Source: an uncultured Lachnospiraceae bacterium
GTDB taxonomy: Bacteria; Bacillota; Clostridia; Lachnospirales; Lachnospiraceae
Direction: 5' to 3'
DNA length: 64,000 bases
Assembly: GCA_902788035.1 (NCBI GenBank)
Contig: CADAIL010000005.1
Coordinates: 1 to 64,000, forward strand
Shown: piece after piece, positions 1 through 64,000 of the stretch
How positions within the stretch are numbered: position 1 is the stretch's first letter
How the letters are laid out: the number at the start of each line of letters is the position of its first letter
Program-made: the position numbers and the translations under genes
Notes under the pieces: model-generated
Told to the model about the DNA's origin: nothing
Databases searched by the model: none
What the model saw: the letters and a program-made list of their open reading frames with translations, nothing else

Positions 1-142
1 ATTATTGTGTTTTTTCATCCGCCAAGATGAACACTCTAATCATAGCTAGAGGTTTCTTTTTATTCAATTGACGTTATTTCTGAATTACAGGAATGCTCCA
101 AAACCAGTTTATTCTCGCCCGCGGAACAAGTTGGCAGGTTTT

Positions 143-231
143 ATCTGCGCCTGCAGCACAGGGGCGCGGGGACTTCGGTGGCTTCCTTGCTGAGCGCGAT
201 GGCATCTGCGCCTGCAGCACAGGGGCGCGGG
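143..231. repeat. Two 28-bp direct repeats, 61 bp apart
   Basis: The 28 bases at 143-170 recur exactly at 204-231 (both contain CTGCAGCACAGGGGCGCGGG), and similarity continues weakly past each copy. The repeats lie in the 356-bp stretch downstream of the superoxide reductase gene. Apart from them and the terminator at 301-342, I see nothing convincing in positions 1-356. The small open frames across them look non-coding. Confidence 0.7.
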
Positions 232-300
232 TCTTGGTCGGCTTCAGCCGACACAATTTCCAGCTGAGTCCCAGCGGCCTATGTTCCGCCGCAGCCCATG

Positions 301-342
301 AAAAACCCGGGGCAGGATGCATATCCAATGCTCTGCCCCGGG
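301..342 (-). terminator. Rho-independent terminator of the superoxide reductase gene
   Basis: On the minus strand, CCCGGGGCAG and CTGCCCCGGG form a perfect 10-bp GC-rich stem around a 17-nt loop and are followed directly by five Us. It begins 15 nt after the dfx stop codon. Confidence 0.85.
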
Positions 343-356
343 CCTGTAAATCCACT

Positions 357-731
357 TTATGCTTCTGCTTTCCACAGACCGTGGAGGTTGCAGTAATCAT
401 ATGCCGCTACAACCTCGTCACCTTCTGAGAGCGCGAAAACTGCTTCCGGAGCTTCTTCCGGGGCCAGGTCTGCCTTCATGATGGTTTTCTTTGTCTCAAG
501 CGCGATCCACTCGATATAATGAGCCGCAAGCATCGGATGAGCCACTGCTCCGACTTTCACAACGACTTTGCTGCCGTCCTGCTCGATGACCGGAACATGC
601 TTCTCCTGGGCTGCATCAGTTGTGTTGGCTGTGAGTTCCTCAAGCGGCTCACCGCAGCACTTTACCGGACATGTGCCCTTCTTAAGCTCAGCTACCATAT
701 TTCCACACTTTTTGCATACAAGAATTCTCAT
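357..731 (-). CDS. dfx: Desulfoferrodoxin-type superoxide reductase
   Basis: A 124-residue protein that reduces superoxide to hydrogen peroxide in the cytoplasm, without making oxygen, as is common in anaerobes. The N-terminus has a desulforedoxin-like rubredoxin-type iron site (C6-x2-C9 and C25-C26). The catalytic domain then shows E43-K44-H45 (EKHVPVI), H65 and H71 (HPM, HYIEW), and C114 and H117 (CNLH), which are the His4-Cys ligands of the square-pyramidal iron centre plus the catalytic Lys. Both iron centres are therefore present, giving the two-iron form. The start at 731 is chosen because AGGAGGAGACAAT precedes it; a longer in-frame start at 779 lacks a ribosome site. It stands alone with its own terminator. 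An electron donor such as rubredoxin is not encoded nearby. Confidence 0.95.
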   Translation of the reverse strand: MRILVCKKCGNMVAELKKGTCPVKCCGEPLEELTANTTDAAQEKHVPVIEQDGSKVVVKVGAVAHPMLAAHYIEWIALETKKTIMKADLAPEEAPEAVFALSEGDEVVAAYDYCNLHGLWKAEA

Positions 732-885
732 ATTGTCTCCTCCTGAAAGTGAATGACGGCACCGGGTGCCGATAAACATATATGTATATTATACTACAAT
801 GCGCTGAGGGCGTACTATGTTTTTTGAAGAAATCGAAAGATTTCATTGGACCTATCTCCCATCGAACCGACCAACGAAGCTCGTT

Positions 886-1000
886 ATGCGGAAGATGGGG
901 TGAGGCGGAAAAAGAAAAAGGTCCGGCGGACCTTTTTCCCACCGAACCGACCATTGAGCCCCGTTTGGGCGAGGAGACCTTGAGACCATGGGCTCAAGGG
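886..1000 (-). repeat. 115-bp inverted repeat, copy A (tRNA-associated)
   Basis: The reverse complement of this segment matches 3189-3303 at all but about three positions. Read on the minus strand it begins CCCTTGAGCCCATGG and holds a strong hairpin (915-937, GGTCC/GGACC flanked by A5 and T5). It ends in CCCCATCTTCCGCAT, a second copy of the 3' end of the neighbouring tRNA-Leu. Copy A has an extra upstream arm that lets GGGCGAGGAG pair with CTCCTCGCCC. Fragments of a further degenerate unit (CGAACCGACCA) lie at 853-863. Confidence 0.85.
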
Positions 1001-1014
1001 CCTCCTCGCCCTGA

Positions 1015-1058
1015 TAAATGAAAAAGAGCCGAGGAATTTACCTCAGCTCTTTTCATTT
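1015..1058 (-). terminator. Terminator after the truncated tRNA-Leu
   Basis: On the minus strand AAGAGCTGAGG, a short AT loop, and CCTCGGCTCTT are followed by TTTCATTT. The A-rich left flank would let it work in both directions. It sits directly behind the tRNA-Leu remnant at 1064-1120 and is missing behind the intact copy at 3098-3182. Confidence 0.7.
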
Positions 1059-1063
1059 ATTGA

Positions 1064-1120
1064 TGCGGAAGATGGGACTTGAACCCACACGCAAGCATTA
1101 GCCAGTTCCGACACTTCCGC
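1064..1120 (-). pseudogene. tRNA-Leu remnant lacking the anticodon arm
   Basis: The 57-nt sequence is identical to the intact tRNA-Leu(AAG) at 3098-3182 except that 28 nt are missing. The lost bases cover the 3' side of the D arm, the whole anticodon arm and the start of the variable arm. The acceptor stem (GCGGAAG with CTTCCGC) and the T arm (GTGGGTTCAAGTCCCAT) are intact. It cannot decode leucine codons. It keeps a consensus promoter at 1136-1164 and a terminator at 1015-1058, so a transcript with a tRNA-like 3' half may be made; that is inference. Confidence 0.9.
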
Positions 1121-1135
1121 GCGTCAACATATGCT

Positions 1136-1164
1136 ATTATATGGACTTGAGGCACCGATGTCAA
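1136..1164 (-). promoter_or_regulatory. Consensus sigma-A promoter of the truncated tRNA
   Basis: On the minus strand TTGACA (1159-1164) and TATAAT (1136-1141) are separated by exactly 17 nt, a perfect consensus. The -10 hexamer ends 15 nt before the first tRNA base. The 8 bases before the tRNA (TTGACGCG) are shared with the intact copy. Confidence 0.85.
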
Positions 1165-1281
1165 CAGTTAATTTCATGAATTTTACGCTTTTGCGGCAAG
1201 ATGCTTTTCTGCATGGCACTTGCGCAAAAATCCGATAAAAGGTTAAGCACACGCAGGGCATATTTCGGTGCCAATAAGATT

Positions 1282-1773
1282 TCATGGTTCTTCCCACGTA
1301 AGACCGAACTCATCAGCCAGAGCTCTGCATCGTTCCAGATCCTTCTTTGTCGGAGAATCCAGCGGATCACCCATGAGATGCTGCATTACGTCGGCATCCT
1401 TAAGCACTTCGTCAAAAGGAAGATGGCGGCGCTTCTTTTCACTGTGAAAATAGATTGCCCCGCAGACCTCCGTAATCTCACTCTCGGTGAAAAGATCTGT
1501 ATCCCGCATGATCTCTCTTGCCATTTTGGAACCGTTCGGTCCGTGCTCATGGGAAATACCCGTCGTGTATCTTGAAATATCGTGCAGGAGACCGGCAATA
1601 ACACTGAGTTCAACATTCTGTCCGCGCTTCATGGCAATCAGGGCTGCTGCCTGCGCGACCCCATGAGTGTGTATGAAAGCTTCATTGCGCAGATACCGAT
1701 CCGGGATGTTGTTGAATCTATAGTTCACTATATCTCTTATCGTATCTATTCTTGAGCCTCGAGAATCGTTCAT
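1282..1773 (-). CDS. HD-domain metal-dependent hydrolase (YqeK-like)
   Basis: A 163-residue soluble protein with an HD phosphohydrolase fold. Visible metal-ligand motifs are HTHGVAQ (H35 and H37), the hallmark LLHD (H64-D65), a nearby HEHG, FHS, and a late Asp in KDADV. The order resembles YqeK-type dinucleoside polyphosphatases and other small HD enzymes; the substrate cannot be read from sequence. The start at 1773 is preceded by GAGGAGG with a 6-nt gap, whereas an earlier in-frame start at 1809 has none. It lies between the two inverted tRNA-Leu loci and diverges from the inositol monophosphatase gene. About 110 bp separate its 3' end from the truncated tRNA's promoter. Confidence 0.8.
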   Translation of the reverse strand: MNDSRGSRIDTIRDIVNYRFNNIPDRYLRNEAFIHTHGVAQAAALIAMKRGQNVELSVIAGLLHDISRYTTGISHEHGPNGSKMAREIMRDTDLFTESEITEVCGAIYFHSEKKRRHLPFDEVLKDADVMQHLMGDPLDSPTKKDLERCRALADEFGLTWEEP

Positions 1774-2191
1774 AGTAAACCTCCTCACTGCATTTAAAGT
1801 GATATACACTGTTTTCTCTGCATTATTCTTCCTAACTATACATTTTACATGTTTTTGAGATGGTTTCCAACAGGTTTATATCCGGGCAGGCCAGGCAGGG
1901 CTTTGATACCACTGTAATGCGCAGCCCTGCACTGAATGGCAAGGTTCATCGATTCGCTTAGTGACAAAGTAACACCCCGGTGATATTATTAGCGGAGGAT
2001 ATGAGTTTTAAAGACGCTAGCTGTTATAATAAAGCTATTTGTAGAAAGCTTTCTTGTAGAACGCTTATCAGATGTTTGCAAATCAGCTCTGACAAAACAA
2101 GCTGTTTATATATCAGCTTTATCAAAGTATTGCTTAATGTCCGATTCAACATCATCTGACATAGTTTTGCAATCTTAGAGAAGGACTAAAA
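1774..2191. promoter_or_regulatory. Divergent intergenic region with possible extended -10
   Basis: This AT-rich 418-bp stretch separates two divergent genes. The best candidate signal is TGTTATAAT at 2022-2030 on the plus strand, an extended -10 box without a good -35. It would give the inositol monophosphatase gene a leader of roughly 155 nt. I see no gene, RNA family or repeat here. Confidence 0.4.
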
Positions 2192-2971
2192 ATGGAACTT
2201 AGAAATCAGATAGAAGCCATCGCCATCGAAGCCGGCAAAATAATGCTGTCCGCCGACAGCATACAGGCAGCTACGGACGAAAAAAGCGGTCATGCCAACT
2301 TTGTGACCAAATATGATAAAAAAGTGCAGGAGTTCTTATTTGCAGCACTTGCCCGCGTACTGCCGGAAGCATCATTTGTAGGAGAGGAAGAAGGTGCTGA
2401 AAGCTTTCGAGAGGAGTATCGGAAGGGGTACGCGTTTGTCATCGATCCGATTGACGGCACGACTAATTTCATCAAGGCTTATCGTCCGTCTGTGACATCA
2501 ATCGGTCTTCTCCTCGACGGAAAGCCGTTCATCGGTGTTGTTTATAATCCATACCAGGGAATCATGTATTCCGCGGAACGGGGAAAAGGATCTTACCGAA
2601 ACGGCATCCGCATTCACTCATCCGAGGAACCGCTCGCAAGAAGCATCTTTTCGATGGGTACTGCTCCTTATTATGAGGAGCTCACTGCCCGTTCATTCAA
2701 AATCGCCGAAAAGTACCTTCACAGAACAATTGACATGCGGCGCAGCGGAACCGCTGCATGGGATCTCTGTCTGCTTGCAACAGGCATTACAGGTCTGTAC
2801 TATGAGCTGAAGCTCGGTCTCTGGGATTTCACTGCAGGAGCAGTTATAGCCGAAGAGGCGGGTTGTGTTCTTACGGATATAGATGGAAATCCGCTCACAT
2901 ATGACGGCCCATCATCAGTGCTGGCAGTTTCTTCAGGGGTGGCGCGGGAGAACTATCTGCCGGAAGAATAA
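2192..2971 (+). CDS. Inositol monophosphatase family protein (SuhB-like)
   Basis: A 259-residue cytoplasmic Mg2+-dependent phosphatase that removes phosphate from myo-inositol phosphates or related sugar or nucleotide phosphates; the family is broad, so the substrate is uncertain. The full set of family motifs is visible: GEEE (64-67) for metal binding, DPIDGTTNF (85-93) with the catalytic Asp pair and Thr, and WDFTAGAVI (212-220) with the second signature's Asp213. Length is normal for the family. AGAAGGACT precedes the ATG. It is the only protein gene on the plus strand that I accept in this window. A short possible terminator (GACTG/CAGTC then TGTTTCTTTT) follows at 2989-3010, ahead of the tRNA-Leu promoter. 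Confidence 0.93.
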   Translation: MELRNQIEAIAIEAGKIMLSADSIQAATDEKSGHANFVTKYDKKVQEFLFAALARVLPEASFVGEEEGAESFREEYRKGYAFVIDPIDGTTNFIKAYRPSVTSIGLLLDGKPFIGVVYNPYQGIMYSAERGKGSYRNGIRIHSSEEPLARSIFSMGTAPYYEELTARSFKIAEKYLHRTIDMRRSGTAAWDLCLLATGITGLYYELKLGLWDFTAGAVIAEEAGCVLTDIDGNPLTYDGPSSVLAVSSGVARENYLPEE

Positions 2972-3053
2972 TGTGCGATATCAAAGGACTGCATTCAGTC
3001 TGTTTCTTTTGCAGCTTTAGCAGCTTCATCATCACTTTATTTATAAAAATGTG

Positions 3054-3082
3054 TTGACAAATCTGAAAAATAACGATAGAAT
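3054..3082 (+). promoter_or_regulatory. Sigma-A promoter of tRNA-Leu(AAG)
   Basis: TTGACA at 3054-3059 and TAGAAT at 3077-3082 are separated by 17 nt. The -10 ends 15 nt before the tRNA, the same geometry as at the truncated copy. Outside the last 8-9 bases before the tRNA, the two promoter regions are unrelated in sequence. Confidence 0.85.
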
Positions 3083-3097
3083 ATCTTTTGTTGACGC

Positions 3098-3182
3098 GCG
3101 GAAGTGTCGGAACTGGCAGACGAGCAAGACTAAGGATCTTGTGCATAATGCTTGCGTGTGGGTTCAAGTCCCATCTTCCGCA
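3098..3182 (+). tRNA. trnL: tRNA-Leu (anticodon AAG)
   Basis: An 85-nt type II tRNA. The acceptor GCGGAAG pairs with CTTCCGC, with discriminator A at 3182. The anticodon stem CAAGA/TCTTG encloses loop CTAAGGA, placing AAG at positions 34-36 after the invariant U33. There is a long variable arm, and T arm GTGGG-TTCAAGT-CCCAT. No CCA is encoded. A34 would need TadA-type deamination to inosine. It is the intact partner of the remnant at 1064-1120 on the opposite strand. Confidence 0.93.
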
Positions 3183-3188
3183 TCAATG

Positions 3189-3303
3189 CCCTTGAGCCCA
3201 TGGTCTCAAGGTCTCCTCGCCCTGACGGGGCTCAATGGTCGGTCCGGTGGGAAAAAGGTCCGCCGGACCTTTTTCTTTTTCCGCCTCACCCCATCTTCCG
3301 CAT
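3189..3303 (+). repeat. 115-bp inverted repeat, copy B (tRNA-associated)
   Basis: This near-identical counterpart of 886-1000 starts 6 nt after the intact tRNA-Leu. It carries the same GGTCC/GGACC hairpin (3252-3274) with a T-rich tail, so it may serve as the tRNA terminator. It ends with a repeat of the tRNA 3' end (CCCATCTTCCGCAT at 3290-3303), so the unit is bounded by two copies of that 14-bp sequence, as an att-like duplication would be. Confidence 0.85.
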
Positions 3304-3339
3304 GATAGTTTTGCCTGGGGTGCTTTTTTCATGCGGAAT

Positions 3340-3376
3340 GGGCTGCCGCATAGTGGTTGTGGCAGCCCCTTTGTTT
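3340..3376 (+). terminator. Possible terminator downstream of tRNA-Leu
   Basis: GGGCTGCC and GGCAGCCC form an 8-bp stem with a 13-nt loop, followed by CTTTGTTT. The U tract is imperfect. It would stop transcription leaving the tRNA-Leu(AAG) locus. Confidence 0.5.
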
Positions 3377-3697
3377 CATACGATATAAAAGATTGCCGAA
3401 CTAATCACTTAGTGCGACAGGTTTCTTATTTTAGCTTTGCCTTCGGTAAATTATCTGGTTCAAACCTTGTAATCAAGAAGTCGGCAGTCGATCTTGCAAA
3501 ATTACACACTTGTGCAGTGCTGCATAAGGGTCAAATCAAAGCGCATAGGCAGTCTCACTGACTCGTTTTTGGTTAAATCAGCTTAACACGCCGCCGAATT
3601 TACAGTGAAGAAGCAGTCACCTTTATGGAGTTTGATGTTCGGCGACCGTATGGTTTACTTATATCAGATTCCAGCCTTCAGTCGCTAAAAGGTCATT

Positions 3698-4070
3698 TCA
3701 CAGCCAGCAACTGCCCTCAAAATCACCCGGGCAGTCATGAGGCGTCGTTTTGTCCCAAGGCAACTGCCAACAGGAATTTTAGCTTTCAGTAGATTAGAGC
3801 CGATTTCACTGAACGAGACTGCCCGCCAGACCACCCGGGCACTCATGAGGCGTCGTTTTGTCCCAAGGTGACTGCCAACAGGAATTTTAGCTTTCAGTAG
3901 ATTAGAGCCGATTTCACTGAACGAGACTGCCCGCCAGACCACCCGGGCACTCATGAGGCGCCATTTTGAGCCAAGATGACTGATTGCCTGCATTCTTGCT
4001 GGCAGTAGAATGGAGTAAATTTTGATGAAAGCTACTGCCCTCAAACCTCCCGCGCAGTCGATGAACGCCG
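3698..4070. repeat. 108-bp tandem repeat array, about 3.3 units
   Basis: Units of exactly 108 bp recur: CAGGAATTTTAGCTTTCAGT starts at 3771 and 3879, and GACTGCCCGCC at 3817 and 3925. The first two units are almost identical; the third is diverged after its first third, and a partial fourth follows. Each unit has a CCCGGGC palindrome followed by AnTCATGAGGCG. Because 108 is a multiple of three, the array stays open on the minus strand as a 36-residue repeat, but that frame has no ribosome site or recognisable protein, so I call it non-coding. The flanking stretch 3304-3697 holds only the terminator at 3340-3376. Confidence 0.8.
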
Positions 4071-4100
4071 AACAGAACAAAGATGACCGTCGGTTCGGCG

Positions 4101-4132
4101 AAAAAAGGCATCCATACCAATGGACACCTTTT
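4101..4132 (-). terminator. Terminator after rseP
   Basis: On the minus strand AAAAGGTGTCCAT and ATGGATGCCTTTTTT form a stem around a 4-nt loop and end in a U run. It lies 49 nt beyond the rseP stop and closes the pyrH-to-rseP gene block. Confidence 0.8.
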
Positions 4133-4180
4133 CCCTCACTTCACCGGTTACTCTTCAAATCCAAAAGCATAACTTGAATC

Positions 4181-5518
4181 TTATCTCGCAAGCAGCCTCA
4201 ATATGTCATGATACATTACGTAAACTGACAAAAGCAGCAAAGCGAGGACCGCTACCAGCTGCAATGTCATCTCCACCTTCTTATTCACAGGTCTTCTGAG
4301 AATCAGCTCGAACAGCATGAAGAACAGTCTGCCGCCGTCCAGCCCCGGTATCGGAAGCAGGTTCATAACACCAAGGTTCGCGGAAATGAGGATCAGCAGG
4401 TTTATCATATTCATCCATGTAATCAGCGCGCCCTCTGACTTCGTCTCCTCATAGGTCTCACCGACAATGTCGACAACACCGACCGGACCGGACAAATCAT
4501 CCACGCCGAACACCCCGGTAAAGAGCGCTCCGACAGATCTGACTGTAGATGTTATGAGGTAGCGAAGCTCAATGATACTGTATTTCAGAACACCGATAGA
4601 AGATGTCTTCACTCTCCCGAGGTTGTAGGAAAAGCCGAGGCTCACGGATCTGTTTTCTACCGGGGTGACATCCGCTTCAAAACTTTCGCCTCCACGATCA
4701 AGAGTCAGATGCACGGAAGTCTCTGTCAGGGGATGCTCGCTGAAATACGTGTTAAGCGACTTCGCGTCCGTAATCTCAGTGCCATCAATGGAAGTAATCA
4801 CGTCTCCGGCAGATACTCCCGCTTTTTCCAGCGGGGAATCGGTCCCGACAGCCTCAATAAGGGCTGTCGGCTGGTCCACATGGTAGGTCATACCCATCAT
4901 ATAGCGGACTGTGACCTGCGGATCAAATGTGACCGTCTTCTTCTGACCTTCATGCACGTATGTCATAGTGACCTTTGTGTCCTCAGTCAATGAATTGAAG
5001 ACGAACCACATCGAAAGGTCCCGCCCAATGCTGACATGGTCACCCATGAAGTTCGTCACCGTGTCGCCCTCGCAAAGACCGGCTTCCGCTGCAGGAGAAC
5101 CATCCTGCACGTACACGACCTCCGCAGGATCGTATCCCACAAGACTGATGATAATGACCGCTCCGACAAAAGCGAGTATAAAGTTGAAAAGAGGTCCTGC
5201 AAATATAATTGCCGCCCTCTTTCCGAGCGAAGCCGCCTGGAACGACCCCTCTTCGGGCTCAGCTGGCTCCTTTGGGGTATCATCATCTTCGTCTTCATCA
5301 TCGTATTCATACATGCCTTTCATCTGGCATGATCCGCCGAACAAAAGCAGCTTCAGTGAATATCGGGTCCCGTTCTTCACAGTAGTAAGAAGTCTGGGCC
5401 CGAATCCGATCGAGAATTCTTCTACGTCGACTCCCGCCATCTTCGCGAACAGGAAGTGGCCGAACTCATGAAACGCAATTAAAATTGACAGAATCAGAAA
5501 AGCGATAATCCATTTCAT
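4181..5518 (-). CDS. rseP: RseP-type site-2 membrane metalloprotease
   Basis: A 445-residue integral membrane zinc protease that cuts substrates inside the membrane, typically anti-sigma factors, signal-peptide remnants or sporulation regulators. The first membrane segment carries the catalytic HEFGH (17-21). The last part carries MNLLPIPGLDGG, the conserved LDG motif whose Asp is the third zinc ligand. Two PDZ-like domains lie between (around EVVYVQDGSPAAEAG and LIEAVGTDSPLEKAG). An acidic insertion (EYDDEDEDDDTPKEP) follows the first cytoplasmic loop. It is last in the pyrH-frr-dxr-dxs-cdsA-rseP order, but a 281-bp gap with an extended -10 box suggests its own promoter. A GGAG precedes the start by 12 nt. 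Confidence 0.93.
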   Translation of the reverse strand: MKWIIAFLILSILIAFHEFGHFLFAKMAGVDVEEFSIGFGPRLLTTVKNGTRYSLKLLLFGGSCQMKGMYEYDDEDEDDDTPKEPAEPEEGSFQAASLGKRAAIIFAGPLFNFILAFVGAVIIISLVGYDPAEVVYVQDGSPAAEAGLCEGDTVTNFMGDHVSIGRDLSMWFVFNSLTEDTKVTMTYVHEGQKKTVTFDPQVTVRYMMGMTYHVDQPTALIEAVGTDSPLEKAGVSAGDVITSIDGTEITDAKSLNTYFSEHPLTETSVHLTLDRGGESFEADVTPVENRSVSLGFSYNLGRVKTSSIGVLKYSIIELRYLITSTVRSVGALFTGVFGVDDLSGPVGVVDIVGETYEETKSEGALITWMNMINLLILISANLGVMNLLPIPGLDGGRLFFMLFELILRRPVNKKVEMTLQLVAVLALLLLSVYVMYHDILRLLAR

Positions 5519-5687
5519 ACGATATACAATCTCCGTACAAATAAAGTTTAGTATGACACACCACTTTTTGGGGATGTCTTCTCTCGCTCAGTCGGGCAGG
5601 ATATATATTTACCTGCCACTTTTTAGGTAGCGGTCTTCTCTCACCGCTTACAAAAGCGCAGGACTTCTCCCACTGAGATAGAATAAA

Positions 5688-5723
5688 CCGCCGTGCTGCA
5701 TATTATAGCACACAGTCCGGCGG
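5688..5723 (-). promoter_or_regulatory. Overlapping hairpin and extended -10 upstream of rseP
   Basis: On the minus strand CCGCCG and CGGCGG, with inner GTGCT/AGCAC pairs, form a stem followed by TTTATT; this may end cdsA transcription. The loop contains TGCTATAAT (5702-5710), a full extended -10 box that could start rseP. Both roles are inference. Confidence 0.5.
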
Positions 5724-5799
5724 CAGAACATTCTGATTAACACGGCAGCGCTTAATGCTTATCTGCTTAGGCGCTGCTTTGATGATCAGCCTGCGCTGA

Positions 5800-6663
5800 T
5801 CAGATCAGGACAAGTGACAGGAAATAAATGATCGGGGCGGTAAAGATCACACTGTCAAAGCGGTCCAGAACACCGCCGTGACCCGGTATGAGTTTTCCGT
5901 AATCCTTGATGCCCTTGTCTCTCTTGATGGCTGACGCCGCAAGATCACCGACCATCGAGATAAGCGCGCCCGCTGCGCATATGACTGCATAGGCAAGCAT
6001 CGGCTGATGGAAAATAAACGCATAGAGGAGCCCCAGAAGACCTGCCCCGACGACACCGCCGACAGCTCCCTCCACCGATTTTTTCGGGCTGAGGATCGGA
6101 GCCATTTTGTGACGTCCCAAAAGAACACCTGCGCAATAAGCACATGTGTCCGAACCCCATGAGCTCAGGAAAACGAGCCAGACGAGGATCTTTCCGCTCT
6201 CGGAACTCCGGATCACATATATGAATCCGAGCATGACCGCTACATAGACCATCCCGAAGAATGTCGCAATCACCTGTTCCGCATGATACTTTGGATATAA
6301 AAAAACATAGACCGCAAGTATCAGGATCAGCGTCATGACGATACCGACCAGATAATACTGCTCTGGCATGAAGAAAAGGAGTCCGTAATAAGCGACGGCT
6401 CCCGCAAATCCCATCGCTGCCAGCGAATTCATCGCCTCTTCGGGCGCTTTCCCTCGGTTCTTATCTCTTGCCTTGTACTCCCTGCCTTCCGCCTGTATCT
6501 GAGCAGGATTCGGTCTCACGATTCCCATGGCTCCGTAGAGTTCATGTATTCCGACGAGCGAGACAAAAAGCAGCGTTATAAGAAGCAGCGGCCCGCCGAT
6601 AATAATTGTCGCAAGCGCGATGATTACGAGAACGATCCCGCTGATGAGTCTTGTCTTAAACAT
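5800..6663 (-). CDS. cdsA: Phosphatidate cytidylyltransferase
   Basis: A 287-residue polytopic membrane enzyme that joins phosphatidic acid and CTP to make CDP-diacylglycerol, the precursor of bacterial phospholipids. The C-terminal family signature is clear: SAIKRDKGIKDYGKLIPGHG followed by GVLDRFDS. About eight hydrophobic segments are visible. The start at 6663 is a judgement: GGGAGG lies 11 nt upstream, and starts at 6672 and 6687 are possible but worse placed. In most Firmicutes cdsA follows uppS; here it follows dxs instead. A set of imperfect repeats derived from the dxs 3' end fills the gap between the two genes. Confidence 0.93.
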   Translation of the reverse strand: MFKTRLISGIVLVIIALATIIIGGPLLLITLLFVSLVGIHELYGAMGIVRPNPAQIQAEGREYKARDKNRGKAPEEAMNSLAAMGFAGAVAYYGLLFFMPEQYYLVGIVMTLILILAVYVFLYPKYHAEQVIATFFGMVYVAVMLGFIYVIRSSESGKILVWLVFLSSWGSDTCAYCAGVLLGRHKMAPILSPKKSVEGAVGGVVGAGLLGLLYAFIFHQPMLAYAVICAAGALISMVGDLAASAIKRDKGIKDYGKLIPGHGGVLDRFDSVIFTAPIIYFLSLVLI

Positions 6664-6727
6664 ATGTCTCATATCCTCCCTGATCATAGAACAAATATGT
6701 GACTCATATGTGTTCGTATGTAAATAT

Positions 6728-6843
6728 CATTCCATCACCGGAGAGTTCACTCCTGATCTTGGCCGCAGATACATTTCCATCACCGGAGTATTCACTCCTG
6801 ATCTTTAGCCGCAGCCGACTCTCCATCACTGAAGAGCTCACTC
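6728..6843 (-). repeat. Tandem duplication of the dxs 3' end, 45/46-bp units
   Basis: The block GAGTGAnnnCTC...GTGATGGA...GCGGC...AAGATCAG, which encodes the last codons of dxs, is repeated downstream of the stop with periods of 46 and 45 bp. The GAGTGA boxes sit at 6838-6843, 6792-6797 and 6747-6752 on the minus strand. The dxs stop codon (TGA) lies at the first unit junction, so the duplication reads as untranslated sequence between dxs and cdsA. Confidence 0.8.
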
Positions 6844-8684
6844 TTTATCTTCTCCATGATTGAATCACTGTCGATTCCGAGGACGCTCCGGAGAAGAGTC
6901 ACATCTCCGTGCTCGACATAGGCGTCCGGAAGTGTGATATTCACAACGCGGATGTCCGGATAATGTTTCTCCACATAATCCGTGACACATTCTCCGTAGC
7001 CGCCCCGCTTCACGTTCTCCTCGAGGGTGATGATAGTGTCATGGTTTTTCGCAAGGCGGTCAATAACATCGGTGTCCACAGGCTTGATGAAACGCCCGTT
7101 CACGAGCGAACACCTGTGGCCCTGGCTGAGAAGTTTTTCTCTGATGTGCTCCGCAGTACTGACCATACTTCCGACTGCCATGAGGGCAATACCGCTTTCC
7201 TCATAAATCATTTCGCTCCTGCCGTACTCGATCTCGGCAAGATGATTCGGGAGTCCGTCATAAGCAATGCCTCTCGGATATCTTATGGCTATAGGACCGT
7301 CGAAGCTCAGAGCGTATCTGAGCATTTTCCGGAGTTCCCATTTGTTCTTGGGCGCAAGGACAGTCATATTAGGAATTGCGGACATGTATGTGAGATCCAG
7401 AATTCCCTGATGAGTCTCTCCATCGCTGCCGACCAGGCCTGCCCTGTCAATACAGAAAACGACCGGCAGGTTCTGCAGACATACGTCCACCATGATCTGA
7501 TCAAATGCCCGCTGCATGAACGATGAGTAGACCGCGACGACCGGTCTCAGTCCCGCTGCAGCCATGCCCGCTGCCGATGTGACAGCGTGCTGCTCGGCTA
7601 TGCCCACGTCAAAGAACCTTTCCGGGAATTTCTGTGCAAATTTCTTCAGCCCCGTTCCATCCGGCATCGCAGCTGTCACGGCAGCGATATTACTGTTTCG
7701 CGAGGCGATCTGACAGAGTTCGTCAGAAAAAACTTCCGTATAAGTTTCCTTTTTCTTTCTCCCGGTCGACTTGCCCGACGCGATATCGAATGCACCGATT
7801 CCGTGGAACTTTTCAGGATTATTCTCAGCCGGCGCGTATCCTTTGCCCTTCTGCGTGACCACGTGGATCAGAACAGTGCGGTCGATTCGCTTGGCTTCAT
7901 GGAAAAGAGTCGTCATCTTGCGGATATCATGACCGTCTACAGGGCCTAAATATGTGATGCCCATGTCCTCAAAAAGCATGCCGGGTACCAGGATCTGCTT
8001 GATGGAATGCTTTGTCCTGGAAACGAATTTATACATCTGCTCGCCGATCTCAGTCTTCTTTAATCGCTGGGTCACATTTTTCTTCAGCGTGTTGTAACCT
8101 TCCAGTGCTCGTATCTCACTTAGATATGTGGATATACCACCGACGTTCGTCGCTATGGACATATTATTGTCATTGAGGATAATAATAAAATTCTTATCCC
8201 TGCCCCCGGCATTATTGAGAGCTTCATATGCCATGCCTCCGGTCAGGGCTCCGTCACCGATCACCGAAATGACTTTATACTTATCTCCGAGAATATCGCG
8301 TGCCTGAACCATACCGAGACCGGCGGATATGGATGTCGAGCTGTGTCCGGTGTCAAAAACATCGTAGCAGCTTTCTTTTCGTTTTGGGAAGCCGCTCATT
8401 CCGCCATACTGGCGCAGCTCATCAAAGCCGTCTTTGCGGCCGCTCAGGATTTTATGGGTATATGACTGGTGTCCGACATCCCAGATTACCTTGTCGGTCG
8501 GGAAGTCGAATACACGGTAGAGAGCGATCGTCAGCTCCACAACACCGAGATTTGACGCAAGATGGCCTCCGGTGTGACTGATTTTTTCAATCAGAAAGTG
8601 CCGGATCTCCGCAGCCAGCTGTTCCATCTCGGGATATGTAAGCCTTTTTATATCTTCCGGTCCCTTTATTGTATCAAGGATCAT
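6792..8684 (-). CDS. dxs: 1-deoxy-D-xylulose-5-phosphate synthase
   Basis: A 630-residue thiamine-diphosphate enzyme that condenses pyruvate and glyceraldehyde 3-phosphate, the first step of the DXP isoprenoid pathway. Typical features are HxGGHLASNLG near the N-terminus, the ThDP/Mg motif GDGALTGG followed by NDNNMSIA, and the transketolase-like central domain with DRAGLVGSDGETHQG. Length is normal. The ATG at 8684 has GATGAGG upstream; a GTG at 8693 is the alternative. It sits beside dxr, giving steps one and two together. It uses thiamine diphosphate, which ThiN at 26402-27055 makes. The C-terminus ends in a repeated segment. Confidence 0.96.
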   Translation of the reverse strand: MILDTIKGPEDIKRLTYPEMEQLAAEIRHFLIEKISHTGGHLASNLGVVELTIALYRVFDFPTDKVIWDVGHQSYTHKILSGRKDGFDELRQYGGMSGFPKRKESCYDVFDTGHSSTSISAGLGMVQARDILGDKYKVISVIGDGALTGGMAYEALNNAGGRDKNFIIILNDNNMSIATNVGGISTYLSEIRALEGYNTLKKNVTQRLKKTEIGEQMYKFVSRTKHSIKQILVPGMLFEDMGITYLGPVDGHDIRKMTTLFHEAKRIDRTVLIHVVTQKGKGYAPAENNPEKFHGIGAFDIASGKSTGRKKKETYTEVFSDELCQIASRNSNIAAVTAAMPDGTGLKKFAQKFPERFFDVGIAEQHAVTSAAGMAAAGLRPVVAVYSSFMQRAFDQIMVDVCLQNLPVVFCIDRAGLVGSDGETHQGILDLTYMSAIPNMTVLAPKNKWELRKMLRYALSFDGPIAIRYPRGIAYDGLPNHLAEIEYGRSEMIYEESGIALMAVGSMVSTAEHIREKLLSQGHRCSLVNGRFIKPVDTDVIDRLAKNHDTIITLEENVKRGGYGECVTDYVEKHYPDIRVVNITLPDAYVEHGDVTLLRSVLGIDSDSIMEKIKSELFSDGESAAAKDQE

Positions 8685-9038
8685 TATTTTCACCTCATCG
8701 CCGACATTTACAGTATTTGGAAAAAATCCACCACTGCAGTATTAATGCAAATGCCAGTATATTTTTTCGTTATGCACTTCACCTGCAGGATTTCAGCCGG
8801 TGTCAGTTGAATATTATTATATATCAAATGCCACTCGAAAACTATAAATTTTACATAAACAAGGGCGTTACCCGCTTTTATTGGCGTAGAGACAGGTCAA
8901 CGTTCATCAACTCATGCGACTCCGCTTCGCAAAAATGCAGCCCCCTGCACGTCAAGCGCGGCAAAGAGCTGCATGTAAATCATCCTGTATAAGCTATTGA
9001 GTACAGGAAATCTATCACAGGGAACCTGTAAGTCTCAT
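8685..9038. other. 354-bp intergenic region between dxr and dxs
   Basis: I see no gene or known RNA motif. A TATAAT occurs on the minus strand at 8816-8821, about 130 nt before the dxs start, but without a good -35. A weak 6-bp hairpin (CCTGTA/TACAGG) lies near 8982-9005. In many relatives uppS occupies this part of the gene order; no remnant of it is visible. Confidence 0.5.
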
Positions 9039-10190
9039 TCAGGAGTTATACTTTTCCTCGCAATATGCGTCGATCTCATCCTGGACCGCAAATATCTCAT
9101 CCACCGTAGGAGCTGCTATCACACTGTGCCTCGACATTGTATCTTCAATCACATCGTAAATCTGAAGGAATGAGATGTCTCCTCTGCGGAAGATGGCATT
9201 TGCCCACTCGTTAGAGGCGTTAAATACGACAGGCATGGACCCGCCGGTCCTTATGGCTGAAATAGCCAGCGGCAGTCCGCGGAACGTCTCATTGTCAGGG
9301 ACTCCGAGTTCAAGACCGGCGAGAGTCCTGAAATCGAGCGGAACAGCCGGAGACGGCAGATGAAGCGGATAGGTAAGCGCATACTGTATTGCGATACGCA
9401 TATCTGACGGTCCCATCTGCGCGAGGATTGATCCATCCTCATACTCGACCGCGGAATGAATAATGCTCTGCGGCTGGATCACGACCTCGATCTGATCGAC
9501 GTCCACATCAAAGAGCCACTTAGCCTCGATGACTTCAAGCCCTTTGTTCACCATGGAGGCGGAATCGACTGTGATCTTCGGCCCCATGCTCCATGTGGGG
9601 TGGGCAAGAGCCTGCGCGGCTGTGACGTTCATGAGCTCCTCGCGGGTCCTTCCTCGGAACGGACCACCGGAAGCGGTGAGAAGAATTCTTCTGATCTCAG
9701 ATCCCGCCCTGCCCTGAAGAGCCTGGAAAATCGCTGAGTGCTCGGAATCGACCGGCAGAATTTTTACGCCCTTTTCGGCAGCCAACGGCAGTATAATGTG
9801 ACCTGCGCAGACGCAGGTCTCCTTGTTGGCAAGAGCGATATCCTTACCTGCCTCTATAGCCGCGATCGTGGGACGGATACCGATCATACCGACGATCGCT
9901 GTCACCACAACATCGGCGGTCGGAATCCGGCACATCTCGATAAGCCCGTCCATACCTCCAAGAACTTTGACATTCGTGTCGGCAAGACGGACAGCAAGAT
10001 CCGATGCAGCTTTCTCGTCATAGACGGCAACTATCTCCGGACAGAATTCTCTGGCCTGTTTCTCGATCAGATCGATACGGCTCCCGCATGCAAGGGCGAC
10101 GACGTCCATCATTTCAGGATGTTTTCTTACAACGTCCAGCGTCTGAGTGCCGATCGATCCTGTCGATCCCAATACAGCAATGTGCTTCAT
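9039..10190 (-). CDS. dxr: 1-deoxy-D-xylulose 5-phosphate reductoisomerase
   Basis: A 383-residue cytoplasmic enzyme that rearranges and reduces DXP to methylerythritol 4-phosphate with NADPH, the second step of isoprenoid synthesis and the target of fosmidomycin. The NADPH-binding loop GSTGSIGTQTLDVV (8-21), the active-site acid region PVDSEHSAIFQAL and the substrate loop TASGGPFRG are intact. The start codon overlaps the frr stop by one base (TGATG), implying translational coupling. Its usual neighbour rseP is separated from it here by dxs and cdsA. Confidence 0.96.
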   Translation of the reverse strand: MKHIAVLGSTGSIGTQTLDVVRKHPEMMDVVALACGSRIDLIEKQAREFCPEIVAVYDEKAASDLAVRLADTNVKVLGGMDGLIEMCRIPTADVVVTAIVGMIGIRPTIAAIEAGKDIALANKETCVCAGHIILPLAAEKGVKILPVDSEHSAIFQALQGRAGSEIRRILLTASGGPFRGRTREELMNVTAAQALAHPTWSMGPKITVDSASMVNKGLEVIEAKWLFDVDVDQIEVVIQPQSIIHSAVEYEDGSILAQMGPSDMRIAIQYALTYPLHLPSPAVPLDFRTLAGLELGVPDNETFRGLPLAISAIRTGGSMPVVFNASNEWANAIFRRGDISFLQIYDVIEDTMSRHSVIAAPTVDEIFAVQDEIDAYCEEKYNS

Positions 10191-10747
10191 CAGATCGTCA
10201 TGAGCTCCTTTGTCTTCTTCTCGACTGCCTCGTCGACCTTCTTGATGAACTTATCTGTCACTTTCTGAAGGGCTTCCTCAGCATCGGCGATCTCATCCTC
10301 AGATACTTCGCTCTTTTTCTTAAGCTTCTTAAATGCGTCGTTGCCGTCGCGGCGGATGTTGCGGCATGCGACTTTAGCCTGCTCGCCAAGCTTCTTGACA
10401 TCCTTGACCAGCTGCTTTCTGCGCTCCTCCGTGAGTTCGGGGAATACAAGGCGGATAACGCTGCCGTCATCAGACGGATTAATACCGATATCGGACTTCT
10501 GAATAGCCTTGACAATACTCTTGATGAGTTTCTTGTCCCACGGCTGAATCTGAATCATACGTGCTTCCGGAACTGTGATGCTGGCTACGCCGTTGATCGG
10601 TGTCGGAGATCCGTAATACTCTACAGTGACTTTATCAAGGACATGCGGATTGGCACGGCCGGCGCGGACAGCTTGAAGCTCGGTCTCGAGGTTCTTCAGC
10701 GTCTTCTCCATTTTCTCCTCATACGGTTTTGTTCTCTCATTACTCAT
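10190..10747 (-). CDS. frr: Ribosome recycling factor
   Basis: A 185-residue protein that, with EF-G, splits the post-termination ribosome. It matches the family in length and in the conserved segments AVRAGRANPHVLDKVTVEYYG near the N-terminus, PEARMIQIQPWDKK in the middle and NIRRDGNDAFKKLKKK in the long helical domain. It is coupled to dxr downstream (TGATG) and follows pyrH after 108 bp. That gap contains a hairpin (GGGACGCGGATC-like arm with GATCCGTCCC, about 10799-10838) without a U run, which may stabilise mRNA or attenuate read-through. Confidence 0.96.
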   Translation of the reverse strand: MSNERTKPYEEKMEKTLKNLETELQAVRAGRANPHVLDKVTVEYYGSPTPINGVASITVPEARMIQIQPWDKKLIKSIVKAIQKSDIGINPSDDGSVIRLVFPELTEERRKQLVKDVKKLGEQAKVACRNIRRDGNDAFKKLKKKSEVSEDEIADAEEALQKVTDKFIKKVDEAVEKKTKELMTI

Positions 10748-10855
10748 AGCTGTTTTTCCTCCCTTTACCAGGTCTTTTTTGAGTTATTCGGTCCCGCCCG
10801 GGACGCGGGATCTAAGAGTGCGCGATCCGTCCCGGACAGGCAAAATGTTTCGTTC

Positions 10856-11551
10856 TTATACGGTGACTACTGTTCCGTTGATATCTCCGTTGGCGGCACG
10901 AATAATACTGTCCTGCTCGTTCAGTCCGAATACGAGCATGGGCATCTTATTTTCTTTTGCGATCACCGCTGCCGCTCCGTCGACAACGCCAAGTCCTTTG
11001 GCAACAACTTCCGCAATGCTGATCTCAGAGAACTTCTTAGCATTCGGATTACTCTTCGGGTCATCATCATAGACACCGTCTACTGATTTAGCCAGCAGGA
11101 TCATCTCCGCCTCAATCTCGACAGCGCGAAGAACAGTTGCTGTATCGGTAGAGAAGTACGGATGTCCTGTACCTCCCGCGAAGAAGACTACCTTGCCTTC
11201 CGCCAGAGACTCCATAGCCAGATCCTTTGAGTAAAGCTTTGTGAACGCTCCGACTGCAAACGGTGTAAGTATCTCCGTCTTCATTCCGTTGGAACGGAAT
11301 ATCTCCGATACATAAATGCAGTTCATGACCGTCGCGAGCATTCCGATCTGGTCTGCCTTGCAGCGCTCGATCGCGTCGGACGAGCGTCCTCTCCAGAAAT
11401 TGCCGCCGCCGATAACAACCCCGACAGCACAGCCGCCGTCCACGATTGCCTTGACCTGCTTTGCGACTTTCTGAACCGTAGCCTCATCAAATCCAGTCTT
11501 TTTATCTCCGGCAAGAGCCTCGCCGCTGAGTTTTAATAATACGCGATTCAT
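10856..11551 (-). CDS. pyrH: Uridylate kinase
   Basis: A 231-residue amino-acid-kinase-fold enzyme that phosphorylates UMP to UDP, feeding nucleotide-sugar and cell-wall precursor synthesis. KLSGEALAG at the N-terminus, VIGGGNFWRGR and the FFAGGTGHPYFSTDT loop are characteristic. The start at 11551 is set by AAAGGAGG 5 nt upstream. It opens the pyrH-frr-dxr-dxs-cdsA-rseP block. rpsB and tsf, which usually precede pyrH in bacteria, are not present; nrdR and ftsZ lie upstream instead. Confidence 0.96.
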   Translation of the reverse strand: MNRVLLKLSGEALAGDKKTGFDEATVQKVAKQVKAIVDGGCAVGVVIGGGNFWRGRSSDAIERCKADQIGMLATVMNCIYVSEIFRSNGMKTEILTPFAVGAFTKLYSKDLAMESLAEGKVVFFAGGTGHPYFSTDTATVLRAVEIEAEMILLAKSVDGVYDDDPKSNPNAKKFSEISIAEVVAKGLGVVDGAAAVIAKENKMPMLVFGLNEQDSIIRAANGDINGTVVTV

Positions 11552-11598
11552 ATATCCTCCTTTAAGTGCCGCTGTACCCGACACATATAACTTGCATA

Positions 11599-11627
11599 AT
11601 TATACCATAGTTTTCGAATATTTCGAA
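11599..11627 (-). promoter_or_regulatory. Promoter of pyrH
   Basis: On the minus strand an extended -10 (TGGTATAAT, hexamer 11599-11604) has a weak -35 (TTCGAA, 11622-11627) at 17 nt. It lies between the MITE-like element and pyrH. Confidence 0.6.
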
Positions 11628-11664
11628 CATATGAGAAAAATTTTTAGCAGGAGGTAGAAAACTC

Positions 11665-11869
11665 GCAACAGTGCAGACGGAATGCTCTTTCAGTTCAGTT
11701 GTCGGCCGCAAAACATTCATCTTCGTGAGAAAAACATTGTAGGTTCGACCGAGAGATCAGAAGATGCGAATGCATCTTCTAAGCTCGCAGAGGAGAACCT
11801 GCGTTTTTCGATGAAGATGATGTTTGCGGCGGCTTTTGATATTTTGCTGCATTCCGTCTGAACTGTTCC
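11665..11869. mobile_element. MITE-like palindromic element, copy 1
   Basis: About 205 bp that fold almost completely on themselves. The ends are AACAGTGCAGACGGAATGC and GCATTCCGTCTGAACTGTT. Inner arms GCCGCAAAACATTCATCTTC and GATGAAGATGATGTTTGCGG pair next, around a centre AGAAGATGCGAATGCATCTT. The inner motif ACCGAGAGATC is at 11748-11758. It carries no gene. It lies between the nrdR terminator and the pyrH promoter. Related copies are at 21685-21891, 39477-39677 and 52381-52559. No clear target duplication is left here. Confidence 0.8.
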
Positions 11870-11873
11870 CACG

Positions 11874-11904
11874 AAAAAATCCCGCAGCCATATGGCTGCG
11901 GGAT
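11874..11904 (-). terminator. Terminator of the mraZ-to-nrdR gene cluster
   Basis: On the minus strand ATCCCGCAGCC and GGCTGCGGGAT form a perfect 11-bp stem with a 4-nt loop, followed by TTTTT. It starts about 20 nt after the nrdR stop. Confidence 0.93.
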
Positions 11905-11923
11905 AAATAATTCTGTTTTCGGA

Positions 11924-12370
11924 TCACATCATCTTCCTGATCTCATCCATAAATGTTTCCACATCCTTGAACTCGCGGTATACGCTCGCAAAACGGACAT
12001 ACGCTACCGCGTCCAGGGTCTTAATGCGGTTCATGACCATCTCGCCGATCTCAGTCGTCGGGATCTCACGCTCTCCCTTGTTATAGATTTCTGTCTCGAC
12101 AGAGTCCACGAGATCCTTGATCTGCTGTGCGGACACCGGTCTCTTATGGCAGGCGCGAATCACACCATCTTCGATCTTATTCCGGTTGTACTGCTCTCTG
12201 GTCTGATCCTTTTTGACCACCATGAGCGGACTGAGTTCGACCTTCTCGTAAGAGGTGAACCGCTTGCCGCAGGTATCGCACATGCGGCGTCTGCGTATCG
12301 CGGTATTGTCATCGACCGGTCTGGAATCGACTACTCTGGTATTATCGTTTCCGCAAAATGGGCATTTCAT
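11924..12370 (-). CDS. nrdR: Transcriptional repressor NrdR
   Basis: A 148-residue repressor of ribonucleotide reductase genes that senses ATP/dATP. The N-terminal zinc ribbon has CPFC (3-6) and CDTC (31-34) pairs with the RRRRxC core, and an ATP-cone domain follows (PLMVVKKDQTREQYNRNKI and after). Length is normal. Its ATG directly abuts the ftsZ stop codon with no gap, so it is translated from the division operon mRNA. That couples dNTP control to division genes; the functional meaning is inference. No NrdR box is visible here. Confidence 0.95.
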   Translation of the reverse strand: MKCPFCGNDNTRVVDSRPVDDNTAIRRRRMCDTCGKRFTSYEKVELSPLMVVKKDQTREQYNRNKIEDGVIRACHKRPVSAQQIKDLVDSVETEIYNKGEREIPTTEIGEMVMNRIKTLDAVAYVRFASVYREFKDVETFMDEIRKMM

Positions 12371-13576
12371 TTATCTGTTCCTGTTCTTCAGGAAATCCGG
12401 AATCTGGATTTCCTGTGTCTTTACTGTCGGTGTTACATTAGACTGCTGAAGCACCGGAGCTGCCTGAGGAGCTGAGGGCTGAGGTGTAACCGGTGTTGAG
12501 AATATGCTGCGATCCCAGTTCGGCATCGTATAGCCTGTTGTCTGCGTCTGAGGCTGAGGCTGCGGGATCTGACGAGACTGCTGCTGTCCCATTCTCTGCT
12601 GCTTCGGCTTATTCGGGACACCGCTGACATCCTGAAGTCCTGTAGCCATGACTGTGATCTTGCATGTATCGACAGCTGCGTCATCATACATTGCACCGAA
12701 GATAATGTTGGCTTCGTCGCCAACGATCTCCTGTACATAAGTAGCAGCTTCATTGGCATCCATAAGGGAGATGTCGCCGCGGATGTTGATAATAACATTC
12801 TCTGCACCCTTGATGGAAGTCTCAAGAAGCGGGCTCTGTACTGCCTGCTCAACTGCCTCGAGAGCCTTCTCGTCGCCCTTGGACTCGCCGATACCGATAT
12901 GAGCGATACCGCCGTTGGTCATAACAGTCTGAACATCGGCAAAGTCAAGATTAATAAGCGCCGGCTGATTGATAAGGTCTGTGATACCGGCAACTGCCTG
13001 CTGAAGAACTTCGTCAGCTTTCTTCAGAGCTTCCGGCATGGTTGTACGTCTGTCAACGATCTCAAGAAGCTTGTCATTCGGGATGACAATCAGAGTGTCA
13101 ACATTCTGCTTCAGTCTCTCAATACCGTCGAGAGCGTTCTGCATGCGCTTCTTTGCCTCGAAACGGAATGGCTTTGTCACGACGCCGACTGTAAGGCAGC
13201 CGAGCTCTTTCGCGATGCTCGCAACGACCGGAGCTCCGCCTGTGCCTGTGCCGCCGCCCATACCGCAGGTGACAAATACCATATCAGCGCCCTGGAGGAC
13301 CTGCTTGATTTCATCAGTGCTCTCTGTTGCGGCCTGCTCGCCAACTTCCGGCTTTGCTCCGGCGCCGAGGCCCTTGGTAACTTTCTCGCCGATCTGTACA
13401 ACAGTCGGAGCCTTGCACATATTAAGTGCCTGCTTATCTGTATTAATTCCTACAAATTCAACTCCGCCGATTGCTTCGTCGACCATGCGGTTCACGGCAT
13501 TATTGCCGGCACCGCCTACACCAACTACAATTATGCGTGCAGCAGATTCAGCTTCATTGGTTGTGATTTCTAACAA
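12371..13576 (-). CDS. ftsZ: Cell division protein FtsZ
   Basis: The 401-residue tubulin-like GTPase that forms the division ring at midcell. Visible features are the N-terminal nucleotide-binding region [13 protein letters not shown], the tubulin signature [10 protein letters not shown], the T7-loop [11 protein letters not shown], a Gln/Pro-rich linker of about 60 residues, and the C-terminal conserved peptide [10 protein letters not shown] that binds partner proteins. An AGGAGG-type site precedes it. A 118-bp AT-rich gap to ftsQ may hold an additional promoter, but I find no strong one. sigE/spoIIGA, common after ftsZ in spore-forming Clostridia, are absent. Confidence 0.97.
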
Positions 13577-13694
13577 AACAGTTCCTCCTTTTGACCGCCT
13601 TCTAAAACAGCCTATTATTTGCTACTCTATCCAGATATAGAATATTTTCACATGATAACATCATTAACAATGATATAGTCTTTAGATGCATTAA

Positions 13695-15035
13695 TCAAGA
13701 ATTTTTTTCATTTTTTGAAAAAAACAGACGACTTTGTGTTCCGTCATATTTCTCAAGATGTAGTGTTCCGGACCTGCCGAGAAGCTCATATATAATGTGT
13801 TTGAACACATCCAGTCGTTTCTCAATATGAGAGCCGTCTCCCAGATTGACGGTGACATCATTAAAATGGAGCTGCAGATTTCCTTTGTCGGAGACATCCA
13901 CCGATGTCGGATAAATGCTGTTCTCTTCTGCAAATGTCTTGAACGCGCCGAGTGCTTCATAGATCGGCGAATATTTGACCGGCAGTCTCTCCCCGACTGC
14001 CGCGCCGCTGATTTTCAGCCCTGTGATCTCCGGTATATAGTTCTCTGCAAATGTATCTTCGGATGTGTATTCCTTCACAAGCACTTCTTCCGCAGGAATG
14101 GGAGTCACTAAGCTCACTGATGATTCATCCGCCGGGATCGGCGTCGGAGCGGTGTCATCAATAAGCTCCGGCTGGATCAGGATCGTCTCTTCATCGCCAT
14201 CCTCTGCCCGGTCACCGTCTTCTTCAGAGTACTCCTCGTAGCCATCATAATCGCCGGCCTCCTCGCCGGTATCATATTCCTCGTCATAGTCGGCATTCCC
14301 ATCGTAGTCAGCGTTCCCGTCATAGTCGCCGTCCCCGCCGTAGTCATCCTCGTAATCAGTGTCATCGCCGTAGCCGTCCTCATATTCCGCTGTGTCCGGA
14401 TCGACATAAGTCTCCTCATCGGTGAGGTAGTTCACTGATTTTACATGATATGCGGAGCTGTCCGACTCTTCCGGCGCGCTCTCAGAGGTATCCGCCGCGG
14501 AATCCAGGTTGCTTTCAGAGGCATTCGGTGCAGGATCCGATTTGCTCTCACCCATGGTCCCATTGCCAGCCGCTTGCCCGGATGCTGAATCACCGGGCAG
14601 CATCTGCCCGCTTTGAAGAGCTTTGTACCCGCTCTCGTTCATGACGGACCCGACACGGACTACGCCTTTGCGGTCGAAGTACCAGTACCTGTCATCATAT
14701 TTCACGTAGCCCACCAGAGGCTTTTCCTTCACAGTAACGTTCACAGTGTCGTGCTTCACATATGCGACATCCACACTGTCAACAAAAGTATTTCCTTTGA
14801 TTTTCCTGTCGTTAAAAGCAAGGCAGAGGAACAGCGTATTGTCTCTAAGCGGGCCTTTCTGAATCATCGCCGCAACTTCTTTATCTGACTCGTGGCAGTT
14901 GCCCTTCACCTTAATATCCGTCACCCGGAACATAAAGAGGCATACAAAGGCGGCGCTCAAAATGAGCGCCACGTTGAATATCCAAAGTAAGTTCCTTATA
15001 TAACGTCTTCGTCTTTTACGCCTTTTCCCTGACAT
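13695..15035 (-). CDS. ftsQ: Division protein FtsQ/DivIB with large acidic insertion
   Basis: A 446-residue bitopic membrane protein of the divisome. A basic cytoplasmic tail (KRRKRRRRY) and one membrane helix (about 15-36) precede a POTRA domain (from 36) and the beta domain. The beta domain begins KEKPLVGYVKYDDRYWYFDR and resumes at IPEITGL (334). Between these (about 130-333) lies a low-complexity insertion rich in Asp, Glu, Tyr and Ser, including repeats of DYDGNA. In ordinary homologues this loop is some tens of residues at most. The start at 15035 overlaps murD by 20 nt; its ribosome site (AAGGA) is very close to the ATG, so an earlier start is possible. Family assignment rests on the ends and the position before ftsZ. 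Confidence 0.9.
   Translation of the reverse strand: MSGKRRKRRRRYIRNLLWIFNVALILSAAFVCLFMFRVTDIKVKGNCHESDKEVAAMIQKGPLRDNTLFLCLAFNDRKIKGNTFVDSVDVAYVKHDTVNVTVKEKPLVGYVKYDDRYWYFDRKGVVRVGSVMNESGYKALQSGQMLPGDSASGQAAGNGTMGESKSDPAPNASESNLDSAADTSESAPEESDSSAYHVKSVNYLTDEETYVDPDTAEYEDGYGDDTDYEDDYGGDGDYDGNADYDGNADYDEEYDTGEEAGDYDGYEEYSEEDGDRAEDGDEETILIQPELIDDTAPTPIPADESSVSLVTPIPAEEVLVKEYTSEDTFAENYIPEITGLKISGAAVGERLPVKYSPIYEALGAFKTFAEENSIYPTSVDVSDKGNLQLHFNDVTVNLGDGSHIEKRLDVFKHIIYELLGRSGTLHLEKYDGTQSRLFFSKNEKNS
14037..14648 (-). other. Sequence encoding the FtsQ acidic D/Y-rich insertion
   Basis: This is the in-frame stretch coding for residues 130-333 of FtsQ. It contains short degenerate tandem repeats (GACTACGATGG-like units around 14270-14345). 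It has no stop codon and no sign of a separate gene. Confidence 0.75.
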
Positions 15036-16374
15036 ATTCCTTGAATTTATCTCCTCGCACCTCGTAGTTAGGGAACTCTCCCCAGGAAGCACATGCCGGG
15101 GACAGGAGGACCGCGTCGCCGGGCTCTGCGTGATCCCTGCAGAAATCCATGGCTTCGTTCATGTCCTCAAGGAGCACGATCTTCTCCTCCGGGAAACCGA
15201 CCGAGACGGCAGCATCCCGAATATCGAATTTTGTCTTTCCCTCGAGGACGAACCATTTGACCTTTCCTTCAAACGACCGGATCCACTCTCTGTAATCCGA
15301 CCCCTTGTCGTAGCCGCCCGCGATCAGCAGCGTGGGCCGGTTCATTGCCTGAATGCCCTTAATGGCTGCATCCGGATTCGTACCCTTGGAATCGTTATAC
15401 CATCTGACACCGTTCTTTTCACCTGAGAATTCAATGCGGTGAGCGACGGGATTAAAGTTCTCACAGGTCTTCCTTATGCTCTCCATGGGAACGCCGTAGG
15501 TGAGTGCCATAGCGGCTGCCGCCATGACATTTTCATAATTATGGACACCGAGGAGATTCAGATCCGTAACGTCAAGGAGGACAGACTCCGTGCCCCCGCG
15601 GGTGACCACGATATTATTGTCCTCAAGATAGATGCCGTTCTCAATTCTTCTCGCTGAGGAGAACCAGAAGACGTCGGCAGGACATGCATTTGCAAATGCG
15701 CGAAGCTCCTCGTCCTCATAATTGAGCACGCAGACATCCTCTTTCGTCTGGTTCTTCGTGATGAGCTCCTTGCACCGGATATACTCCTCCATAGTGTGAT
15801 GTCTGTTGAGGTGATCCGGTGTGATATTCAGTATCGCCGAGACAGTCGGATGGAACTCACATGTCGTCTCGAGCTGGAAGCTGGAAAGCTCGGCTACGAT
15901 CACCGATTCCTCAGCGGTCGCAAGAGCCGCGTCCGTGTACGCGTTCCCGATATTACCGACCACGAAGGTGTGATAACCCGCCTTCTCCATGATCTCGCCG
16001 AGCAGAGAAGTCGTCGTTGTCTTTCCGTTCGTGCCGGTGATACCGAGCACATGGCCTTTGGACGTCTGCCAGGCAAGCTCCACCTCGCCCCAGATCGGTA
16101 TTCCCGCATCCCTTAAGGCATTCACGGGTCCTATATCCGTGGGAACACCGGGGCTTAAGACTGCAAGATCCAGAGAAGATATCACTTCATCCGGAATCAT
16201 CCCGAAACATACTGATGTATTCGGAATGTCTCTGAGAAGTTCTTTAAGTTCCTCCTCGCTCTTCTTTTCATCAAATACTACTGCGTGGGCGCCGACCTTC
16301 GAGAGCAGGGCTGCTGCGCCGATACCGCTTTTTCCCGCTCCGTATACCAATACTTTTTTATCTCTCAGTTCCAT
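15016..16374 (-). CDS. murD: UDP-N-acetylmuramoylalanine--D-glutamate ligase
   Basis: A 452-residue cytoplasmic ATP-dependent ligase adding D-glutamate to UDP-MurNAc-L-Ala. It has a Rossmann-like N-terminus (VLVYGAGKSGIGAA), the Mur ligase P-loop GITGTNGKTTT (111-121), the ILNITPDHLNRH motif, and the NDSKGTNPDA motif with the conserved Mur-ligase signature. It follows mraY by 15 bp and overlaps ftsQ. ftsW and murG, which normally sit between murD and ftsQ, are missing. Confidence 0.97.
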   Translation of the reverse strand: MELRDKKVLVYGAGKSGIGAAALLSKVGAHAVVFDEKKSEEELKELLRDIPNTSVCFGMIPDEVISSLDLAVLSPGVPTDIGPVNALRDAGIPIWGEVELAWQTSKGHVLGITGTNGKTTTTSLLGEIMEKAGYHTFVVGNIGNAYTDAALATAEESVIVAELSSFQLETTCEFHPTVSAILNITPDHLNRHHTMEEYIRCKELITKNQTKEDVCVLNYEDEELRAFANACPADVFWFSSARRIENGIYLEDNNIVVTRGGTESVLLDVTDLNLLGVHNYENVMAAAAMALTYGVPMESIRKTCENFNPVAHRIEFSGEKNGVRWYNDSKGTNPDAAIKGIQAMNRPTLLIAGGYDKGSDYREWIRSFEGKVKWFVLEGKTKFDIRDAAVSVGFPEEKIVLLEDMNEAMDFCRDHAEPGDAVLLSPACASWGEFPNYEVRGDKFKEYVREKA

Positions 16375-16389
16375 ATATGCCTTCCCAAA

Positions 16390-17349
16390 TTAAAGTGCTA
16401 TAAATCCGACAATACTAAGAAGAGCAGTCACGATGGTAAATACGGCGACCACCCTCGTCTCGGACCATCCCGATTTTTCAAAGTGATGATGAATCGGGGC
16501 CATCTTAAAAATACGTTTTCCGTGGGTCGCCTTGAAGTAGCCGACCTGTAGAATGACCGACAGGACCTCAACAAAATAGATGAGACCTACGATCAGAATG
16601 TACAGAGGCATCTGCATGGCATAAGCCATACTGATTACAAAACCGCCGAGAGCGAGAGAACCTGTATCTCCCATAAACACCTTCGCCGGATATGCGTTGT
16701 AGACCAGGAACCCGAGCAGTCCGCCAAGCACAGCCGAGCCGATCGGAGCTACGCCGGCCCTAAGAAGCAGTGACGCAATTGTAAAAAATACCGCGACGAC
16801 CGCTGTGACAGAACTCGCGAGTCCGTCGACGCCGTCTGTAAAATTGACCCCGTTGACGGTGCCGCCGATCGCGAACACGACCAGCGGATACTGCAGCCAG
16901 CCGATATCGATGATCATTCCGCCGGTGAACGGGATGCGCAGACCCATGGGCACCTTCGCAAAAGCCTTCAAATAGATAACATATACAACGATCACCACAA
17001 TCTCCAGAAGAAGCTTCTGCCACGCGATGAGTCCGTCCGAATCATGTTTTACGACCTTCAGATAATCATCGAGAAAACCGATCAGTCCATACGCGAGCGT
17101 GAGGAAAAGGACAGGACCGATATTCGGAGATTTCCAGATAAAAATAAGAGACGTCGTCGTAATCGAGACCAGGAACATAATGCCACCCATGGTAGGTGTA
17201 CCTGCCTTGGCCAGATGCGATTCCACTCCCAGAGCTCTCTCCGTATTGGAGAGCTTCAGCCTCTGCAGGAAGGGAATCAGGAACGGGCCGATTGCCGCAG
17301 CGATCGCGAACGAAATCAGCGCCGGAATTAATGCTGTTATTTCAACCAT
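16390..17349 (-). CDS. mraY: Phospho-N-acetylmuramoyl-pentapeptide transferase
   Basis: A 319-residue polytopic membrane enzyme that moves phospho-MurNAc-pentapeptide to undecaprenyl phosphate, making lipid I. Conserved cytoplasmic-loop motifs are GIMFL near the N-terminus, FLDDYLKV (Asp-Asp pair), NFTDGVDGLA, and MGDTGSLALGG, then the His cluster APIHHHFEKSGW. About ten membrane segments are visible. It lies between the PBP gene and murD; murF, often just upstream, is absent. Confidence 0.97.
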   Translation of the reverse strand: MVEITALIPALISFAIAAAIGPFLIPFLQRLKLSNTERALGVESHLAKAGTPTMGGIMFLVSITTTSLIFIWKSPNIGPVLFLTLAYGLIGFLDDYLKVVKHDSDGLIAWQKLLLEIVVIVVYVIYLKAFAKVPMGLRIPFTGGMIIDIGWLQYPLVVFAIGGTVNGVNFTDGVDGLASSVTAVVAVFFTIASLLLRAGVAPIGSAVLGGLLGFLVYNAYPAKVFMGDTGSLALGGFVISMAYAMQMPLYILIVGLIYFVEVLSVILQVGYFKATHGKRIFKMAPIHHHFEKSGWSETRVVAVFTIVTALLSIVGFIAL

Positions 17350-17373
17350 TTTTTCTACCCCATCATATTTGCG

Positions 17374-19458
17374 TCAGTCGGCGAAGCCGGCCTCTTCATT
17401 GGTTATGCCGTCATCAAGGTAAGTGTTTCCTCCCCGGGTATTCGCTTCGTCCTCGGAGCCCATGACTTCCGGGACATTGGTATCCGCCACCGTATCAGCC
17501 TCCACTTCCGTGGACATGCTGTTCTCGAGTGTGGAATTCAGGATCTCATTGGCGGGAAGAAGCTCTTCATCCGGATAAATACTCATATACGGAAGAATCT
17601 CTGTCAGAAGGTCCTTCGCGATCCACTGCGCATACCGGTTGTCGGCCTGCTGGGACGCGTTCGGCTCGTCAACAACGACATAGAGCACGATCTCCGGATT
17701 CTCATACGGTGCAAATCCGATAAAGGAGACCAGATATTTTCCGTCCGCCCTCGGTATTTTCTGAGCCGTTCCGGTCTTGCCTCCCATGGAGTAACCGTTT
17801 ACTTTGGAATATCCGCAGCCGCCCTCGTCGACGGCAAGTTTCATATAGGACTTTATCTTAGCGGCATTGTCCGAGGCAATGGTCTGGGCCTTAAGAATGC
17901 CGTTATTGACTTTTTTCGTACTGCCGGCCGGGCTGACGATCCGACTGACAACATGAGGCTGGTAATAGAAGCCTCCGTTGACGATCGATGAGATCGCGGC
18001 TGCCTCCTGGATCATTGTACACTCAAAGCCCTGTCCGAAAGAGTTCGTGGCAAGATCGACAGACCCCATCGTGTCCTGCGTATAAAGTATGCCGCCCGCC
18101 TCGCCGGACAGATCAATGCCGGTCCTCGAACCGAAATTGAATATTCTCTGATACTTGCAGAATTCACTTACGCCCATAGACGATGATATCTGCATAATTG
18201 CGTCATTGCAGGAGTTCGCGATGACCTGGGCCACGGTCTCCTCACCGTGCCCTGCTTCCTCTGCGCACTTGATGCGGGTACCGGAAACGACCTCACTGCC
18301 GTCGCAGACGAACATTTCGTTTCCTGAGAGGGTCCCATCCTCCAGTGCAGCGCTCATAGTTATTGGCTTAAATACGGAGCCGGGTTCATAGGTATCCGAA
18401 ATACAGAAGTTTCTCCAGATCTGCTGAAGATTCGTCAGCCTTTGATCATCGCTCATGGCGTCGATCGCGTCCTGCGTGAAGAACGGAGACAGATCCCGCG
18501 GATTATTCAGGTTATAGGGATCGCTGCTCGCCATGGCAAGAACAGATCCGTCATTGGGGTTCATCGCTACGATACCGATATTTTCAGCGCCCTTCGTGGA
18601 GCTGTAGGGTCCGCCGCGGTAAATCTCGTTGAACTTAACTATCTCATCCTCGACCATTTTCTGTATGTTGGCATCCAGCGTCGTGATGACTGTATCGCCG
18701 TCGACCGGGTTTATGACAGTCTGTGAGAGCTCATCGGCATTCTCATCTCCCCAGTAGCCGAATCTTCGTCCGTCGACGCCGTTCAGCGTACTGTTATAAT
18801 AGCCTTCAATCCCCCAGTCGGCAGTCTCACCGTCATATGTAAATCCGATGACGTCGCATGCCAGCGAATTCATCGGGTATCTGCGGACATATTCCTCCTC
18901 GAACCAGACACCGTGGATCTGCTTTCTCTGCTTCTGTTCGTCTTCAGACAGCGTTTCATTGGCACCGCTCTTATAATCATAGAAGGCCTGCCGCTCTTCT
19001 ATACTGATGTTCTTCTTCACGACCTGGTACTGGGAATTTCTGGTCTTTTCATCGGTAAGCTTTTTCGTGATCTCAGCCGCGTCCAGTTCGAGGGACCTGG
19101 CCAGCGCGTCTATCGTCGGACCGACGAAATCATTGTCGGAATTAACGACCTTGCAGTCGAGAATCACATTGTATGTCTTTTCCGAAGAGGCCAGGACCGT
19201 CCCGTTCCTGTCGAGAATATCCCCTCTCTTATATGCCAGGACTTCCGATGAATATCCTGACTGCGACTGGGAAAGCACCTGCTTTGTATATCTGTCGCCG
19301 CTCATGGCGTTTATGTACGAAATTCTTATAAGCAGACATAGCAAAACCAGCACGACCGCCACGAACAGCCCTGCCAGTTTCCGCCTCAGCTTTGCGCCCT
19401 GTTTTCTGTATTTTACATTACCCGCCTTTTTTCTGCGCAGGTTCTTCTTTTCACTCAA
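17374..19458 (-). CDS. Class B penicillin-binding protein (FtsI/SpoVD type)
   Basis: A 694-residue membrane-anchored transpeptidase that crosslinks septal peptidoglycan. It has a basic N-terminus, one membrane helix (about 25-48), the PBP dimerisation domain, and the catalytic triad motifs: SVFK within YEPGSVFKPITM, SCN in ANSCNDA, and KTGTAQ. No PASTA domain follows the transpeptidase; instead there is an acidic, disordered tail of about 60 residues ending at residue 694. It follows ftsL by only 2 bp, so it is most likely the division PBP (FtsI/Pbp2B) rather than a spore-specific SpoVD. Confidence 0.93.
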   Translation of the reverse strand: MSEKKNLRRKKAGNVKYRKQGAKLRRKLAGLFVAVVLVLLCLLIRISYINAMSGDRYTKQVLSQSQSGYSSEVLAYKRGDILDRNGTVLASSEKTYNVILDCKVVNSDNDFVGPTIDALARSLELDAAEITKKLTDEKTRNSQYQVVKKNISIEERQAFYDYKSGANETLSEDEQKQRKQIHGVWFEEEYVRRYPMNSLACDVIGFTYDGETADWGIEGYYNSTLNGVDGRRFGYWGDENADELSQTVINPVDGDTVITTLDANIQKMVEDEIVKFNEIYRGGPYSSTKGAENIGIVAMNPNDGSVLAMASSDPYNLNNPRDLSPFFTQDAIDAMSDDQRLTNLQQIWRNFCISDTYEPGSVFKPITMSAALEDGTLSGNEMFVCDGSEVVSGTRIKCAEEAGHGEETVAQVIANSCNDAIMQISSSMGVSEFCKYQRIFNFGSRTGIDLSGEAGGILYTQDTMGSVDLATNSFGQGFECTMIQEAAAISSIVNGGFYYQPHVVSRIVSPAGSTKKVNNGILKAQTIASDNAAKIKSYMKLAVDEGGCGYSKVNGYSMGGKTGTAQKIPRADGKYLVSFIGFAPYENPEIVLYVVVDEPNASQQADNRYAQWIAKDLLTEILPYMSIYPDEELLPANEILNSTLENSMSTEVEADTVADTNVPEVMGSEDEANTRGGNTYLDDGITNEEAGFAD

Positions 19459-19460
19459 AA

Positions 19461-19928
19461 TCAGCCATTATCCTTATCCGGCACGTCAGTATACTGATAA
19501 ACGTACCCGTCACTTGCGCTATTATAACATATAATTTGGTCTTTATCCGCATACTTCATATTTAATTTATTTATAGCGACATCACGTATATAGTCCCAGT
19601 CGACATTATTTGTGATATTTTGATAACGAGCTTCATTATCCCGCCGCATTTCTGTCAGTTCTGTCTGCAGCCGCGCGTTCTGTCTCTTCAGCGATGTGAC
19701 GTTTTCCTTAAGCTGCAGAAAATATACGCACATATAAACCGTCGCAATGCACATAACCGCAAGGAAAATGACATAGACGGCGTTAAGTGTGCTCCGCGCT
19801 CTCTTTCTGGTACGTCTTCCCGCACGCGAGCGCGCAGCCGTCCTCTCGTCCAAAAGATATCCAAACGAATTACGGCCGCTTTTGGCGGCCTTCATCTGTT
19901 GTTTCCGGGCAGTTGATCTCGTTTTCAT
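19461..19928 (-). CDS. ftsL: FtsL-like cell division protein
   Basis: A 155-residue bitopic protein. A long basic cytoplasmic part (about 50 residues) precedes one membrane helix (NAVYVIFLAVMCIATVYMCV) and a coiled coil (LQLKENVTSLKRQNARLQTE), then a short extracellular tail rich in Tyr and Asp. FtsL is poorly conserved, so the call rests on this architecture and on its place between rsmH and the PBP gene. The start at 19928 has AAAGGTG upstream. Confidence 0.83.
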   Translation of the reverse strand: MKTRSTARKQQMKAAKSGRNSFGYLLDERTAARSRAGRRTRKRARSTLNAVYVIFLAVMCIATVYMCVYFLQLKENVTSLKRQNARLQTELTEMRRDNEARYQNITNNVDWDYIRDVAINKLNMKYADKDQIICYNSASDGYVYQYTDVPDKDNG

Positions 19929-19932
19929 AGAG

Positions 19933-20871
19933 TCACACCTTTCTCTCAAAGACGCGCAGTTTAGCGCTCTTCGCCCTGGAATTTATCTCCATTTCCTCCT
20001 CAGAAGGAAGGATCGGTTTTCTTGTTATTACCCTGCCTTTCGACTTGTTTCCGCATACGCAGACCGGGAAATCGGGCGGACAGGTACATGGATTCTCATT
20101 CCTCCGGAACACATTTTTCACGATCCGGTCCTCGAGGGAATGAAACGTGATCACACAGATCCTGCCGCCGTCATTCAGAAGGTCGATCATGGCGTCAAGA
20201 CTCTCGGACAGCGCTGTGAGTTCCCCGTTGAGCTCGATTCGCAGCGCCTGGAAAGTCCTCTTCGCGGGATGTCCTCCTGTTTTCTGGAACTTCATCGGGA
20301 TCGAAGCTTTTATGATCGAGACGAGCTCCCCAGTTGTCTCGATTTTGTCTCGGCTCCGTGCTTCCACGATGTTCTTTGCGATATTCGATGCAAAACGCTC
20401 TTCCCCATAGTCTCTTATTATGCGCGCAAGTTCACGCTCGGATGCGCCGTTCACGATATCCGCCGCAGTCCTTGGCTCCCTTCTGTCCATGCGCATGTCG
20501 AGCGGCGCGTCTGCCATATAGGAAAAACCGCGTTCCGCAGTATCCAGCTGATGAGAGGATACCCCAAGATCAAGAAGTATACCGTCACAAGTTTCAAAGC
20601 CCTGTTTTCTCAGTATTTCCGGCATCTCGCTGTAGTTGCCGCGCACGATCCTGACTTTATCCCCGTACGGGGCAAGCTTTTTCGAGGCAGCCTCTATGGC
20701 CGCGTCATCCCGGTCAATACCGATCAGGGTGCCGGTGTCAGAAAGTCTCTCACAGATCTCCTTCGAATGGCCCGCTCCGCCTAGCGTTCCGTCAACATAA
20801 ACGCCGTTCTCGCGGATATAAAGATTGTCCACCGCTTCATCAAGCAGCACCGATAAGTGTCTGAATTCCAT
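19933..20871 (-). CDS. rsmH: 16S rRNA (cytosine1402-N4)-methyltransferase
   Basis: A 312-residue SAM-dependent enzyme that methylates C1402 of 16S rRNA in the decoding centre. [13 protein letters not shown] at the N-terminus, GGAGHSKEI (SAM loop), [15 protein letters not shown] and [11 protein letters not shown] are all family signatures. The start at 20871 is fixed by GGAGGACGAA; longer in-frame starts lack a site. It follows mraZ after 118 bp and precedes ftsL by 4 bp, the usual dcw order. Confidence 0.97.
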
Positions 20872-20989
20872 TTCGTCCTCCATGTAAACAGTCTGATTCC
20901 CGCGTACTGTGCCGCAGCGCATTTCCCTTCCTGCGCCGCAGCCGGCCGCCCGTTCTCTCCCCACGGGTTCCATAAGCTTCCGCAGATGA

Positions 20990-21424
20990 TCAGAATGTGA
21001 TGCCAAGCTCTGTCGCCATAGCTGCCATCTCCTCCGGAGAACCAAATGCGCTCATCTGCTGCCACTCAGCCGCATCCCAGATTTCGAAATAATCATCAGA
21101 GCCCACTATCACAACATCCTTTTTGAGGTTAGCTTTCTCCCTCTGCTCCTGACCGATCAGTATCCTTCCCTGCTGGTCAAGTGCCACTTCCCTCGTATTG
21201 GACAGAATATAGCGCTTAATGAACATTCCTTTTTTATCGGTGCTGCTGATGCCTGATAAGGATCTGGTGTGTTCACGGTAAGCAGATTCCGGATAGACCG
21301 ACAGGCAGTTGGAAAATGCCGTGACAATGCACAGAGTTTCCCCATGAATCTCATCCCTGTACTTGGATGGGATCATCATCCTCCCTTTCGCGTCTATTGT
21401 GTGCTTATACTCACCGTCGAACAA
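20990..21424 (-). CDS. mraZ: Transcriptional regulator MraZ
   Basis: A 144-residue AbrB-fold DNA-binding protein that represses the division/cell-wall operon it heads. Two repeats of the family motif are visible: [16 protein letters not shown] (about 12-27) and [16 protein letters not shown] (about 91-106). The first gene of the cluster, it has a good promoter and GTGG boxes immediately upstream (21463-21518), which fit autoregulation. Confidence 0.95.
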
Positions 21425-21462
21425 TCCTAATCTCCCATTTTGTGGGAATTCCTTGTGTTAAT

Positions 21463-21518
21463 CTCCCACTTTCTACCACCTTGACTCCAATTTTACAGCA
21501 CAATGACTGAAAAATCAA
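21463..21518 (-). promoter_or_regulatory. mraZ promoter and MraZ-type operator boxes
   Basis: On the minus strand TTGATT (21513-21518) and TAAAAT (21490-21495) are 17 nt apart. Just downstream come GTGGTAGAAA and GTGGGAGATT in tandem at a 10-nt spacing (21461-21480), matching the GTGGG-type boxes MraZ is known to bind. A further ATGGGAGATT lies about 31 nt on, overlapping the leader. Repression by blocking the start region is inferred. Confidence 0.75.
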
Positions 21519-21530
21519 CCACCGAACAGC

Positions 21531-21559
21531 AAAAGAAAAAGCGGGATGTGTCCTCCCGC
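21531..21559 (-). terminator. Terminator 1 upstream of mraZ
   Basis: On the minus strand GCGGGA and TCCCGC form a stem followed by TTTTTCTTTT. With the second hairpin at 21576-21618 it insulates the mraZ promoter from lgt transcription. Confidence 0.8.
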
Positions 21560-21575
21560 CTAAATGTTGTGGAAA

Positions 21576-21618
21576 TAAAAAGACCCGGTGCAAAATCTTG
21601 TGATTTCACACCGGGCTA
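21576..21618 (-). terminator. Terminator 2 downstream of lgt
   Basis: On the minus strand CCCGGTGTGAAATC and GATTTTGCACCGGG pair around a short loop, with TCTTTTTATT following. It acts first on transcripts coming from lgt through the MITE-like element. Confidence 0.85.
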
Positions 21619-21684
21619 TTCCCAAATCCGTATTGAATTCGTAAATTCCAATTCACCGAAGTACCATTTTGCCCCACTTAAACT

Positions 21685-21891
21685 GTCACACCGTTCCCAG
21701 CTTTTAATCTGGCTGCCCGGAGATCAAGAACCGTCGCAAACATCATCTTCATCGAAAAGCGTAAGTCCTTTCCTCCGAGCTTAAAACGCTCACGCGTTTT
21801 GATCTCTCGGTCGGACTTACAATGCTTTTCTCACGAAGAAGGATGTTTTGCTCCGGAACCAAAGCTCAAGAACGCCCGTCTGAACTGTTAC
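21685..21891. mobile_element. MITE-like palindromic element, copy 3, ending in the lgt stop codon
   Basis: The right end, read on the minus strand, starts GTAACAGTTCAGACGGGCG and matches the termini of copies 1 and 2. The inner arms CATCATCTTCATCGAAAAGC and TGCTTTTCTCACGAAGAAGG pair, and the inner motif GATCTCTCGGT (21801-21811) is the complement of ACCGAGAGATC. The left end is degenerate, so 21685 is approximate. The TAA of the terminal GTAAC is the lgt stop codon. No target duplication is recognisable. Confidence 0.72.
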
Positions 21892-22748
21892 GCTCTCTGC
21901 GCCGCCCTGTAGCGGCCGGCGATAATCATAACCACGCATAATGTAAAGATGCAGCTCGACAAAACGACAGAGACTCCGATATCCGTGCCCGGGATCTTCA
22001 GCTGATCCGTGCGGAGCTGTTCAATGAAAAATCGCCCCACAGAGTAACCGACAAGATACCGGAGAAACAGCTCTCCGCTGAACTTCGTCTTGTTTCTTGT
22101 AAGAAATAGCATAATGAGAACGCCGATATTCCACACACTCTCATAGAGGAACGTGGGGTGCACCTGAACGAACTGTATTCCGTCAATGATTTCGGCATGC
22201 TGCCACATAGTCTCAGTGATCTCATGCTGCCTTACTGCCGAGACCGGCAGCTGCATGGCTAAGAGATTATTCGTGTAGTCGCCGAAAGCCTCTCGGTTAA
22301 AAAAATTGCCCCATCGTCCCACGATCTGTCCGATCGGAACACTCATCGCGATCGTATCCAGGATTCTCGGGAACGGTATCTTCTTTATTTTAGAGAGAAC
22401 ACCGATGGTGATAACGCCGCCAATAATTCCCCCGTAAATAGCCAGTCCGCCCTCACGGATATTCAAAATGTGGATCAGGCTGTCCTTGTAGGCGTCCCAG
22501 GAAAACGCAACATAGTAGATTCTGGCTCCGAGTACACCGAAGACCATAGTATAAACAGCTATATCGATATAGTCATCGCCCTTCTGCCCTGTCGCTTCGG
22601 CCCTGAGTGTCGCCACATAAATACCGATCAGCATGCCGATCGCAATTATGATGCCGTAGTAGGCGATCGTGAAACCTCCGATCGTGACATTCTTTCCGAC
22701 ATGTGAGAGATGAATCCCCAGATTAGGGAAGTTGATCATATAATCCAT
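21888..22748 (-). CDS. lgt: Prolipoprotein diacylglyceryl transferase
   Basis: A 286-residue polytopic membrane enzyme that attaches diacylglycerol to the lipobox cysteine of prolipoproteins, the step before LspA (42618-43085). About seven membrane segments surround the family signature GRWGNFFNREAFG, with the upstream GGLAIYGGIIGG and the later HPTFLYES. The start at 22748 has AGAAGG upstream; 22739 is possible. The final codons read ...GCG TAA, with TAA contributed by the terminal repeat of the adjacent MITE-like element, so the native C-terminus may have been trimmed. It follows ychF by 13 bp and is probably co-transcribed. Confidence 0.95.
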   Translation of the reverse strand: MDYMINFPNLGIHLSHVGKNVTIGGFTIAYYGIIIAIGMLIGIYVATLRAEATGQKGDDYIDIAVYTMVFGVLGARIYYVAFSWDAYKDSLIHILNIREGGLAIYGGIIGGVITIGVLSKIKKIPFPRILDTIAMSVPIGQIVGRWGNFFNREAFGDYTNNLLAMQLPVSAVRQHEITETMWQHAEIIDGIQFVQVHPTFLYESVWNIGVLIMLFLTRNKTKFSGELFLRYLVGYSVGRFFIEQLRTDQLKIPGTDIGVSVVLSSCIFTLCVVMIIAGRYRAAQRA

Positions 22749-22761
22749 ACTGCGCCTTCTA

Positions 22762-23865
22762 TTATACGTTGAACCTGAAGAGAATGACATCGCCGTCCCT
22801 GACGACGTACTCCTTGCCCTCGATTCTTATGAGACCCTTATCCCTGGCTGCGGCGTAGGAGCCCGCATCGAGAAGTTCCTTATAATTAATGACCTCTGCC
22901 TTGATAAAACCGCGCTCAAAATCAGAGTGGATCTTGCCCGCAGCCTTCGGCGCCTTGCATCCGATCGGGATTGTCCATGCGCGAGTCTCATCCTCGCCGG
23001 TCGTCAAATAGCTCATGAGGCCGAGCAGCTTGTACGAAGCAGCAATCAGCTTCTCAAGACCGGACTTTTCAATGCCGAGATCAGCAAGGAACTCCTGCTT
23101 CTCCTCGTCATCGAGCTCGGCAATCTCCTGCTCGATCTGAGCAGAGATAACGAATACTTCGGAGCCGCGCTCCTTAGCTATCTCTCGAACTTTCTGAACA
23201 TACGGATTGGATTCGCCGTCATCGGCGAGGTCCGCGTCGGATACATTGGCGGCATAGATGACAGGCTTGTCTGTCAGAAGATCGAGGGATGCCTTGAACT
23301 TATTCTGCTCCTCATCGCCGAAATCAACGGTGATAGCCAGTTCACCGTTCTCAAGGTGCTTCTTGAGTTCCGTGAGGACCGCAAGCTCTCGGGCTGCACT
23401 CTTGTCAGCGCCGGACTTCGCGGATCTGGATGTCTTGGCGATACGTCTTTCGAGCACTTCAATATCAGCAAATATAAGCTCCAGCTCAATCGTCTCTATA
23501 TCGCGCTTCGGGTCGACGGAACCATCCACATGAATAACATTTTCATCGTCAAAGCAGCGGACGACATGGACGATGGCGTCGCACTCGCGGATATTTGCAA
23601 GGAACTGATTGCCGAGACCCTCGCCCTTCGAAGCTCCCTTGACAAGACCTGCGATATCGACGAACTCAATTGTCGCCGGGGTGAGCTTCTTTGAGTGGGA
23701 AAACTCCGCGAGCAGTGTGAGCCGTTCATCCGGCACCGGCACGATACCGATATTGGGGTCGATCGTACAGAACGGATAGTTGGCCGATTCCGCACCGGCG
23801 CGTGTCAGAGAATTGAACAGTGTGCTCTTGCCTACGTTCGGGAGGCCGACGATACCTAATTTCAT
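22762..23865 (-). CDS. ychF: Redox-regulated ATPase YchF (OLA1 family)
   Basis: A 367-residue Obg-family P-loop protein that binds ribosomes and hydrolyses ATP rather than GTP. GLPNVGKSTLFNSLT (P-loop, 6-20), the DIAGLVKGASKGEGLGN switch and the C-terminal TGS domain (ending VVRDGDVILFRFNV) are present. Length is typical. A promoter with TTGAGA and TATAAT lies at 23993-24021. Confidence 0.96.
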   Translation of the reverse strand: MKLGIVGLPNVGKSTLFNSLTRAGAESANYPFCTIDPNIGIVPVPDERLTLLAEFSHSKKLTPATIEFVDIAGLVKGASKGEGLGNQFLANIRECDAIVHVVRCFDDENVIHVDGSVDPKRDIETIELELIFADIEVLERRIAKTSRSAKSGADKSAARELAVLTELKKHLENGELAITVDFGDEEQNKFKASLDLLTDKPVIYAANVSDADLADDGESNPYVQKVREIAKERGSEVFVISAQIEQEIAELDDEEKQEFLADLGIEKSGLEKLIAASYKLLGLMSYLTTGEDETRAWTIPIGCKAPKAAGKIHSDFERGFIKAEVINYKELLDAGSYAAARDKGLIRIEGKEYVVRDGDVILFRFNV

Positions 23866-23963
23866 TTATATCTATCTCCTTAAGTTTCTATTATTGAGCG
23901 GCTTCAGACCGCGATTTGAGGTTCTTCCCCATATCAGGACTCATTTTACACGCCACGAGGCAC

Positions 23964-24021
23964 ATAAAAAATAGAGCCCATCGCAAAAATTTATTATAGC
24001 AAACGGGCTCTGGTTTCTCAA
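23964..24021 (-). promoter_or_regulatory. Overlapping rhamnosidase terminator and ychF promoter
   Basis: On the minus strand TTGAGA (24016-24021), a 17-nt spacer and TATAAT (23993-23998) form a good promoter for ychF. The same DNA holds AGAGCCC (24005-24011) and GGGCTCT (23973-23979), which pair and are followed by ATTTTTTAT, so a transcript arriving from the rhamnosidase gene would form a terminator. A transcript started at this promoter lacks the first arm and would escape it. Confidence 0.7.
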
Positions 24022-24056
24022 TAAGCAGTACAAAAACTTTCTTCGACAAAAGGCGG

Positions 24057-24085
24057 TTGACAAATGGTTTCCAGGAGCGCATGAT
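24057..24085 (+). promoter_or_regulatory. Promoter of the orphan glycine riboswitch
   Basis: Plus-strand TTGACA (24057-24062), a 17-nt spacer and CATGAT (24080-24085, 4 of 6 matches). Initiation near 24092 would place the start at the 5' edge of the riboswitch. Confidence 0.65.
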
Positions 24086-24087
24086 AG

Positions 24088-24240
24088 CCTATGTTAACTG
24101 AATACTTCCGGTAAAACTTCCTGAACCGCCATGGAACAGGACGCATAGGAAAATCCCGAGAATCCCTGTTTCGAACAGGGTGCCGAAGGTGCAAGGCCGG
24201 CTCTCTTATGAGCCGCTGAATCTCTCAGGCAAAGTCACAA
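24088..24240 (+). ncRNA. Glycine riboswitch with no downstream gene
   Basis: The core of the glycine aptamer is unmistakable: a CGAGA strand, hairpin CCCTGTTTCGAACAGGG (24164-24180), TGCCGAAGGTGCAA (24181-24194), hairpin CCGGCTC/GAGCCG and the closing CTCTCAGGCAAA (24222-24233). Upstream, CCTATG (24088-24093) can pair with CATAGG (24144-24149), which fits the 5' ghost helix of single-aptamer glycine riboswitches. The next gene on this strand would normally be a glycine cleavage or transporter gene, but only the 3' end of the convergent rhamnosidase gene follows. It is either a remnant or controls an antisense transcript; both are inference. Confidence 0.9.
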
Positions 24241-24272
24241 AAATCCAAAAAGAACTAGAAGAGCTGCAAGTC

Positions 24273-24303
24273 GGTTCAATTGCCCGTTTATGGCAATTGA
24301 ACC
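24273..24303. repeat. Perfect 12-bp inverted repeat over the rhamnosidase stop codon
   Basis: GGTTCAATTGCC (24273-24284) and GGCAATTGAACC (24292-24303) flank a 7-nt loop that includes the last gene's stop codon. Neither side has a U run, so it is not a classical terminator on either strand. It is the first strong structure downstream of the glycine aptamer. Confidence 0.75.
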
Positions 24304-26264
24304 TCGACTGCCGCCGCATTATTCACCGAAATCTCCTGCCCCCATACACGCAGCTTACAAGAAACGGACAAGGCCTTCACACGAAGTGTCCTGCCATCCC
24401 AGGACAGGACGATCTGACCATTCTCTCCCACCGGAAGCGTGCATTCAAGCACTCCAAAGAGCTCAAGGTGCGGTGTGAGCACGAACCGGTCATCCCCATC
24501 TTCACAGATTTCAAGACCGATCAGGTATCTTGAAATGAGGTAAATCGGGCTCGCTGCCCACGCATGGCACAGACTCTTGCCAAAAGGATCGCCGTACATA
24601 CCATACTGGGCATCACCGGTAACTGAAGGATCAAATTCCTCCCAGAACGTCACAGCCCCCAGATCCAGCATGCCTCCCCAGTAGGACCTGACCACATCAA
24701 GTACTGTCTCGATTTCGCCCAGCTGACCCATGACATCAAGCGCGAAAAACTGGAAGTAGGGAGTGCTGATGGGCGGGACTTTATCCGAGTGCAATACATT
24801 TGCGGATACCAGACGCGTCTGCTCCTCATCGGCAATGCCGCACCGGATCGCAAGCAGATTTGTCTGCCGGCTCACATGGCAGCGTCCCGATGTGAAGGAA
24901 TCTATAAAGGCGCCAAGCTCCTGAGACCAGAAATGCTCTCTGATGCATTCGCGGATCCGGTCTGCCTCTGCCCTGTAAAGGTTTTCGAATTCCTGATCAT
25001 CCGCCATGGACGCAAGATCCGCCGCTGCGCTGAGGGCTGCATAGTACAGCATCTCTATAGCTCCGACAGGTCCGTCCTTGTCGATCTCCGCCCAGTCAAT
25101 AAAAGTCCAGTCACGATCCACCCCGATAAGAAAGCCGTGTACATCCGTGCGCTTTTTGCAGAATTCGATGAGGCTCTTCACTTTCGGATAAATGAGCCTG
25201 AGGAATTCCCCGTCGTGGAACGTCTCAATATGCGTCTTGACTCCAAGCACCCAGATAAGTGAGTAGTCAACGATCGTGTTGATATGCCCGGTCATTGGAT
25301 CGTTTCCCCTCAGCCCGACCAGTGTGCGCTGCTCCACACCCGGATCCGCAAGCAGATATCGGCTGATGAGAAGGCTCTGGTAGGCATCTCCGCTCCAGAT
25401 CCATCCGTCACGCTTCACTCCGTCGAGGAAGAAAATTCCGCTGCACAGGCGGAATGTGTGCTCCGCCACATTCCATATCCGATTGAGTTTTGCATCATCG
25501 CACGCAAACGCAGTTCTGACCGGAAAATCCACATACTGATGAACTGCGGTCAGTTCGACCGGTTCGCCCTCAATGAACACATATCTGAGTGCGCACCGCG
25601 GACAGTGTCCTGTGGCTGACTCTCCGAAACCTGTAATCTCCGGCTTCCAGAAGAGATAACACTCCTTACCCGCAAGAGCTTCCGCCCGGGATTCGCCGCA
25701 GTACACTGTCATACCCCGAAGTCTCATCATGGAAGCGCGTATCTCAAGGCGGGCTGTGAGCTCAGTCCCGAACTCATACAGCGTTCCTCCGCATACCGAC
25801 TCAGTCTTCACCGGAAGATACTCTTTTTCAGAATAGTTCCACTCCGCCGGGTCCTGCTCCTCATCTGTATAGAGCGGACTGAAGCCCGCCGGAAGTTTTT
25901 CAGCATAGTCATCGGAGATCCAACCCGGGCCGGATGTGATGACATCTCCGCTGACGAGGGCGCTGGGAAGCGCGTCAAGACGGCCAAGATGCACCGTCAC
26001 CTTGACCCTGCCCGGACCGCATGTAATGGCAGATTCAAACGGATACTTATCCTCATTGACAAGGACGAAGCCAACGCCGTGGGCGTAGACCGTGAAATTC
26101 GTCTCCTCCTCCAGCACATATTCCTTTGAGAGAGCGATCCTGTTACGAATCCCCTCACTCTTCCAGAAGGCCGGCCACGCAAGTCCTCTCTCCACGCGGC
26201 TGAAGTTCTGCTTCATGGCATGCCATCTCTCAAAATCTCCCTGATACCAGATCCAATAACTCAT
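24288..26264 (-). CDS. GH78-like alpha-L-rhamnosidase
   Basis: A 658-residue protein without a signal peptide, so probably cytoplasmic. The central (alpha/alpha)6-barrel region shows the family pattern: DGVKRDGWIWSGDA (catalytic-acid region), then a Trp-rich segment with VDRDWTFIDWAE, and AVTFWEEFDP with the likely base. It is followed by SLCHAWAASPIYLISRYL, typical of bacterial rhamnosidases, and a C-terminal beta-sandwich. The N-terminal 250 residues resemble the beta-domains of GH78 enzymes. It would release alpha-L-rhamnose from plant or bacterial glycans; the substrate is not deducible. No sugar transporter or regulator is adjacent. It is convergent with the orphan glycine riboswitch. 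A 137-bp gap separates it from thiN. Confidence 0.82.
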   Translation of the reverse strand: MSYWIWYQGDFERWHAMKQNFSRVERGLAWPAFWKSEGIRNRIALSKEYVLEEETNFTVYAHGVGFVLVNEDKYPFESAITCGPGRVKVTVHLGRLDALPSALVSGDVITSGPGWISDDYAEKLPAGFSPLYTDEEQDPAEWNYSEKEYLPVKTESVCGGTLYEFGTELTARLEIRASMMRLRGMTVYCGESRAEALAGKECYLFWKPEITGFGESATGHCPRCALRYVFIEGEPVELTAVHQYVDFPVRTAFACDDAKLNRIWNVAEHTFRLCSGIFFLDGVKRDGWIWSGDAYQSLLISRYLLADPGVEQRTLVGLRGNDPMTGHINTIVDYSLIWVLGVKTHIETFHDGEFLRLIYPKVKSLIEFCKKRTDVHGFLIGVDRDWTFIDWAEIDKDGPVGAIEMLYYAALSAAADLASMADDQEFENLYRAEADRIRECIREHFWSQELGAFIDSFTSGRCHVSRQTNLLAIRCGIADEEQTRLVSANVLHSDKVPPISTPYFQFFALDVMGQLGEIETVLDVVRSYWGGMLDLGAVTFWEEFDPSVTGDAQYGMYGDPFGKSLCHAWAASPIYLISRYLIGLEICEDGDDRFVLTPHLELFGVLECTLPVGENGQIVLSWDGRTLRVKALSVSCKLRVWGQEISVNNAAAVEVQLP

Positions 26265-26401
26265 TTTTTCACTTTACCTATTTTTGATTTCTCGGTCGGG
26301 CCAGCAATTCTGATCGTTGCCATCCATGCCCCTTCCATGCTGCCCTGGGCAGCGTTAGTCATAGCGTCAAGTAATATTTCACTTTTCCCGCAGGAAATCT
26401 T

Positions 26402-27055
26402 TCAGTCCCTGGAGAGGACAAGGATCAGTATCCCCTCTGTAAAATCAATACCGGCAGTCTCGCCGGTCACCTCATTGCTGACCCCGAGAGAACTTCCCCT
26501 GACAAGACAAGCGTCCGAAAGCGGATATTTCATTCCGGTCAGGGTAACTCCGCTGACGCGGTCCGTGAACGGCAGCAGCGATACGTATCGTCCTGCCGTA
26601 TCCTCCGCATGGAGAGTAATGCTTGTGTCAAGGAGCCTTATTTCGTTGTACTCATCTGCAAGTGTACATTTTACTCCCCGCCGGAGAGGCACGAGACACA
26701 GATCCAGATTGGCCAGAAAATGATCGAGGCGACCGCCGGTCGCCCCGAGTATCGATATCTCATCCGCTCCCTTAGCAAGCGCGCACATGACCGCAGCCTC
26801 CGTATCCGTAAAGTCTTTCTCCGCGGGATAGACCTCCACATAAACTCCGGCCCTTCTCAGCTCGTCGACCCGCCCTCGCATACCTGTACTGTCATAATCA
26901 CCCAGCACAATATCGGGCACGATCCCCGCGCGCACACAGGTATCGAGCCCTTTATCGGCGGCAATGACAATGTCAGTGCCGAATTTTTCAATATAGCGGG
27001 CAACGAAAGCGGGATTTGCCGGCCCGCCGCTTACAATCGTTATTCTGCCAGACAC
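26402..27055 (-). CDS. thiN: Thiamine pyrophosphokinase
   Basis: A 217-residue cytoplasmic enzyme that transfers pyrophosphate from ATP to thiamine, giving the cofactor used by Dxs and Rpe-linked pathways such as transketolase. Diagnostic motifs are AADKGLDTC, VLGDYDST and KDFTDTEAA, then ILGATGGRLDHFLANL. It overlaps rpe by 16 nt and is last in the priA-to-thiN operon, a position often seen in Clostridia. Confidence 0.94.
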   Translation of the reverse strand: MSGRITIVSGGPANPAFVARYIEKFGTDIVIAADKGLDTCVRAGIVPDIVLGDYDSTGMRGRVDELRRAGVYVEVYPAEKDFTDTEAAVMCALAKGADEISILGATGGRLDHFLANLDLCLVPLRRGVKCTLADEYNEIRLLDTSITLHAEDTAGRYVSLLPFTDRVSGVTLTGMKYPLSDACLVRGSSLGVSNEVTGETAGIDFTEGILILVLSRD

Positions 27056-27708
27056 CCGGGAAATACCTCTTTGAATTTCAGTAAGTTGGCTGCAATGTCA
27101 CCCTTGTATACAGCGCTGCCGGCCACAAGGACATTTGCGCCAGCTCCTGTGATTTCGGGAATATTGGCAAATGTCACACCTCCGTCGACCTCAATTAAGC
27201 ACTCGGGGTTCTTCTCCATTGCCATAGCCTTCACTTCCGCAATTCTCTTCGTGGATCCGGGAATATAGGATTGACCTCCGAATCCAGGTTCTACTGACAT
27301 GATCATGATATCATCGACTTTTTCAACATAAGGAAGGAGAATCTCCGTCGGTGTCTTCGGCTTGATGACAATGCCGACCTTCTTGCCTGTCGCACGGATT
27401 TTATCTATCACAGCATCCGCGTTTTCGGTCGCCTCCAGATGGAATGAGATGAGGTCAGCGCCCGCTTTCGCGAACTCATCGATGTAGCGAATTGGATCCA
27501 CAATCATGAGATGAACATCAAAGAACATATCCGTTGCCTTCCTGATCGAGCTTATGACAGTCAGCCCCAGAGAAATATTCGGAACAAAGAGACCATCCAT
27601 GACATCGACATGCAGCCACTTGACGCCGCCCTTCTCCAGGATCCTGAAATCTGACGCCATGTCCGCGAAATTCGCCGACAGAATTGATGGGGCGAGAATA
27701 TTTTCCAT
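27040..27708 (-). CDS. rpe: Ribulose-phosphate 3-epimerase
   Basis: A 222-residue TIM-barrel enzyme of the pentose phosphate pathway interconverting ribulose 5-phosphate and xylulose 5-phosphate. APSILSANFADM at the N-terminus, HVDVMDGLFVPN (metal His and Asp), VHLMI and MSVEPGFGGQ are conserved, and the phosphate-binding end includes EVDGGV. The start at 27708 follows AAAGGAG. It is 22 bp downstream of rsgA. Confidence 0.96.
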   Translation of the reverse strand: MENILAPSILSANFADMASDFRILEKGGVKWLHVDVMDGLFVPNISLGLTVISSIRKATDMFFDVHLMIVDPIRYIDEFAKAGADLISFHLEATENADAVIDKIRATGKKVGIVIKPKTPTEILLPYVEKVDDIMIMSVEPGFGGQSYIPGSTKRIAEVKAMAMEKNPECLIEVDGGVTFANIPEITGAGANVLVAGSAVYKGDIAANLLKFKEVFPGCLAE

Positions 27709-27730
27709 AATAACTCCTTTATTTAGAACT

Positions 27731-28618
27731 CTAATACCGGTTCTTTTCCTGCTGATACAGATCCTCATAGATCAGACAATAGTTCTCGTACCTTTTACGG
27801 TTAATAAGTCCGGCCTCCAGCGCTTCCTTAACTCTGCAATCCGGTTCATGAATGTGCACGCATCCGTCGAACCGGCACCTGCCCTCATACGGGGCAAACT
27901 CCGCATAATAATGCCTAAGTTCCTCTTTTTCGATACCTTCCAGAAGAAGGCTCGTAAAACCGGGTGTATCCATAATATAAGTAGAATTGCCGCACGGAAT
28001 GAGCTCGGCATGTCTGGTCGTGTTCTTTCCGCGGGCAAGTTTTTTCGATATCTCGCCTGTCTCCATATGAACGTTCGACTGGCACGCATTGGTCAGCGTA
28101 GACTTGCCGACGCCTGACGGACCCGCAAGGAGGGTCGTCTTTCCGGCCATGAATTCTTTAAGTTCCTGAATCCCCTCTCCCTCCTCAAAGCTGGAGAAAA
28201 AGACCCGGTATCCGCATGACGAATATGTATCACGCAGATTCTCCTTCTCATCCTCACGCGCCAGATCCTGTTTATTAAAGCAGATGGCTGAATGAATCCC
28301 CTTCATATCCATGGATATAAGAAATCTGTCGAGAAGGACAAGGTTCGGATCGGGACTCTTCAAGGCAAACAGGATGAGAGCCTGCTCAACATTGGCAGCA
28401 GCCGGGCGGATCAGTTCATTGACACGCGGGGCAATGGCGACGAGACTGCCCTCCCTATCTTTCTCGTGGGTAATCTCGATTTCCACATCATCGCCGACGA
28501 GCGGCTTCTTCCCGAGCTTCCGGAAGATGCCTTTCGCCTTACATGCATAAATGCCGGATTCTACAGTATCGACATAGTAGAATCCGGCAATTCCTTTAAT
28601 AATCTTTCCCTTAAGCAT
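27731..28618 (-). CDS. rsgA: Small ribosomal subunit biogenesis GTPase RsgA
   Basis: A 295-residue circularly permuted GTPase that checks late 30S assembly. It has an N-terminal OB fold, the permuted G motifs CFNKQDL (G4) and then GPSGVGKSTLTN (G1) and DTPGF (G3), and a C-terminal zinc-binding CRFDGCVHIHEPDC (Cys-His-Cys). The ATG at 28618 overlaps the prkC stop (TGATG), so the two are translationally coupled; an earlier in-frame start would lie inside prkC. Confidence 0.96.
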   Translation of the reverse strand: MLKGKIIKGIAGFYYVDTVESGIYACKAKGIFRKLGKKPLVGDDVEIEITHEKDREGSLVAIAPRVNELIRPAAANVEQALILFALKSPDPNLVLLDRFLISMDMKGIHSAICFNKQDLAREDEKENLRDTYSSCGYRVFFSSFEEGEGIQELKEFMAGKTTLLAGPSGVGKSTLTNACQSNVHMETGEISKKLARGKNTTRHAELIPCGNSTYIMDTPGFTSLLLEGIEKEELRHYYAEFAPYEGRCRFDGCVHIHEPDCRVKEALEAGLINRKRYENYCLIYEDLYQQEKNRY

Positions 28619-30765
28619 CAGCCGGCGGATGAGAATGCTACCGGCCATGAGGCGCGGGAGACATAATCGCCGTCATAGAGCTCATACATGACGACTTTTC
28701 CTTCAGATACGCCTGCCGCACCCTTGCAGAGCAGCTGGTATGGGAAGTCAATATAGTCACCTTCATCCACAGTTGTCTCAACAGTCTGTCCGTCCACGGT
28801 CTGCTGAAGGACCAGTCTGAAAGCACCGCCCTGATAATTGGAAGGAGCATCCAGAGTAGAGTTCGTCGTCCAGCTTGCCGTCTGAATGCTCGCGCCGCCT
28901 GCTGCACCGGTCTGACCGTTCATGTCAGGATTATTGACTTTCAGAGTGATCTCTGTACCGACAGAAACTTCAGTTCCGCTTGAAATGCTCTGGCTAATGA
29001 CATCACCGACATTGACACGGTCGGACGAGCCGTACTCGATTCTGACGATCAGGCCCATTCCCTGAAGAGCAGCCACCGCCTGATCCTCCGGTAGTCCGCC
29101 GTAGGAGTTGACAGTTACCTTCGCCGCGTTCTCGGATCCGGTGCTGACGGTCAGAGTGATGAGGTCAGTCGGTCCGACATTCTCCCCGACACCCGGGGAA
29201 ACAGAGATAACATTGCCGATCGGAACTTCCTCGGAGGATGCGTTTGCCACCTGCAGATTGGAGAATCCCGCGGAGGTCAGGGCGTTCTGCGCGTCTGTCA
29301 GCGATGCGCCGATTACATCCGGCATCGTTATCGTAGTACGCCCGCTGCTTCTGTAATAATAAATAGTCGTGTTTTTATCGACCTTGGAGCCGGCTACAGG
29401 ATCCTGTTCCATAATGATGCCGGCTTCGTACTCTTCTGACTCCTTCTCGCCCATATACTTGATACCGAGGTTAGCTTCCTGAGCTTTGGCCGCTGCTTCG
29501 CTCTCAGTCATGCCCGCGATGACCGGAACTTCCACCTGACTCGTGGATTCCGCTGTTCCGTTGTCACTTACTGCCGCCACAGTACTCTCGACTGCGATCT
29601 GATTTTCTCCGTCGGATCCCCTGCCCATACTGAAAAGACCGGCTGCACGCGCAATAAAGTAAATCAGAACGCAGATAATCAGAGCGCCGATCACGAAGAC
29701 ACCGATCGTCATAGCCTTCTCGAGTCTTCCGGAGAGACCGTCATCCGACTCATCGTACGGATCGTCGTAGGGCTCCTCCTCCGGCAGCTCACGGCCTGAC
29801 TTAGCAGCCGCCGTCGATGTATATGTCTTCTGACTGATATCCGGTCGCGTATAGCCATCGCTGCGAATGCGGTCCTGCTCTTCCGGTGTGATCACGACTT
29901 TCCTCGCATGATCTGAAAGCGGAGCCAGCGTCACAAAACGTCCGTCCGGCTCTACCAGCGAATGTTTCAGATCATTGATGACGTCGTTCATAGACTGATA
30001 TCTTCTGTCAACGCTCTTCTGTGTGCACTTGTAAATAATCTGCTCAAGGGAATACGGAAGATCCGGCGCATATTTTGACGGCGGATCCATCTCATCCTGC
30101 AGATGCTTAATCGCTATAGCCACTGTCGTCTCACCGTCGAACGGTACCCGGCCGGTGACCATTTCATACAGTGTGATACCGAGGGAATAAATATCGGCTC
30201 TGGAATCCGAGTAGCCGCCTCTCACCTGCTCCGGCGAGCTGTAATGGACAGAACCCATCGCGTTGGCACTGATGGTATTCGATGAGGCCGCTCTCGCTAT
30301 ACCGAAATCAGTCACCTTGACTTTGCCGTCAGTGGAAATAATAATATTCTGAGGCTTTACATCCCGATGTACAATACCGGCTTGATGCGCTGCCGCAAGG
30401 CCCATACAGACCTGAATGGCTATGCTGGTCGCCTCGCGGACGGAAAGCTTGCCTTTTTTCGAAATATACTCTTTAAGAGTAATACCTTCGACGAGCTCCA
30501 TGACAATATAATAATTGCCCATGTCCTCGCCTACGTCGAATACATTCACGATATTCGGATTGGCAAGACGAGCCGCGGACTGCGCCTCTCTTCTGAACTT
30601 GGAAATAAAAGTGCCGTCCTCACGGAATTCACTCTTCATGACTTTGACAGCCACGAACCTGTTCAACTTATGGTCTTTTGCCTTATAGACATCGGCCATA
30701 CCGCCCGATCCGACACGGCCAACAATTTCGTAACGTTCCCCTAAAACTGTCCCCGCTTTTAACAT
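28618..30765 (-). CDS. prkC: PASTA-domain Ser/Thr protein kinase
   Basis: A 715-residue membrane kinase that senses peptidoglycan fragments or lipid II and phosphorylates cell-wall and translation targets. The cytoplasmic kinase domain has GSGGMADVYKAKD (glycine loop), VAVKVMK (Lys), HRDVKPQNI and DFGIA. One membrane helix (about 355-377, VFVIGALIICVLIYFIA) leads to three extracellular PASTA repeats, beginning near VPVIAGMTESEA, ITMPDVIGASLTD and KVTVNSYGGLPED. About 100 further residues after the last PASTA form a beta-rich domain I cannot name. It is coupled to stp upstream and rsgA downstream. Confidence 0.96.
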   Translation of the reverse strand: MLKAGTVLGERYEIVGRVGSGGMADVYKAKDHKLNRFVAVKVMKSEFREDGTFISKFRREAQSAARLANPNIVNVFDVGEDMGNYYIVMELVEGITLKEYISKKGKLSVREATSIAIQVCMGLAAAHQAGIVHRDVKPQNIIISTDGKVKVTDFGIARAASSNTISANAMGSVHYSSPEQVRGGYSDSRADIYSLGITLYEMVTGRVPFDGETTVAIAIKHLQDEMDPPSKYAPDLPYSLEQIIYKCTQKSVDRRYQSMNDVINDLKHSLVEPDGRFVTLAPLSDHARKVVITPEEQDRIRSDGYTRPDISQKTYTSTAAAKSGRELPEEEPYDDPYDESDDGLSGRLEKAMTIGVFVIGALIICVLIYFIARAAGLFSMGRGSDGENQIAVESTVAAVSDNGTAESTSQVEVPVIAGMTESEAAAKAQEANLGIKYMGEKESEEYEAGIIMEQDPVAGSKVDKNTTIYYYRSSGRTTITMPDVIGASLTDAQNALTSAGFSNLQVANASSEEVPIGNVISVSPGVGENVGPTDLITLTVSTGSENAAKVTVNSYGGLPEDQAVAALQGMGLIVRIEYGSSDRVNVGDVISQSISSGTEVSVGTEITLKVNNPDMNGQTGAAGGASIQTASWTTNSTLDAPSNYQGGAFRLVLQQTVDGQTVETTVDEGDYIDFPYQLLCKGAAGVSEGKVVMYELYDGDYVSRASWPVAFSSAG

Positions 30766-31502
30766 TATGCCTCCTCGTCCGAATCCGGTTCCACCAGAAT
30801 GACTGCAATGTTATCTTTCCCGCCGTTTTCGTTCGCTGTTTCAACCAGTACTCTGGCTTTTTCTTCGATAGAAATTGTTCGTCTGAGAATTCTTCTTATC
30901 TCCTCATCCTCCACCATATTGGAGAGTCCGTCTGAGCACATAAGAATTATCCCTCCGGGTCTGACCTTGTAATCAAAGAAATCAATGTCCACGTTAGAAG
31001 TTGCACCGACAGCCCTCGTGATGATGTTTTTATCGGGGTGATTACGGGCTTCCGCCTCTGTGATTTCACCGAGTCTCACCATTTCCTCAACAAGACTGTG
31101 GTCCTTAGTGATCTGATTCAGTGTATCGCCGAGAAGATACAGGCGGCTGTCTCCGACATTTGCAGTATATGCATAACGGTCAATGATAGTTGTCACGACG
31201 ATTGTCGTACCCATCCCCCGCATTTCTTCATGCTCATCCGACTCCCGGAGTATACCCCTGTTAGCCAGCTCAATCGCGTCACGTATGAGTTTGATCGGAT
31301 TGGTCTCCTGGCTGGCACCGATCGATTCCCTGACAGCGTTGACAGCGAACCGCGACGCGAAGTCACCGGCTTTGTGTCCTCCCATGCCATCTGCCACAAT
31401 GAACAGGTTGGGGAGATTTCCTACCGGTTCGACCGATGCATACACGCAGTCCTGATTAATTTTTCTTCTCTGTCCCACATCAGTGAGTGCGAAAGCTTTC
31501 AT
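30765..31502 (-). CDS. stp: PP2C-type Ser/Thr phosphatase
   Basis: A 245-residue cytoplasmic metal-dependent phosphatase that reverses PrkC phosphorylation. PPM motifs are clear: NQDCV near the N-terminus, VADGMGGHKAGDFAS with the metal Asp, ANVGDSRLYL, and late MCSDGLSNMV and GGKDNIAVI. Its stop overlaps the prkC start, and its start overlaps the rlmN stop by 4 nt. Confidence 0.95.
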   Translation of the reverse strand: MKAFALTDVGQRRKINQDCVYASVEPVGNLPNLFIVADGMGGHKAGDFASRFAVNAVRESIGASQETNPIKLIRDAIELANRGILRESDEHEEMRGMGTTIVVTTIIDRYAYTANVGDSRLYLLGDTLNQITKDHSLVEEMVRLGEITEAEARNHPDKNIITRAVGATSNVDIDFFDYKVRPGGIILMCSDGLSNMVEDEEIRRILRRTISIEEKARVLVETANENGGKDNIAVILVEPDSDEEA

Positions 31503-32566
31503 AGTTTATCCGTTTCCGTGTACTTTTTTCTTAATTGTCCACAGGCCCCGTCAATATCACGGCCCATTTCCCTTCTAATAGTAACATTTATTGCATATTT
31601 TTCAAGTTTTTTCTGAAAGGCCGTCACCGCACGGCGATCCGGAGCTTTCATTCCGGTTTCTCTGACCGGATTGACCGGAATCAGATTGACCAGGCAATTC
31701 ACGCCCGAAAGCAGCTGCGCAAGCTCTCTGACACAGCTATCAGAATCATTGACTCCGGCAATCAGACTGTATTCAAATGTGAGCCGCCTGTGCGTAGCCT
31801 CATAATAGATTTTAAGAGCATCCATGATTTCCCGCAGCGAAAAGCTTTTCGCTACCGGCATGATTTTCCGTCTCATCCCGTCATTCGGAGCGTGAAGAGA
31901 CAAGGCCAGATTGATGCTCAGTTTTTCCTCCGCAAGTTTCAGGATTCCCGGAACTATGCCGCAGGTGGACACCGTGACATTTCTCTCGCTTATATTGTGG
32001 CCGTCTGTATCTGTGAGCATCCGGATGAAGCGCACGACATTTTCGTAGTTGTCGAGCGGCTCCCCTGTACCCATGACAACGACATTGGAAATTCTCTGTC
32101 CGAAGTCTCTCTCGATCGCGTAGATCTGCCCCAGCATCTCCCCCGCGGTCAGATTTCTTGTAAGCCCTCCGATCGTCGACGCACAAAAGGAACATCCCAT
32201 CCGGCAGCCTACCTGGGAGGATATGCAGACCGAGTTTCCATGATGATACATCATAAGAACGCTCTCCACATAGTTTCCGTCGCTCATACGGAACAGATAT
32301 TTTCGGGTCCCGTCCGCTTTGGATATCTGGACCGTCTCTCTGACCGGAAGACGAAGCGGATACTCATTTTCAAGGCGTGCCCGAAGATCTTTTGAGAGAT
32401 TCGTCATCTCATCATAGGACGCCGCGTTCTTTACATGGATCCACTCATAGATCTGGCCTGCCCTGAATTTCTTCTGCCCAAGCCCTTCCATCAAAGCGGC
32501 CATCTCAGGCAGCGTCATATCAATTATACTTACATATCCCTGTGAATGTTCTGTGTTCGGCTGCAT
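31499..32566 (-). CDS. rlmN: Dual-specificity rRNA/tRNA adenine-C2 methyltransferase
   Basis: A 355-residue radical-SAM enzyme that methylates A2503 of 23S rRNA and A37 of some tRNAs. The radical-SAM cluster motif is CRMGCSFC; the usual GTGEPLDNY and SLHAPNDGMRRKIMP follow, with the late Cys region near DIDGACGQL. ATG 32566 is preferred, with GAGGAA upstream; a GTG 24 nt earlier has no site. It overlaps stp by 4 nt. Confidence 0.96.
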   Translation of the reverse strand: MQPNTEHSQGYVSIIDMTLPEMAALMEGLGQKKFRAGQIYEWIHVKNAASYDEMTNLSKDLRARLENEYPLRLPVRETVQISKADGTRKYLFRMSDGNYVESVLMMYHHGNSVCISSQVGCRMGCSFCASTIGGLTRNLTAGEMLGQIYAIERDFGQRISNVVVMGTGEPLDNYENVVRFIRMLTDTDGHNISERNVTVSTCGIVPGILKLAEEKLSINLALSLHAPNDGMRRKIMPVAKSFSLREIMDALKIYYEATHRRLTFEYSLIAGVNDSDSCVRELAQLLSGVNCLVNLIPVNPVRETGMKAPDRRAVTAFQKKLEKYAINVTIRREMGRDIDGACGQLRKKYTETDKL

Positions 32567-32625
32567 ATATTCCTCACTGAAACTTCTCACCTGTAATACT
32601 ATACGGCAAGTCGAAATCGAAAATA

Positions 32626-32740
32626 ATACTTTCGAAGGGCGTCGTCGAGCGGCCGGTACTTTAAGGTTTCGAGCATAGCGAAGAAAGCTTATTAGTACCG
32701 CTGCCAGCGAGACCGAGCGAGAGCGTCCCTAAGAAAGTAT
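32626..32740. repeat. Long imperfect palindrome between rsmB and rlmN
   Basis: ATACTTTC (32626-32633) pairs with GAAAGTAT (32733-32740), GGGCG with CGTCCC, and GGTACT with AGTACC further in. This gives a nested 115-bp stem-loop. It is unlike the MITE-like family in sequence, and I see only one copy. It lies in the operon gap, where it could act as an mRNA stabiliser or attenuator. Confidence 0.65.
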
Positions 32741-32780
32741 ATTTTACGATGAGACTGCTCATTGATTGCGCGTGAGAAGT

Positions 32781-34136
32781 TTATGTCTCATTCTTACGGA
32801 ATCTCGCTATAAAGAAGCCGTCGCACTCATGAATGCCGGGGATCAGCTGGATATAGCCCTCAGCCGTCGTGTGACGGCGAAGCTCGTGCGGGAGATACGG
32901 ATCAAGGCTGTCCGCTGTCAGCGGATAATTCTCCGTGAGCCATCTGACGTTCTCCTCGTTCTCCATACGGCTCACTGTGCAGGTGCTGTAAATCAGAGTT
33001 CCTCCCGGTCTCACATAGCTGACCGCGTTGTGGAGGATCCTCCTCTGCAGTTCCTGGAGCTCCTGGATCTTAGCCGGGGTAATCCTGTATTTGATATCTG
33101 CCTTTCTGCCGATCACGCCGAGACCCGAACAGGGCAGGTCACATATAACGATATCCGCCTTCTCCTCGGATTCCTGATCATGCATGAGAGCATCCATGAC
33201 GACCGGTCTGATATTGATGAGATCCGCACGGGTCACATTCTGAATAATCAGAGCCACTTTTTCTTCAGAGAGGTCTCTGGCTTCGACCATGCCGTAAGAT
33301 GCCATCTTATCCGCTATGTGAAGGCTCTTTCCACCGGGAGCCGCACACACGTCAATGACATAATCTCCCTGTCTCGGACCGGCTGCCTCAGCCACCAGCA
33401 TCGAGCTTACATCCTGCGGAAAGATCAGGCCTTTCATAAAAGCGTCCAGAGCGGGCAGATAATTATAATCTGAAATATTGTATGCGTACGGAAGATAGGG
33501 AGCCTTCTTAACTGTAACACCCTGGTTTCTTAGGCTGTTCAGAATATCTGCCCGGTTCACCCGGCTGGTCTTAAGTCTGATTGTTGTCGGTCTCACCGTA
33601 AGGAAACTTGCGAACATCTTCTCCGCCACTATCATGCCGTACTCGTTAAGCCAGGCTTCCGCCAGCCATTCCGGTACGCTGTAGGTGACAGACAGATAGC
33701 TGACCGGCTCTTTTTCTGCGCTCGGATACTCGATTGCCCCGGCGTTTCGCGCTATGTTCCTGAGGACTCCGTTCACAAATCCTTTCAGATTATAAAATCC
33801 CCTTGTCTGCGCGAGGCGGACAGCCTCATTAACTGCCGACGCATTCGGAACGCTGTCCATATAGAGGATCTGATAGGTGCTCATGCGCAGAATATTCTGG
33901 ATAACAGGTTTCATGCGCGGCACCGGCAGCGTCGAATATTTGCTTATGCAATAATCGAGCTCAATCAGTCTCTCGACGGTCCCCTCGCAGACTTTAGTGA
34001 TGAACGCCCGGTCTCTCTTCGAAAAATACTGAACTTTTTCCAGTGCGTTATGTATCGCTATATTGCTGTAGACACCATCTTTAAATATTGTTAATAGTAT
34101 ATCCAGTATAATTTCCCTAAGATTGCTTGCCGGCAC
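32781..34136 (-). CDS. rsmB: 16S rRNA (cytosine967-C5)-methyltransferase
   Basis: A 451-residue SAM-dependent enzyme. The N-terminal NusB-like RNA-binding domain (about 1-140) is followed by a NOL1/NOP2/Sun domain with SAM loop DVCAAPGGKSLH, the first catalytic motif CDLPCSGLGV and the second STCTVSRMENEENV, which provide the two active-site cysteines. It starts 18 bp after fmt. Confidence 0.96.
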   Translation of the reverse strand: MPASNLREIILDILLTIFKDGVYSNIAIHNALEKVQYFSKRDRAFITKVCEGTVERLIELDYCISKYSTLPVPRMKPVIQNILRMSTYQILYMDSVPNASAVNEAVRLAQTRGFYNLKGFVNGVLRNIARNAGAIEYPSAEKEPVSYLSVTYSVPEWLAEAWLNEYGMIVAEKMFASFLTVRPTTIRLKTSRVNRADILNSLRNQGVTVKKAPYLPYAYNISDYNYLPALDAFMKGLIFPQDVSSMLVAEAAGPRQGDYVIDVCAAPGGKSLHIADKMASYGMVEARDLSEEKVALIIQNVTRADLINIRPVVMDALMHDQESEEKADIVICDLPCSGLGVIGRKADIKYRITPAKIQELQELQRRILHNAVSYVRPGGTLIYSTCTVSRMENEENVRWLTENYPLTADSLDPYLPHELRRHTTAEGYIQLIPGIHECDGFFIARFRKNET

Positions 34137-34154
34137 TGTATAACCTCCCTGCCA

Positions 34155-35081
34155 TCACTTAAGAAAGCTGCTCTTTATTACATATCCTCTGAGGAAGTCG
34201 GACGTCTTCATGCGCTTTTTCCCCTCAATCTGGACTTCATCCGGACACACATAACCGCTGCCGGTCTGTATTAACATGCGGCCGGCCCCGTTCGTGAAGA
34301 TTGCACCGGCCTCGCCCTTCGCTTCCGGCTCCTCCACATGGGCTTTGAAAATACGGAAATTTTTGCCGTCAAGAGTCGTGAATGCGCTCGGCCACGGGTC
34401 AAATCCCCTGACTTTTCTGCAAATAGCATCCGCGCTCTCCGTCCAGTCGATCCTTCCGTCCTCCTTCTTGAACATCTTCACATAGGAGACGTTCTCCTCC
34501 GGCTGCGGAATACGGACTGCCTTCCCGCTCTCTATGTCCGGAAGCGTATCGACGAGAAGCCCAGCACCAATGACCGCCAGTTTGTCGAAAAGGCTCCCCC
34601 CTGTCTCCTCCGGAGAAATGGGGCACTCTCTCACCGATATGATGTCCCCTGTATCCAGACCGACATCCATCTGCATGATTGTGACACCGGTCTTATCACA
34701 TCCGTCAATAATAGCCTGCTGAATAGGCGCAGCCCCGCGGTAAGCGGGAAGCAGCGACGCGTGCACATTGACACATCCGAGAGGCGGCAGTTCAAGAAGC
34801 TCCTTCGGAAGAATCTGGCCGAAAGCTGCGACAACAATGAGATCCGGCTTCATGTCCGCGATCTCGGCGACAGCTTCTTCGTTCCTGACTCTCCTCGGCT
34901 GAAAAACTCGGAGTCCATATGACACTGCCAGTTCTTTGACCGGGCAGGGGCACAGTTCCTTCTTGCGTCCTTTAGGGCGATCCGGCTGAGTGACAACGCC
35001 GGTCACCGTGTATCCATTGTCAAGAATTGCCTTAAGAATCCCGGCGGCAAAATCCGGTGTTCCCATAAAAACTATATTCAC
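34155..35081 (-). CDS. fmt: Methionyl-tRNA formyltransferase
   Basis: A 308-residue enzyme that formylates initiator Met-tRNA using 10-formyltetrahydrofolate. Conserved are VFMGTPDFAAGIL, the catalytic region VNVHASLLPAYRGAAPIQ with its Asn-His pair, and MDVGLDTGDI. The start is GTG at 35081 because GGAGGTGGAG precedes it and the conserved NIVFMGTP follows; the longer frame is unsupported. It works with the adjacent Def. Confidence 0.96.
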   Translation of the reverse strand: MNIVFMGTPDFAAGILKAILDNGYTVTGVVTQPDRPKGRKKELCPCPVKELAVSYGLRVFQPRRVRNEEAVAEIADMKPDLIVVAAFGQILPKELLELPPLGCVNVHASLLPAYRGAAPIQQAIIDGCDKTGVTIMQMDVGLDTGDIISVRECPISPEETGGSLFDKLAVIGAGLLVDTLPDIESGKAVRIPQPEENVSYVKMFKKEDGRIDWTESADAICRKVRGFDPWPSAFTTLDGKNFRIFKAHVEEPEAKGEAGAIFTNGAGRMLIQTGSGYVCPDEVQIEGKKRMKTSDFLRGYVIKSSFLK

Positions 35082-35168
35082 TGTGCTCCACCTCCGTACA
35101 TCGTTAAACTCAGCCGGCATTGGCCGTGTGTCCCGCGATTTTGTCCCGCAAATAATAGCGGGTCAAAT

Positions 35169-35663
35169 TCAGGACTCGCTCTCTTCCTCTTCCTCTTCTT
35201 CCACATCATTCACATCGTAGATTTCACCCTCGACGAGCTCCATGTACATATGTCCGTCGAGATGATCGATCTCATGGCAGAAATCTCTGGCAAGAAGACC
35301 CTCTCCCTCCATACGGACGGGCTGCATGTTCCGGTCAAGACCCTCAACGATGACATGGTTCGGTCTTGTGACCTTGCCGTACTTGCCGGGGTTGGAGAGG
35401 CATCCCTCGTCGCCCGTCTGTGTACCGTCAGATTCGACAATGACAGGGTTGATCAGTACCCTCGGGTCGTCACCTGTATCGACAACTATGATGCGCTTCA
35501 GGACACCGACCTGCGGAGCTGCAAGTCCGACACCGTTGTACTCATACATTGTGTCGAACATGTCATCAATAAGTTCCTCGATCTTCGGTGTCATTTCCTT
35601 TACTTCTCTGCATTTCTTCTCAAGAACTCTGTCCCCGACTGTGCGTACAGTACGTATTGCCAT
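35169..35663 (-). CDS. def: Peptide deformylase
   Basis: A 164-residue metalloenzyme that removes the N-formyl group from new proteins. All three motifs are present: GVGLAAPQVG, EGCLSNPG (metal Cys) and HEIDHLDG (HExxH). The C-terminus carries an unusually acidic tail (EEEEEEESES). It lies 87 bp before fmt in the same direction and 15 bp after priA. Confidence 0.96.
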   Translation of the reverse strand: MAIRTVRTVGDRVLEKKCREVKEMTPKIEELIDDMFDTMYEYNGVGLAAPQVGVLKRIIVVDTGDDPRVLINPVIVESDGTQTGDEGCLSNPGKYGKVTRPNHVIVEGLDRNMQPVRMEGEGLLARDFCHEIDHLDGHMYMELVEGEIYDVNDVEEEEEEESES

Positions 35664-35678
35664 CTCTTACTCCTTCTC

Positions 35679-37886
35679 TTATACATTAATATCGAATTCT
35701 ATACGTATTTCTTCAAATCCGCTGTTTATGCGGATATATTCCTCGATCATATGTCTGGCGCGAATCAGATTTTCGATCTCCTTGTGCCGCAGATAAATGA
35801 CCTGCCGGAAGCGGTCCCTGATCTTGCCGACAGTCTGCGGCGCAGGTCCGATTGCAGCCAGAGCCCCCCTCTTGTCTATGATGTCTATATACTTTCTTAT
35901 ATAGCCCATTCCCACCGTCAGAAGTTCCTCGCTCGCAGCGCTTCCGAGAATTGCCAGAAGACCGCCGACCGGCGGATACCTCATGATCTTTCTGTAGGCT
36001 ATCTCCTCCCGATAAAACGGTCCGTAAGACTGAGCAGCAGCATACCGCAGGGTCGAGTTTTCCGGTTGATATGTCTGAATCACCGCTGTTCCGGGTTTTG
36101 TCCCACGGCCGGCTCTGCCGACTGCCTGAGTGATCAGCTGATATGTTCTCTCCTGGGATCTGTAATCCGATTCGTTGAGCGATAAATCCGCCATCAGTAC
36201 CCCGACCAGAGTGACATTCGGAAAATCGTGGCCTTTTACGATCATCTGCGTGCCGACGAGAACATCTGCGTCCCCACGCCCGAATTCCCTGAGGATCCTT
36301 CCGTGGCCTTCCTTTCCCCGCGTGCTGTCAAAGTCCATGCGAAGAGTACGAATCCCCGCAAATTCTTTCCGCAGAGCTTCCTCGACCTGCTGGGTCCCGA
36401 CGGAAATTCCTCCTATGTGCCGCGACTTGCATTCCGGACACTCCATGTATTCCGGAATCTCATATCCGCAGTAATGACAGATAAGCTTACCGTTTGCGTG
36501 CCTGGTGAGCGAGACATCACAGTGAGGACATTTAGCCACGAATCCGCAGGATCTGCATGTCACAAAACCTGCATACCCCCGCCTGTTCAGGAACAGCATG
36601 GCCTGTTCTCCCCGGTCTAAACATGCCCGAAGTCGACCGGACAGCTCTTCAGAGAACATGGACCGGTTTCCTTTAGCCGCCTCCTCCCTCATATCGACAA
36701 TCAGAGTCTTTGGCAGCATCGCACTGCCGTACCTCTGCGTGAGAGATTCCCCGGCATACCGTCCCTCCCACACGCGGTAGGCAGATGTGATCGATGGCGT
36801 CGCCGATCCGAGGAGCAGATGAGCCCCTTCGATCTCCGCCCTCTTTTCCGCAGTCTCCCTTGCATGGTACCTGGGTGTCATCTCGGATCTGTATGTCTCC
36901 TCGTGCTCCTCATCGATAATGATGAGTCCGAGCTTTGTGAACGGGGTGAATAGAGCCGACCTTGGGCCGACCATGATGGAAACGTCGCCGCGCTTCGCGG
37001 CCTTCATCTGATCATACCTCTCGCCCTCGGACAGCCTGGAATGGAGAAAGGACACCTTCTCTCCGAACCGCTTCACGAACCGGGTGACGGTCTGCCTTGT
37101 CAGAGCGATCTCCGGAATCAGCATGATCACCTGTTTTCCTTCAGCGAGCGTATCCGCAATGAGTTCCATGTAGACCAGCGTCTTTCCGCTGCCGGTAATC
37201 CCCTTGAGGAGTACCGGCCGGTTCTTTGTTGACCACTCTGTGCGGATTTTTCTGACCGCCATGCTCTGTTCACCTGTCAATACATCCGGAGGCAGAGCTT
37301 CCGCCTCCTCGATGACCTTTCGATAGTTCTCCTGGGTCATAACACAGATGATGCCGTCTTTTTCGAGACCGCGGATGATCTCAATGCTTACATTCTGCTC
37401 TTTCATGAGATCTGCAACAAGCCGGTCGTCATGTTCGAGCAGGGAATCAATAACTCTTGCCCTGCCCTGCTGCCGTTTTCCCAGACGGCCTTTATAGTAA
37501 ATCGCCATATTCCGGTCAGTTATGGTGGCTCTTCGGATCGTGAGCGGATTCACTTTTTTCCCGAGAGGCAGAACAGTGCGAAGAGACTGCGCCATGACTC
37601 CGCCGTAGGTCCGGCACATCCACCCGGCAAGGGCAATCAGCCTTGCCTCCACAGTCTCCTCGTCTGTGAGGACCGCCGCGATGTCCTTTATCTTGTCCGG
37701 GTCATAGTCGCAGCTGTCCTTCAATCTGATCACATATCCCCGTACCATCCGCGGGCCGAACGGTATGGTGACCAGACTGCCGACACCGACAGAGTCCCTC
37801 AGGACATCCGGTATATGATAGCTGAACGGTCTGTCCAGAGCCTGTACGGAAATATCGACGATAATATCAGCGTAAAGCTCGTTCAT
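35679..37886 (-). CDS. priA: Primosomal replication restart helicase PriA
   Basis: A 735-residue 3'-5' superfamily 2 helicase that reloads the replisome at collapsed forks. It has the N-terminal fork-binding domain, Walker A GITGSGKT, DEEHEETYR (DEAH-like box), two zinc sites from CRSCGFVAKCPHC and CHYCGYEIPEYMECPECK, and helicase C-terminal motifs such as QAVGRAGRG. The start at 37886 overlaps murE by 20 nt and has AAAGGA inside the end of murE, so the two genes are coupled. Confidence 0.96.
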   Translation of the reverse strand: MNELYADIIVDISVQALDRPFSYHIPDVLRDSVGVGSLVTIPFGPRMVRGYVIRLKDSCDYDPDKIKDIAAVLTDEETVEARLIALAGWMCRTYGGVMAQSLRTVLPLGKKVNPLTIRRATITDRNMAIYYKGRLGKRQQGRARVIDSLLEHDDRLVADLMKEQNVSIEIIRGLEKDGIICVMTQENYRKVIEEAEALPPDVLTGEQSMAVRKIRTEWSTKNRPVLLKGITGSGKTLVYMELIADTLAEGKQVIMLIPEIALTRQTVTRFVKRFGEKVSFLHSRLSEGERYDQMKAAKRGDVSIMVGPRSALFTPFTKLGLIIIDEEHEETYRSEMTPRYHARETAEKRAEIEGAHLLLGSATPSITSAYRVWEGRYAGESLTQRYGSAMLPKTLIVDMREEAAKGNRSMFSEELSGRLRACLDRGEQAMLFLNRRGYAGFVTCRSCGFVAKCPHCDVSLTRHANGKLICHYCGYEIPEYMECPECKSRHIGGISVGTQQVEEALRKEFAGIRTLRMDFDSTRGKEGHGRILREFGRGDADVLVGTQMIVKGHDFPNVTLVGVLMADLSLNESDYRSQERTYQLITQAVGRAGRGTKPGTAVIQTYQPENSTLRYAAAQSYGPFYREEIAYRKIMRYPPVGGLLAILGSAASEELLTVGMGYIRKYIDIIDKRGALAAIGPAPQTVGKIRDRFRQVIYLRHKEIENLIRARHMIEEYIRINSGFEEIRIEFDINV

Positions 37887-39357
37887 CAAGGATTTCCTTT
37901 ATCAGTACTCTCTCATCCATCGGATATTTGACACCGCGTATCTCCTGGTAATCCTCATGGCCCTTGCCCGCAAGGACAATAATATCCCCCGGCTGTCCAT
38001 GATCGATCGCGTATGCGATCGCCTCCTTCCGATTGATGATCGTAATGTATTTTCCGTCTGTCCTCTTAATTCCGGTCACGATGTCCGCGATAATGTCTTC
38101 CGGCTCCTCGAATCTCGGATTGTCCGATGTAATGATAGTGAAATCCGCCATTCTTCCGGATACTTCTCCCATTTCGAACCTGCGGTCCTTTGACCTGTTC
38201 CCCCCGCAGCCGAACAGACAGACGATGCGGTTCGGGTGATAATCGCGCAGCGTAGAAAGGAGGCTCTCAAGCGCCATCGCATTGTGGGCGTAATCGATCA
38301 TGAGTGTGAACTCGTCCGAAACTTTGATCATCTCGATTCTTCCCTTGACAAAGGCAGCCTTCAAGGCTTTTTTAACAGCCGATACAGGAATGTCAAAATG
38401 TCTGCATATGGAGATTGCCGTCAATGCGTTGTAGATTGAGAAGAGTCCGGGGATATCGAGTTCGACAGGGAAAGATGCCTTTCCGACAACGTCGAAAGTG
38501 ACGCCGAGGTAGCCCGGTCTGTGAATATGCTCAATATTCACGGCACGGATATCCGCATCCGGGGTCGTAATCCCGTAAGTTTCCACCGGACAGATGCACC
38601 CGGCGAGAATTTCCTTCGTGTGGGCGTCATCTGCATTTGCAACAGCTATCCGGCACTGCTTAAAGAGCCGGCTCTTCATCTCAAGGTACTCGGCGAAATC
38701 TTTGTGCTCTCCCTCCCCTATATGATCCGGAGAAAGGTTCGTAAATACACCGATCTCAAACATAATTCCGGCAGTCCGGTGCATCATCAGGGCCTGGGAG
38801 GATACCTCCATGACTGCGCAGGTGCAGCCCGCTTCGACCATCTCATGCAGATATTTCTGAACAAGCGTCGACTCCGGAGTCGTATTCTTCGACGGCACAT
38901 GCGTCTTTCCGATAATCGTCTCGATCGTGCCTATGAGGCCGACTTTATAGCCCGCATTCTCGAGGATCGAGCGAACCATGTAAGTGGTCGTTGTCTTTCC
39001 CTTAGTGCCGGTGATTCCTATGACCGGTATCTTCTCTGCCGGGTACTCATACCAGGCTGCCGCTATGAGCGCCATGGCATACCTCGTGTCAGGGACACTC
39101 ACGACCGTGCAGGTATCCGGAATCTCCGCGATTTTTTCATCGGACAGTCTGCCGTCTTCTACGACGACTGCCACGGCGCCATCGCGCGCAGCACTTGCCG
39201 CGCAGGTATGGCCGTCGAACTTTGCGCCGACGATACAGATGAACATGCATCCCGGCGTCACCTCATTTGAATTATTGACCAGCTTCTCTATCTCCCGTTC
39301 CGCGCTTCCTTTTAGGATGCGGTACTCTGACCTTTCAAGCAGGCAGGCAAGATTCAT
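37867..39357 (-). CDS. murE: UDP-MurNAc-tripeptide synthetase, meso-DAP type
   Basis: A 496-residue ATP-dependent ligase that adds the third residue of the peptidoglycan stem peptide. It has the Mur-ligase P-loop GITGTKGKTTT, the NLSPDHIGEG motif and the substrate-specificity motif DNPR (in ITSDNPRFEEPEDI), which in the family marks meso-diaminopimelate rather than lysine. ATG 39357 is chosen, with GGGGG about 12 nt upstream; 39390 is an alternative. Unlike in many relatives it is not in the dcw cluster but heads the priA operon. Confidence 0.95.
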   Translation of the reverse strand: MNLACLLERSEYRILKGSAEREIEKLVNNSNEVTPGCMFICIVGAKFDGHTCAASAARDGAVAVVVEDGRLSDEKIAEIPDTCTVVSVPDTRYAMALIAAAWYEYPAEKIPVIGITGTKGKTTTTYMVRSILENAGYKVGLIGTIETIIGKTHVPSKNTTPESTLVQKYLHEMVEAGCTCAVMEVSSQALMMHRTAGIMFEIGVFTNLSPDHIGEGEHKDFAEYLEMKSRLFKQCRIAVANADDAHTKEILAGCICPVETYGITTPDADIRAVNIEHIHRPGYLGVTFDVVGKASFPVELDIPGLFSIYNALTAISICRHFDIPVSAVKKALKAAFVKGRIEMIKVSDEFTLMIDYAHNAMALESLLSTLRDYHPNRIVCLFGCGGNRSKDRRFEMGEVSGRMADFTIITSDNPRFEEPEDIIADIVTGIKRTDGKYITIINRKEAIAYAIDHGQPGDIIVLAGKGHEDYQEIRGVKYPMDERVLIKEILDERALR

Positions 39358-39408
39358 ACTATTTTTAACCCCCTTCTGTCTCATAGACACAGATATCCAT
39401 ATTGGACT

Positions 39409-39437
39409 ATCATACCCTATTTGTGCTGTAAAAGCAA
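39409..39437 (-). promoter_or_regulatory. Possible murE operon promoter
   Basis: On the minus strand TATGAT (39409-39414) has TTGCTT (39432-39437) 17 nt upstream, a weak -35. It lies between the MITE-like element and murE. Confidence 0.4.
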
Positions 39438-39476
39438 ATACAGCGTGTAAAAGTACCGCATGGGACCGCTCTGCCC

Positions 39477-39677
39477 GTAACGGTTCAGACAGGCTGTAAG
39501 TCAGTTCCTGAATCCGGCGCAGACATCATCTTCATCGAAAAACGCAGGTCCTATCTGTGAGCTAAAAAAGCTAAAGCTTTTTGATCTCACAGTGAAGGAC
39601 CTGCAATGTTTTTCTCACGAAGATGGATGCTCTGCTGCCGGAAACGAAATGATGATACAGCCTGTCTGAACTGTTAC
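39477..39677. mobile_element. MITE-like element, copy 2, with TIRs and 8-bp target duplication
   Basis: A 201-bp element. The 22-bp terminal inverted repeats differ at one base, start GTAAC and continue GTTCAGACAGGC (39477-39498 and 39656-39677). CTCTGCCC sits directly outside both ends (39469-39476 and 39678-39685), a perfect 8-bp duplication. The inner arms CATCATCTTCATCGAAAAAC and TGTTTTTCTCACGAAGATGG pair. There is no coding sequence. GTAA ends plus 8-bp duplications are known hallmarks of the IS66 family, so I infer cross-mobilisation by such a transposase. Confidence 0.88.
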
Positions 39678-39760
39678 CTCTGCCCAATAAGTACGTCCGA
39701 CACCGTATACTTCAGACCACTTATTGACCGGGGCGGCACCATGCAGCACCTAAGCTTACA

Positions 39761-40606
39761 TTATGCGAATACCGTTGTAACGGCGAAGTACAGAAGGACA
39801 ATGATTCCGAGAACTATGCGGTAAACACCGAAGACCTTGAAGTCATGTGTCCTGATATACTTAAGGAGGAACTTGATTGCGAAGATCGATACGAAGAAGG
39901 CCACGACCATGCCTGTTGCCAGCAGAACGAGCTCATATCCCGTGAAGAGAAGCCCGAACTTTAAGAGCTTCAGAAGACTTGCGCCGAGCATGACCGGAAC
40001 TGCAAGGAAGAATGTGTACTCTGACGCGGTCTTTCTGGACATTCCGAGTATAATTCCGCCGAGGATGGTTGCTCCGGATCTCGATGTTCCGGGGATCAGC
40101 GCCAGCACCTGGAAAAGACCGATCATGAGAGCCGTCGACCAGTCGATTTGAGCAATCGATCGAATGAGCGGCTTCGTCTTTTTGTTCCTGTTCTCAATAA
40201 CGATAAATAATACACCGTAGACGATAAGCATGATCGCGACGGTAGGATAATTGTAGAAATGCTCGTCAAGCCAGTCATCGAACGGGAAACCGATCACAAT
40301 AGCCGGGATACAGGAGACCAGTATCTTAAGCCACATAATGAATTTTTCCCGGTCGAGGATCTTATAAACTCCCTTCTCCTTATCGTCCGGTCTGTGGAAA
40401 GGCCACAGCCTGCTCCAGTACAGAAAGACAACAGCCAGAATAGCTCCGAGCTGTATGACGACCAGGAACATATTCCAGTAATCTTCCGATACCGAGAGCT
40501 TTAAAAACTGCTCGACCAGTATCATATGTCCCGTTGAGCTGATCGGAAGCCATTCGGTTATACCTTCTACAATTCCAAGAATGACTACTTTAATAAAATC
40601 CAGCAT
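39761..40606 (-). CDS. uppP: Undecaprenyl-diphosphatase
   Basis: A 281-residue polytopic membrane phosphatase that converts undecaprenyl diphosphate to the monophosphate, recycling the carrier for peptidoglycan and the window's polysaccharide cluster; overproduction gives bacitracin resistance in the family. The two signatures, [18 protein letters not shown] with the catalytic Glu pair and [13 protein letters not shown] with the essential Arg, are intact. AGAGGAG precedes the start. It has a structured leader (40607-40705) and stands as a single gene. Confidence 0.96.
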
Positions 40607-40705
40607 ATACTCCTCTTTTTGGGCTTTTCACCGGAACTATCCGTTCCGGCTCCTTAGGAGCTGTGTTTGCCCAGTGCAAAATATGCCACGCAGCTCCGTT
40701 ATTAC
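40607..40705 (-). promoter_or_regulatory. Structured 5' leader of uppP
   Basis: On the minus strand GGAGCTG(CG)TGGC pairs with GCAAACACAGCTCC around TTTTGCACTGGGCAAA, which itself can form TTTGC/GCAAA pairs. A second hairpin, CCGGAACGGATAGTTCCGG, follows 7 nt later. The gene's Shine-Dalgarno lies 18 nt beyond. No known riboswitch consensus fits. The remaining stretch up to the tRNA terminator (40706-40805) shows no convincing feature. Confidence 0.45.
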
Positions 40706-40805
40706 AGTTACTTCAAAACTTCTCCTTCGCAGCCAAAGAAACCGTCCCATCGAAAACATTCTCGATATCGGCCGCCTCATTATCGGTCAGCGAAGAAGTA
40801 TAGAC

Positions 40806-40838
40806 AAAAGAAAAACCCAAGGATAAAACCTCGGGTTT
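40806..40838 (-). terminator. Terminator of tRNA-Leu(CAG)
   Basis: On the minus strand AACCCGAGG and CCTTGGGTT form a 9-bp stem containing one T-G wobble, with a 6-nt loop followed by TTTCTTTT, two nt after the tRNA's discriminator base region. Confidence 0.85.
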
Positions 40839-40840
40839 CG

Positions 40841-40926
40841 TGCAGGAAAAGGGACTTGAACCCTCACTCTAACTGAATAGAACAGGCACCTGAAGCCTGC
40901 GCGTCTGCCAATTCCGCCATTCCTGC
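40841..40926 (-). tRNA. trnL: tRNA-Leu (anticodon CAG)
   Basis: An 86-nt type II tRNA. The acceptor GCAGGAA pairs with TTCCTGC. The D arm begins GGCGGAATTGGCAGACGC. The anticodon stem CAGGC/GCCTG encloses TTCAGGT, giving CAG at 34-36. It has a long variable arm and T arm GAGGGTTCAAGTCCCTT. CCA is not encoded. Confidence 0.95.
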
Positions 40927-40957
40927 GAGTGCTGCGCTTACCGCGTCAACAATAGTG

Positions 40958-40986
40958 ATTCTACTATATGATTTCTGTTTCGTCAA
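40958..40986 (-). promoter_or_regulatory. Promoter of tRNA-Leu(CAG)
   Basis: On the minus strand TTGACG (40981-40986) and TAGAAT (40958-40963) are 17 nt apart. TTGACGCG recurs between the -10 and the tRNA, as in the tRNA-Leu(AAG) promoter region. Confidence 0.8.
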
Positions 40987-41015
40987 CATTTTTTTTAAAC
41001 TCTGACGCAGAATTA

Positions 41016-42575
41016 TCAGCCAAGAAGACCCGTAACGCCGCCGTAAGCTTCCAGAGTATCCGAAATCAGCGTGTCAAGTGCCTGCATGCCCAGAATTTCG
41101 ACCGGAGCCCTGTCATCTGTGAGGATGTGCTCACCGCCCTCCTCAACGCGAAGATCGCGAAGCACCGCCAGCAGCTGTTCTTTAAGTTCGGGGTCCTGAT
41201 TTAGACTTGCGACGCGATTTCTGAACCTTACAAAGAGGTCCTCATTCATGCCGGCGAAAAGTTCTCTGTTTGTATTATTGCCGACTGTAACTGTCGCAAC
41301 GCTCGGAAAGACACTGCAGATCGTGTCAATCAGGCAATCATTGATACCGCCCTCTTCCTCTGACCGCATATTCATGTTGACGACCATGACCCCGCCCGGA
41401 TTCAAATGGTCCCTGACCATAGTAAAGAATTCCACTGTTGACATCTGGAACGGGATCGTGATGTCCTGGTAAGCATCTACCATTATAATGTCATAGGTGC
41501 CGGCATTCCGAAGGTAAGCCCTGCCGTCCTCACAGATGACAGGTATCTCTTCCGGCAGCTCGAAATACTTTCTGGAAAGATCGACTATCTTCTGGTCAAT
41601 CTCCACTCCCTCCGAAGTGATTCCTGGATAGTAAATCTCGCACTGCTTGGCGTATGTTCCCGTCCCCATACCGAGAACAAGGAGTTTCATTGTATCTTTC
41701 TGTTCACCGGCCATAAGCGGAGCCGCAAGGGCATAATCATAGTACATCCCCGTAAGACCGCCGCTCTTTTTATAGATTGACTGGACACCCTCAAGAACAT
41801 TTGTAGATAGAATAATGTCCTCAGATGTCTCCTCGACCCTCAGATAGTTATAAATTGATTCGCCTTCATAAAGGATATCATCTTCCCAGAAGGCGAAGCT
41901 GTATTCAAAAGGGAGAAAGATGAGAGCAATGATAATGCCCGCTGCGACCCCTCCTCTCACAACATGCTTTTTAGCACTGATAAAGTATATCAGTGATATA
42001 ACTGCCAGAATTGCAGAAAAAATATAGAACGTCGCAGCCGTCCCGATACTCGGGATCGTAACAAATGTAGGCAGAAATGTTCCCAGAATACTTCCGATCG
42101 TACCGCAGGCCTCAATAGTGCCTACTGTCTTCCCGTTATCGACAAGGTTTACCGTCGAGTACTTGATAAGAGACGGTGTCACCGTTCCGAGAAGGCAGAG
42201 AGGGAACACAAAGAGAACAAGGCACGTCGCAAAAGATGCCCAGACAAGATAGCTGCCCCGCGCGACAGTGACTACCAGCAGAGTGACCCCGAGTATCACA
42301 TATCTGCCTACGATCGGCAGAGCAGCTGTCCAGACAGCTGCAATCATGAGCCTTTTATAGAGATTCGACGGATCCGGATTTCGGTCTGCCGAACGTCCTC
42401 CCCAGACGTTGCCGATCGCCATGGCAATCATAATAATGCCTATAATAATGGTCCATATGACCTGTGAAGACGAAAAGTAAGGAGTCAGCAGTCTGCTGGC
42501 TCCCATCTCAATCGCCATAATGGACATTCCCGAAAAGAATGCCGTCGCATAGAGATAAAACCTGTTCTTTATCAT
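41016..42575 (-). CDS. Fused MFS-like transporter / spermidine synthase-like protein
   Basis: A 519-residue protein whose first half (about 1-215) has six to seven membrane helices of the kind seen in fused MFS/spermidine-synthase proteins (FFSGMSIMAIEMGASRLL at the start). The second half is a spermidine-synthase-like Rossmann domain: LVLGMGTGTYAKQ, then VEIDQKIVDLSRKYF, EDGRAYLRN and DIIMVDAY. The usual catalytic Asp of polyamine synthases may correspond to the Asp of VDAY, but substrate contacts cannot be checked, so polyamine transfer is not assured. It is the last gene of the htrA-clpX-lspA run, with AGGGGG before the start. Confidence 0.85.
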   Translation of the reverse strand: MIKNRFYLYATAFFSGMSIMAIEMGASRLLTPYFSSSQVIWTIIIGIIMIAMAIGNVWGGRSADRNPDPSNLYKRLMIAAVWTAALPIVGRYVILGVTLLVVTVARGSYLVWASFATCLVLFVFPLCLLGTVTPSLIKYSTVNLVDNGKTVGTIEACGTIGSILGTFLPTFVTIPSIGTAATFYIFSAILAVISLIYFISAKKHVVRGGVAAGIIIALIFLPFEYSFAFWEDDILYEGESIYNYLRVEETSEDIILSTNVLEGVQSIYKKSGGLTGMYYDYALAAPLMAGEQKDTMKLLVLGMGTGTYAKQCEIYYPGITSEGVEIDQKIVDLSRKYFELPEEIPVICEDGRAYLRNAGTYDIIMVDAYQDITIPFQMSTVEFFTMVRDHLNPGGVMVVNMNMRSEEEGGINDCLIDTICSVFPSVATVTVGNNTNRELFAGMNEDLFVRFRNRVASLNQDPELKEQLLAVLRDLRVEEGGEHILTDDRAPVEILGMQALDTLISDTLEAYGGVTGLLG

Positions 42576-42617
42576 ATCGCCCCCTGCATTGCTCCGATTC
42601 CGGGCAGACGCATACTT

Positions 42618-43085
42618 TTATTTCTTTCTTCTGAAGAGATTTAAAATGAAAAGCATGACACCTCCGATCAGTATAAAGACATCCCCGAGGTTGAACACGA
42701 TTTTCTGCACGCCCTTTACCCTGCGGCTGACAAGGCTGATGTAATCCGTAACACTGCCCCTCACCCACCTGTCATAAATATTGCTGAGCGCGCCCGCCAG
42801 AAAGAAAGCGTAAGCGCATTTCTTAAGCACCCGCTTCTTCGAGGGAAGAAGAAAAACAAACCTGATGGCTGCAAGGGCACAAGCCGCTGTAGACGCAATT
42901 TTCACATATGAAGGCTTGCCTTTCAGTACTCCGCCCGCGGCTCCTTTATTGTCGACTCTCCGTATAAGGACCTTTCCTCCCGCAGCGATCCTCGTATCCC
43001 GGCCGGGCTTCATCTCATTTTCTACTTTACGCTTATAGTAATAATCAATATAAAAAAGTATCGCGACCAGTAACAGATACTTCAT
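42618..43085 (-). CDS. lspA: Signal peptidase II-like protein
   Basis: A 155-residue membrane protein with four hydrophobic segments. Aspartyl-protease motifs of lipoprotein signal peptidase are visible: NKGAAGG, then ALSNIYDRWVRGSVTDYI with the first catalytic Asp, and FNLGDVFILIGG with the second. It cuts the signal peptide after Lgt has modified the lipobox Cys. Sequence around the motifs is somewhat divergent, and basic residues are unusually common. It is 42 bp upstream of the MFS/spermidine synthase gene. Confidence 0.88.
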   Translation of the reverse strand: MKYLLLVAILFYIDYYYKRKVENEMKPGRDTRIAAGGKVLIRRVDNKGAAGGVLKGKPSYVKIASTAACALAAIRFVFLLPSKKRVLKKCAYAFFLAGALSNIYDRWVRGSVTDYISLVSRRVKGVQKIVFNLGDVFILIGGVMLFILNLFRRKK

Positions 43086-43118
43086 CCCATCCCCCTACAT
43101 AAAATCAGATGCTCGAGA

Positions 43119-43586
43119 TCACTCTTCCGGGAAATCCGGAGCCTCAGAAATCTCCACTTCTTCTATTTCAACGGTTTCTGCGCTGCTTACACTCTGCGAT
43201 TCTATTTTTTCTCGCGGAACCGGCATCGCGCATCCGCATTTGGGGCAGAAAGCCGCGTCCTGTGCGACGATCTCATGACATTTCGGACACAGTGTCTTCT
43301 TCTGAACTTCTGCCAGAGATTTTCTTGCGTTCCTTATCACTGCCCGGTGTGAATCAATCGCGCCTATGATATCCGCAAGATCATCGGACACCTCAATATC
43401 TCCGCTCTTTACGCCTCTGTAGACAAGTTCTCCGATTTGCTGATAAAGCTTTTCAACTTCCTTCTGCTCACTGGATATCTGAGCATTAAATTTCGTCATC
43501 TCTACGACTTCGCCTGTCTTACCGACAGCCTGCTGAGTAAACCTTGATAAAGATCTGCCGATCTCACTGAAAAAATCATCTGCCAT
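43119..43586 (-). CDS. Zinc-ribbon protein of unknown function
   Basis: A 155-residue soluble protein that I cannot assign to a named family. An N-terminal helical region with likely coiled coil (residues about 10-95, TKFNAQISSEQKEVEKLYQQ) is followed by a C4 zinc ribbon, CPKC...CPKCGCAMP (about 99-121), and an acidic tail ending EVEISEAPDFPEE. It has a strong ribosome site (AGAAGGAGG) and lies 18 bp after clpX and 33 bp before lspA, so it belongs to the quality-control operon. A role as an adaptor or phage-shock-like membrane-stress protein is possible but unsupported. Confidence 0.8.
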   Translation of the reverse strand: MADDFFSEIGRSLSRFTQQAVGKTGEVVEMTKFNAQISSEQKEVEKLYQQIGELVYRGVKSGDIEVSDDLADIIGAIDSHRAVIRNARKSLAEVQKKTLCPKCHEIVAQDAAFCPKCGCAMPVPREKIESQSVSSAETVEIEEVEISEAPDFPEE

Positions 43587-43604
43587 CTGTGTACCTCCTT
43601 CTAT

Positions 43605-45086
43605 CTATCCTCTGAGCAGAATTCTCGGTCCCCCGGTATGATTTACATACTCTTTAGTAATCACGACCTCACCGATCAGATCATCCTTGGGAATCTCATA
43701 CATGATATCGAGCATGAACTCCTCAATAATGGACCTTAGCGCTCTCGCACCCGTATCCTTCTCCATGGCTTTATCGGCAATCGCCTCGAGCGCTCCTTCC
43801 TCAAATGTCAGCTTCACTTCGTCCATAGCAAGCAGGGCTTCGTACTGTCTCAGGATAGCGTTCTGAGGCTCATTCAGAATACGTACCAGCATATCCTTTG
43901 TCACTGCGTCCAGAGAGAATACGATAGGCAGACGTCCTAAAAACTCAGGAATCATACCGAACTTACGAAGGTCCTCCGTCGTCACCTTCTGCATGATGTT
44001 CCTGTCCTCATCATAGGTATCCTTAAGCTCCGCGGTGAACCCGATTGAGCTGCGTTTCATGAGTCTTTCTTTGATGATCTCCTCCAGATCCGGGAACGCG
44101 CCGCCGCAGATAAAGAGAATATTCTTTGTATTCACTGTCTTCATGGGCACCATCGCGTTCTTACTGCTTGCGCCCACCGGTACCTCTACATCCGCTCCCT
44201 CCAGCAGTTTAAGCATCCCCTGCTGGACAGCCTCTCCGCTGACATCCCTCGAGTGAGTATTCTTTTTCTTCGCGATCTTGTCAATCTCATCTATGAAGAT
44301 GATACCGTGCTCAGCCCGGCTCACGTCATTGCCGGCAGCCGCCAGCAGCTTGGAGACAACGCTCTCGATATCATCGCCTATGTAGCCTGCTTCCGTCAGT
44401 GATGTCGCATCGGTAAGAGCAAGCGGAACATCGAGCAATTTTGCGAGGGTCTGTACAATGTAGGTCTTTCCGCTTCCGGTCGGTCCGATCATAAGGATAT
44501 TGGATTTTTGTATCTCGATCGGCTCTGGCACATTCGGATCAGGTATTAATTCCTTCTCATCCTTCTCAGCCCTTCGCTGCTCGTCGATAATACGCTTGTA
44601 ATGATTGTAGACCGCTACGGACATCGCTTTTTTGGCATGCTCCTGACCTACTACATAGCGGTCAAGCTGTGCTTTGATCTTGTGCGGAGGCATGATGTCC
44701 TGCATTGAGAATTTTCTTTCCGGCTCCCTCTTCTCTTTTGGGGCTTCCGCGGCAGACAGGCCTCCGAAGCCATCCAGATTCATGAATGAGATGTTCGGGA
44801 AATTCTTCAATCCTTCAAAAATAGAACCGAGATTAAAAGACGGACTTTTTATGTAATCTGTTGTCTTCTTCAGGCAGTCATTGCAGACGCACATCCCGTT
44901 CGGCAGATCTACGAGTCTGCCTGTAACGCTTTCCGGCCTGTTGCACATCGAACAGAACCGGTCAGAGTTTTTAAGATCGTCCCGGCTGTCCTTCTTCTCT
45001 TCTTTCTTATCCGAATCGGACACGCTGCTTATCTCCGCAAAATCCGCGTCATAAACTTCGTTGTCGTCATCATACTGGTTGCTCAT
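43605..45086 (-). CDS. clpX: ATP-dependent Clp protease ATPase subunit ClpX
   Basis: A 493-residue AAA+ unfoldase that feeds tagged proteins to ClpP. The N-terminal zinc-binding domain is CSMC...CNDC. The AAA+ core has GPTGSGKT (Walker A), FIDEIDKI (Walker B), the IGF loop SSIGFTAE that docks on ClpP, and the sensor region TGARALRSIIEEFMLD. It is about 70 residues longer than usual: an acidic, Ser/Lys/Asp-rich N-terminal extension of some 44 residues precedes the zinc finger, and a linker follows it. clpP and tig, its frequent neighbours, are not in the window. AGGAGAAACTG precedes the ATG. Confidence 0.96.
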   Translation of the reverse strand: MSNQYDDDNEVYDADFAEISSVSDSDKKEEKKDSRDDLKNSDRFCSMCNRPESVTGRLVDLPNGMCVCNDCLKKTTDYIKSPSFNLGSIFEGLKNFPNISFMNLDGFGGLSAAEAPKEKREPERKFSMQDIMPPHKIKAQLDRYVVGQEHAKKAMSVAVYNHYKRIIDEQRRAEKDEKELIPDPNVPEPIEIQKSNILMIGPTGSGKTYIVQTLAKLLDVPLALTDATSLTEAGYIGDDIESVVSKLLAAAGNDVSRAEHGIIFIDEIDKIAKKKNTHSRDVSGEAVQQGMLKLLEGADVEVPVGASSKNAMVPMKTVNTKNILFICGGAFPDLEEIIKERLMKRSSIGFTAELKDTYDEDRNIMQKVTTEDLRKFGMIPEFLGRLPIVFSLDAVTKDMLVRILNEPQNAILRQYEALLAMDEVKLTFEEGALEAIADKAMEKDTGARALRSIIEEFMLDIMYEIPKDDLIGEVVITKEYVNHTGGPRILLRG

Positions 45087-45098
45087 CAGTTTCTCCTG

Positions 45099-47168
45099 TT
45101 ATCGTTTTTGATCCGGGATCACATCAAAACCGCCATTCTCCGCATTATCCGAAGGAGCGGATTCAGAATTATTCTCCGTGGATTCATCTATGCCTGAATC
45201 TTTGCGGTTCCCGAGCGTGATCGTTATCTTTTCTTTTTCAAATGCCGTTTCATCCTCGTTCAGTCTGCTGATTGAGAAGTCGATTTCTTCGCCGGCCGCA
45301 TAGTATTTAAGATATGTTATGAGCTGTGTTGTTGTCGATATGGAGATTCCATCCATAGCCGTGATGATATCGCCTTCTCTGACACCGGCTTTCTCCGCGG
45401 GTCCGCCCTTAGTCACTTCGCTGACATACACGCCCGCCGGATATCCGGACTGGACGTAGTAGCCCGGCACATCAATACACATAATGCCGATGTAGGATGC
45501 CTGGTCGTCATCGACGACAGACCTTGCGGGCTTACTCCCAAGACTTTCGAGAATTGGCTTGGCTGTTGCCATGGGGATAGCGTAACCTACGCCCTCGACA
45601 TCGGTATTCACGTACTTTATTTCGTTAATACCGATTAATTCCCCGCGCATGTTTATAAGAGCTCCGCCCGAATTGCCCGGATTGATGGATGCGTCTGTCT
45701 GGATCAGCTGATGGGACATTCCGTCGACCGTGACTTCCCTGCCGAGAGCACTGATCACACCCCGGGATACTGACTGACCGTAACCCAGCGCGTTGCCGAT
45801 TGCCACAACAGATTCTCCGACAGCGAGCGCGTCCGAGTCACCGATGGTGACCACGCGGATGGCATTCTTTGTCTCTTCGCCGATATCATCAAGTTTTACG
45901 GCTACGATCGCAAGATCATTATCGGCGTCTGTTCCCTTCACCGTGCCTGCTATAGCTTCCTCATCTATGAATGTGACCGTAATCTCTGATGAGTTTGTTA
46001 TGACATGGTTATTTGTCGCAATTAGAAGCTCTGTATCCGTCTCGCCGACAATAATGCCGGAGCCCGCGCTCACATTTTCACGGGAGTTTTGCCCTCCGAA
46101 GAAATCATAGTACTGGCTGATCGATGTATTTGTGATCGAGACCATGGACGGCATGCACATCTCAACTACCTGGGGGACAGTAAGCTCTTCCCCTGCCGAA
46201 GCCGAAATATCTGATTTACCTGCAGTCACGGAATTCTCTGAATTGCCGAGGACAGGAATCTGAGTCGGAACAGTCTGCGTCGTCTCCTGTGCTTCCTGTT
46301 TTACAGGAAATTCAAATCCCGTCAGTTTAAGGGTACCGATGAACACAGCTGCGGCAATTCCGCCGAAGACCACCGCCAAGACAGCTGCTGACAGCAGTCT
46401 GCTAAAGAAGCCCTTTTTCTTCTCCCCGCTCTTTTGGGCACTGCTCACATTCTGCATTATCGGAGCTGTATTCCGCGAGGTTTCGGATGAACTGTTTTCC
46501 GGCGTTTTGAAGCGGTAAGCATCGTATTTGCTTGTATAGGGTCCCTTCGGAGGCTCACTTTCTAACTGAGCCTCTCTGTCTCCCGCTTCGGACACTTTTT
46601 CCGTTCTTTCATTCCCATAGTAGCTTCCGTATACAGGTCTTTCATCCTCAGCCCCGTTCGGATCATATGAATGCTTCACCGGACCTTTGTATACCGGGTC
46701 AGCTATATAGTCATCGGCAGCTGAAGCAGCCCTGTCGTCAGCATAGCCAACTTCATCATAGTCCTCATCACCGTAATCTGCGTCATCATAGTCCTCATCA
46801 CTGTAATACGCATCATCATAATCTGCATCGCTATAATCCGTATTATCATAATCCGCGCCGCTATAATCCGCATTATCATAATCCGCGTCGCTATAATCCG
46901 TATTGTCATAATCCGCTTCGCTGTAATCCGCGTCTTCATAATACGGCTCGTCGTAGCGCTCATCCGCATATTCACCCGGATCCGAGTCATTCTTAATGTT
47001 CGGGAATGAATAATCGGTTGATGAGAAAGCTTCTTCCTGATCTGCCGCAATGACGTGCTCTGCAGATTCGGGCAATGCGGAAACGTCATTGCCCGGCTGT
47101 TCCTCAGTAATAGTATTTTCGCCTGCTGTTACCTCCCCGGTGGGATCACAGCTATATAAATCATCCAT
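45099..47168 (-). CDS. htrA: HtrA/DegP-type serine protease with Asp/Tyr repeat domain
   Basis: A 689-residue membrane-anchored protease for misfolded extracytoplasmic proteins. The catalytic triad lies in TNNHVITNS (His), DADNDLAIV (Asp) and NPGNSGGAL (Ser), followed by one PDZ domain (around GVYVSEVTKGGPAEKAG). One membrane helix at about 256-280 separates this from an N-terminal part of about 250 residues that should be cytoplasmic. That part is very acidic and contains six ten-residue repeats of the form DYSxADYDNx (residues 81-140). The start at 47168 has AAGAAGGG upstream. It heads the htrA-clpX-zinc ribbon-lspA-MFS/spermidine synthase run, with gaps of 12-42 bp. Confidence 0.95.
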   Translation of the reverse strand: MDDLYSCDPTGEVTAGENTITEEQPGNDVSALPESAEHVIAADQEEAFSSTDYSFPNIKNDSDPGEYADERYDEPYYEDADYSEADYDNTDYSDADYDNADYSGADYDNTDYSDADYDDAYYSDEDYDDADYGDEDYDEVGYADDRAASAADDYIADPVYKGPVKHSYDPNGAEDERPVYGSYYGNERTEKVSEAGDREAQLESEPPKGPYTSKYDAYRFKTPENSSSETSRNTAPIMQNVSSAQKSGEKKKGFFSRLLSAAVLAVVFGGIAAAVFIGTLKLTGFEFPVKQEAQETTQTVPTQIPVLGNSENSVTAGKSDISASAGEELTVPQVVEMCMPSMVSITNTSISQYYDFFGGQNSRENVSAGSGIIVGETDTELLIATNNHVITNSSEITVTFIDEEAIAGTVKGTDADNDLAIVAVKLDDIGEETKNAIRVVTIGDSDALAVGESVVAIGNALGYGQSVSRGVISALGREVTVDGMSHQLIQTDASINPGNSGGALINMRGELIGINEIKYVNTDVEGVGYAIPMATAKPILESLGSKPARSVVDDDQASYIGIMCIDVPGYYVQSGYPAGVYVSEVTKGGPAEKAGVREGDIITAMDGISISTTTQLITYLKYYAAGEEIDFSISRLNEDETAFEKEKITITLGNRKDSGIDESTENNSESAPSDNAENGGFDVIPDQKR
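46749..46928 (-). repeat. 30-bp coding tandem repeats in htrA
   Basis: Six degenerate 30-bp units encode DYSxADYDNx repeats in the N-terminal domain of HtrA. The most regular part lies around 46810-46910, with recurring TATAATCCG...TCATAATCCGC on the plus strand. The reading frame stays open throughout, and the unit number may vary between strains. Confidence 0.85.
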
Positions 47169-47391
47169 AATATGCCCTTCTTTCGAATACTTATCAAGCA
47201 ATAGTTACAGAATATGATAAGCAGTAATTGTGAATAAATTGTGACAAAAAGACGCAAGGCACCCCACAGACCAAAGAAGCTCACCTGCCGGCGCAGCCTC
47301 TGGTTCCGGGATGCCTGATGTCGAATCCGATGGCGCTCCTCACAGCGCCGAACAGTTGAATTTTGCTCGCGGGAAATCGGCGAAAGCCGGT

Positions 47392-48327
47392 TCAGTCATC
47401 TCCGGCTTTGTAATTCCAGAAGCCTGGATTCATTGTGCATATGCGAATGAGCCAACCCGGCAGCATCCTGTAGGCTCTGCCCATCCGAAAACCCGCGTAC
47501 TTGGCAGCACTGTGGAACAGGAGCCGCGGAATCATATATCCGTAGCCGACACTCCGCAGATATTTTATCGTATTCTTGACGAGTCTCTCACCTTCCCCCT
47601 CATTGTTGACCCCGCGGAAGATCTCGGGATGCATGGCCTGAGACACGCCGTTGTCAAAATTTCGGCGGAATTGCTGCAAAGCGCTGTAATTGTGCGAATG
47701 AATCACCCGCGCCTCTGCTACATAAGCGACCGAATAGCCGAGTTTTATGGCACGGCCGGCAAATATCATGTCCTCATTAAAAATACACGGAGCGGAAAAG
47801 CCTCCCATTTCTCTGAGGAATACTCTGTCGTAGCATGCACACACATTTGAACAGAAAAACGTCTTGATGCCGAGTTCATCCAGATCATCGAAGGATTTCA
47901 CACGCGACTTCGCAGGATAGTTAAAGCTTCTGGTGTACCCCTCTATGACCCGGCAGTCCCTGTTCGGAATCTGTCTGGCATATGAAATCTTGACTTTCGG
48001 ATCCCTGAATGCCTGCAGCAGACGCTCGACAAGAGTCTTGTCGGCAGGCAGCGCATCCTGCGTCATATATAAAATATAATCCGCGTCTGAAAAGCCGGCT
48101 CCCATGTTCCTGGTCCCGGCGTGATCGAACTCCGCTTTCGATATGTGAAATACTTCTGCCCGCGGAATTCTTCTGACGACCGAGCCGTCGAACTTGCCCT
48201 CGTCAGTATTGATGATCAGAATATTCCTCACGGGATACGTCTGGTCAGAAATACGCGAAAGCAGTGTTCTGAAAGACGCGCCCGGCTTATAGGACGGAAT
48301 GATAACGTCGATCGATGGATATTTCAT
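47392..48327 (-). CDS. Glycosyltransferase family 2 (rhamnosyltransferase-like)
   Basis: A 311-residue GT-A fold transferase. DVIIPSYKPG at the N-terminus, the DHAGTRNMG motif with YMTQDALP (DxD-like region) and FNEDMIFAGRAIKLGY with the catalytic ED are typical of bacterial rhamnosyltransferases of polysaccharide clusters. The C-terminal 80 residues are basic and likely membrane-associated. The upstream gap to htrA (190 bp) holds only a weak hairpin (GGCGCT/AGCGCC near 47332-47349), so this is the 3'-terminal gene of the polysaccharide cluster. Confidence 0.88.
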   Translation of the reverse strand: MKYPSIDVIIPSYKPGASFRTLLSRISDQTYPVRNILIINTDEGKFDGSVVRRIPRAEVFHISKAEFDHAGTRNMGAGFSDADYILYMTQDALPADKTLVERLLQAFRDPKVKISYARQIPNRDCRVIEGYTRSFNYPAKSRVKSFDDLDELGIKTFFCSNVCACYDRVFLREMGGFSAPCIFNEDMIFAGRAIKLGYSVAYVAEARVIHSHNYSALQQFRRNFDNGVSQAMHPEIFRGVNNEGEGERLVKNTIKYLRSVGYGYMIPRLLFHSAAKYAGFRMGRAYRMLPGWLIRICTMNPGFWNYKAGDD

Positions 48328-48455
48328 ATCTATTTCTCCCCTGCAAGAGGACAGAACTGCCCTCTTCGCCGCATTTGTTGTCCCCGGAGATTTCGGAAAT
48401 GAGTACGCAAATGCGACTCCCCTTCGTATTTCTTAAATCTCCTTTAAAATCTAAG

Positions 48456-48492
48456 AAAAGTACGCCTCCGCATGCGCGTATGGTGTACTTTT
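48456..48492 (-). terminator. Terminator after the LCP gene
   Basis: On the minus strand AAAAGTAC and GTACTTTT pair with additional CC/GG pairs, and the stem is followed by CTTAGATTTT. It begins about 10 nt past the LCP stop codon. Confidence 0.6.
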
Positions 48493-48502
48493 CACATTAC
48501 TC

Positions 48503-49654
48503 TTATCGCGTGATATCGGCCTCTCCGCCGTTATCCTTTACAGTTCCGTACTCGATGGCGGATTCCCTGTACTCCTGACCGAAGCCGGAGGTCTCCTCAA
48601 TCTCCTGACTGTAACTTGCGACTTCGTTTGAAACTTCGTAATTTTCCTCATCAAAAAGATAATAGTGAAGCTCCACAACGTTGTCCTTAAGCGTTACCGG
48701 AACGATCGCGTCCAGAGAACCGATTTGGCACGGAAGCGTTTCAAACGGAAAACCGCTCGTCTTCTCAATATTATAATTGAACATCTGAGCCGCCATTTTT
48801 GTCAGCTGAGCACTTGAGAAGGAAGTTTTTATGAGCGGGAATACGTCATTTATGATTTTTGAAATAGACGTTATGCCCTTGACCTTGGCCTTGTCAACAA
48901 TCTTCTCTATGACAAGTCTCTGCCTCTGTGTTCTCTTTAAGTCATCACCGACGGTTTTGCGGATACGCGCGTAAGCTACCGCCTGAACTCCGTTCAGGTG
49001 ATACTCCGTGACTTCCTGGCCGCGCTCATACTGAAGCGGTTCATAATCCATGCCTGTCACTTCTGCTGTCTCAACGCAGTAATTGTTAAGGTGAATGATT
49101 TCTTCCTCTGTCAGAAGAATATCAATACCGTCAAGGTCATCGACAAGCGTCGCGACGGCACTGAAATCGACGATCACATACTCGGTAATATTGAGATCGA
49201 GATTTCCGTTCAGCATCGAGAGAAACTGCTCTACTCCTCCGAATGCGTACGCTGAATTACACTTGTTGAACTTCCAGTTATCGTTCTCCGGATCGATGTT
49301 GAGATACGTATCACGGTACAGTGAGACAATACGGACAGCGCCGGTATCATTGTTGATGCTGGCGACAAGCATTGTGTCACTGTTTCCCTCGTTGATATTA
49401 TTATACCTTGTATCGATACCTACAAGTGCGACATTGGTATAGCCCGAAAGAGACTCATTGGTAGCTACATTCTCATTAATCAGAATATTATCCAGATTAC
49501 CTGAATCTCCGGCCATCGTTCGGAACCCGCTATTGATCTGGGCGTACACGTAAATAAGTCCAACGAGTATGACCAATATGAGAATTTCGACGATAAATAA
49601 TATTATGTTGCCGCGCTTTTTCTTCTTTTTCTTATTACCGGTATTAACAGCCAT
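48503..49654 (-). CDS. LytR-CpsA-Psr (LCP) family wall-polymer transferase
   Basis: A 383-residue membrane-anchored protein that moves undecaprenyl-linked polymers such as teichoic acid or rhamnose glycans onto peptidoglycan. A Lys-rich start (NKKKKKKRGN) and one membrane helix (about 16-37) lead to an extracellular LCP domain with LVGIDTRYNN, NSDTMLVASI and SLYRDTYLNI (the catalytic Arg/Asp set), and later AYARIRKTVGDDLKRTQRQR with its arginines. It lies within the glycan cluster, 17 bp after the priming transferase. Confidence 0.94.
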   Translation of the reverse strand: MAVNTGNKKKKKKRGNIILFIVEILILVILVGLIYVYAQINSGFRTMAGDSGNLDNILINENVATNESLSGYTNVALVGIDTRYNNINEGNSDTMLVASINNDTGAVRIVSLYRDTYLNIDPENDNWKFNKCNSAYAFGGVEQFLSMLNGNLDLNITEYVIVDFSAVATLVDDLDGIDILLTEEEIIHLNNYCVETAEVTGMDYEPLQYERGQEVTEYHLNGVQAVAYARIRKTVGDDLKRTQRQRLVIEKIVDKAKVKGITSISKIINDVFPLIKTSFSSAQLTKMAAQMFNYNIEKTSGFPFETLPCQIGSLDAIVPVTLKDNVVELHYYLFDEENYEVSNEVASYSQEIEETSGFGQEYRESAIEYGTVKDNGGEADITR

Positions 49655-49671
49655 ATAATCTCCCTGCTACA

Positions 49672-51075
49672 TCAATACGCGTTATTATTAATAAATCCTT
49701 TAAAAACAGTTAGGAAAAGAATCTTTATATCCAGTCCTATCGTCCAGTTTTCAATATAATACAGGTCGCAGTCAATACGTCTGCGGATAGAAGTGTCGCC
49801 GCGATAACCGTTTACCTGTGCCCATCCGGTCATCCCGGGCCTCACCTGATGCTTGACCATATATCGCGGAATTTCTTCCTGGAATTTTTCTACGAAAAAC
49901 GGACGTTCCGGCCTCGGGCCGACAAGCGACATCTCACCTTTCAGAACATTGAACAGCTGAGGAAGCTCGTCGATGCTGGTCTTTCGCATGAACCTTCCGA
50001 TCGGCGTGACCCTGGGGTCATTCCTGACTGTCCACGCTTTCTTCTCCGTTTTTGCTTCCTGGACCACCATGGAGCGGAATTTGTACATCATGAAAGGCCG
50101 ATTGTGAAGACCCACACGCTCCTGACAGAATATGACAGGACCGGGTGAAGTAGCTTTAATAATCGCCGCGCAGGCCAGCATAAGGGGTGAGCCGATAATT
50201 ATGCATATAATACTGCCGACAATGTCCATACAGCGTTTGACAGCTGCAGGAAATGTGTTTGACAGCGGAACATACCTTATGTTGATGACCGGCATGCCAA
50301 GTATATCCTCAGTATACGGCTTTGTCGGAATGATGTTATTATAATCCGGAATAAACTTTGTATGCACGCCTGACTTCTCACAGAGCGCAACTATTTCCTC
50401 CAGGCGGTAGTACTCGGAAAGTCCGAGCGTGATCGCGATCTCATCCAGATGATTCTCCGGAAGTATCACCATCAAATTATCGATCCTGCCGATGACCTTG
50501 ACTCCCATATAAAGGGTGCCCGATTCGACCTTGTCGTCCAATATGCCCCTTATATTATATCCCCACTGCGGATTTGCCACTACTCTGTCGATATACTCCT
50601 CGGCCGCACGACTGTAGCCGACAAGGAGCACATTCTTCAGGTTCCTGCCTCTCTTACGCATCCTGCACACGCTTCTCCATATGAAGAAACGAGCACAGGC
50701 ATCCAGCACGACATTGAACACAAAGAATATAAATATCATCGACCTGGACCAGTATTCCTGATGCAGGAGCTGCAGCGCAGTCATGAAAATAAGACCGCCG
50801 ATGACATTTGCCTGAGTGATAGACGCTATTTCGGCGCGCCGCCCCTTCAGTCGATGTGTACTGTACAGGTTGCATGCCGAGTACAAAATCAGCATCGCCG
50901 GAACCATGATGAACAGCGCTCGCATATAAACCGCAAAAGGTACTGCTTCGACTGAGCTGGTAAAAAAACCGCTCCGAAATCTCACATACCATGCAAGCCA
51001 GTAAGAAATTATAAGGATGACAGCATCTACGACAGCAAGAAATCGGTTATAGTATTTCTCATTTGCTTCTATCAA
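49672..51075 (-). CDS. Polyprenyl-phosphate sugar-1-phosphate transferase
   Basis: A 467-residue membrane enzyme of the WbaP/EpsE type that starts glycan synthesis by loading a sugar phosphate onto undecaprenyl phosphate. Four to five N-terminal membrane helices and a CoA-binding-like middle domain (NVLLVGYSRAAEEYI) are followed by the C-terminal sugar transferase core: KRCMDIVGSI helix, CQERVGLHN, MYKFRSMV, SIDELPQLFNVLKGEMSLVG and PGMTGWAQVNG. The start codon is TTG, with GCAGGTG upstream. It has its own promoter at 51189-51217. Confidence 0.93.
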   Translation of the reverse strand: MIEANEKYYNRFLAVVDAVILIISYWLAWYVRFRSGFFTSSVEAVPFAVYMRALFIMVPAMLILYSACNLYSTHRLKGRRAEIASITQANVIGGLIFMTALQLLHQEYWSRSMIFIFFVFNVVLDACARFFIWRSVCRMRKRGRNLKNVLLVGYSRAAEEYIDRVVANPQWGYNIRGILDDKVESGTLYMGVKVIGRIDNLMVILPENHLDEIAITLGLSEYYRLEEIVALCEKSGVHTKFIPDYNNIIPTKPYTEDILGMPVINIRYVPLSNTFPAAVKRCMDIVGSIICIIIGSPLMLACAAIIKATSPGPVIFCQERVGLHNRPFMMYKFRSMVVQEAKTEKKAWTVRNDPRVTPIGRFMRKTSIDELPQLFNVLKGEMSLVGPRPERPFFVEKFQEEIPRYMVKHQVRPGMTGWAQVNGYRGDTSIRRRIDCDLYYIENWTIGLDIKILFLTVFKGFINNNAY

Positions 51076-51188
51076 TGCGATTCACCTGCAAAATATCTAT
51101 AGGTTGACAGCTGACATGACTGTTTTTCCAAAAAGCAGACCGTAAGACCCGTTTGCTCCGGGACCTGCAATCTACCTATTTCCAATCA

Positions 51189-51217
51189 ACTATACTATAG
51201 GAAATAAGTTTATGCAA
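51189..51217 (-). promoter_or_regulatory. Promoter of the priming transferase gene
   Basis: On the minus strand TTGCAT (51212-51217) and TATAGT (51189-51194) are 17 nt apart. The transcript would have a leader of about 105 nt. The 279-bp gap upstream otherwise shows only AT-rich sequence. Confidence 0.7.
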
Positions 51218-51354
51218 GGTGGAATTTTGAACAAATGTAGCAATATTGTACAACCAAACACAAAATTTTCTGTCAATTTTATAATATAATCCAGTTAGTG
51301 GTGATTTTATCTGAATCTTCCACACATCGTCTTCCCATTTCCTGCGCTTCTCGC

Positions 51355-52323
51355 TCAGTCTATAAGTCTTCGGATGCAGCCAATCCATAGTTCCATCTGG
51401 ATCCGCATATAATTTCGGAGATTCTTTTTATCGTAAGGAACCCTCCTGTCCCGGTTCCGGCTGCACAGAGCGAACCCTCTGCCGATCCCTGTGATGTATT
51501 CTTTGCCAAAGCCTTTTTTAATAAAGTAGATGGCTTTGACTGTGAATCCGAATACCAGAAGCGGCAGATTCAGCAGGATCTGCCATGCCGGCATATTTTT
51601 ATAGACAAGATAAATGCTGTTCCTCGAAGTATTTTTCACCTTAAAATCGTTGTACTGCGAGCCGGTCGTGGCGCTGCCTACATGAAGGACCTTTGCCCTC
51701 GGGGCGAAAATATTCCTGTAACCGTGAATCCGTGCCCGCCAGCCTATGTCCGTATCTTCAAGGTAGGCGAAATGATTCTCATCGAACATGCCTATTTCTT
51801 CCATGACAGAGAGTCTGTAGATTGACGCGCCGGCACAGCAGGAAAAGAGAGCCGCCGGCTTCGTATACAGTTCCGCGCTCTTGCCTTTTCCCCTCGCAAA
51901 GGCCCATCCGAACGAGCAGTAAAAATCACCCGCATCGTCCATCTTCCACGGGTCATCCATCTTCAGCATTTTCGCCTGACAGGAGAATATGTTTTTATTC
52001 ACCTGGATTGCACGCAGAAGCTCCTCCACTAAATGGATGTCCGCCTCCGTGTCATTATTGAGGAGAATCACAAAATCAAAACCTTCCGAGGCTTTTATAC
52101 CCGCATTGACGGCTCCGGTAAATCCGGTGTTTTCCGGGAAACAGATGAGCTCTGCCTCAGGGAAATCCTTCCTGATTTCCTCAAGGCTTCCGTCCGTCGA
52201 TCCGTTATCGACGACAATGATCCTGTCGGCCGGCCTCGTCTGTCTCCTCATGGCCATGAGGCATGTGCGGTTAAACTCAATACCGTTATAATTAGGTATC
52301 ACAACTGAAACTCTCGGTTCCAT
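51355..52323 (-). CDS. Glycosyltransferase family 2 (rhamnosyltransferase-like)
   Basis: A 322-residue GT-A transferase with VSVVIPNYNG, VDNGSTDGSLEEI, LLNNDTEAD (DxD-like metal site) and FAYLEDTDIGWRARI (catalytic ED), as in WbbL-type rhamnosyltransferases. A hydrophobic segment near residues 240-262 suggests membrane association. GGAGG precedes the start. The MITE-like element at 52381-52559 lies between it and the next upstream gene. Confidence 0.9.
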   Translation of the reverse strand: MEPRVSVVIPNYNGIEFNRTCLMAMRRQTRPADRIIVVDNGSTDGSLEEIRKDFPEAELICFPENTGFTGAVNAGIKASEGFDFVILLNNDTEADIHLVEELLRAIQVNKNIFSCQAKMLKMDDPWKMDDAGDFYCSFGWAFARGKGKSAELYTKPAALFSCCAGASIYRLSVMEEIGMFDENHFAYLEDTDIGWRARIHGYRNIFAPRAKVLHVGSATTGSQYNDFKVKNTSRNSIYLVYKNMPAWQILLNLPLLVFGFTVKAIYFIKKGFGKEYITGIGRGFALCSRNRDRRVPYDKKNLRNYMRIQMELWIGCIRRLID

Positions 52324-52380
52324 ACAGAACCTCCTTGTAAATCAATAAATCTGACATTTGCGCCGGGCTCGGGACCGGGC

Positions 52381-52559
52381 GGCAAGCTGCTCTCACAGTT
52401 CGCTGACGGTGCAAAGCATCCATCTTCGTGAGAAACAAAAGCTGGTCCGACCGAGAGATCGGAAAATGCGGAGCATTTTGCAAGCTCGCAGGGAAGGACC
52501 TGCGTTTTTCGGCGAAGATGATGTTTGCGCCGTTTCATGAAATCCTGAGGCAGCCTGCC
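52381..52559. mobile_element. MITE-like palindromic element, copy 4
   Basis: Outer arms GGCAAGCTGC and GCAGCCTGCC, and inner arms CATCCATCTTCGTGAG and GGCGAAGATGATG, pair to give a long hairpin. ACCGAGAGATC (52450-52460) matches copy 1. CACAGTTCGCTGACGG at the left is a diverged form of the family terminus. It begins 5 nt after the stop codon of the glycosyltransferase gene at 52565. Target duplications are not visible. Confidence 0.75.
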
Positions 52560-52564
52560 TAATA

Positions 52565-54361
52565 TTACACTCGGAGCGAATAATTCCACTTCTTCAGAGA
52601 AAGATTCGGGTTATAGTTGGGATCCCCGTTCTTTATGATGTCGAGCCAGTGAACCCTCATGTACTCGATCTCACTCTGGAACCGTTTGACCTTCTCCGGA
52701 GTATCCTCAGCGCCGCGCGTTCTCGACTCGTCATGATAAAGCTCGGCGAACGGGTCGTAGACAATTCTGTATCCGTTCTTTCCTATCTTCAGACACAGGT
52801 CAACATCGTTGAACGCGACCGCCAGCTCCTTAGTGAAGCCCCCGGCTTTCTCAAAAGCCTCCCGCTTCACAAGCATGCAGGCTGCAGTGACCGCGGAAAG
52901 GTCCTGCATAATGGCAGCCTTGTGCATATAGCCGCCTCTTCCTTTCGGGAGATCGACGAACATGGCCCCGGCCACACCTCCGATTCCGATGACAATTCCG
53001 GCGTGCTGTATCCTGTTGTTCGGATAATAAAGGCGGGCGCCGACTGCCCCGACATCCTTCCTCTGACAAACGCCGAGCATCTCGGTCAGCCAGTCGGATG
53101 AAATATCTCCTCTGACATCGTTATTGAGGAAAAGCAGATACTCTCCCTTTGCGTACCGGACTCCGTAGTTATTGATGGCCGAATAGTTAAATCCGTGCTT
53201 CCATCTGAAAAGGCGTACCCTCGGGTCCCTGGACAGCTCCCTGTAATACGCGAATGTCTCCCGCTCGGTCGAATTATTTTCGACAATAATGATCTCCACG
53301 TTTTGGTAATCATTTGCAAATACACTCTCGACACACTTCTTAAGCATATCCGCATGATCCTTATTCGGAATGATGACAGATATGAGAGGCGACCCCTGCA
53401 CAGGATACCTGACCCGGTAGAATCCGAAATCCGGCAGGGATTCGACAGTCCCCGGCGTATCTGATCTCTCAAGGTTTTCACTGATTGCTCTGGCTCCCGC
53501 CTCGTAGGCATATTGCTTGCTCATCGGGTTGTCCGCTGTAGACGTCTCGGAAGTCCTCCAGTGATACAGGATTTCCGGGATACGGACAATTTTTTCGGCT
53601 TTCTCAGAGCAGCGGAAAATAAAATCATAGTCCTGCGCTCCGTTCATCTCATCCCTGAGCAGACCTGCTTTCTCCGCCAGAGTCTTTTTCACGACAAGGA
53701 AGTGTGTAATATAATTATTGGTCCGAAGAAGATCGAGATTAAATTCCGGCTTAAAGTGAGGCTGAAAATGTTTCCTGAGATCCTCCGTGACCTTATCCTC
53801 ATCGGAATACAGCATATCCGCGCCCTGTGATGCCACAGCTTCCGCCATGCGGAAGAGGGCCTGCGGAGCCAGAAGGTCGTCATGGTCAAGAAGACCGATG
53901 TAGTCTCCCTCCGCCATTGCAAATGCCTCGTTCGTATTGGCAGAAATACTGACGTTCCGGGCGAGCTTTTTATACCGGATCCGTGAATCGGACGACGCGT
54001 AGGATCGGACGATCTCCTCTACGCTCCTTGCACCTTCAGGATATTCCTTATCTGACGCGTCCGCGATGCACAGTTCCCACCGGCTGTAGGTCTGAGCCTT
54101 CACGGATTCGATCATCTGTCTCAGGAAGACCTCTCTCGTCATGTAGGTCGGTACGAGTATGGAGAACAGGGGCCCGCCTTCGATATCTGTTCTTCTCTGG
54201 CGGTCAAGCTCCGCCCCGTCCGGTTTATGGGACTCGTACCACGGTCCGTACGGGACCTCCTCGGGCTCCAGTCTCTCAAAGAGATGATTCATGAATTCCC
54301 TTGGTCCAAAATGTTTGAAATAAAGGAAAGCTTTTTTTATTTTATACGGTGTGATCAGCAT
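52565..54361 (-). CDS. Glycosyltransferase with tandem GT2 domains
   Basis: A 598-residue protein with two GT-A domains. The first (about 65-280) has FSILVPTYMTR, GLLDHDDLLAPQA and LYSDEDKV (DxD). The second (from about 325) has SVIIPNKDHADML, NNSTERETFAYYREL, LLFLNNDVRGDI (DxD) and FNDVDLCLKIGKNGY (ED). It is one of three paralogues in the cluster, with genes at 57696 and 60109, and the shortest of them because it lacks the N-terminal beta-domain. AAGGAGAAGAC precedes the start; it overlaps the upstream membrane-protein gene by 20 nt. Confidence 0.9.
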   Translation of the reverse strand: MLITPYKIKKAFLYFKHFGPREFMNHLFERLEPEEVPYGPWYESHKPDGAELDRQRRTDIEGGPLFSILVPTYMTREVFLRQMIESVKAQTYSRWELCIADASDKEYPEGARSVEEIVRSYASSDSRIRYKKLARNVSISANTNEAFAMAEGDYIGLLDHDDLLAPQALFRMAEAVASQGADMLYSDEDKVTEDLRKHFQPHFKPEFNLDLLRTNNYITHFLVVKKTLAEKAGLLRDEMNGAQDYDFIFRCSEKAEKIVRIPEILYHWRTSETSTADNPMSKQYAYEAGARAISENLERSDTPGTVESLPDFGFYRVRYPVQGSPLISVIIPNKDHADMLKKCVESVFANDYQNVEIIIVENNSTERETFAYYRELSRDPRVRLFRWKHGFNYSAINNYGVRYAKGEYLLFLNNDVRGDISSDWLTEMLGVCQRKDVGAVGARLYYPNNRIQHAGIVIGIGGVAGAMFVDLPKGRGGYMHKAAIMQDLSAVTAACMLVKREAFEKAGGFTKELAVAFNDVDLCLKIGKNGYRIVYDPFAELYHDESRTRGAEDTPEKVKRFQSEIEYMRVHWLDIIKNGDPNYNPNLSLKKWNYSLRV

Positions 54362-56684
54362 GTCTTCTCCTTATGCCGATAATCAGGCAGAGCAGGAAAA
54401 CGAGAGCGGACGCTCCGGATACGATAATTCCCTGCATGATGCCGGGGCAGCTGTATTTAAGCTCAAAGTCATGATCCCCGTGCGGAACGTTAATAGCGAT
54501 AAAGCCGTCATTTGCAAGCATCATCTCTGCCTGTTCGCCGTCGACCCAGGCTGACCAGCCGTACTCGAACGGAGCGGCAATAAACACGACCGAGTCCTTC
54601 TCACATGAGACAGAACCCTTAAAGTAATTGTCGTTCACACTGTCGATGAGGCTCACCTCCGCATCGGTGTTTCTTTTTTCATATGAGACATCGACACAGA
54701 CTGTATTTCCATCCGCCGCGACACTGTAGACTGACTTCAGTTCGTCCGCATCGTAGACGGAACAGATATTTTCGACATCGTCGGCAGTGAGGATTTTTAT
54801 GTCTCCGAACTCCTTCAGCACTTCCATACCGGGGAACTTTGAGGCATCCTTGTCAGACAGGACATACTTAAGTCCCAGGAGGTCGGCCTGTGCTTCATTG
54901 GCAGTATCATGAATATACATGTAATGGTTGCGGTCGGGGTAAATGATATCCGGCCAGTAGCGGGCGGCATAGTTCTGAACATTGGCGTTCATAGTCGAAT
55001 TGTAGACGCTGATCGAGTGATAGTCCTGGACCATCGAGTCCATGCACAGTGTCGCTGCCGTCTCCTTCTCAAGTCGGTAGTACTCGGGGTCTTTTCTCTT
55101 TAAATAGTCAAGAGCAGCCAGTACGTCCGGATCGTACATGACCTGATAATAAGTCCCGCCCTTCCACACAGAGTCCCTGTCAAGGAAATCTGTATAGCAG
55201 TCCAGCGTCTCATTGAATACGAGCAGCAGACAGAGGACTGCCGGCACAATATACCGGGCTGCCTTTATGGAGCGAAGCAGCATGATCAGGAGCAGGACAA
55301 GGACCATGGCAAGGCTTGTGAACATGTGGATCCTTGACACCATCTTTATATTTGGGATCTCCGGATGCTGCTGGTAGACCCGGTAGAAGCGGATGCATAC
55401 TGCGGCTCCGATGATAAGACCGATGATGCTCACTCTTTTCGCCCGCATGATCTCGTTCAGTGTGACTGCCACGACAATTGCGAAGTACGGGAACGCAAGG
55501 AAGAGATACCGCGCGAAAGGTGCCGTAAATCCGTTGAAGACCGTAGCAATGCCCGGATGCGTGACGGACACAAAGCAGATCGGGATGAGCAGATACTGCA
55601 CAATATCCCGCTTTACGCGAAATCCCCTTGTACCGACGGGACTCTCCGGGTCGCTCTTCATCCTTGCCCCGGAAATGAACGGAATCAGGAATATGTACTG
55701 GGCAGCCAGGAGGACCGCCAAAGTGGAGAACCACAGACACGGATCCTCATAATAGTTAAGATACCCGCTGTAATTCGAGATTCCCCGGCTCGTGGTCGAA
55801 AAAATTCTTCCCATGAGCACCCAGTTATAAATATCCGGATAATTGGTATCAAAAAGGCGGTCGAACAGAGTTTTTTCAGCCTGCATGCGTGACGACACGT
55901 GCATAAGAGCCTCTATGAAAGGCGTCAGCGCTATGCCGCCGAGACCAACTCCGAGCAGCATAGTGACAGCCAGACGGAACACACCTTTTACATAGTCGAA
56001 GAAAGACCGAAGAGGCAGAATGAAAATTCTGACCACCACATAACAGCCGCAGAAGATAAAAATCATGTAGGCTATATAGCAGCTGCTCAGCATGATCACA
56101 AATGACTGCAGGGTGAGCAGTATCCACTTCTTCGGAAACCGGATACAGCGCTCTATGAGCAGGAGTTCCACCATAAGAAGCGTCGGGATGATCGCGAACT
56201 GATAGTGCTGTCCCCATACGATAATAAAGCCGTTAAAAGCATACATGTAGGCTGCCATTGCCTTGGGAAGCTCCCTGAGGCGAAAGGCGGACAGAAAGAG
56301 ATAGCAGGCTATTCCGGCCAGCAGAATTTCCCCGATATACACGTAGACCAGAAAATAGGTCATCTGTTCCGTCCCGAAAAAATAGCCGAGCGCATAGATA
56401 ACCACCAGAGCAGGGTTGGTCATGTTGAGAAGGAACATATTTATACCGAAACCCTCGCTGGAATTCCAGAGCGCGAACGTGCCGTTCCTCAGCATGTTGA
56501 CTATTGACGAGTACTGAGGCACATACTGCTGGATCGTATCCGAACCCACGTCAAAAAATGCCATGACCCGGCCGCCGAAAACATACTCGTTAAACACAAC
56601 GAGACACGTTGCGATCACCGCACAAGTCAGGACCAGAATCGTCCACATATTCACCTGCAGAAACTTCTCTTTGCGCTGTTCCAT
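54342..56684 (-). CDS. YfhO-family membrane protein
   Basis: A 780-residue membrane protein with a dozen or more hydrophobic helices over residues 15-520 and a mainly extracellular C-terminal part ending in one last helix (ASALVFLLCLIIGI). Family traits are the GRVMAFFDVGSDTIQQYVPQ segment near residue 40 and the EGFGINMFLL region. YfhO-like proteins are GT-C-fold proteins linked to sugar addition on teichoic acids or other glycans. This one may glycosylate the polymer on the outer face; the sugar donor is unknown. Confidence 0.85.
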   Translation of the reverse strand: MEQRKEKFLQVNMWTILVLTCAVIATCLVVFNEYVFGGRVMAFFDVGSDTIQQYVPQYSSIVNMLRNGTFALWNSSEGFGINMFLLNMTNPALVVIYALGYFFGTEQMTYFLVYVYIGEILLAGIACYLFLSAFRLRELPKAMAAYMYAFNGFIIVWGQHYQFAIIPTLLMVELLLIERCIRFPKKWILLTLQSFVIMLSSCYIAYMIFIFCGCYVVVRIFILPLRSFFDYVKGVFRLAVTMLLGVGLGGIALTPFIEALMHVSSRMQAEKTLFDRLFDTNYPDIYNWVLMGRIFSTTSRGISNYSGYLNYYEDPCLWFSTLAVLLAAQYIFLIPFISGARMKSDPESPVGTRGFRVKRDIVQYLLIPICFVSVTHPGIATVFNGFTAPFARYLFLAFPYFAIVVAVTLNEIMRAKRVSIIGLIIGAAVCIRFYRVYQQHPEIPNIKMVSRIHMFTSLAMVLVLLLIMLLRSIKAARYIVPAVLCLLLVFNETLDCYTDFLDRDSVWKGGTYYQVMYDPDVLAALDYLKRKDPEYYRLEKETAATLCMDSMVQDYHSISVYNSTMNANVQNYAARYWPDIIYPDRNHYMYIHDTANEAQADLLGLKYVLSDKDASKFPGMEVLKEFGDIKILTADDVENICSVYDADELKSVYSVAADGNTVCVDVSYEKRNTDAEVSLIDSVNDNYFKGSVSCEKDSVVFIAAPFEYGWSAWVDGEQAEMMLANDGFIAINVPHGDHDFELKYSCPGIMQGIIVSGASALVFLLCLIIGIRRRHADHTV

Positions 56685-56764
56685 GTATTACCTCTTTTGT
56701 CCTCCCCGGTCCTGCTCTTTCGTACTTTGCGGATCAAGTCCCGCGGGAGGACAGCTCATATGTT

Positions 56765-57676
56765 TTATTCCATTCCCTTGAGAATCCTGACGTAGCGGGA
56801 CAGGGCATCTCTCCAGTCCGGCAGAGGCTCAAATCCCATCTCGCGGATCTTTGACCGGTCAAGACGGCTGTTATAGGGTCTCTTTGCCGCTGCGCCGTAC
56901 TCCACGGAAGTGACGGGGTTGACTGTCACGTGAGTGATGCCGGCTGTCTCAAAGATTGCCAGTGTAAAGTCATACCAGGAGATGTAGTCGCCTTCATTTG
57001 TCACATGATAAATACCGTACTTATCCGTCTGGATCATATCCACGACGAGGCGGGCAAGATCATAGGTGTATGTCGGTGTGCCGATCTGATCGTTAATGAC
57101 TCTGAGTGTGTCATGCGTTTTGGCCAGATTCAGCATGGTCTTAATAAAGTTCTTTCCGTTCGTTCCGAAGACCCATGCGATCCGCAGAATGAAGAATTTC
57201 TTCACATGCTCACGGACAGCGACCTCGCCCTCCGCCTTTGTCTGGCCGTAGACATCGAGCGGCTCATACTCGTCATCGGGCTGCCAGGGTCTCGTTCCGT
57301 TGCCGTTAAATACATAGTCCGTGGAGAAATACATCATAGGGATGTCCAGCTCTTCACAGACCTTAGCTATATTCTCCGTCCCGTAGGCATTGACCCTGCG
57401 GCAGGCTTCCGGCATCTCCTCCGCCTTATCGACTGCCGTCCATGCCGCGCAGTGGATCACGGCATCACATCCTGACGCCAGGATCGTACTCCGCACATTC
57501 TCCGGATTCGTGATATCCATCGGAAGGTACGGCATACCGCACACCGGCGTTCCGTCCTGCATCCCGCTGTAGTTCTCCGCAAGATCGCTTCCCACGCCTT
57601 CCATGCCGCGTTTTGCCAGCTCATTCATCACATCGTGGCCCAGCTGACCGGCCACACCCGTCACAAAATATTTCAT
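56765..57676 (-). CDS. rfbD: dTDP-4-dehydrorhamnose reductase
   Basis: A 303-residue NADPH-dependent short-chain reductase that makes dTDP-L-rhamnose, the last step of the RmlABCD pathway. The Rossmann start VTGVAGQLGHDV, the DYVFNG segment, the catalytic Tyr-x3-Lys (VYGQTKAEGE) and YHVTNEG are present. The other three rhamnose genes are not in the window. Its place among glycosyltransferases shows that the glycan contains rhamnose. Confidence 0.95.
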   Translation of the reverse strand: MKYFVTGVAGQLGHDVMNELAKRGMEGVGSDLAENYSGMQDGTPVCGMPYLPMDITNPENVRSTILASGCDAVIHCAAWTAVDKAEEMPEACRRVNAYGTENIAKVCEELDIPMMYFSTDYVFNGNGTRPWQPDDEYEPLDVYGQTKAEGEVAVREHVKKFFILRIAWVFGTNGKNFIKTMLNLAKTHDTLRVINDQIGTPTYTYDLARLVVDMIQTDKYGIYHVTNEGDYISWYDFTLAIFETAGITHVTVNPVTSVEYGAAAKRPYNSRLDRSKIREMGFEPLPDWRDALSRYVRILKGME

Positions 57677-57695
57677 ACGTCACCTCTCATATAAT

Positions 57696-60122
57696 TCAAT
57701 TGCGCTTAAGAGAAAAGTCCTGCGTAACCATCGACAGATTCGGGTTGTAGTAGGGATCGCCGTCCCTGAGGATCTCCGGCCATCTCTTCTGGAAGATCGC
57801 CATCTCGTTCTGGAAACGGGCGACCTTCTCGGGATTCCCCTGATCGAGGCCTCTCGACTTTGATTCGTAGTGATAGAGCTCAGCGAACGGATCATAGACG
57901 ATGAGATAGCCCGCGCGCCTTATCTTCATACAGAAATCGATGTCATTGAACGCGACCGCGAGCTCCTCAGTGAGTCCGCCGACCTCATCGTAGACGTTCT
58001 TCTTCACCATAAGGCATGCAGCAGTGACCGCCGAGAGATCCTGCTGGCAGATGATCCTGTGCTGGTAGCCTGTCTCTCCGCGATTCTGGTTTACGAACGC
58101 GTGACCGGCAATTCCGCCCCATCCGACAATAACACCGGCGTGCTGGATCGTATTGTCCTCATAATAGAGTCTTGCGCCGACAGCTCCGACATCATCTCTG
58201 CGGCAGAAACTGAGCATCTCGCCGATGACATCGTCGCTGATGAACTCAGTGTCATTATTGAGCAGGAAGAGGTACTCGCCTTTGGCCTCTTTGGCTCCGA
58301 AATTGTTGATCGCGGAGAAATTGAATCCGCCTTCATAGTAGACGACTTTCACGCGGTCATCTCTGGCAGCGAGGTCCCTGTAATAGAGGAATGTCTCCTC
58401 CTCGGTCGAATTATTCTCGATGATGATGATCTCAAGGTTCGGGTAGCGCACACCTCTGTCGATACTCTTTAAGCACTTGTCAAGGTCATCAATGTGATCC
58501 TTGTTCGGAATAAGGATAGATACACAGGGTGTTCCTTCCCAGTGGTAGACCGTTCTGTAAATACCCGGGTACTCTCCCATCTCCACAGTGGCCGGGAGAC
58601 CGAGACGCTTGTAATGCGCTTCAATTGCCCGCCTTCCCGCTTCGAAGGCATATGTCTTGCTCTCCGGGTTGGCTGCCGTTGACCCCTCAAAAAATCTCCA
58701 GTGGTAGAGGATCTTCGGGATATGAATTATGTTCTCCGTCGCCTCAGTGCATCTAAGAACAAAATCATAATCCTGAGCACCGTCATAGGCCGGATCCAGC
58801 ATACCCACCTTATCAATCAAACTCTTTTTGACGACGAGCAGATGGCAGATGTAGTTGACCGACCTCAGGAAATCCGGATCGAAATCCGGCTTCATATTCG
58901 GCTGCATATACTTCTCGCCGATGCCGATCTTATCCTCATCGCTGTAGAGGAGCTCGGCCGCCGGATTCTCGCGGATGGCAGCGGCATTCTCATATAGCGC
59001 GTTGGGAGCAAGCAGATCATCGTGGTCGGCAAATGCGATATAGTCGCCGTTCGCGGCGAGAAGCGCCGCGTTGGTATTCTCAGCTATGCGAAGCTGCTTA
59101 TTGTTCCGGATCACGCGTATCCTTGTATCGGAAGACTCAAGCCTGTCCAGCACATCCGTAAGCGGTGTGTCCTCACCGCTGCCGTCCGAAAGGATGAGCT
59201 CCCAGTTCGAGTAGCTCTGCGCTTTGACCGAATCGACCAGCTGCACAAGGAAATCTTCCGGAGTCTTATAGAGCGGAACAACGATGGAGAAGAGCGGTGC
59301 CGGATCGAACACATCCTTTCTCTGTTTTGCGAGGACGCGCTCACTTGGCAGATGTTTTTTTATCCAGTCCGCATAGATCACCGGCTTCATGGCAGGGTTA
59401 AAGAGCTTATCGTAGGTCTTCTCCGCAAGAGGCCTGAGGCCATGGTACTTAAAATACTCAATGCCTTTTCTTCCCAGCCGCACATACTTATCGGCTTTAG
59501 CGGAGACCGGGTCCGTACGGTAGGAAAGCATGAGCTTTGCCTCCCCGGAGCGAAGAGCTACATATATCTTCTTTTTCGGGATCGGGCGAAGTTCAATATG
59601 GAATCCGCACACGGGGTCAATCTCATACTCGTCGAAGAGGTCCGCGACATCGAGTCTCTTATAGCGCTCGATATTGCATTTGATTCTCTTTTTCTGAGCG
59701 TCCAGAACAGCCATCTCGACTGGTTCCGTGGAGACCGCCCAGCCCTGAAGGCGAAGATAACCGTCCTTCGTGTTGACCGTAAAGTCATCGACAAACAGCT
59801 TGATACCGTTCATCTTCAAAGCAAGATCCCCGGCGGAAATCTCAAAGCAGAGTCTCCTTCCCTGATCCCTCACGGCATAGACCTTGAGTTTCCTGTAAGA
59901 ATCAATATCCTCCGGGATCCGGAAATTAACGACACACTCGCTGCCGCCGTATCTCTCATCCACATTCTGAGTGAGTTTTTTCACTTCGAGCGGGAACGGA
60001 CTGCCATCAAGAAAAGCTTCAAGATCTGTCCCCGGAGCCAGATGGCCCCGAAGGACATAGAGGTCTTTTTCTGTAAGTGAAAATCTGTCGTTCTTAATTA
60101 AAAAACCGTCATTTCTTATCAT
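57696..60122 (-). CDS. Large glycosyltransferase: beta-domain plus tandem GT2
   Basis: An 808-residue protein. About 270 N-terminal residues form a beta-rich module seen next to GT2 domains in related clusters. Then come two GT-A domains: one with SIVVPLYKTPEDFLVQ, ADHDDLLAPNA and YSDEDKIG, and a second with SILIPNKDHIDDLDK, NNSTEEETFLYYRDL, LLNNDTEFI and FNDIDFCMKI. It likely adds two sugar types or makes alternating linkages, as is known for such bifunctional enzymes. It overlaps the next upstream gene by 14 nt and follows the ribosome site GAGGTGATCCAGG. Confidence 0.9.
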   Translation of the reverse strand: MIRNDGFLIKNDRFSLTEKDLYVLRGHLAPGTDLEAFLDGSPFPLEVKKLTQNVDERYGGSECVVNFRIPEDIDSYRKLKVYAVRDQGRRLCFEISAGDLALKMNGIKLFVDDFTVNTKDGYLRLQGWAVSTEPVEMAVLDAQKKRIKCNIERYKRLDVADLFDEYEIDPVCGFHIELRPIPKKKIYVALRSGEAKLMLSYRTDPVSAKADKYVRLGRKGIEYFKYHGLRPLAEKTYDKLFNPAMKPVIYADWIKKHLPSERVLAKQRKDVFDPAPLFSIVVPLYKTPEDFLVQLVDSVKAQSYSNWELILSDGSGEDTPLTDVLDRLESSDTRIRVIRNNKQLRIAENTNAALLAANGDYIAFADHDDLLAPNALYENAAAIRENPAAELLYSDEDKIGIGEKYMQPNMKPDFDPDFLRSVNYICHLLVVKKSLIDKVGMLDPAYDGAQDYDFVLRCTEATENIIHIPKILYHWRFFEGSTAANPESKTYAFEAGRRAIEAHYKRLGLPATVEMGEYPGIYRTVYHWEGTPCVSILIPNKDHIDDLDKCLKSIDRGVRYPNLEIIIIENNSTEEETFLYYRDLAARDDRVKVVYYEGGFNFSAINNFGAKEAKGEYLFLLNNDTEFISDDVIGEMLSFCRRDDVGAVGARLYYEDNTIQHAGVIVGWGGIAGHAFVNQNRGETGYQHRIICQQDLSAVTAACLMVKKNVYDEVGGLTEELAVAFNDIDFCMKIRRAGYLIVYDPFAELYHYESKSRGLDQGNPEKVARFQNEMAIFQKRWPEILRDGDPYYNPNLSMVTQDFSLKRN

Positions 60123-62472
60123 CCTGGATCACCTCATTCCTCGCTTTCTGCAGGACGGAATAGTTCGGAGGCATCGTTCCCTTAAGCACATAATCGGAAG
60201 TATCATAGTCAAGATTCGGGTTGAAGTAAGGATCTCCGTTCTCAAAAATATCCTTCCATCTGTCGCGAAGCCTTCTGGCTTCCCGCATCTGACGCTCGTG
60301 TTTCTCCGGATTCTTCTTTATATCATCGGAACCGCGGGAGAGCGATTCATAGTGGTATAGTTCCGCCCACGCGTCATATACGACCAGATATCCGGCCGCC
60401 CTCACTTTGAGGCAGAGATCCACATCGTTGTAAGCAACGACGAACTCCTCGTCGAAACCGCCGACCTCCTCGAACACGTGCCTCGGCATCATCATGCAGG
60501 CCGCCGTGACGGCACTGACATCCTGGCTCTTTACAATGCGGCCGAAATATCCGCCCGAATCACGTTTTTCCATGTGGCAGATGTGACCGGCAATACCGCC
60601 GATGCCGACGACAATGCCGCAGTGCTGCAGCTTGTCATTCGGGTAGTACATTCTGGCGCCGACTGCTCCGACGTCTCCTCTCTGGCAGTATCCGAGCATT
60701 TCCTCGATCCAGCGGTCGGTAATGACCTCGACATCGTTGTTCAGAAAGAGCAGGTATTCGCCCCGGGCATGCTTCACAGCGAAATTGTTGATCGCGGAAT
60801 AATTGAAGATATCTTTCCAGTAAATGACCTTTACGTTGTCGTGCTCTGCCTGTATCTTCTCGTAATATGCAAATGTCTCCGGCTCCGTCGAATTATTCTC
60901 GGCGATAATAATTTCAAAATTCCTGTAAGTCGATTTTTCAAATATCGAAACAAGCGCGCGGTCCAGCACATCCCTGAAATCTTTATTGGGGATAATGATC
61001 GAGACCAGCGGCTCTCCCTGTATCTCATACCTGGTTCGGTAGGATCCGATATCCTCTGCCAGCTCGCAGGTCGCATGGATACCGCAGCGGTCGTAGTGTG
61101 CCTGGATTGCCTTCCTGCCGTTATCGTAGGCGTACATCTTGCTCTCCGGATTTCCGGCGGTCGATGTCTGGTGAGCTCTCCAGTGATAGAGGAACTTCGG
61201 GATGTGATGTACTTTTCTCGATTTCTCGACGCAGCGAAGGATAAAGTCATAGTCCTGAGCTCCGTCGAATTCGCTTCTCTCGTAGACCTGTTCTTCTCCG
61301 CCGATCTCATCGACGATAGATTTTCTCACACAGAAAATGTGAGTTATATAGTTATTAGAGCGGAGAAGATCCGGGCTGAAATCCGGCTTGAAGTTCGGGC
61401 TGTAATAAACGCCCGACGTATACATGATCTTATCCTCATCCGTGTAGAGAGAATCAATCTCCGGGTCCTCATTAAGAGCTTTCACGATCTCATAGCAGGC
61501 ATTTTTCTCGACTGTGTCGTCGTGATCGCACAACATGATGAAATCGCCGGTTGCCATCTTAATGGCCTCGTTGGTGTTGCCGGAAATACCCGCGTTCACG
61601 GCAAGTCTCTGATACACGACGCGACTGTCGGACAGATACTTCTCACGGACATGTTCCTCGACCTCGTCTTTGGTACTGCCGTCCGCGAGGCAAACCTCAA
61701 TGTTTCTGTATGACTGGCCGAGCAGGCCGTCCATGAGTTCATCGAGGAACTTCTCCGGCGTGTTGTAGAGAGGAATGACGATGGAGATTTTCGGCTCATA
61801 AGCGAACTTGACCTCCGCCTCGCGGGCAAGCTCCTTCTCCGTCACCATCTGATCATGGATCCAGTCATCGTAGCCGGCGCTGTCGATCGCGTATGTCGGG
61901 ATAGCATGTCTCTTTATATAAGCTGCCCGCTTTTTCTCGTCCAGTATGATCTTGAGCTCCCTCACTACGTATCCGAGCTCGTTTTCAAGCTCGAATGTGA
62001 TGACCGGATGCTTGATCTGGGCAAGAGGAAGCCTGACAGAAAAGCCCGTGAGGAATTCCCCGTTTATGCCGAGAAGTTCATTGACGTCCGATCTCGGATA
62101 TCGCTGTACATCAAATGTAAGGAGCCGGCTCCTGTCGCGTATCACGATTTCAGGAATGAGTCCGCCGTGCTCATAGCTCCAGCCCCGGATCACCAGATGG
62201 TCGCCCTTATAATACCTGTTATCGATATTGTAGAGGATACCGGCCTCAGCCTGGGAGAGTCTTGGACGCAGTCTCTCGAACGGGTCGTCACGTCCGGCTT
62301 TCACGGAGAGCTTCCGGTAGGCCATCATAGCCTTATTGCCGGACAGAAGGGCTGCGTAGCTGCCCCTCCGGATTCCCTCATCCCTGGCCTTGAAATAGCG
62401 CTCCTGAAGGGTAATCATCTCTTCTTTCAGCTTCTCATATTCCTCTTTATAATTGATCGTATCTGTGCTCAT
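60109..62472 (-). CDS. Large glycosyltransferase: coiled coil, beta-domain and tandem GT2
   Basis: A 787-residue paralogue of the proteins at 57696 and 52565. A short N-terminal coiled coil (EEYEKLKEEMITLQERYFKA) and a beta-domain precede two GT-A domains: SIVIPLYNTPEKFLDEL with CDHDDTVEKNA and YTDEDKIM, then SIIIPNKDFRDVLDRA with NNDVEVITDRW and YNDVDLCLKVRAAGY. The start at 62472 follows AAAGGGTGAG; the longer frame to 62565 has no site. The stop overlaps the 57696 gene's start, suggesting translational coupling of two transferases. Confidence 0.9.
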   Translation of the reverse strand: MSTDTINYKEEYEKLKEEMITLQERYFKARDEGIRRGSYAALLSGNKAMMAYRKLSVKAGRDDPFERLRPRLSQAEAGILYNIDNRYYKGDHLVIRGWSYEHGGLIPEIVIRDRSRLLTFDVQRYPRSDVNELLGINGEFLTGFSVRLPLAQIKHPVITFELENELGYVVRELKIILDEKKRAAYIKRHAIPTYAIDSAGYDDWIHDQMVTEKELAREAEVKFAYEPKISIVIPLYNTPEKFLDELMDGLLGQSYRNIEVCLADGSTKDEVEEHVREKYLSDSRVVYQRLAVNAGISGNTNEAIKMATGDFIMLCDHDDTVEKNACYEIVKALNEDPEIDSLYTDEDKIMYTSGVYYSPNFKPDFSPDLLRSNNYITHIFCVRKSIVDEIGGEEQVYERSEFDGAQDYDFILRCVEKSRKVHHIPKFLYHWRAHQTSTAGNPESKMYAYDNGRKAIQAHYDRCGIHATCELAEDIGSYRTRYEIQGEPLVSIIIPNKDFRDVLDRALVSIFEKSTYRNFEIIIAENNSTEPETFAYYEKIQAEHDNVKVIYWKDIFNYSAINNFAVKHARGEYLLFLNNDVEVITDRWIEEMLGYCQRGDVGAVGARMYYPNDKLQHCGIVVGIGGIAGHICHMEKRDSGGYFGRIVKSQDVSAVTAACMMMPRHVFEEVGGFDEEFVVAYNDVDLCLKVRAAGYLVVYDAWAELYHYESLSRGSDDIKKNPEKHERQMREARRLRDRWKDIFENGDPYFNPNLDYDTSDYVLKGTMPPNYSVLQKARNEVIQDDKK

Positions 62473-62477
62473 CAAAC

Positions 62478-63596
62478 TCACCCTTTCTTTCGCCCTATGC
62501 CCTTGACTGTCTGGAGGGCTTTGAATGATTTGGATCCGGTCACATCCTCGTACATATGCTTCCACGTATCGCGGTCCGTCTCCATAGCTCTGTAAGAGTA
62601 TTCCATCTGAGCCTTTTCCGCGGCGTAAATGTCTCTGTTCCGGACCATTTCAATTCTCACTTCATCATAGCGATGGAACCACTGGTCATCCAGATGCGCG
62701 TATTTCATTTTTGCTTCAGAAAGCTCCGCCTCGAGTCTTCCGATCCTGCCCGTCAAGACAGCGACCGCCCTGTCACACTCGCGCCACATATCGTAGGCGG
62801 TACCGCCGGCGTTTCCGGAGGGCATCACTGTTTTTCGAAGGTCTTTAAGCTCTGTGTGGGCTTTGAGAGACGAATGCTTGGCTACCGCGAAGCTTGTTCC
62901 GTCCGGCTCAGTGATCACGTACTCAAAGAAATGTTCGTAGCTCCTCTGCATGACATGCATATCCGTCTTGATCCCAAGTAGTTTAAGTGCATTCCTGAGG
63001 GGCAGGAGCTCCTCAAGTCCGGTGATATGGTAGTAAGCGTCCCTGAGGCAGTGATAGAGGACTAGATTCTTAGGCATGACAAAGGTCATCACCCACTCAT
63101 AATCGATGAAATAGACATCATCTCCCTCAAAGATAATATTGCCGGCTATGCCGTCAAAATTCGACACCTTGAAACCGGGAAGACCGATGTAGGGTTCTGC
63201 CTCGCCGAAGACCTTTTCGAACTCATCTGAAGTGACAAATACCGTATCGTTGTCAGGACATGCCGTGAGGATAGATTTCTGTTTTATAAAGAGATCTTTC
63301 ACGCGGTCCGCGTCGCCTCGCTGCACCGCTTCCCTCAGCATTTGCTCGAGTGATTTACCGGTAAGGTATGCAAATGTAAGCTTTTCCCCGTCATATTCCA
63401 CAGGGCAGGCCTTTGCCGGAGCGTAAGCCTTCTCAAGTATCCCGGCGTAGGAAGCTACGCGTGAGAGATGCTCACGGCCTTCCTCGTAGCAGGCCTCCTT
63501 AAAGACGCGCTTTCCCTCATCCGTCCGGGCTATCGTTGTTATGATCGAAAATCTTCTGCTCCGCTCGTCGGAGCACTTAATGAACAGCTTTCTCAT
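62478..63596 (-). CDS. Kinase-like (APH-fold) protein with coiled-coil tail
   Basis: A 372-residue soluble protein. Residues about 1-235 look like an atypical kinase: the NFDGIAGNIIFEGDDVYFID segment resembles the catalytic and metal-binding loops of aminoglycoside-phosphotransferase-like kinases (catalytic Asp in place of HxD, Asp of FIDYEW as metal ligand). A C-terminal heptad-rich part (about 290-355) should form a coiled coil. It sits 5 bp before the 60109 glycosyltransferase and directly after a methyltransferase gene. That pairing is known from polysaccharide clusters in which chain ends are phosphorylated and methylated to stop growth; this role is inference. Confidence 0.65.
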   Translation of the reverse strand: MRKLFIKCSDERSRRFSIITTIARTDEGKRVFKEACYEEGREHLSRVASYAGILEKAYAPAKACPVEYDGEKLTFAYLTGKSLEQMLREAVQRGDADRVKDLFIKQKSILTACPDNDTVFVTSDEFEKVFGEAEPYIGLPGFKVSNFDGIAGNIIFEGDDVYFIDYEWVMTFVMPKNLVLYHCLRDAYYHITGLEELLPLRNALKLLGIKTDMHVMQRSYEHFFEYVITEPDGTSFAVAKHSSLKAHTELKDLRKTVMPSGNAGGTAYDMWRECDRAVAVLTGRIGRLEAELSEAKMKYAHLDDQWFHRYDEVRIEMVRNRDIYAAEKAQMEYSYRAMETDRDTWKHMYEDVTGSKSFKALQTVKGIGRKKG

Positions 63597-64000
63597 TCAG
63601 TCCTCCTTCCCGCGCACGGCCTCGATGAGAAACGAGTTGGCAAATGCCGCCCTCTCCTCTGTTCCCTTCAGGCCTGCAAACGCCCTGTTCTGCGAGAACA
63701 GCGTCATCACATCAAGATCGTAATTGGCATTCTCCGGGAAATCGATATCAGCGTCTTTTATGTTATCGTCGCTGTAGATCACGGTGGGAAGCTTATAATC
63801 CGGGAAGGGATAGTAAAAATATATATCCCCAAATCCAGCGCTTTTAAGCATCTCAGTGAGTTCTGACTTTGTGAACGTCCTAACGTGATCTCCCTGCCTG
63901 TAGCCCTCAATGCCGACGAACGGCACTGAGAGATGGTCCTCATGACTTCCGTTAAAATACTTCATGCCGAGCTTATTCTCGATCGCTATGTAGAGACGGC
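63597..64000 (-). CDS. SAM-dependent methyltransferase, C-terminal part
   Basis: The gene runs out of the window: the frame stays open to 64000 and reads RLYIAIENKLG directly before the first visible Met, so the 5' part lies outside. The visible part of about 134 residues includes FNGSHEDHLS, a tail motif (TFTKSELTEMLKSAGF) and the FYYPFPDYKLP segment typical of class I methyltransferases in glycan clusters. The SAM-binding core is not visible. It abuts the kinase-like gene. Confidence 0.7.
   Translation of the reverse strand, partial: RLYIAIENKLGMKYFNGSHEDHLSVPFVGIEGYRQGDHVRTFTKSELTEMLKSAGFGDIYFYYPFPDYKLPTVIYSDDNIKDADIDFPENANYDLDVMTLFSQNRAFAGLKGTEERAAFANSFLIEAVRGKED

Follow-up and report, generated by a model that had tools for sequence, protein, structure and literature searches.

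Within the 64,000-nucleotide stretch of uncultured Lachnospiraceae DNA that was analysed here (the window), a 201-bp segment at 39477-39677 on the plus strand raises the question of whether it arrived by transposition, what moved it and what has happened to it since. Its neighbours on either side are minus-strand ORFs taken to be murE (37867-39390) and uppP (39761-40606), labels which come from the ORF translations without a family search. It is bounded by a left terminal inverted repeat (TIR), GTAACGGTTCAGACAGGCTGTA (39477-39498, plus strand), and a right TIR, TACAGCCTGTCTGAACTGTTAC (39656-39677, minus strand; GTAACAGTTCAGACAGGCTGTA when read inward), each of 22 nt and together 95% complementary with one mismatch. 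Directly outside lies a target site duplication, CTCTGCCC, at 39469-39476 and 39678-39685, matching at 8/8 positions. An earlier note had described the 201-bp element, its 22-bp TIRs and its perfect 8-bp duplication, and this description proved exact. The ends begin GTAACGG and GTAACAG (outer pattern GTAAC[AG]GTTCAG), and the TIR pattern, allowing up to 3 mismatches, occurs at 2 sites in the window and at 0 in 100 shuffles. As a whole, the element folds as a single hairpin from end to end (DNA -67.9 kcal/mol, z -15.4, equalled by 0/200 shuffles), a feature beyond the earlier description, and its conserved, structured core at 39513-39645 (plus strand) scores 130.9 bits with covariance model R1. 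The ORF listing shows none of 80 aa or more inside the 201 bp, which marks the element as non-coding, and no DDE_Tnp_IS66 transposase gene lies within it; it is not itself a full IS66 element.

A direct answer to the first part of the question has been obtained from a congener, the Lachnospiraceae MAG RGIG5770 from sheep ileum (G018). Its flanks are 84% identical to window positions 38700-39477 and 89% identical to 39678-40697, with 9 bases of G018 common to both matches; there, one CTCTGCCC is present and the element is absent. This precise empty site (C18:16175-16182), of the kind that the earlier note had proposed to look for in a relative, proves the insertion of the 201-bp element between murE and uppP. 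A young copy entered this gap after the split from G018, duplicating 8 bp, and the insertion of a miniature inverted-repeat transposable element (MITE) with ISBst12/IS66-type ends is thereby directly documented. Together with the dispersed copies described below, the short length (below about 500 bp), the lack of a transposase, the TIRs, the constant 8-bp duplication and the empty site confirm the segment as a bacterial MITE, as had been claimed.

The element belongs to a large family. Its own genome is a 2.96-Mb draft, 97.6% complete, and the genomes compared with it are draft MAGs. The search for further copies, also proposed earlier, gave at least 40 by blastn. The TIR, at 3 mismatches or fewer, matched at 108 places (reversed control 0) and the conserved inner arm, CATCTTCGTGAGAAAAACATTG, at about 155 (0 for the control), a number not anticipated in the earlier note; at 200 bp per copy, the family makes up about 1% of the genome. 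The conserved arm occurs at 122 sites in G018 and 75 in a further congener, G003. A TIR with at most one mismatch is found in only 3 of 41 genus genomes, and the exact TIR in 2 of 397 family genomes. Among 75 paired copies in fetched DNA of the own genome, zero-offset duplications match at 8/8 positions in five and at 7/8 in six, against 0.06 and 0.11 expected from mismatched pairs (0.17 in total against 11 seen), and 8/8 duplications also flank copies in L068 and L091. No duplication is recognisable in the majority of old copies, for which the case for transposition therefore comes from family resemblance. Most copies are of about 201 bp. Shorter ones measure 64-65 bp, and among these the copies at C22:86481 and in L091 have 8/8 duplications; longer ones measure 295-297 bp or 333 bp (8/8 duplication at C22:81757). 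The copy at C39:18654 is nested in the arm of another copy and has its own 8/8 duplication, ATGAAGAT.

According to a simple codon-usage gene caller, none of the 75 paired copies lies mainly within a predicted gene; 49 are located between co-directional genes, 10 between convergent and 10 between divergent genes, and 6 at edges, with 22 in the same and 20 in the opposite orientation relative to co-directional flanking genes. Of the roughly 155 related copies in the genome, nearly all are intergenic. Three further cores in the window, which the earlier note did not include, are likewise intergenic, and these older copies have decayed ends: the second at 11698-11833 (minus strand, 149.3 bits), inverted with respect to its G018 ortholog, the third at 21730-21861 (plus strand, 134.3 bits) and the fourth at 52401-52534 (minus strand, 116.1 bits). 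The gap between murE and uppP also contains a long imperfect hairpin (39453-39749), possibly a uppP terminator, the stem of which is split by the MITE insertion. Hairpins have been considered as a preferred target of the MITE and rejected, as 12 duplication-bearing sites have a mean z of -0.77 against -0.39 for random sites (sd 1.26), which is little difference.

The fate of the copies after insertion was followed in own-genome copies for which the flanks identified an orthologous locus in G018 or G003; at 26 of these loci the element is present on both sides. Across the 22 same-orientation pairs, the hairpin arms are on average 97.0% identical; the corresponding means are 85.4% for the inner stem, 84.6% for the TIR zone and 85.2% for the flanks. 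The arms exceed the flanks in 21 of the 22 (Wilcoxon p 4e-5), and the TIRs show no difference from the flanks (p 0.97). Since the flanks are partly coding, which should raise their identity, the comparison of arms with flanks is conservative. Several pairs combine arms of at least 93% identity with an apical stem that has been replaced whole, both sides together (C19:18182 vs L076, C22 vs L294, C41 vs L275). The core is inverted in place in 4 of the 26 pairs, with 78-89% identity in the inverted register, and two of these four are nearly identical across the core. Copies of the MITE so exchange modules and flip their cores. The ends and the duplication decay as fast as the DNA around them and the inner arms remain nearly unchanged, with apical stems being replaced as paired modules and cores inverting in situ. 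Recombination between inverted repeats and gene conversion from copy to copy would account for the flips and swaps, and the arms may be kept either by conversion toward the family consensus or by selection acting on the fold of the core, as RNA or as cruciform DNA. Taken together, the element is very probably a member of a non-autonomous, palindromic MITE family of ISBst12/IS66 type, the copies of which swap and flip hairpin modules and the core of which is under post-insertion constraint or conversion.

A consensus fold drawn from the alignment of 44 cores comprises 33 pairs, and 96.7% of the cells are paired; changes affecting both partners were counted in 123 cells, compared with 31 after shuffling and 4-13 in slid controls. 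Counted on a tree, double changes number 84 against 1-3 for slid partners, not all of them independent mutations given the module swaps between copies, and exchange together with flips explains many of them without stepwise compensation. The stems that vary are GC-NNN-TCC/GGA-NNN-GC and the apical one, and the arms CATCTTCATCGAAAAAC and GTTTTTCTCACGAAGATG are nearly invariant in the 44 copies, internal-loop bases included. The covariance model of the core has matches in 9 of 42 genus genomes, in some of which the core is set in unrelated flanks. A longer form of the core, 191 nt with a conserved tip, occurs in G035, G033 and G005, where it sometimes lies in tandem arrays and lacks MITE-like ends.

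These observations lend some support to another reading, in which the core is a domesticated host element, a structured RNA or a protein-binding cruciform, that has merely been spread by MITE transposition. The 97% identity of orthologous arms, set against about 85% for both TIRs and flanks, the invariant internal loops, the strong covariation and the presence of the core in 9 of 42 genus genomes, sometimes amid unrelated flanks, would all be in keeping with such a role. Against it stand the lack of any preference in orientation or gene arrangement, the flips of the core in place and the lack of an Rfam family, neither element nor core having a match at gathering score. The wobble pairs (A.C 39 and G.U 12 in the core, G.U 27 and A.C 8 in the TIR stem) point to opposite preferred strands for core and TIR stem, and gene conversion among 155 copies could equally keep the arms alike. 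A domesticated core is possible on these grounds, though the balance is against it. The related proposal that the MITE carries a module useful to its host, with the core selected after insertion independently of the ends, at more than 100 intergenic sites per genome and with swaps of paired stems and inversion, is regarded as doubtful. Under the favoured reading of a non-autonomous MITE family, the element is ordinary in kind; a core that outlives its ends is unusual. Two things that are usually lumped together, the neutrally decaying ends and the non-decaying core, have now been separated, and, with orthologs of these copies present in three or more species, a direct test becomes possible between selection and gene conversion as the process keeping bacterial MITE hairpins.

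As to the driver, the earlier note had pointed to the IS66 family. The congener G027, in which no copies of the MITE were found, holds a 1967-bp element in four full copies, of which three have perfect 8-bp duplications (CGCTCAAA, GAATTTTT and AATACACC, each 8/8). The element encodes a protein of 483 aa in which DDE_Tnp_IS66 (119 bits) and DUF6444 domains are recognised, as well as a 126-aa ORF, and has GTAACTGTTCAGAACCCC at both ends, matching at 18/18 positions; the end segment compared with the MITE end is GTAACTGTTCAG. At other IS66 loci in the bacterial family the ends read GTAACAGTTCAGCC, GTAACTATTCAGAACC or GTTACTGTTCAGG, and several independent IS66 elements in genus and family have the ends GTAAC.GTTCAG or close variants. 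ISDge4, an ISBst12-group member of the IS66 family, carries GTAACTGCTCAGCA ends and an 8-bp repeat (PMC12898284), and the MITE, like ISDge4 and the G027 element, has ends of the pattern GTAAC.G(C/T)TCAG and 8-bp duplications. Classical IS66, with TnpA, TnpB and TnpC, shares the GTAA start and the 8-bp duplication, although its inverted repeats start GTAAGCG (PMC11946415) and the MITE differs from the fifth base on and has no tnpA, tnpB or tnpC. Because the IS66 ends of G027, of the family and of ISDge4 match and classical IS66 starts GTAAGCG, the MITE ends are placed, by this likeness, with the ISBst12 group. The suggested IS66 link thus holds at the level of the family, given the G027 element, the ISDge4 ends and the 8-bp duplications, the subgroup being ISBst12-like (GTAAC.GTTCAG) rather than classical IS66.

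As to a full IS66 element with the same ends, a check also suggested earlier, the outer 11-12 bases are common to the MITE and the known IS66 ends, that of the G027 element among them, and the ACAGGCTG that follows these bases occurs in no autonomous element found. In contrast to elements of the ISBst12 group, the MITE has no transposase, and in its hairpin interior no relation to the IS is visible. An autonomous element carrying the whole 20-bp end, GTAACAGTTCAGACAGGCTG, was not found in the genomes searched, and neither PF03050 searches of seven other genomes holding the exact end nor the 397 family genomes and ten viral contigs yielded an autonomous partner. By eye, no inward-facing TIR pairs 1-4 kb apart are present among the own-genome sites listed. 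The transposase that the earlier note had thought a possible driver elsewhere in the genome was likewise not found, PF03050 having no match in the own genome (97.6% complete draft); for that reason, the driver is one that we infer. An IS66-type (ISBst12) enzyme probably moved the MITE, recognising GTAAC.GTTCAGACAGGCTG ends in trans, and the MITE would have moved as DNA, leaving an 8-bp staggered duplication. The enzyme would now be absent from the own genome or unsampled there, the partner gene having been lost, missed by the assembly or located outside the genome.

A different transposase family producing 8-bp duplications, with the GTAAC.GTTCAG likeness to IS66 being convergent, is unlikely to have driven this MITE. 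In the genomes that hold many copies, G018 among them, no IS66 transposase was found, and a weak PF03050 match in G003 was rejected as an IS66 driver, as it reads by eye as an IS256-type ORF. The IS256 family also makes duplications of 8-9 bp. However, no matching ends lie near the G003 ORF, and independent IS66 elements in the genus and family, as well as ISDge4 with its 8-bp repeat, have such ends (PMC12898284). That the repeat is not mobile at all, having spread by recombination or slippage with duplications arising by chance, is scarcely credible: many copies without duplications and tandem clusters such as the C5:112800 region are in its favour, but it is already contradicted by the precise empty site with one CTCTGCCC, by duplications of 7-8/8 in 11 copies where 0.17 would be expected and by the nested C39:18654 insertion with its own 8/8 duplication. 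At one tandem cluster, G000:C5 around 113000-113700, the copy number differs from that at the orthologous G018 site (L274), suggesting that recombination has gained or lost copies.

Several other bacterial repeats are comparable to this family. The ERIC, Correia, REP/BIME and Nezha repeats are short, palindromic and intergenic, and several are presumed to have been moved in trans. To our knowledge they differ from the present family in sequence, ends and hosts, the direct comparison being the Rfam search, which was empty. Nezha is mentioned among bacterial repeats together with BOX, RUP and SPRITE of Streptococcus pneumoniae, which are likewise high-copy, MITE-like and rich in secondary structure, with the TIRs of BOX and RUP pairing within the fold (PMC3049150). 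No sequence relation to BOX, RUP or SPRITE was found; what distinguishes the present family is a documented target duplication, empty site and set of IS66-type ends, together with core modules that are exchanged and inverted. A 2024 review of prokaryotic MITEs makes no mention of IS66 (PMC10969869), and in the part of the literature covered no earlier description of this high-copy family was found. A MITE family with ISBst12/IS66-type ends is thus added to those described.

Additional observations concern the surroundings and variants of the core. An insert of about 90 bp in the apical stem, itself a hairpin, is nearly identical in L057:1263-1489, L097:6602-6828 and L231:792-1018 (CAAGGTGCCTGATTCGTGC...GAAACGCGAGATG) and may be a second element that has inserted into the tip. 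The long 191-nt hairpin lies near a tmRNA gene (Rfam RF00023 match) in L216 and L223, from G033 and G005. Tandem arrays with units of 15-39 bp adjoin cores at L022:1267-1514, L028:1120-1491, L223:249-434 and L214:804-889; the units resemble repeated pieces of the arms, and several of their lengths are not multiples of three. Finally, the same 20-bp end is present in other Lachnospiraceae on different short elements (L087:3256-3388, L093:7198-7261, L096:1037-1065 and L089:3168-3196), which share the sub-terminal palindrome GTAACAGTTCAGACAGGCTGNCCTGTTAC and of which that in L087 has a duplication matching at 7/8 positions.
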